From IMG/VR virus record IMGVR_UViG_3300010391_000418, positions 1 through 20,847 of that record: a stretch of 20,847 bases of DNA. One strand, written 5' to 3'. A program made the position numbers and the translations under genes. The notes under the pieces are model-generated. The model ran no database searches and was not told the origin of the DNA. It was given only the letters and a program-made list of their open reading frames with translations. Within the stretch, counting starts at the first letter, position 1. Each line of letters starts with the position of its first letter. The stretch comes from a virus. Positions 1 to 20,847 of this stretch are shown here, piece by piece.

Positions 1-1
1 C

Positions 2-106
2 GTCGTCAATAGCGACACGGGCGAAGTGAAAAGCGCGAAGCCCCGCCCTCATGCCCGAGCGCTGGCGTATCTGAAGGCACTCTACGCGAACTACAAGGGG
101 GCGTAG
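2..106 (+). CDS. Small phage protein, 3' end only (N-terminus outside window)
   Basis: The frame is open from the window edge to a TAG at 104-106 and gives 34 residues ending in ALAYLKALYANYKGA. The stretch NSDTGEVKSAKPRPHARALAYLKALYAN resembles the C-terminus of a common small phage protein type that reads roughly 'V(V)N.dTGevkg.h.tr.kA.aqlrALYAN', whose function is unknown to me. The stop overlaps the GTG start of the next gene (TAGTG), typical of a translationally coupled phage operon. The start is missing, so length and full identity cannot be given. The family resemblance is from memory and not from a search. Confidence 0.6.
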   Translation, partial: VVNSDTGEVKSAKPRPHARALAYLKALYANYKGA

Positions 107-321
107 TGAAAGTAGACATCGCAGGGTGGGATGGCCAGTTCACGGTACGCAACACGGAAACACAGGAAGTGATTGACGTGAAGTCGGTCAACCTGTACTT
201 GAATAAAGACGGTCAGTGTGAGGCCATCCTCTACGTTGGCGTCGGCAGGATCTCACTTGATAGCGTGTCTCGCGCCACGGACGGTGTTCGGGAAGAAGGC
301 AAGGCGTATGAGAGGCACTAA
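106..321 (+). CDS. Hypothetical small protein, 71 aa
   Basis: The GTG start overlaps the preceding stop by one base, and a purine-rich AAGGGGG (95-101) lies just upstream as a Shine-Dalgarno site. The protein (MKVDIAGWDGQFTVRN...) looks like a small all-beta protein: it alternates hydrophobic and polar residues through VDIAGWDGQFTVRNTET, VIDVKSVNLYLNKDG and CEAILYVGVGRISLDS, then ends in a charged tail. No signal peptide or membrane segment is visible. I do not recognise a family and propose no function. Its coding status rests on the tight overlap upstream, the 3-base gap downstream and sensible amino acid composition. Confidence 0.65.
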   Translation: MKVDIAGWDGQFTVRNTETQEVIDVKSVNLYLNKDGQCEAILYVGVGRISLDSVSRATDGVREEGKAYERH

Positions 322-324
322 GCT

Positions 325-486
325 ATGAGCAAAGCACATCCCGGTTTTGAAGCTGCGGCGAGTCAAATAGCTTCAAAACAAGGCGTTTCAAATGAACGCG
401 CGCGAGCTATACTAGCCTCCGGGGCGCGAAAGGCATCAGCGAAGGCTAAGCGCGCGAACCCGCGTCTACTACGGGTTCGTAGTTAA
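325..486 (+). CDS. Small basic phage protein, 53 aa
   Basis: The ATG lies 3 bases after the previous stop, and the frame runs to TAA at 484-486. The product is short, helical and basic: it opens MSKAHPGFEAAASQIASKQG and contains ILASGARKASAKAKR and the ending NPRLLRVRS. It matches a pattern often seen in phage genomes, '.GF.a....IA.keGvs...A.aILA..aRkAs..AkkkNPrL.rV', whose role is not known to me. The helical GVSNERARAILASGARKAS segment could be a minimal DNA- or RNA-binding unit, but that is inference. No strong Shine-Dalgarno site is visible, so translation is probably coupled to the upstream gene. Confidence 0.7.
   Translation: MSKAHPGFEAAASQIASKQGVSNERARAILASGARKASAKAKRANPRLLRVRS
386..413 (+). 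promoter_or_regulatory. Possible weak promoter inside the 53-aa gene, upstream of the HNH gene
   Basis: TATACT at 408-413 matches five of six -10 consensus bases. TTTCAA at 386-391, 16 bases upstream, is a poor -35 (three of six). Transcription would start near 420 and read into the HNH gene at 488. The match could be chance; it is listed because HNH genes in phages often have their own expression signals. Confidence 0.22.
468..483 (+). repeat. Small hairpin just before the HNH start codon
   Basis: ACTACG (468-473) and CGTAGT (478-483) are perfect complements around a GGTT loop. The hairpin covers the last codons of the 53-aa gene and ends 4 bases before the GTG of the HNH gene, where a Shine-Dalgarno site would sit. 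It could limit ribosome access to the HNH start. A 6-bp stem is short, so chance is possible. Confidence 0.4.
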
Positions 487-487
487 C

Positions 488-877
488 GTGAGTATCACGC
501 CTGCTCAACGAAGATATCGAGAGACGCACAGAGCGGAGGTTAATCAGTGGACGCGGAACTGGCGGGGCCGTAATAGTACACGACTAAACGCCCAAAAGCG
601 GGCCGCCCGATCGCGTCGCCACGTTGAGTTTGCGTGGATCGTCAAAGCACAAGCCTTTGAATACCTTGGAGGATCGCGGTGCGTTGACTGTGGATACGAT
701 AAGCACCTAGACGGCTTAGAGTTCGATCACATCCCCGAGCGCGGGCCGAAACTGTACAGCATCGGCACCTTGACAAACTTAGGGTATTGGGCACCCGTTT
801 TGCAGAGGGAACTAGACAAGTGTGAAGTAGTGTGTGGGACCTGCCACAGCATACGCACGCAGGCCCGAAAGGGATAG
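488..877 (+). CDS. HNH endonuclease with zinc-binding CxxC pairs, 129 aa
   Basis: The protein has an HNH nuclease core: C65-V-D-C68, then the DH pair D80-H81 (LEFDHIPERG), then C116-G-T-C119-H120 near the C-terminus. The two CxxC pairs would bind a structural zinc, and H81 and H120 are the expected metal-binding and catalytic histidines of the beta-beta-alpha-metal fold. The N-terminal 60 residues are Arg-rich (QRRYRETHRAEVNQ, RAARSRRHVEF) and probably contact DNA. It could be a free-standing homing-type nuclease or a packaging-associated HNH; the distance of over 6 kb from the terminase favours the first. The start is GTG with no clear Shine-Dalgarno site and follows the previous stop by one base. 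Base composition looks somewhat less GC-rich than its neighbours, compatible with acquisition. Confidence 0.85.
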   Translation: MSITPAQRRYRETHRAEVNQWTRNWRGRNSTRLNAQKRAARSRRHVEFAWIVKAQAFEYLGGSRCVDCGYDKHLDGLEFDHIPERGPKLYSIGTLTNLGYWAPVLQRELDKCEVVCGTCHSIRTQARKG

Positions 878-881
878 AGAC

Positions 882-1040
882 ATGGCCGGGAAGATTCCAC
901 CGCAGTTCAAGAAGCACCTAGCGTCAGCGGCCAAGAAGAAGGTCAAGAAGAACAAGGACGGCACGATGATGACGCCCGCGCAGATGAAAGCGGAGCACGA
1001 CAAGAAGCTGCCGCCGTGGCTCCAAAAGAAGGGGAAGTAG
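882..1040 (+). CDS. Small Lys-rich protein, 52 aa
   Basis: The ATG at 882 follows the HNH stop by 4 bases, with a purine stretch (AAAGGG, 868-873) upstream. An in-frame ATG at 834 exists but lies inside the HNH gene, so the later start is preferred. The product is extremely basic (LASAAKKKVKKNKDG, ending PPWLQKKGK) and may bind nucleic acid or be disordered. Small Lys-rich proteins of the style '..P...kk...k.kKdk....MtpaqmkaeH.k.lP.wlqkk' recur in phage genomes with no known function. I cannot assign a role. Confidence 0.6.
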   Translation: MAGKIPPQFKKHLASAAKKKVKKNKDGTMMTPAQMKAEHDKKLPPWLQKKGK

Positions 1041-1062
1041 AAAAGCGCGAAAAGAGGGGCAA

Positions 1063-1161
1063 ATGCGTGATCTGATAGTGACCTCGTTAGTTAACGGAGC
1101 GGTAGGATCGTTGGGTGCGACTACGTTCCTATTCATTTTCTACTGGATCAGAGGAGGGTAG
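1063..1161 (+). CDS. Tiny single-pass membrane peptide, 32 aa
   Basis: A good Shine-Dalgarno site (AGAGGGG, 1053-1059) precedes the ATG, and the 32-residue product is MRDLIVTSLVNG followed by AVGSLGATTFLFIFYWIRGG. Residues about 11-28 form a hydrophobic segment, flanked by Asp/Arg at the N-terminus and Arg at the C-terminus. It is the only reading frame that fills this gap, and its stop is 2 bases before the next ATG. It could be a small lysis accessory or inner-membrane peptide, but no family is recognisable at this length. Confidence 0.55.
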   Translation: MRDLIVTSLVNGAVGSLGATTFLFIFYWIRGG

Positions 1162-1163
1162 AC

Positions 1164-1307
1164 ATGGACGAGCAAAGCCAAGACGAAGGACAGGCCGAAG
1201 CAGAGGATCTGGCGGACGACATTGCCTACGCGGCGACCGTCGTAATGCCCGACGACCGGACACTGGAGCAGTGCATCGCTGACGAGTACGAGGAGGGGGT
1301 CTGGTAA
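1164..1307 (+). CDS. Small acidic protein, 47 aa
   Basis: The ATG at 1164 is preceded by GAGGAGGG (1151-1158), which overlaps the end of the upstream peptide gene, and the TAA overlaps the ATG of the next gene (TAATG). The product is strongly acidic (MDEQSQDEGQAEAEDLADD...ADEYEEGVW) and has no membrane segment or motif. Coupling to the ClpP-like gene directly downstream suggests co-translation with it. An adaptor, inhibitor or DNA-mimic role would be speculation. Unrecognised. Confidence 0.6.
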   Translation: MDEQSQDEGQAEAEDLADDIAYAATVVMPDDRTLEQCIADEYEEGVW

Positions 1308-2053
1308 TGGCCACCAACGACGAATCTCCCAGCAATCCACTGATCAAACGGACGAAAGAGGAGATTGAGGCGACCGTCACCAAACTCCGCGCGCAATCTC
1401 TCGTGGCGGAAGCGGAGGCGCGTAAGTTCGACGCCGAAGCACAGGGCCTCTTAGAAAATGTCGGAGCGATCCGAGCCAATCGCCTTGCGATGGAAGCGGG
1501 GACACGTTCTGTTGAGCGGTCTGAGAAAGAACTACTCGCCCAGGCGAAATACCAGCATGTCTACCATTTCACCGATGCTGTAGGAAGCAGCACAACGCAG
1601 GCTTGCATGCGGCAGATTGACATCTGGCACCACGACGACCCGGCTTGCCGTTTCGAGATTTGCTTCTCCTCGCCGGGCGGCTCGGTAATCGACGGCATGG
1701 CCCTGTTTGACTATCTCCTACAGATGCGAGAAGCGGGGCATCACGTCACGACGAGCACTATCGGCATGGCAGCCAGCATGGCCGGGATTCTGCTGCAAGC
1801 AGGCGATGTGCGGCGCATGGGACGCGAGTCCTATCTGCTGATTCACGAGGTCAGCTTCGGGGCGGGCGGCAAGATTGGCGAAGTCGAAGACGAAGTGAAG
1901 TTCATCAAGAAGATTCAAGAGCGCGTGCTAAAAATCTTCGCGGAGAGATCCCACCTCTCCATCGGGCAACTCAAGAACCGCTGGGAGCGCAAGGATTGGT
2001 GGTTAGACTCCGACGAGGCGCTCAAGTTAGGGCTGATCGACGAGATTGCCTAG
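1307..2053 (+). CDS. ClpP-like serine protease 1 with N-terminal coiled coil, 248 aa
   Basis: The C-terminal part (about residues 85-248) has the ClpP/crotonase-fold protease pattern. An oxyanion-hole stretch is FSSPGGSVIDG with G124-G125, the nucleophile is S157 in GMAASMAG, and the general base is H180 in YLLIHEVSFG. The ending DEALKLGLIDEI matches the usual ClpP C-terminal motif. The third triad residue is uncertain: by hand alignment with E. coli ClpP the Asp position falls on W225, with D230 nearby. Residues about 15-80 (EEIEATVTKLRAQSLVAEAE...) are charged and Ala-rich and look like a coiled coil, absent from cellular ClpP. Phage ClpP-like enzymes usually act in head maturation beside the portal and capsid genes; this one sits 7 kb from the portal. 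The ATG overlaps the upstream stop. No Clp ATPase gene is in the window. Confidence 0.87.
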   Translation: MATNDESPSNPLIKRTKEEIEATVTKLRAQSLVAEAEARKFDAEAQGLLENVGAIRANRLAMEAGTRSVERSEKELLAQAKYQHVYHFTDAVGSSTTQACMRQIDIWHHDDPACRFEICFSSPGGSVIDGMALFDYLLQMREAGHHVTTSTIGMAASMAGILLQAGDVRRMGRESYLLIHEVSFGAGGKIGEVEDEVKFIKKIQERVLKIFAERSHLSIGQLKNRWERKDWWLDSDEALKLGLIDEIA

Positions 2054-2061
2054 GAGGGAAC

Positions 2062-2331
2062 ATGCCGTATGTGACGAGCGGGGCGCGGTCCCGCCTTCTG
2101 CAAGGCGGGATGCCTCAGACCGCCGGTGAGTTGAACTACGTCCTCACCGGATATGTGCTACAATACCTGCGCACTCATGGTGAGTCCTACCAGACCTACT
2201 GCGAGATTGAGGGAGTGCTGGGGCACATAAGCATGGAACTCTACAGGCGGCGCTTGGCAGCCTACGAAGATGAGGCTATACGTAGGAATGGCGACCTCGA
2301 AGGCTATCAAAGAAAGGAAGATCCCCCATGA
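2062..2331 (+). CDS. Conserved small phage protein, DUF6899-like, 89 aa
   Basis: TAGGAGGG (2051-2058) just upstream sets the ATG at 2062; the frame is open further upstream, but that part overlaps the protease gene. The product follows a small phage protein pattern I know as 'MPYI...R..L......PGELNYVIT..l..Yl....Y...n.viGvLe....E.YRR...pYEd..i..NGDv'. Visible parts are MPYVTSGARSRL, TAGELNYVLTGYVLQYL, IEGVLGHISMELYRRRLAAY and EDEAIRRNGDLEGY. I believe this is DUF6899, from memory and unchecked. The function is unknown; such genes are frequent among small early or accessory phage genes. Its TGA overlaps the next ATG (ATGA), so the two are coupled. Confidence 0.8.
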   Translation: MPYVTSGARSRLLQGGMPQTAGELNYVLTGYVLQYLRTHGESYQTYCEIEGVLGHISMELYRRRLAAYEDEAIRRNGDLEGYQRKEDPP

Positions 2332-2564
2332 ACAAGATTACGCTCGCAGCTAAGGCTGCCTTTTGGGCAGCCGTGAATCTGGTAGGCTCGACAGCCTTCC
2401 GACACCGACTGGTGGTGCTGGCGGTCCCAGTGGGTATCGAGATCCTAGCGAAGGCTCAGGAAGCGTTCACTGGAGCAGACCCGGGCGTACAGGTCACGAT
2501 CCTCGTAGATACGCTCGCGCTGTTCGTGGCGAACTGGCTGCGCGGGAAGGCGAGTCCTGCATGA
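2328..2564 (+). CDS. Small hydrophobic protein, holin-like, 78 aa
   Basis: An AAAGGAAG Shine-Dalgarno site (2313-2320) precedes the ATG. The protein has a short basic N-terminus (MNKITLAAK), a hydrophobic helix that may extend from residue 8 to 21, a clearer segment at 28-42 (LVVLAVPVGIEILAK), and another at 55-70 (VTILVDTLALFVANWL) before a basic tail (RGKASPA). Size, two or so hydrophobic segments and charged tail fit a phage holin or another small membrane protein. No endolysin is in the window to support a lysis cassette, so the assignment rests on topology alone. It overlaps both neighbours by 4 bases (ATGA). Confidence 0.6.
   Translation: MNKITLAAKAAFWAAVNLVGSTAFRHRLVVLAVPVGIEILAKAQEAFTGADPGVQVTILVDTLALFVANWLRGKASPA
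2354..2372 (+). repeat. Hairpin inside the start of the holin-like gene
   Basis: GGCTGCC (2354-2360) and GGCAGCC (2366-2372) are perfect complements around a 5-base loop TTTTG. The hairpin begins 24 bases after the A of the ATG. It is stable enough to affect early elongation or mRNA life, but 7-bp arms are expected several times by chance in a window this long. Confidence 0.35.
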
Positions 2565-3361
2565 GTTGGCAGGCAGCGGCGTATGTAGACACCCTTGAGA
2601 GTGGGCTGACGCGCAGCGAGAAGCTGCTCATGTTCATCCTTGCAGACCACCACAACCCCGAGAGCGGTTGGGCGTGGCCGTCCATCTCTAGGCTGTCGGT
2701 GAAAGCCATGCTTACGCATCAGCATGTCTACCGGCTGATCAAGTCGCTGGAGAGCAAAGGGTTCATTGAGGTTGAGCACAACGGAGGGCGGCTTTCAAAC
2801 CGCTACCGCTTCCCGGGAATGACCCCTAACACTAAGTTACCCCCTAACATGGATGTTAGGGGTGCCCTAACATCTCCACTGCAACTAACCGATAACGAAC
2901 CGTCAACGGATGATGAAGGAAAGCCGAATTGGCGGGAGTGGTGGGAAGACGTCTCGGCTGGTCTTGGCCTCCCTACGGTGCTGGCACTTACCAACCCTGC
3001 CTCCTACTTCCGGCAGGCTGGCGACCCCCCGCCCCGGATCAACCGACAGCACTGGCGCAGCTTCATCCACCTGATAGACGCAGGACGCCGCGACTATCTG
3101 AAGACTAACCCCTTCCACCCTCTCACGATTCCCGTCCCGGGCTTGGTGAAGGCGCTGCTCCCGGTCGCTGACGGGGTATGGGAGACAGACGGCAACCTTG
3201 GTCGGATTGTGGCGGGCATGAAAGCTGTCGAACCTCACATGCCGGACTGGAGCGACGCCCTCGTAACCATCGCTTACAATCCCTCGGACTTCAACGCGGC
3301 TGTGGCTGCGTGGAAGCCTGACACCACCCCGGCGGAGGAAAGGGAGACGACCTTTGGATAA
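2561..3361 (+). CDS. Winged-helix replication initiator-like protein, 266 aa
   Basis: Residues about 16-72 form an HTH_36-type winged helix: LTRSEKLLMFILADH, then WPSISRLSVKAMLTHQHVYR with the recognition helix, then LIKSLESKGFIEVE as the wing. This domain is common at the N-terminus of phage replication initiators that act like lambda O. A linker follows (about 85-120), then a C-terminal part with YFRQAG and a Trp-rich helical stretch (PNWREWWEDVSAGLG), perhaps for protein contacts. A repeat cluster lies in the linker's DNA, which supports an initiator role. The ATG at 2561 overlaps the upstream TGA (ATGA); the frame is open further upstream, but that part overlaps the holin-like gene. A transcription regulator remains possible. 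No helicase or loader gene is in the window. Confidence 0.68.
   Translation: MSWQAAAYVDTLESGLTRSEKLLMFILADHHNPESGWAWPSISRLSVKAMLTHQHVYRLIKSLESKGFIEVEHNGGRLSNRYRFPGMTPNTKLPPNMDVRGALTSPLQLTDNEPSTDDEGKPNWREWWEDVSAGLGLPTVLALTNPASYFRQAGDPPPRINRQHWRSFIHLIDAGRRDYLKTNPFHPLTIPVPGLVKALLPVADGVWETDGNLGRIVAGMKAVEPHMPDWSDALVTIAYNPSDFNAAVAAWKPDTTPAEERETTFG
2823..2873 (+). repeat. Iteron-like CCCTAACA repeats, candidate replication origin
   Basis: Three direct copies, CCCCTAACAC (2823-2832), CCCCTAACAT (2841-2850) and GCCCTAACAT (2864-2873), and one inverted copy, ATGTTAGGGG (2853-2862), lie within 51 bases. The first two are 18 bases apart. The second copy and the inverted copy form a perfect 10-bp palindrome around GG. 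All lie inside the initiator-like gene (codons 88-105), directly after the part encoding the DNA-binding domain. In phage lambda the origin iterons lie in the same kind of place inside gene O. A purine/A-rich stretch (about 2880-2925) follows and might serve as an unwinding region. The repeats are seen; origin function is inferred. Confidence 0.55.
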
Positions 3362-3722
3362 TCAAGACCCCCACAAGGACCCGACGCGCATCCATAACAT
3401 TCAATTCCTCTGCTACCAAGTAGATCGGAACTACTTGGAGCGGATTCGAGACGACGACGCCTTTGCCTTTGGGCTCACAATCCTTCGGCCAGAAAACGAA
3501 AAGACCCTTGGTGAGGTCCCTTTTCAGCTTCGGATTAAGGACGATCCTGAGCTTGTCAACGCCGATAACTTTCAAGGTGGGATATTTGTCATGGCTAGTG
3601 TGAAGCCCGTCGTCCTTCAGCAGGCGCTCGCGGTTGGGCTCTCGTGGATGCAACAGACTGGCCGCTTGGCGTGCGATTCCTTCTATGACCGCAACGGACA
3701 CGAGGAGGCCCCCATTGGCTAA
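3354..3722 (+). CDS. Hypothetical protein, 122 aa, TTG start
   Basis: The TTG at 3354 has a purine-rich ribosome site (GGAGGAAAGGGAGA, 3333-3346) and overlaps the end of the initiator-like gene by 8 bases. The product (MDNQDPHKDPTRIHNIQFLC...) is acidic with mixed alpha/beta character: NIQFLCYQVDRNYLERI, ENEKTLGEVPFQLRIKDD, GGIFVMASVKPVVLQQALAVGLSWM. No membrane segment or known motif is visible. It lies between the initiator-like gene and the second protease and overlaps the latter by 8 bases, so the three are probably co-translated. I do not recognise a family and propose no function. Confidence 0.65.
   Translation: MDNQDPHKDPTRIHNIQFLCYQVDRNYLERIRDDDAFAFGLTILRPENEKTLGEVPFQLRIKDDPELVNADNFQGGIFVMASVKPVVLQQALAVGLSWMQQTGRLACDSFYDRNGHEEAPIG
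3702..3708 (+). promoter_or_regulatory. Strong Shine-Dalgarno site fixing a TTG start
   Basis: GAGGAGG at 3702-3708 lies 6 bases before the TTG at 3715. It decides the start of the second ClpP-like gene. An in-frame ATG at 3634 lies 81 bases upstream, inside the preceding gene, and would add an Arg-rich 27-residue leader that looks non-coding. Confidence 0.75.
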
Positions 3723-4335
3723 TGGTGCCGGAACCGCTGCGTCGCAAATGTGGGAAGATAGCCGCACTTTTACCACCGACTTAGACATCATGCGGGTCCC
3801 CCGCCTCGTGCGGATCTTCGGGGATATTGGCTACCCCAACGATGAGGCCCCGATTGCGGTTACCGCGCTTGAAGTGACCAACGACATCATCGAGTTGGTC
3901 CAACGAGATCATCACACCTCGATCACTGTCCTGATCAATAGTGATGGCGGAAGCGTGTACGAAGGCATGGCGATGCTGGATGCCTTCGATGAGGCTCGGC
4001 GGCACGGCGTCAAGGTTGTGACCCGCTGTGTGGGCCGAGCGCAATCGATGGCCGCAGACCTTCTGGTTTGCGGCGGCGACTTCCGCACCATCTCTCCCAA
4101 CAGCTTTGTGATGGTTCACGGGGCTTCGGATAAGGGGCTGCGCTTTGGGGATGATCTGGACATGGAGAGTGAGATGCGCATCCGGGCGATCTCACGCGAA
4201 CGCTTGTTGGACTTGTACGAACAGAAGACGAGTAAGCCCCGGCGATACTGGGCAGCCATCTTCAAAGACTCCCGCCCAGTGTTCTACACGCCTACGGAGG
4301 CAGAGTCCGTAGGCATTGTAGACGCGGTGTACTAA
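3715..4335 (+). CDS. ClpP-like serine protease 2, 206 aa, TTG start
   Basis: From the TTG the product is 206 residues, close to cellular ClpP length. ClpP-fold marks are the oxyanion stretch INSDGGSVYEG (G78-G79), the nucleophile S111 in GRAQSMAADLL, and H135 in FVMVHGAS. The ending TEAESVGIVDAVY matches the ClpP C-terminus. D185 in FKDSRPVFYT sits close to the expected triad Asp but with a one-residue shift. It shares little obvious sequence with the first protease beyond these motifs and lacks its coiled coil, so the pair do not look like a recent duplication. The substrate is unknown: head maturation or host protein breakdown are both possible. It ends the left gene cluster, and a promoter follows. 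Confidence 0.85.
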   Translation: MANGAGTAASQMWEDSRTFTTDLDIMRVPRLVRIFGDIGYPNDEAPIAVTALEVTNDIIELVQRDHHTSITVLINSDGGSVYEGMAMLDAFDEARRHGVKVVTRCVGRAQSMAADLLVCGGDFRTISPNSFVMVHGASDKGLRFGDDLDMESEMRIRAISRERLLDLYEQKTSKPRRYWAAIFKDSRPVFYTPTEAESVGIVDAVY

Positions 4336-4343
4336 CCCCTGAC

Positions 4344-4372
4344 TTGACGTATTGCCCCGCATCCGATAGACT
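4344..4372 (+). promoter_or_regulatory. Sigma70-type promoter for the packaging and virion genes
   Basis: TTGACG (4344-4349) and TAGACT (4367-4372) are separated by exactly 17 bases in the 75-base gap between the second protease and the next gene. The -35 matches five of six consensus bases and the -10 four of six. Transcription would start near 4380, about 30 bases before the ATG at 4411. This is the longest intergenic gap in the window, and it falls at the change from small/replication genes to virion genes. Confidence 0.6.
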
Positions 4373-4410
4373 GAAATGACGTATCAGCAGTTGCTTGCGA
4401 GGAGCTTTCC

Positions 4411-4869
4411 ATGCCGCTCTATTCCTACACGTCCGGCCTCGGCGGTTCCGCCTTGGGCGTTCAACCCGTCTCGGACGCCAACGCCCCGACCCCCATACCT
4501 GAAGATTCACCCGTAGACCAGCCTGAGTTCCTCGAACAGTGGATCACGCGCCTCGCGCAGGTTCGGGTGGCGCTATCGGCGATCATGGCGCAGGATATGT
4601 GTTCCCGCCCATCCCCGGGCGGTTATTTTAAGCGACCGACGGTCGCCGAGAAGGAACGCGAGATTCAGAACGACCTCACGCGGCAGGAGCAGCGCCGATC
4701 CCTAGAGGTTGAGGAAGCGGCGCTGACCGGCCAGATCAACGGCGTGAGTTACGTCGCATCGCTGCGGACAACGCCCGCCGTGCTTCCTCCTCCAAAGGAG
4801 CCGGGCACAGACGAAGCAATGCCCGCCGCGCCAATGCCGATGCACGCGAAGATGAAGGCGAAGAAGTAG
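4411..4869 (+). CDS. Helical phage protein of unknown function, 152 aa
   Basis: CGAGGAG (4398-4404) lies 6 bases before the ATG. The protein has a flexible N-terminus (MPLYSYTSGLGG, then a Pro-rich stretch), a helical middle with a charged stretch that may coil (about 75-105: VAEKEREIQNDLTRQEQR), and a Met/Pro/Lys-rich disordered tail (PMPMHAKMKAKK). It is the first gene after the promoter and lies next to two basic virion-type proteins, so a minor virion or assembly role is plausible. A small terminase subunit is another option because of size and position ahead of the large terminase, but no DNA-binding motif is visible and two genes intervene. Unrecognised. Confidence 0.7.
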   Translation: MPLYSYTSGLGGSALGVQPVSDANAPTPIPEDSPVDQPEFLEQWITRLAQVRVALSAIMAQDMCSRPSPGGYFKRPTVAEKEREIQNDLTRQEQRRSLEVEEAALTGQINGVSYVASLRTTPAVLPPPKEPGTDEAMPAAPMPMHAKMKAKK

Positions 4870-4870
4870 C

Positions 4871-6058
4871 ATGGGCTGGTTGAAGCGTGCTGCGGACATT
4901 TTCGCCGCTCCGGCTGTCGGTGCCTATAAGGGCGCGGTCAGTTCGGGCGTCGCGCCGAGTGTCCGCACAGTGAAGGGCGCACTGCGCGGCGACACGGGCG
5001 ACATCGCCCGTGTTGGTATTGCTGCGGTGGCCCTTGTTCCTATCGCGGGAGCCGCCGCAAAGCTGCGCGCCGTCTCACGAGGCGCAGAAGCCGCCCAAGA
5101 GGCGAGGACCGGCGCGACTCTAGCGTTCCGTGATGTGAATCCAATGCGCTCGATGGCGGGCCGTGTGCGTAATGTCTTGAACGATAAGATCGCGACGGAT
5201 CGCGCGGAAGCGGTGTTCACAGCCGCACGAAATGCGGAACTGCCGGGCAAGATCACGGCTTTGCGGGCGGAAATCACTCGCATAGACAATATGCCGAAGC
5301 GATCCGCGCAGGCACGAGGAATTGACCGGGGCATTAGTCTCGTGAAGAAAGCAGTAACGGGCGGTGAACAGGGTTGGATTCGTGCAAGCACCCAATCCGA
5401 ATCGTCTCTGCCATTTGGGGTGCGAAAGCCGCCTACTAGCATCCTGAAGTTCGGGAAAGGCACGTTCCCCGGGGCCGCTAACATCGGGGAAGGCACGAAA
5501 GCGGGTTATTACGAAGCGCATTTGACAGGCAGCAAGACGCCCGGTGCGGTGAAAGTCTCGTGGCTGAACAAACACGGTAACGTCGATCTCAAGGATCTGA
5601 AGAATGAAGTCACGGCGATCGGGCGCGGACTCAAGGCGCGTAGTATCAGTGCTATTGAATATGAGCCGCTGGAATCCGGTCGTCGAGGCTCAGCATCACG
5701 CAGCCGTTTGTTCGCGCGGGTGTTGAAGGGTACTGGATTCAAGAATATCGATCGGGGCGCTCCTGACATCAAACGAACCGCTAGTCGTGGGTGGGGAGCG
5801 CGTCTTGGTAGCGAACGGGGGTCGGTGACCCTTCCGGGCACGCGAGCATTTGGGTCGGCGGATGTGAAGGCGCTGAAGGCGAGCGTCTACAACTCGATCC
5901 ACGAGGGGGCCTCTGACGTGGTGATGCCATCCGCTCAGTCGAAGGCGCAGGCGAAAGAACAACTCCGAATCCGCTCGAAGTTTCATGGGGAGCTAATCTC
6001 GGCACAGAAGATGGTGCCGATGGGAAAGATTCACTCGGCTCGATTGTCCAAGCAGTAG
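4871..6058 (+). CDS. Basic Ala/Gly-rich protein, candidate internal virion protein, 395 aa
   Basis: The ATG comes one base after the previous stop. Residues 1-75 (MGWLKRAADIFAAPAVGAYK...VGIAAVALVPIAGAAAKLRA) include a hydrophobic Ala/Val/Ile segment near 46-63. The middle is helical and basic. Residues about 215-290 hold alternating strands and helices: AVKVSWLNKHGNVDLKDLKN, ARSISAIEYEPL, then RSRLFARVLKGTGFKNI. That last piece recalls the end of acetyltransferase-fold domains ('RLYerlGFk'), but the acetyl-CoA loop is not evident. Small size-class residues, positive charge and position next to terminase and portal suggest a protein packaged in or ejected from the head. This is inference; no family is recognised with confidence. 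Confidence 0.72.
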   Translation: MGWLKRAADIFAAPAVGAYKGAVSSGVAPSVRTVKGALRGDTGDIARVGIAAVALVPIAGAAAKLRAVSRGAEAAQEARTGATLAFRDVNPMRSMAGRVRNVLNDKIATDRAEAVFTAARNAELPGKITALRAEITRIDNMPKRSAQARGIDRGISLVKKAVTGGEQGWIRASTQSESSLPFGVRKPPTSILKFGKGTFPGAANIGEGTKAGYYEAHLTGSKTPGAVKVSWLNKHGNVDLKDLKNEVTAIGRGLKARSISAIEYEPLESGRRGSASRSRLFARVLKGTGFKNIDRGAPDIKRTASRGWGARLGSERGSVTLPGTRAFGSADVKALKASVYNSIHEGASDVVMPSAQSKAQAKEQLRIRSKFHGELISAQKMVPMGKIHSARLSKQ

Positions 6059-6067
6059 AGGTTCGTC

Positions 6068-7309
6068 ATGGGATTCCCCAAGTTCATCAAGAGAGCAGCC
6101 ACTCCCTTCACTGACGCCGCCGGGGCAGTCGGAGACTACGCCAGCCGCCTAAAGACGAATGTGCAACGCGAAGCCAATCGCGCGGGCAGCCCCGGCCAGC
6201 GGTTTGCGGACGCACCGCTGGGGTTTACCTACGGTCTGCCGGGTCCGATTAGACGTGCGGCTTCTTTGGTCGTGCCGTCTCCCCGGAAGATCATCCGCGA
6301 TATTGGATCGACCGTCCGTAACCCGAGCGCGGGAAATGTACTCGCGGCGGGCAGCGATGTTTTGAGCGTCGCGACACTGCCGCTTGTGGCGGCGGGTGGC
6401 GCGCGTGGCGCGGCGGTGGGCTTCCGAGGGGCGCGGGCCTTGAGTTTCTCTGAGGAACTGGGCGCAGCGGGCGCGGGTAAACTGCGCACGGCCGGACAGT
6501 TGGCGGCGAAGGGCAAGCGTGTAGGCAAGGCTGCTTATTCGGGCGTCCGCGCGTCTACTATTCCCGATCTGTCCAAAGGCATCCGTACTGCTGCCCCCGT
6601 GTCGGCGGCGGAAGGGGCCGCATTTGACGCGCGCATGAAAGCAGCTGAAGCGGCTGGTGCGTCGGCTCCGAAAATAACTCGTGCAGCCAAGACAGCGGCC
6701 ACGGCTGGCACAAGCGCCGCTGTGGATATTCGTGGCATAGCAACCGGCTCAGCCGCAGCCAACAAAGCGCGTCTCGCCTCAGTGACGGCGAAGATCGCCG
6801 AGGGCACTCCAAAAGCCACGCCCGGCGTGGCTTGGCGCATAGTGGCTGGTGCCGCAGGGAAACTTCGACGCGCTCCGACCATCGCTTTTGTTGAACCAGT
6901 GAAAGATGTACTAACGGGCGCAGCGCGCGTGAAGAACGCGCCGGGCGTGGTGGGTAAGGTGGTAGCGGTGGGGGGTGTGGTGAAGCGCACCCCCGGGTTT
7001 GGCCTCAAAGTGGCTACCTACACCGCCCCGGGGACAGCGATGGTCTACGGCGCAGGCCGTGAAACCTTGAATCAGATCCGGGGCACTGGGCGGGCCGCTT
7101 CCGCTGAAACCCCAGCGCAAGTGGCTGAAGCCTTCTCGAAACTGAAGTTGACGAAGGTGCAGCAACAGTCTCTTGTCGAAGGGCTCAGGAGCTTTCGTGG
7201 GTCAAAGAATCCCGGCGCGTCTCGGATGGGTGATGCCGAGCTTCGGAAGCAACTACGGGCGCATGTGGCCGCTGCTTATATCCGTAACACGTTGCCGCAA
7301 GGCAAGTAA
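6068..7309 (+). CDS. Basic Ala/Gly-rich protein, candidate internal virion protein, 413 aa
   Basis: The ATG at 6068 follows a weak site (TAGAGG, 6056-6061). Composition is extreme: Ala, Gly, Lys and Arg dominate, with stretches such as GGARGAAVGFRGARAL, KTAATAGTSAAVD and KVVAVGGVVKRTPGFGL. Several weakly hydrophobic segments (about 93-113 and 285-330) alternate with basic ones. The C-terminus (about 345-413) is more ordinary: VAEAFSKLKLTKVQQQSLVE and RKQLRAHVAAAYIRNTL. It opens MGFPKFIKRAATPF, much like the preceding protein and the giant protein. It probably sits in the capsid or contacts membrane during DNA entry, but I recognise no family. Long repetitive-looking Ala/Gly regions could also be disordered. 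Confidence 0.7.
   Translation: MGFPKFIKRAATPFTDAAGAVGDYASRLKTNVQREANRAGSPGQRFADAPLGFTYGLPGPIRRAASLVVPSPRKIIRDIGSTVRNPSAGNVLAAGSDVLSVATLPLVAAGGARGAAVGFRGARALSFSEELGAAGAGKLRTAGQLAAKGKRVGKAAYSGVRASTIPDLSKGIRTAAPVSAAEGAAFDARMKAAEAAGASAPKITRAAKTAATAGTSAAVDIRGIATGSAAANKARLASVTAKIAEGTPKATPGVAWRIVAGAAGKLRRAPTIAFVEPVKDVLTGAARVKNAPGVVGKVVAVGGVVKRTPGFGLKVATYTAPGTAMVYGAGRETLNQIRGTGRAASAETPAQVAEAFSKLKLTKVQQQSLVEGLRSFRGSKNPGASRMGDAELRKQLRAHVAAAYIRNTLPQGK
6813..6833 (+). repeat. Perfect 10-bp-arm palindrome inside the 413-aa gene
   Basis: AAGCCACGCC (6813-6822) and GGCGTGGCTT (6824-6833) are exact complements with one C between them. As RNA it would form an 8-bp stem with a CCCGG loop. It lies in frame in codons for KATPGVAW, and no T-run follows, so it is not a simple terminator. 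Function unknown. Confidence 0.5.
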
Positions 7310-7321
7310 CGAGGGGCCGAC

Positions 7322-9073
7322 ATGGTGTCACAGCCGACTGTGACGGAGTTTCGGAAGGAAACGGACCCGTCATCGGATATTTACGGACTGCTCTACGATC
7401 CGAAGCGTGTGTCGGATTGGATCGAGACGTTCTTGACGATCCCCAACGAGAAGGGCCAGATCGTTGAGATGAAGTTGTTTCCGCAACAGCGGCAGATGGA
7501 TCTCAACCACACCGGCCGAGATGTGACCGCGAAAGGCCGACAGACGCGCGCCTCGTCGTTCCTGCTCGCGCGTAACCTGCGCCGCATGACGACGGAGTTT
7601 GGCATCAACCAGTTTGTGATGACGCAGGACGACGTGACGACTAAGGCGTTTCGCTGGCGCATTAAGCACCACCTCGCGGATCTCAAGCGGGCGGGTTTCG
7701 ACTACGACATCAAGATCGACAACGATGATGAACTGGTGATCGGCGGACTTGAAAACCGCTACATATGGGCCTCGGCAGAACAGCGCGTTGCTGGGCGAGC
7801 CGTGTCGATTCAGATCGCGCACCTCTCGGAAGCGGCGCACTACCGACCTGAGAACGAAGGCGAGATCGTTGGTGGTATCCTCCCGGCCGTGCCGGACCCG
7901 CCGCACGGGTGGATTGACTTCGAGTCCACCCCGAAGGGCGCGGAGGGTTTGTTCTACGAGCAGGTGCAAGGCTCGCGGCCGATTGACATGATGTCGGTTT
8001 GGACGGTCTACTTGTACCCGTGGTGGATGGAACCACGCTATACTGTGGACACGTGGGACGTGGCGATTGGTTTGCCGGAACATTTCCACACGCTCGTCGC
8101 GGAGATGCGCCGCACGTTCCTTCCGAAGCCGGACGAGGAAAAGTTGATGCGGGTCTACGGACTGACGGTCGGCCAGATCCTCTGGCGGCGACTCAAGCAA
8201 GCCGATATGGCGCGGACAACGACCCCGTTCTTGCAAGAGTATGTTGAGGACCTAGACTCGTGCTTCATGGCAACGGGCGACTCATTCTTCGCCAGTGAAG
8301 ATGGCACGGACCACCTCTCGTATCACCGCGAGAACAGGCAGGAGCCAATCGAGCGTCGAGAGCAGTTGTTCTACAAGAACTCCTCCGTATCATTCCACGG
8401 CCCGAATCTGGTTATGTGGGAACTGCCGGTTGTGGGCGACGCCTACGCGATGTACCAAGACACGTCAAAGGGCGGCACGGCGAAGAACTCCGACCCCTCG
8501 GTGATCACGATCATGCACGCGACCACGCGGCACATCGTCGCCCGCCTGACGGTCCGGGCGACGCCCCGCGAGATCGCGGAGATGGGCTGTGCCATCGGCC
8601 AGTTCTACAACCTCGCTTGGTACGGCGGCGAACGCGACGCTTGGGGGGTGCAGGCCCTCGACCGGGTGAAGGAACTTAGCTATCCGAACATCCACTACCA
8701 CGTGGACTACCAGCGCCAGAACGCAAAGGTTGAGGCGTGGATCTACCCGACGGCGGAAAACCGCAACGCGATGTTGCTGAAGTTCCGCGACTGGGTGTTC
8801 TCCCATAGTATCGTCATCAAGGACGCGATCCTGTTGCGGGAGATGGGCGCGTTTACGTGGCAGAAGACACAATCCCGCGACACGTGGAAGGCGTCGGGCA
8901 AGAAATCGCACGACGACCACGTGATGTCAGCGGCGGGTTGTTGTATGGTAGCGGAGCGCGTAGCGCAGATGACCAACCGGCGCATTGTGCAGGCTCCTGA
9001 AAACGTGGTGGTGGGTAAGTTTGGTCTAGTGCAGCGGCGCTCTCCCAGTGCGCCGAAGCAGTGGTTCCGCTAA
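7322..9073 (+). CDS. terL: Terminase large subunit (packaging ATPase/nuclease), 583 aa
   Basis: This is the DNA-packaging motor of the head. The ATPase part has an atypical Walker A at 70-78 (AKGRQTRAS) in the style of the 'KSRQ.G.S' terminases rather than classical GxxxxGKT. The Walker B/catalytic glutamate is E170 in IQIAHLSEAAHY, and the coupling motif is ESTPKG at 201-206. A linker, FLQEYVEDLDSCFMATGD (303-320), matches the usual 'F.qEY...d..aF..sg' stretch. The RNase H-fold nuclease shows D380 in MYQDTSKGG, ERDAWG at 437-442, and H530-D-D532-H in KSHDDHVMSAA. Length is normal for the family. CGAGGGG (7311-7317) precedes the ATG. The portal follows after one base. No small terminase subunit is identified in the window. 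Confidence 0.94.
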   Translation: MVSQPTVTEFRKETDPSSDIYGLLYDPKRVSDWIETFLTIPNEKGQIVEMKLFPQQRQMDLNHTGRDVTAKGRQTRASSFLLARNLRRMTTEFGINQFVMTQDDVTTKAFRWRIKHHLADLKRAGFDYDIKIDNDDELVIGGLENRYIWASAEQRVAGRAVSIQIAHLSEAAHYRPENEGEIVGGILPAVPDPPHGWIDFESTPKGAEGLFYEQVQGSRPIDMMSVWTVYLYPWWMEPRYTVDTWDVAIGLPEHFHTLVAEMRRTFLPKPDEEKLMRVYGLTVGQILWRRLKQADMARTTTPFLQEYVEDLDSCFMATGDSFFASEDGTDHLSYHRENRQEPIERREQLFYKNSSVSFHGPNLVMWELPVVGDAYAMYQDTSKGGTAKNSDPSVITIMHATTRHIVARLTVRATPREIAEMGCAIGQFYNLAWYGGERDAWGVQALDRVKELSYPNIHYHVDYQRQNAKVEAWIYPTAENRNAMLLKFRDWVFSHSIVIKDAILLREMGAFTWQKTQSRDTWKASGKKSHDDHVMSAAGCCMVAERVAQMTNRRIVQAPENVVVGKFGLVQRRSPSAPKQWFR

Positions 9074-9074
9074 A

Positions 9075-11096
9075 ATGGCAAAGAAGAAAGCTCGCGACGA
9101 AGCTCTGTTGAACGATCAAGAGGCTGGGGATCTGAAGAATCTGATTATGGCGAGGCTTCGCCATGGCAAGATGTTCTGGCGTCCACTTCACATGCGACAG
9201 GATCTTTGGTTGTCCATGTATCTGCTGCTGGACCCGATCCAGCAAATGAAGCCGCTGGGCTACCGCCGTTTCATTAGCAACGAGCCGCGCACATCGGTCG
9301 ATGCGGCCGTGTCGATCCTGACACGCAACGACTCGTTCTTCCGCATCGAACAGAATGCTGACCCGCTTCAGAACCCCGACGAACGCCGGGCGATCGGCAA
9401 GATCGAGCGCACATTGGACGGTCTGATCGCGGACGCGGACGAGTTGTTCACGATGCGTGGCCAGACCCGCTTCTGGAAACAGGTGGCGCAGCAAGCGCTG
9501 TTGCGGGGTTGGGTGTGGACGAAGTGGCACATCACGCAGGCCGCGTTGGAGTATCGACAGTCGCCGTTCCTCTCGCAGGTCTACGACTCGCGTACTGTCC
9601 TCCCGCACTTTGATATGTGGGGCTTGAACTACGTCTGTATGGAGACGATCAGCACACTAGGCGAGTCGGCTGCGCTCTACCCGGACGTGTTCCCGGAGTA
9701 CACCGACCCCGGCAAGTTTGACTTCAACTCCCCGGCGATTAAGGTCGAATACTGGTCGAACAATCGGGGTGGCGTCCCCGGATTGACGGGAGTGTTGGCG
9801 TGCGTCCTGCCGCAGACATCCGCTGGGATGGGCTCGGCCTTCACACAGTTGGGCGCGTTCTACGACAACCCGCTGGGTGTCGAAGGCGGACAGGCACGCT
9901 GGATCATCGAACCATTCCGCCACGGTTATACGCCTGAACAACTGCCGGTTGTGGGCGTGCCCGCGAATAGTCTCTCAGTCCAGACGAAACCCGTGACGCA
10001 CCCCCTCGTGCAGCAAGCACAGGAACGGGCCGACATCTACGCTATGCAGGCGCAAGCGTGGTCCGGCCCCGGCACATGGCAAGCTGACAGCGGACGCAGC
10101 ATCCTGTCCTCGGTCGAGGAGCAAGTGCCGCAGTACAACGAGTTAGTCGCGACCGTCTTGCATCACTTCGCGTTGAGCGCGTTTGGCACATGGATCTTCA
10201 CTACACCGACGGGTGAGATTCCCGAGTTTGATCCGGGCATCGAAGGCAAGATCGCGCTACGCCCTGAGGAATCAGTGCGGCGCGCGGAGATCCAGCCCAT
10301 CAACGCGGACGCCTACCGCTTGCTCGCCCTCTTGCAGGACGAGAAGCAGAAGGGCGTCCTCTCTAACGTGTTGCAGGCAGCCACAGGCTTCCAAGGCACC
10401 GGCGTCTTGTTCCAACAGATTAGCAATGCTGCCCTCAACGCCCTCGAACCTTACCATGACGCAATGGAACTGGTCGGGATGCTTGGTGGTTCGGCAACGC
10501 TGGAGCAGATGAAGGCCGCGAGCACCTCACTCAAGAAGTTTGAGGTCGTCACACAGACACGCAGCAAGAGCTACTTCCGCATCGAGTTCGATCCAAGTGT
10601 AGACTTGGACTCCCATCGGAAGTACAAGCCGGTCCCGGTGTTCAAGCCCGCCTTGCCGGACGACCTTGCGGTGCGTATCAATGCTGCCCGCTTGGCCCTC
10701 GACCCGCGCCGACCCATCCTGTCACTGTCCTACGTGCTTGAGAACATCTTGCAAGTGGACGACGCACAGGGCGAGATCGACCGGATGTGGGAAGACATCG
10801 CGAACGGCGAGCCGGTTATCGTGCTGGAGCAGATTGCACAGGCGTTGGACCGCATGAATGAGCCTGATATTGCACAACGCATCCGCGAAAACGAGTTTAA
10901 GGCGAAGTTCATTGAAGACCTGAAGTTCCGACAGGCGACTGGTCAGGCGATCCCGTCACTCGATAGCGGCGGTTTGAACAACCCGTCGAGCGCGGGTGGT
11001 GGTCAGTTCAACGCACAACAGGACAACACCGGCGGGGATCTCGCGCAACAGGGTGCTGACATCCTCGGCCAGATGGGCCAGAAGGGTGGCGTGTAA
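9075..11096 (+). CDS. Portal (head-tail connector) protein, 673 aa
   Basis: The gene starts one base after the terminase stop, the usual place for a portal; an in-frame start further upstream lies within terminase and is rejected. Residues about 60-95 (GYRRFISNEPRTSVDAAVSI then LTRNDSFFRIEQ) match the 'sNep...vd.avaiL..n.p.f.i' opening of portals in podovirus-like phages. A helical middle (QVAQQALLRGWVWTKWHI), a glycine-rich central part and a long helical stem/wing region follow. The end (about 625-673) is Gln/Gly/Asn-rich and probably disordered, which fits a tail lying in the channel. No strong Shine-Dalgarno site is visible, so translation probably couples to terminase. At 673 residues it is in the larger size class for portals. 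Function rests on context and this pattern. Confidence 0.83.
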   Translation: MAKKKARDEALLNDQEAGDLKNLIMARLRHGKMFWRPLHMRQDLWLSMYLLLDPIQQMKPLGYRRFISNEPRTSVDAAVSILTRNDSFFRIEQNADPLQNPDERRAIGKIERTLDGLIADADELFTMRGQTRFWKQVAQQALLRGWVWTKWHITQAALEYRQSPFLSQVYDSRTVLPHFDMWGLNYVCMETISTLGESAALYPDVFPEYTDPGKFDFNSPAIKVEYWSNNRGGVPGLTGVLACVLPQTSAGMGSAFTQLGAFYDNPLGVEGGQARWIIEPFRHGYTPEQLPVVGVPANSLSVQTKPVTHPLVQQAQERADIYAMQAQAWSGPGTWQADSGRSILSSVEEQVPQYNELVATVLHHFALSAFGTWIFTTPTGEIPEFDPGIEGKIALRPEESVRRAEIQPINADAYRLLALLQDEKQKGVLSNVLQAATGFQGTGVLFQQISNAALNALEPYHDAMELVGMLGGSATLEQMKAASTSLKKFEVVTQTRSKSYFRIEFDPSVDLDSHRKYKPVPVFKPALPDDLAVRINAARLALDPRRPILSLSYVLENILQVDDAQGEIDRMWEDIANGEPVIVLEQIAQALDRMNEPDIAQRIRENEFKAKFIEDLKFRQATGQAIPSLDSGGLNNPSSAGGGQFNAQQDNTGGDLAQQGADILGQMGQKGGV

Positions 11097-12157
11097 TGTC
11101 TCTGGTGCCGAGTAACGTCCCGACTGGTGTCGCTCCATCAGGACCGACAATTGGATTTGGCGCGACTTCTACTGATCCGGCGGTACTGGCAAAACTGCGC
11201 GATCAAATCCTTCGTTTTAATGAATTGACGAACAAAGGCAACAAGACGAAGGAAGAAGACGATGAAGAACAACGTCTAGCTACATCATTGGCCGAACAGG
11301 GCGTGTGGCTTGATGTGGCTACGGTTGCTAAACTGCTGAAAGGCACGACGCTTGATCCAGCGAAGGTTCGTGACGCCGGACTCGGCCAGACCGATCCTAC
11401 TAAAGTTAACGTCAGCGACGCCTTGAACGGCGTCCTTAACACCAACCGTTCGGTCAGCGTGAAGTCAGACGTGGTGTCGGACACGAAACGCACGACGACG
11501 GAGTACGTTGATCTGCCGACGCCGGACGAGTTCTTGGATAACTTTGACAATGCCTTCCAGATGTATCTGAATGGTCTTGTCCAGAGCGGCGCGATCCGGC
11601 CAGAGGTGGCAACCTTCGTGCAGTCGATGAAGGCGGAGATTTTTGGAGACTATCTGCGTGAGCAGACCAAACAACTGCTGGCGGGGAATCCGTTGTTCCG
11701 CGTCACTGGTACGAACGCTGATGAGAAGCTCATTGGCACGCGGCGTGGTGTCTATAGCCAAGACGTGTCGCAGCAACGGGGCACTGAGCAAACCTCGCAG
11801 ACCGACAAGACTACAGGCGCGAATGGTGGGATGTCTCCGGCCGACATCGCAGCCGCAGCGGCGCGTGGAGAAGACACGTCACAGTCAGCCGCAGGTCAGG
11901 CGATCGATCAGGCTTCTGCCCTGAATGAGACGCGGACCACCGATCGGACTTCACAGGACACGTTGGACCAGCAGAACGCCATCATCCAGCGAAACAAGTT
12001 GGCGGTGGTGGCGAATCTATCGCCGTTGGACTTCTTGAATACTGGTGCTACAGCACAGCGCTTGAACTTCTTGTTCGCTGGGCAAAAGGGTTCGGCGGTG
12101 AGGGCTCGGGAGACGGCAACAGGGCCGGACGCATCTGGATACGCGCGGCGCGTGTAG
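11096..12157 (+). CDS. Hypothetical virion-region protein, 353 aa
   Basis: The ATG overlaps the portal stop (TAATG). The N-terminal half is helical and charged (LAKLRDQILRFNELTNKGNK then TKEEDDEEQRLATSLAEQG), followed by a Thr/Ser/Val-rich section (NTNRSVSVKSDVVSDTKRTT) and another helical block (LDNFDNAFQMYLNGLVQSG). From about residue 235 it is Gln/Thr/Ser/Ala-rich and probably disordered (QRGTEQTSQTDKTTGANGG, AAGQAIDQASALNE), with a short ordered end (NLSPLDFLNTGATAQRLNFL). There is no membrane segment. Position after the portal suggests a minor head, neck or internal protein. I recognise no family. Confidence 0.7.
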   Translation: MSLVPSNVPTGVAPSGPTIGFGATSTDPAVLAKLRDQILRFNELTNKGNKTKEEDDEEQRLATSLAEQGVWLDVATVAKLLKGTTLDPAKVRDAGLGQTDPTKVNVSDALNGVLNTNRSVSVKSDVVSDTKRTTTEYVDLPTPDEFLDNFDNAFQMYLNGLVQSGAIRPEVATFVQSMKAEIFGDYLREQTKQLLAGNPLFRVTGTNADEKLIGTRRGVYSQDVSQQRGTEQTSQTDKTTGANGGMSPADIAAAAARGEDTSQSAAGQAIDQASALNETRTTDRTSQDTLDQQNAIIQRNKLAVVANLSPLDFLNTGATAQRLNFLFAGQKGSAVRARETATGPDASGYARRV

Positions 12158-12162
12158 GATTG

Positions 12163-12171
12163 TGCTATAAT
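12163..12171 (+). promoter_or_regulatory. Possible extended -10 element
   Basis: TGCTATAAT reads as a perfect -10 hexamer (TATAAT, 12166-12171) with the TGn extension. There is no recognisable -35 at the right distance (GC-rich GCGCGG). Transcription would begin near 12178, so it would use the ATG at 12182 or serve the genes from 12331 on. It overlaps the first ATG of the next gene, so chance is a real alternative. Confidence 0.35.
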
Positions 12172-12331
12172 GACTGGACCAATGAGCCGTCGGGCTGATG
12201 CGTTTGTTCGTAGTGTCTTTGTGACTAAAGGTGGACGCGCGTCGGTTCCTGCCGCTCCCGCGAAGAAAATAGACGCGGATCGCTTGAAGAAGGCGCGTCA
12301 GCGAGTCCTTGAGCGACGCGGAGGCATGTAA
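12170..12331 (+). CDS. Small basic protein, 53 aa
   Basis: The frame from ATG 12170 to TAA 12329-12331 fills the gap between two genes and ends with a TAATG overlap onto the next start. TAGGA (12155-12159) could serve as the ribosome site, 10 bases upstream. The product is basic (MTGPMSRRADAFVRSVFVTK, then a helical ending DADRLKKARQRVLERRGGM). A second in-frame ATG at 12182 would give 49 residues and is possible if the extended -10 element at 12163-12171 is used. No known family; the terminal helix resembles small basic phage proteins. Confidence 0.55.
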   Translation: MTGPMSRRADAFVRSVFVTKGGRASVPAAPAKKIDADRLKKARQRVLERRGGM

Positions 12332-12897
12332 TGGCAAGCAGCAATGGGATTGGTTCGGGTAGTCCTCTGGCAAGTGTCGCGGCGCGGGCGAAATCGGTTC
12401 AGCGCACGCGAGCGGCCCTTGGTATTGGTACACTGATTCATAACGGCCCCGTGCGTTCTGCTACGCCTCCCGCGTCTCCACCCGCTGCCGCTGCCCCCGA
12501 TGCGCAACTTCCGATCACGGATTACTCAGGCGGTGGGGGCGATCCGAACTCTCGGGAGGCATTGCGAACGCAAGCTCAGAAGTTCCTTCAGCAAGTGGCT
12601 AACGGCGGGAATCAGGTGGCTCCGGCTCCCGAGGCGATTAAAATGCCCCCGGACGTGCCAACTCCTGATCTTGGTACGGCTTTGGATCTCGTGGCGGCTC
12701 GTGACTTGCCTCTGGACATCCAATTCCAGCGTCTTGCTGGCCGCCCCCCGAGCGGGCGTGATCTTGCGGTCTACGGGATCTACTCGCAAATGTATCGCGA
12801 ACTTGGGCGACCTCCCACCAACACGGAACTTCTCTATCGCGTAACACAACCGGCAGCGAGCCCACACTCCGCAGGGATAGAACCGGCGGTGATATAG
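12331..12897 (+). CDS. Hypothetical protein with Pro/Ala-rich N-terminus, 188 aa
   Basis: The ATG overlaps the upstream stop, and GCGGAGG (12318-12324) serves as a Shine-Dalgarno site. The first 75 residues are low in complexity (ATPPASPPAAAAPDAQLP, then Gly-rich). The C-terminal 90 residues look folded: PDLGTALDLVAARDLPLDIQ, then LAGRPPSGRDLAVYGIYSQM and LGRPPTNTELLYRVTQPA, a repeated GRPPs/t element separated by a helix. The second copy resembles the 'lGRpPt..El' stretch of some helix-turn-helix proteins. This is not enough for a call. The position among virion genes suggests a minor structural or assembly protein. Confidence 0.65.
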   Translation: MASSNGIGSGSPLASVAARAKSVQRTRAALGIGTLIHNGPVRSATPPASPPAAAAPDAQLPITDYSGGGGDPNSREALRTQAQKFLQQVANGGNQVAPAPEAIKMPPDVPTPDLGTALDLVAARDLPLDIQFQRLAGRPPSGRDLAVYGIYSQMYRELGRPPTNTELLYRVTQPAASPHSAGIEPAVI

Positions 12898-12898
12898 G

Positions 12899-13231
12899 AT
12901 GGCCGAGAACGATCTGACGCCTTGTGCCACGCCACCACTACCGCCGCCAAACGGCGGGGCGGTGACAAACTCGCAACTGTATAAGGCGCTATACACGCTC
13001 GATCAGCGCTTGGCTGATCGAGATACTGCACTGATTACCATGATCGGCCGCCAGCGCGAGGACTTCTCCCGGCACACCGAGGACGGCCATCCGTTTACGA
13101 AGAAGGCGGAGATCGTTCAAGAGAAAATTAAAATGGACGGTAAGAGGGCGGGAGTCCTCGCGGCTCTCCTCGGGCTCGTAACTCTGCTGGGTTCCAGGCT
13201 GTGGATGCTGCTGGATAAGTGGGGATACTAA
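12899..13231 (+). CDS. Single-pass membrane protein, possible lysis accessory, 110 aa
   Basis: The ATG starts one base after the upstream stop. The protein has a Pro-rich start (TPPLPPPNGG), a long charged helix (about 24-82: LYKALYTLDQRLADRDTALI, KKAEIVQEKIKMDGKRAG), a C-terminal hydrophobic segment at 84-104 (AGVLAALLGLVTLLGSRLWM) and a short tail (LLDKWGY). A cytoplasmic coiled helix with one C-terminal membrane anchor is the layout of XhlA/hemolysin-like lysis accessory proteins and of some tail-associated membrane proteins. No endolysin is nearby to confirm a lysis role. An internal hairpin at 12998-13022 lies in this gene. Confidence 0.65.
   Translation: MAENDLTPCATPPLPPPNGGAVTNSQLYKALYTLDQRLADRDTALITMIGRQREDFSRHTEDGHPFTKKAEIVQEKIKMDGKRAGVLAALLGLVTLLGSRLWMLLDKWGY
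12998..13022 (+). repeat. Perfect 10-bp hairpin inside the 110-aa gene
   Basis: CTCGATCAGC (12998-13007) and GCTGATCGAG (13013-13022) are exact complements around the loop GCTTG. It is in frame over codons for LDQRLADRD. No T-run follows. It is one of three palindromes with perfect 10-bp arms in the window. Pausing, RNA processing or protein binding are all possible. Confidence 0.5.
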
Positions 13232-13234
13232 GAC

Positions 13235-16200
13235 ATGGGATTTCCTGATGTCCTCGGCAAGGTGAAGGATGTCCTCGGCAGTGTTACGCCGGGGGTGGTG
13301 AAGGATGCGTTGCTTGGGGATCGCACTGCACCGCCTACGCCGACTTCTGATCAGCAAGCTCGGGACTTGACCGACGCCTCGATTGGGCGTCAGCCGGGCG
13401 ACGAGGAAATCGTGAATCGGCTGAAGTCGTACCAGATTACGGCTAAAGCAATCCGGGTTTTGAATGAAGCTACGGGTGGCCTATCGGCCGGTCCTTTTGC
13501 TGGGACGACCCGTGCCCAGTGGGCCACCGGGCAGATACCGCAACCTCCCGATCCGTATACGATCGCCTCAACGGATCTACAGAGTTACTTCCAGCAAACG
13601 CCACGGGCGTCGCTGCTGTATGCCCGCAACTTCGACCCGCAGAACAAAGAGATAATGCCGTATCTGATCGAGTCACAGATAACTCGTCACGGTGGGTTGC
13701 TCTCGACGTTCAAATCAGCCGTTAGTGATCTGGCGGGCCGACCAATTGGGGGCGCACTGGATCTACTGGTGAAGCCCGCGAAGTGGGTAGAGATTCAGTA
13801 CGGCACGCACTTCGTCTGGAACGACATCGGCGACGCTTCTTTGAAGCGGGCAATGGCGAAGTACACCTATGAGGCACGGCTCAACCTAAATGATTGGAAT
13901 GGCTCGTGGGAGAGCAAGGCGCGGCTGCGGGCTGAGCAAATCGAGACTCAAGGACTGCGGGGGGATCAGGCTGCGTCCGAGTTCGAGAAGTGGATTCACA
14001 GCGAGGCGGGCAACCCCGGCCTCTCCGCAGCATTTACCGACTTCGCGGCACAAGTTGCGTTCGACCCCTTGTGGCTAGTGCCCGGCGATTCGATTTTGAA
14101 GGGCGCAGGCAAAGGCGTGCGCGCCGCTACTCGTCTTGATGAGGGGACTGCACTCAGTCGTCTGTTCCGTCTTGGTTCGGCGGCAGCCGCTCGTAGTATG
14201 TTTGGCTTCGACAGCGTGAATGAGATGTTGAAGGCGGACGAATTGGCCTATCGTACAGCACAAATTACCACGCCGGGCCTGCGCGGGTCGCAACTTTGGC
14301 TCTTTGAAAAGACACCCCAACGGCTCGGTGATTCCATAGCTCGTGAGACTTCCTTGGCGCTGTCAGGACCTTTGGCGCGAGCAACGACGTTGGACGATCA
14401 GATTGGGGTGCTGGCTCATTTCAACGAGGTGATGCGCACCGGCAAAGTCGAGGGCGAGGCAGCGGTCTTGTTTGGCAAGGACTTGTTTTCCAAGCCAGTC
14501 TTCGCTCAAGCACAAGCGCGGTTGGGGCAGTTGGCCGGGCGGCAGGCTGTGGAGGGCGTGCTGGAAGGTCTGACGAAGCATCCGAATCTTGCGGCGGCAC
14601 CGGCGGCGGAGCGTGCGCGCCTGCTGTCGTTGCACGTGGAAAGTACGATGCGCACGGCGATGGTGGACGCACAGAACGCGATCTACCCGCAGTGGTTTAG
14701 GAAGCGCTACTTGCCAATCGTCGCGTGGCAGAAAGCGACGATGGGCATGTTCACCCTCTCGCGGCCGGGATTCGTCGCCTTGAACATGGGCAATAACCTG
14801 TTCACGTATATGTGGACTGGCCTTCTGCATCCTACCGCAATTCCTGATATGGCACGCGACTTTGGTCGCGCACTGCACGCGGAAACCTTCTCGAAGGAAG
14901 TGCCCGAAGTCTGGAAGAAACTGGCCGTGTCACAAGGGATCGACTTCAACGACGTCGAGCGGACGATTGCTGGCAACGTGACGCGAGAGGAAATCTTCGG
15001 GCAGATCGACAAGCGCGGCTTCAACTTGAACGACGACGATTTGAACGTGAAGCTGGCCTTGAAAGCGGCGCGACAGGCTGTCACGAAGCCACTCAAGGAC
15101 CTGACGCCATTCAAGTTCTCCTCGGTGCTGACGTGGCCGGTTCTGGCTGCTTCGCGGCTGGATCGTGGCACTCGTCGCGCGACGTTCTACAATGCGCTGA
15201 AGGAACAGGTGAATCTTGGCACATCTCCGGCTCGGGTAATCAATGGGCTCATCCCCGAACTGAAGAAGGGGCTGATGGGGTCTGGCCTCGACGCAAAGAC
15301 GGCGGAACGCTGGGAGGGGCACATGATCTCCTCGATGCGCTCCTTCATCTACGGCGGCGGTTCAATGGCCGATCCTAATGCGATGCGGGCAGCGTGGCTC
15401 AGGGCGTCGCAAGAGTTGATCGACAGTCGTCCAGCGTCACACGTGTCCGCTTACGACTACGCGCTGCGCTACGCGCGGGAGCGTCTTGGCATGACGGAGG
15501 AAGCGGCGGTCCACTACATTCGTGACCTAGACCCGACCATCACGCAGATTCATAACGAGGTCTTTCAGCAGTTGGGAGACACGCCAGACGTGAAGCTGGC
15601 GATTGATCGGCTCGACAACATCGGCGACAAGCTGTGGACAGTGGACCGAGTGTCTGCCAACGCCACAAAGACCGCTCCGGTGCTTCGTCCGGCGACTGGC
15701 TACAGTCGGGGGCTGTCTCTGACTGAGGACGGTATCCGTGAGGACCTGCTGGATAGCGTGAAGCACATTGATCGGCTGGCGAGCACGGTGCTGCCCGACT
15801 GGGCGGGCAATGCTTTTGCCCGGCGCAAGATCCTTGGCGCGGCTGATGAGATGATTCAAGGCCGCTTGGCCCGCTTGGCAAACGTGCGACGCGCGAAGAT
15901 GGAGGCCCTCGCGGCAGGCGCAGCGAGCACTCCTGAATGGGCCAAGCGTGAGGCAGAGTTGTGGACCGATTACCGAGACTTCACGCGCGAAGCACAGCGC
16001 GGCTTGTTTGATGCTGTCCACGCGGAACTGAGTAGCGTAGATGAGCACACGCAGAAGGTCATCGAAGACTGGTACGCGACGCTGATCAAAACACAGGACG
16101 AGCACCAGAAGATCATTCAAGCGGCTCGGACGATCGACACACCGGAAGCGTGGGAGAAGGCGGGCGAGAAAGTCAAGAACGTCTACGAACAGGCGGCTCT

Positions 16201-18649
16201 ACGGCGTGCGGACATTTTCAACTGGGCACCGAATGAGGCCGAAATGAACATGGGCCACCTGCGCCCAACTGCCCCTCTTGTGCGCCAGAATGAGGAGTTC
16301 ATCAAGTACGTCGCCGACAACCTCGGGGCGGATCTGGCGGCTGCAATCCATGGTGGGACTGGCATCACAGGCACCGCTACGGCACATGACATCCTGCGCT
16401 CGGCCGCTAACGATGTCGCAGAACGAGCGCCGGATATTGCTCGGCAGCATGTGGCGAACGCCCGCGCGAAGACGGACTTCGTAATGCTTGACTACGACAA
16501 CCAGATCGGGCTCGACTCGGCGTTGCAGATGTTTGCGCCTTACGAGTTCTTCCCGACGCGGACTGCCTACAACTGGGCGATTCGTGTGGCTCGGAACCCT
16601 GGGACAGGGGCGGCGTTGGTGAAGGCGATTCTCAACCCGGCGGATTACGCATCGCGCTACGGTCAGCCTGATCGTTTGAAGTACCGCATCCCGATCCCCA
16701 TCCCGTTTCTACAGGATTGGCTGCGGGGGATGCCGTTCATCGGTGACAAGATCCAGAGCGCTGACTTCGGCAATATCTATTGGGTTGACCCGTTGCAGTA
16801 TATGTTCCCGCTGACGAACTTCCGCAACGAGTTCGACGACGAAGCAAAGACGGGCGTCGGGCTTGGCGGTGTGGCAAACTACTTTGAGCAGAACACGCCG
16901 CTTGGTATCTCTCCGTTCGCGAAGATCATTGGGGGCTTCACGGGCCTGTTGGATCGTGATGCGTGGACCAACTCGATGTTCCAAGGCGGGCCGTTCGGTA
17001 TTCCGATGACGGCCTACGGCGCGGCGGCTGGTAAGTGGCTCTACACCGGCGACGGGTCGGATGTGCCGGACACCGAGAAGGACGCCTTCACTCAGCTTGG
17101 TCACTTCACCAAGAACTACCTTGCGCAGATCGTGGGTCTGAAGGGCAACCGCTTCGATGACTACCGCCGCGAGCGGGCTCTTGCCTCGGTGGTCGCTGAG
17201 GGAAAGATCACGGCTGACGACGCTAAGGACGCGATGTTCACACACAAGGGCGAGACGTGGAACAAAGCGGTGAAGGCGGCGGAGTCAGAGAAGTTTCTCT
17301 CGGACTTCACTGGCTGGCTTGGATTCCGCGTTACAGGCTCCATGAAGGGCGAGCAGATTCGACTTGGAGAGAAAGCGCTGTACTCGAAAGCGGCGGCGGA
17401 AGGCACGCTCTCGGACTTCTTCGCGAAGTTCCCTGACTACGAAGTTTACAACATCGCCGTCAAGGGCATTAAGGACCCGAAGGAACGACAGGCCGCGCTA
17501 GAGACAACGCTGTACTACCGCGACTTGGAAACCTACGTGAACGCGCCATACCAGAAGTCTCTTGACGACTTGGAGACGCGCATCGATGCGATTCGTGGCA
17601 AGGATTCTCTCACGGAGTCGGACATTGAGCAGATCAAGTATCTGAACGACAACGTGGCCTCGATCAAGAACGAACAGCGAACCGTCCGTGACATGGTGGA
17701 TCGTGCCTATCCGAATCGGACTACGGATCTGTCGTTGAGGATGCCGCCGAAAGAGCGCGCTCTCACCGAAGCCGCCGCCGGGTGGTACGACATGCAACAG
17801 GGGGTGGGGGATGGCGTCCCGGCCGATGAGTCTTACGAGGACTTCCAAGCCCGCCGAGAAAGCTGGCTTCGTGCTCTGCCCGCCAAGGGCTCCGATCAGT
17901 CGGAGTACGATTGGGAACAGTTGTTCGGAGAGTACCAAGTAACTGTTAGTCGGTACAATCTGATGATCAACAAAGCCTACGGCAACGGAGACTTTGATGA
18001 GGGCCAGCGCTTGTCTGACGAGCGCGATGCCATGCTGTCGGCAGTCCATGAGAAGGCGGCCGAGCGGGTCACGCGCTACGACATGGAACACTGGCTCGCC
18101 CAGTTCTCGCGCCGGGCGACGCCCGCTGAGGTAGAGTTCAACACCGCAGCCGATCAGTTTCAGCTTTGGATGTCTCTCGTTGGCGATCTCTCGCCCCTGA
18201 CAAATCGGCAGAAGGCGGCAGTGTCGGCGTACTTCCGCTCCCTCCCGCTGTTGCAGAAGCACTACAACGCCTCAATCCTCAACATCAACCTGCTGAACGG
18301 CGACCAGTTAGCGGCCTTCGCCCGGCGCAAGGAGATTCGGGATCACTACAACAACCTTGCGACGGATGACGCCAAGATCGATTACATGAAGTCGGTGGCC
18401 GACGAATACAACGCGATTCAGGACATGCTGGGCCTGCCGCGCGTGGACATTGTGGATGTGCGGCCCTCTCCTCCCGGTGTGAGCCATTCCAGCTACTCTA
18501 GCGCTCTTGACGGCTTCAGTGGGGGCGGGCGGGACCTGACGGACTTTCTCGCAGGCGGACCGGACGATATTCAGTCCGACAAGCCAATGGCCATCGAGAC
18601 ACGAGATGTCCAACGCTATGTCACCGCGACGATCGGACGCGGGTACTAG
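13235..18649 (+). CDS. Giant virion-associated protein, 1804 aa
   Basis: This single frame takes up a quarter of the window. It starts with an amphipathic repeat (DVLGKVK, DVLGSVT; a 13-base DNA repeat at 13247 and 13268). The rest is mostly helical. Two stretches resemble blocks I associate with very large phage proteins: SRPGFVALNMGNNLFTYM (about 508-526) and MFAPYEFFPTRTAYNWAIR (about 1097-1115), the second like the 'PFy.wtR..ip' block seen in such proteins. A long acidic helical region follows (about 1490-1560: LDDLETRIDAIRGKDSLTES). I see no lysozyme, transglycosylase or protease motif and no repeats typical of tape measures. It is most likely an internal head or ejection protein. GGGGAT (13221-13226) serves the ATG 3 bases after the upstream stop. 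Confidence 0.72.
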   Translation: MGFPDVLGKVKDVLGSVTPGVVKDALLGDRTAPPTPTSDQQARDLTDASIGRQPGDEEIVNRLKSYQITAKAIRVLNEATGGLSAGPFAGTTRAQWATGQIPQPPDPYTIASTDLQSYFQQTPRASLLYARNFDPQNKEIMPYLIESQITRHGGLLSTFKSAVSDLAGRPIGGALDLLVKPAKWVEIQYGTHFVWNDIGDASLKRAMAKYTYEARLNLNDWNGSWESKARLRAEQIETQGLRGDQAASEFEKWIHSEAGNPGLSAAFTDFAAQVAFDPLWLVPGDSILKGAGKGVRAATRLDEGTALSRLFRLGSAAAARSMFGFDSVNEMLKADELAYRTAQITTPGLRGSQLWLFEKTPQRLGDSIARETSLALSGPLARATTLDDQIGVLAHFNEVMRTGKVEGEAAVLFGKDLFSKPVFAQAQARLGQLAGRQAVEGVLEGLTKHPNLAAAPAAERARLLSLHVESTMRTAMVDAQNAIYPQWFRKRYLPIVAWQKATMGMFTLSRPGFVALNMGNNLFTYMWTGLLHPTAIPDMARDFGRALHAETFSKEVPEVWKKLAVSQGIDFNDVERTIAGNVTREEIFGQIDKRGFNLNDDDLNVKLALKAARQAVTKPLKDLTPFKFSSVLTWPVLAASRLDRGTRRATFYNALKEQVNLGTSPARVINGLIPELKKGLMGSGLDAKTAERWEGHMISSMRSFIYGGGSMADPNAMRAAWLRASQELIDSRPASHVSAYDYALRYARERLGMTEEAAVHYIRDLDPTITQIHNEVFQQLGDTPDVKLAIDRLDNIGDKLWTVDRVSANATKTAPVLRPATGYSRGLSLTEDGIREDLLDSVKHIDRLASTVLPDWAGNAFARRKILGAADEMIQGRLARLANVRRAKMEALAAGAASTPEWAKREAELWTDYRDFTREAQRGLFDAVHAELSSVDEHTQKVIEDWYATLIKTQDEHQKIIQAARTIDTPEAWEKAGEKVKNVYEQAALRRADIFNWAPNEAEMNMGHLRPTAPLVRQNEEFIKYVADNLGADLAAAIHGGTGITGTATAHDILRSAANDVAERAPDIARQHVANARAKTDFVMLDYDNQIGLDSALQMFAPYEFFPTRTAYNWAIRVARNPGTGAALVKAILNPADYASRYGQPDRLKYRIPIPIPFLQDWLRGMPFIGDKIQSADFGNIYWVDPLQYMFPLTNFRNEFDDEAKTGVGLGGVANYFEQNTPLGISPFAKIIGGFTGLLDRDAWTNSMFQGGPFGIPMTAYGAAAGKWLYTGDGSDVPDTEKDAFTQLGHFTKNYLAQIVGLKGNRFDDYRRERALASVVAEGKITADDAKDAMFTHKGETWNKAVKAAESEKFLSDFTGWLGFRVTGSMKGEQIRLGEKALYSKAAAEGTLSDFFAKFPDYEVYNIAVKGIKDPKERQAALETTLYYRDLETYVNAPYQKSLDDLETRIDAIRGKDSLTESDIEQIKYLNDNVASIKNEQRTVRDMVDRAYPNRTTDLSLRMPPKERALTEAAAGWYDMQQGVGDGVPADESYEDFQARRESWLRALPAKGSDQSEYDWEQLFGEYQVTVSRYNLMINKAYGNGDFDEGQRLSDERDAMLSAVHEKAAERVTRYDMEHWLAQFSRRATPAEVEFNTAADQFQLWMSLVGDLSPLTNRQKAAVSAYFRSLPLLQKHYNASILNINLLNGDQLAAFARRKEIRDHYNNLATDDAKIDYMKSVADEYNAIQDMLGLPRVDIVDVRPSPPGVSHSSYSSALDGFSGGGRDLTDFLAGGPDDIQSDKPMAIETRDVQRYVTATIGRGY

Positions 18650-18653
18650 CCAC

Positions 18654-18683
18654 TTGACACCGCCTGGCGCAATCTGGTATACT
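18654..18683 (+). promoter_or_regulatory. Strong extended -10 promoter for scaffold and capsid genes
   Basis: TTGACA (18654-18659) is a perfect -35. TATACT (18678-18683) follows after 18 bases and is extended by TGG (TGn, 18675-18677). It lies in the 66-base gap between the giant gene and the scaffold, which has AGGAGG at 18701-18706. Around the predicted start, an imperfect palindrome (ACTC, TATA, GAGT; 18681-18694) and GTATA/TATAC arms (18677-18681, 18686-18690) could bind a regulator. It is the best promoter in the window and fits high capsid output. Confidence 0.82.
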
Positions 18684-18715
18684 CATATACGAGTGAGCTT
18701 AGGAGGAACAAGAAG

Positions 18716-19585
18716 ATGACAGATACAGTAGCGATTGAAGAAGTCGTCCCCGGTTCGCCGGGCGATCCGTTCACCAAGGCTTCGGCCCCTGCGCCAGCCC
18801 CATCCCCCCCGCCAGCCGGGGGTGAAGGTGCGGCTCCAGCAGCGACCCCGGAACCGGGCAAGGACGGCGCACCAGCGGCAGTGGACCCTGCTTCAGGCGC
18901 AGTAGTGGCGGACTCGGACGCCGACGAGGAGCTTTCTCCAGAGGAGGAAGCGGCCATCGACGTGCTCATTGAGCAGATTCGGACGGAAGTCCGAACTGAG
19001 GAGCTTCCGAAGGTCCAAAGTGCCTACGACCGACGCATCGCTGCGTTGGAACGGAAGGCAAACGCAGACGTTCAGGCGGCTGCGGTTCGGGAACAGGCGC
19101 TTCAAGAGCAGGTCCGTGAGGCTCAGCTTAACGGCCTGTCTGATGAAGAGAAGGCCCGGCTCCGAAGTGGGTGGAACCTCGAAGACGAGAAGGCGAAAGT
19201 CGATGCCTATCGTCTGGAAGTTGAGGCATACCACAGGGAGGTCTACATCGCGGAGTGCGTGGCTCAGTTTGGTACTGAGCTAGGCATCGCGGCGGATGAT
19301 CTCGCGGACTTCAACTCGCCAGAGGAGATTGAAGCCTTTGTCAAGGATACGGCTCTGGCCCACTATCGGGACATCGCCGCCGGTCGTGTCGATGCCCCAG
19401 CAGCCCCGGCTTCGGCCCCGGCCGCAAAACCCGCGTCTGCGGTCCCCGCCGGGTCAGACGCTCCCTCAGATGGGGGCGGCGGCTCAGCAGTCCCACAAAT
19501 CGCGCAGTTCGATCCTCGCCCCGGCAAAGAGGCGATGGCAGCGAATATCGCAAGTGGTGGATGGGAGACGGTGCGGGTCGGTTAG
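18716..19585 (+). CDS. Capsid scaffold-like protein, 289 aa
   Basis: It lies directly before the major capsid gene, the usual place for a scaffold, and has the usual composition. The N-terminal 85 residues are Pro/Ala-rich and acidic (APAPAPSPPPAGGEGAAPA, then DADEELSPEEEAA). A long charged helix or coiled coil covers about 80-180 (VLIEQIRTEVRTEELPKVQS, LERKANADVQAAAVREQALQ). A second Pro/Ala-rich linker lies at about 223-255, followed by a short conserved-looking tail (QFDPRPGKEAMAANIASGGW). Scaffolds guide shell assembly and leave or are cleaved before DNA packaging. It has a strong Shine-Dalgarno site 9 bases before the ATG. No protease domain is fused to it. Confidence 0.77.
   Translation: MTDTVAIEEVVPGSPGDPFTKASAPAPAPSPPPAGGEGAAPAATPEPGKDGAPAAVDPASGAVVADSDADEELSPEEEAAIDVLIEQIRTEVRTEELPKVQSAYDRRIAALERKANADVQAAAVREQALQEQVREAQLNGLSDEEKARLRSGWNLEDEKAKVDAYRLEVEAYHREVYIAECVAQFGTELGIAADDLADFNSPEEIEAFVKDTALAHYRDIAAGRVDAPAAPASAPAAKPASAVPAGSDAPSDGGGGSAVPQIAQFDPRPGKEAMAANIASGGWETVRVG
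18978..18995 (+). repeat. Hairpin with GNRA-type loop inside the scaffold gene
   Basis: TTCGGAC (18978-18984) and GTCCGAA (18989-18995) pair perfectly around GGAA, a GNRA tetraloop that is unusually stable in RNA. It is in frame in codons for IRTEVRTEE. Seven-base arms occur by chance, but the tetraloop is suggestive. Confidence 0.35.
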
Positions 19586-19607
19586 TAGTTAGAAGGAACC
19601 AAACAAC

Positions 19608-20801
19608 ATGGCTGGCACAATCGCAACTCTGCGCACCGCTGGGGTTCCCTCGGGTTACCCGGCGGAAATCGATGCTACCGTCAAGGTGCGGTGGGTCGCT
19701 CCGCTACTCATCAACATGAGCGAGCGCTCGGTGGACTTCCTCAAGTACATCGGGGGCGTCGAACAGTTCGAGTACAACAACACCAAAATCGAATGGGTCG
19801 AGGATGACGTTTGGAACCGTCGCCCCACGCTGTCTGGCACGCCACTGGGCTCAGGTGGTACGGCGCTTACGGTTACCGGGCAGTCGCATCGCTACCCGAT
19901 CGGCACGGTGTTCTTCAACGTCACGAAGGGCGAGTACGTTCGCGTAAACGCTATCGCTGACGCGAACACCCTGACGGTCACGCGCGACCTCGGTACGGTC
20001 CTCGGTTCAACCCCGGCGTGGGCGGCGACGGACGATGTTCTGGTCGCGGCCTTCACCATGCAAGAAGACGACAACTGGACCTACCGGCCCACTTCCATCT
20101 TCAACCTCCCGTTCAACCTCTCGCAGGCCCAGCACGTCGCCGTTCAGGCTTCGTACCGCCGCCAAGAGACGGCCCTGTACGGGCTTCAAGGCTCCGACCT
20201 CGACATGCAGGCGGCGAATACCGTCGCCGAGCAGTTCGTGTCGATGGAAGGTGCCGTCATCCACGGTACTCGCTTCGCCGGTTCGGCGTCGGTTCCGTCG
20301 ATGGCAGGTGGCCTCAAGTTCTACATCACCAGCGCGAACGGCGCACAGGTGACGGACCTTGGGGGCGCTGCGATGACCCGCAAGGACATCGACGACATCC
20401 TGCAAGCGCTGTTCTACAGCGTTGGTATGGAGAAGATTTCTCGCACGCTGCTCGTGTCGGCGTGGGCCAAGCGGAAGATCACGTCCTTCTTCTCGTCTGC
20501 GGAGCGTCTGGCTCCCGGCGCGACGGAGGCGGGTGTGGTCATCGACCGCTTCAACACGGACTTCGGCCCGGTTGATGTGCTCGTCCACACGGCCCTCGCG
20601 AAGAACGAGGCGGTCTTCCTCCGCAAGGAAAACCACAGGGTCGGGCATCACGGCCAGCTTGGCCGCCCGCACCTGCTCCAGACTGCGGCTCCGTCCGCGA
20701 CTGGCCCCCGCAACCAGCGCGCGTTCTACGCGGACTGGTCGCAGATCCACAGCGGTCCACAGGCTGAAGGTCGTCTCATCAACTTCAGCACCACGACCTA
20801 A
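19608..20801 (+). CDS. Major capsid protein, SU10/DUF5309-like, 397 aa
   Basis: Position after the scaffold, length near 400 and sequence pattern point to the head shell protein. The start (TAGVPSGYPAEIDATVKVRW) leads into SERSVDFLKYIGGVEQFEYN and then the E-loop-like KIEWVEDDVWNRRPTLSG, which matches the 'f.W.ed...p' stretch of the DUF5309/SU10-type capsid family as I know it. A strand-rich insert, HRYPIGTVFFNVTKGEYVRV, with NTLTVTRDLGT, follows. The end (GPRNQRAFYADW, AEGRLINFSTTT) resembles the family's closing strand. An AAGGAA site (19593-19598) precedes the ATG. Family membership is by recall; the HK97 fold is inferred. A hairpin terminator follows. Confidence 0.87.
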   Translation: MAGTIATLRTAGVPSGYPAEIDATVKVRWVAPLLINMSERSVDFLKYIGGVEQFEYNNTKIEWVEDDVWNRRPTLSGTPLGSGGTALTVTGQSHRYPIGTVFFNVTKGEYVRVNAIADANTLTVTRDLGTVLGSTPAWAATDDVLVAAFTMQEDDNWTYRPTSIFNLPFNLSQAQHVAVQASYRRQETALYGLQGSDLDMQAANTVAEQFVSMEGAVIHGTRFAGSASVPSMAGGLKFYITSANGAQVTDLGGAAMTRKDIDDILQALFYSVGMEKISRTLLVSAWAKRKITSFFSSAERLAPGATEAGVVIDRFNTDFGPVDVLVHTALAKNEAVFLRKENHRVGHHGQLGRPHLLQTAAPSATGPRNQRAFYADWSQIHSGPQAEGRLINFSTTT

Positions 20802-20813
20802 GAGATGCTCTGA

Positions 20814-20845
20814 AGGGGCGTGGCGGTAACCAATCCGCCACCCCT
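20814..20845 (+). terminator. Hairpin terminator after the capsid gene
   Basis: GTGGCGG (20820-20826) and CCGCCAC (20835-20841) form a perfect 7-bp stem around TAACCAAT. The stem continues past one unpaired C (20819) with GGG against CCC (20816-20818 with 20842-20844). It starts 13 bases after the capsid stop. The window ends right after it, so the expected T-run cannot be seen. Confidence 0.72.
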
Positions 20846-20847
20846 CC

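Follow-up and report, generated by a model that had tools for sequence, protein, structure and literature searches.

The repeat cluster at positions 2822–2874 of the window, the whole 20,847-bp stretch of viral DNA analysed here, is probably the initiator-binding part of a lambda-type intragenic replication origin with an iteron of its own. The repeats lie on the linker codons of an initiator-like gene, are constrained as DNA and not as peptide, have close counterparts in a distant initiator, and share their layout with the repeats of other initiators. That the protein binds here, opens the strands and recruits a helicase, and that the site acts as an origin, we infer from this arrangement.

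Repeat copies and palindromes

Motif density was computed on the 20,847-bp record, itself a genome fragment. Exactly four exact copies of CCCTAACA were found, all at 2824–2872 and none elsewhere: three on the plus strand, at 2824–2831 (followed by C), 2842–2849 and 2865–2872 (each followed by T), and one inverted on the minus strand at 2854–2861, where it reads CCCTAACAT. An earlier, sequence-only reading had described three direct repeats and one inverted repeat in 51 bases (2823–2873), two of them forming a perfect palindrome, and had proposed the density check; the copies are exactly as it described, and the motif is confined to the cluster. The middle two copies form the palindrome at 2841–2862, CCCCTAACAT-GG-ATGTTAGGGG, which gives the full palindromic iteron unit CCCCTAACATGGATGTTAGGGG with two perfect 10-nt arms, half-sites B (plus strand) and C (minus strand), around a 2-nt centre. 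Half-site D (2865–2874, plus strand, CCCTAACATC) pairs with half-site C over a 3-nt spacer, giving a second perfect 10-nt arm pair at 2852–2861/2865–2874, and half-site A (2822–2831, plus strand, ACCCCTAACA) has no good partner. In terms of inverted repeats, the cluster contains a perfect palindrome of 22 bp and another that overlaps it; no other site in the window matches the 22-bp unit at more than 14/22 positions.

The dinucleotide shuffle mean for CCCTAACA was 0.22 copies per record, and four copies were reached in 0 of 100 shuffles. With one mismatch allowed, 11 sites were found against 8.6 expected, with no enrichment elsewhere in the record. A scan of the window for 8-mers with four copies inside 100 bp returned this cluster only; in 16 related phage records or loci, ~540 kb together, it gave one further cluster, which is intergenic.

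Constraint on the DNA

Synonymous recodings were generated with the protein held fixed, their codons following the codon usage of the genes in the window. None of 20,000 recodings contained an 8-mer four times within 60 bp, and 14 contained one three times, so the DNA itself, and not the peptide, is constrained. The four copies encode TPNT, PPNM, DVRG and ALT. Both strands are used, and three sites share one codon phase with the fourth in another, so a repeated peptide cannot explain the cluster.

The initiator-like gene and its protein

The gene (2561–3361, plus strand) encodes 266 aa, comprising an N-terminal winged helix (HTH_36), a linker without confident structure and a C-terminal part of unknown family. 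The Pfam match to PF13730 (HTH_36) covers residues 15–69 (E 6.2e-9; 36 bits against a curated cut-off of 25), encoded by 2603–2767 on the plus strand, and the predicted wing strands run on to ~2809. Several PHROG families of replication initiation or O-like proteins matched the gene, through its N-terminal half only, including phrog_270 'replication initiation protein' (E 9e-12) and phrog_391 'O-like' (E 1e-10). The RepA_N domain (PF06970) was absent among the Pfam matches of the protein at E ≤ 0.01. No relative turned up when viral contigs were scanned with the window protein, and tblastn against phages and plasmids gave nothing beyond weak HTH-domain matches and no close homologue.

An AlphaFold2 model, built from a shallow alignment, predicted helices at residues 18–29, 42–49 and 53–65 and strands at 70–74 and 77–83 with pLDDT of about 64–82, and pLDDT was below 50 from residue 88 on; the winged helix (residues 18–83) is of moderate confidence and is the sole reliable part. 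Because the model is reliable for the winged helix alone, the PDB fold search matched only generic winged-helix regulators (MarR- and Fur-like) and, lower down, the DnaD N-terminal domain, none of them at E < 0.001. Residue 69 is the last of the HTH_36 match and residue 83 the last of the predicted wing, and the repeats encode residues 88–104, the start of the linker; they lie directly after the winged-helix codons, as had been claimed, and inside the initiator gene between its DNA-binding and C-terminal parts, which is the lambda-type arrangement. Since this linker has no predicted structure, a constraint on its DNA would be cheap for the protein.

A distant initiator with nearly the same unit

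Pattern searches over 2.9 million viral contigs were performed with the repeat alone, either as three direct copies of CCCTAACA or as a single degenerate palindromic unit; such searches do not select for gene content, and the degenerate positions of the single-unit pattern were picked after L056 had been seen. They led to the initiator of IMG/VR contig 3300027917_000014 (L056/L167), whose protein matches HTH_36 (E 1e-6) and phrog_270 (E 4e-9) and is 30% identical to the window protein over 111 aa. Where the window gene has its 22-bp unit, this initiator has one that is nearly the same. It differs from the window in having four full units after the HTH, CCCCTAACACAGATGTGAGGGG and variants, each 17–19/22 identical to the window unit, and in the strong AT tract (85% AT) that comes after them. 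A protein search with the L056 initiator returned itself only. A unit that is nearly kept while the protein has diverged is what would be expected of an initiator and its binding site, and the sequence comparison, small in number, suggests such a relationship.

Three related prophage contigs found with the single-unit pattern (L093, L096 and L097) have one unit directly after the HTH_36 domain, as part of a larger array whose other repeats differ from it. Of the 35 stretches found with three CCCTAACA copies, most were tandem coding repeats or intergenic arrays and were dropped, and a single-unit scan of bacterial genomes gave hairpins and other matches outside initiator genes.

The same layout in other HTH_36 initiators

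A further 44 initiator genes, collected by phrog_391 and phrog_270 searches, were surveyed; their genomes fall mostly in two bacterial classes, that of a Shewanella genome and that of a Sutcliffiella genome, and L122 and L093 are one gene. In 16 of the 44, an 8-mer cluster stood above every one of 30 codon shuffles, and in 11 of these 16 the 40-bp AT maximum of the gene starts no more than 100 nt 3′ of the cluster. Since it counts exact 8-mers, the test is strict, and the remaining 28 genes are not thereby repeat-free. Obvious palindromes are frequent among the 16 clusters, for example GTATGGTCACAGAGACCATAC in L165. Perfect or near-perfect palindromic intragenic iterons, all different in sequence, were seen at positions 392–483 of the initiator gene in L165, 401–502 in L152 and 282–423 in L136, three prophage-type initiators.

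Pseudomonas phages TC7 (L117) and PotUPM1 (L116) resemble the window in an alignable HTH N-terminus with C-rich repeats immediately after it, in their case six to seven copies of ACCCCCGCA, and the AT maximum of the gene, with tandem GAACC elements, lies 3′ of these repeats. They differ from the window in their iteron, ACCCCCGCAG, and in TC7 by the following gene, which is annotated replication P. The initiator of phage C72C1 has three repeats of a different sequence.

Tandem (G)AACC elements, ~11–12 nt apart, lie 3′ of the repeats in L093, L116 and L117, and two copies occur in the window at 2887–2901. These elements are possibly a conserved part of the unwinding region, an observation and not a rule.

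Comparison with known systems

In lambda, the origin lies midway along gene O and comprises iterons, each an imperfect inverted repeat of 19 bp, and an AT-rich tract (PMC7466680); lambda O, P22 gp18 and phage L gp18 have different iterons, each inside its own gene (PMC8022706). The window gene is like all three in having iterons within the initiator gene and an iteron sequence of its own. It is unlike lambda in its motif, in its weak AT tract and in the lack of a recognised adjacent P-type loader gene; lambda has four inverted-repeat units of about 19–20 bp, whereas the window has one full unit plus half-sites. The suggestion of the sequence-only reading that the motif defines a separate initiator/iteron pair is reasonable, but such a pair would be ordinary, since these three phage initiators already each have different iterons (PMC8022706).

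Among plasmids, the winged-helix N-terminus of the pSK41 initiator binds boxes in the central part of rep, and the linker that the origin encodes can be dispensed with; in pPR9 a PF13730 N-terminus occupies that place, and the rep region replicates autonomously (PMC5703833). These staphylococcal Rep proteins differ from the window protein in being plasmid initiators with a DnaG-binding C-terminus, and the pSK41 N-terminus is RepA_N, not HTH_36. Paracoccus plasmids with an HTH_36 Rep have iteron-like repeats at their predicted origins (PMC3832669). The window cluster is an extension of a known arrangement and not a new one.

Local stability and GC skew

An AT-rich tract is typical of lambda-type origins. 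The window gene has no clear AT tract 3′ of the repeats of the kind seen in lambda or L056, and its AT maximum (57.5% in 40 bp) sits on the repeats. By nearest-neighbour free energies, the least stable 40-bp stretch of the gene is 2819–2858, and the 40-mer at 2820–2859 is among the least stable 0.7% of the 40-mers of the window. The candidate unwinding stretch 3′ of the repeats, 2885–2924, falls in the least stable 4.2%, a modest destabilisation only; it contains two top-strand AACC elements, at 2887–2890 and 2898–2901, 11 nt apart. GC skew is positive up to 2.5 kb, near zero or weakly negative between 2.5 and 4.5 kb, and positive beyond that. The turning point of cumulative skew that had been anticipated at the cluster is absent from the 20.8-kb record, in which the main genes all run in one direction and the genome is incomplete.

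Genomic context and related phages

The initiator gene lies between two different ClpP-like (head maturation protease-like) genes, at 1307–2053 and 3721–4335, and upstream of the terminase, portal-position and SU10-type capsid genes; the portal-position gene is named by its place after the terminase and is without a family match. The next gene (3354–3722, 122 aa) matches no PHROG family and, in Pfam, only weakly and below the cut-off. No helicase loader gene was recognised next to the initiator with Pfam or PHROG; the record is a fragment, and a loader may lie elsewhere in the genome.

Eighteen records share terminase and portal-position proteins with the window at about 42–54% identity. No phrog_270 initiator was detectable in these 18, several of which are fragments, and HTH_36 left weak sub-cut-off traces only. 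One of them, G014, encodes a DNA polymerase, a DnaB-like helicase, a primase, a UvsX-like recombinase and a single-strand binding protein, and another, G008, a DNA polymerase. With the polymerase, helicase and primase of G014, the lineage has other means to replicate; together with the lack of a detectable initiator in the 18 relatives, the replication genes of G014 and G008 indicate that the window initiator may be a swapped-in replication cassette, either replaced or added. A more specific and rather doubtful proposal is that a lineage with its own DNA polymerase, primase and DnaB-like helicase captured a lambda-type cassette, whose O-like protein would load the phage-encoded helicase, and not that of the host, at an intragenic origin with its own iteron.

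Origin model and alternative explanations

In the origin reading, the winged helix of the protein encoded at 2561–3361 would bind CCCCTAACA half-sites; on the 22-bp palindrome it would probably do so as a dimer. Protein on neighbouring half-sites would build a nucleoprotein complex that bends the DNA and opens it where it is weak, within the repeats and immediately 3′ of them, and the C-terminal part of the initiator would then recruit the replicative helicase or its loader. The lambda-type intragenic origin of the sequence-only reading stands as the best-supported interpretation, on the HTH_36/O-like initiator, the linker repeats, the unit of the distant initiator and the common layout; its skew check gave no support on the 20.8-kb record and was uninformative there. 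Counting against an origin are the weak AT tract, the single full unit with half-sites only, the absence of a skew turning point and of a recognised adjacent loader, and the relatives without a detectable initiator, one of which (G014) has replication genes of its own.

It is unlikely that the site is an operator or copy-number control site and not an origin, at which the winged-helix protein regulates its own or downstream transcription or limits initiation. A dimeric repressor would be well served by palindromic half-sites, and MarR- and Fur-like repressors stand beside DnaD among the fold matches, but all four copies lie ~260 bp inside the gene, near no start codon, and no sigma-70-like promoter was found near them. 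The families matched in PHROG are those of replication initiation proteins and not of regulators, and in other initiators the arrays are followed by AT-rich tracts.

A vestigial or secondary origin, left by an initiator gene captured from another replicon and no longer driving phage replication, would fit the related phages without a detectable initiator gene, one of which (G014) encodes its own replisome, as well as the one full unit and the weak unwinding stretch. We consider this fairly improbable: the reading frame is intact, and the repeats are still exact although much of the sequence is synonymously free to drift.

The palindrome could also act as an mRNA hairpin, that is, an attenuator, pause or stability element, and the transcript over it folds at −23.4 kcal/mol (z −2.29); however, 7 of 200 shuffles fold equally well, no T run follows the palindrome, the repeats are not among the terminator-like sites, no Rfam family matches the repeat region, and a hairpin leaves the additional direct copies beyond it unexplained, which makes this account very improbable. 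Least credible of all is that chance or a peptide repeat made similar linker peptides (TPNT and PPNM, in two of the copies) use similar codons, given the two strands, two codon phases, four peptides and 0 of 20,000 recodings described above.

Read as an origin, the cluster offers an initiator/iteron pair, from a group of uncultured phages, that can be put to the test. Initiators of only ~30% identity can have a 22-bp unit nearly in common, while others with this fold have units of their own, so HTH_36 initiators are a possible set for decoding how the recognition helix specifies the iteron.

Other repeat arrays and a long reading frame

An 1804-aa ORF (13235–18649) between the portal-position and capsid genes had no tblastn match in related loci, and G014 has a 1496-aa frame in the corresponding place. 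Among the search results, an intergenic CCCCTAAC array in both orientations was seen at ~3900–4200 of L061, a 34.6-kb viral contig, outside any initiator gene; L065 is another stretch from the three-copy CCCTAACA search. In G006, a relative by terminase and portal-position proteins, intergenic direct and inverted AACCCATTGTG-type repeats lie near a helicase-like gene (L047, 5205–5342; G006, 25205–25342), and this cluster is a candidate origin of a different layout.
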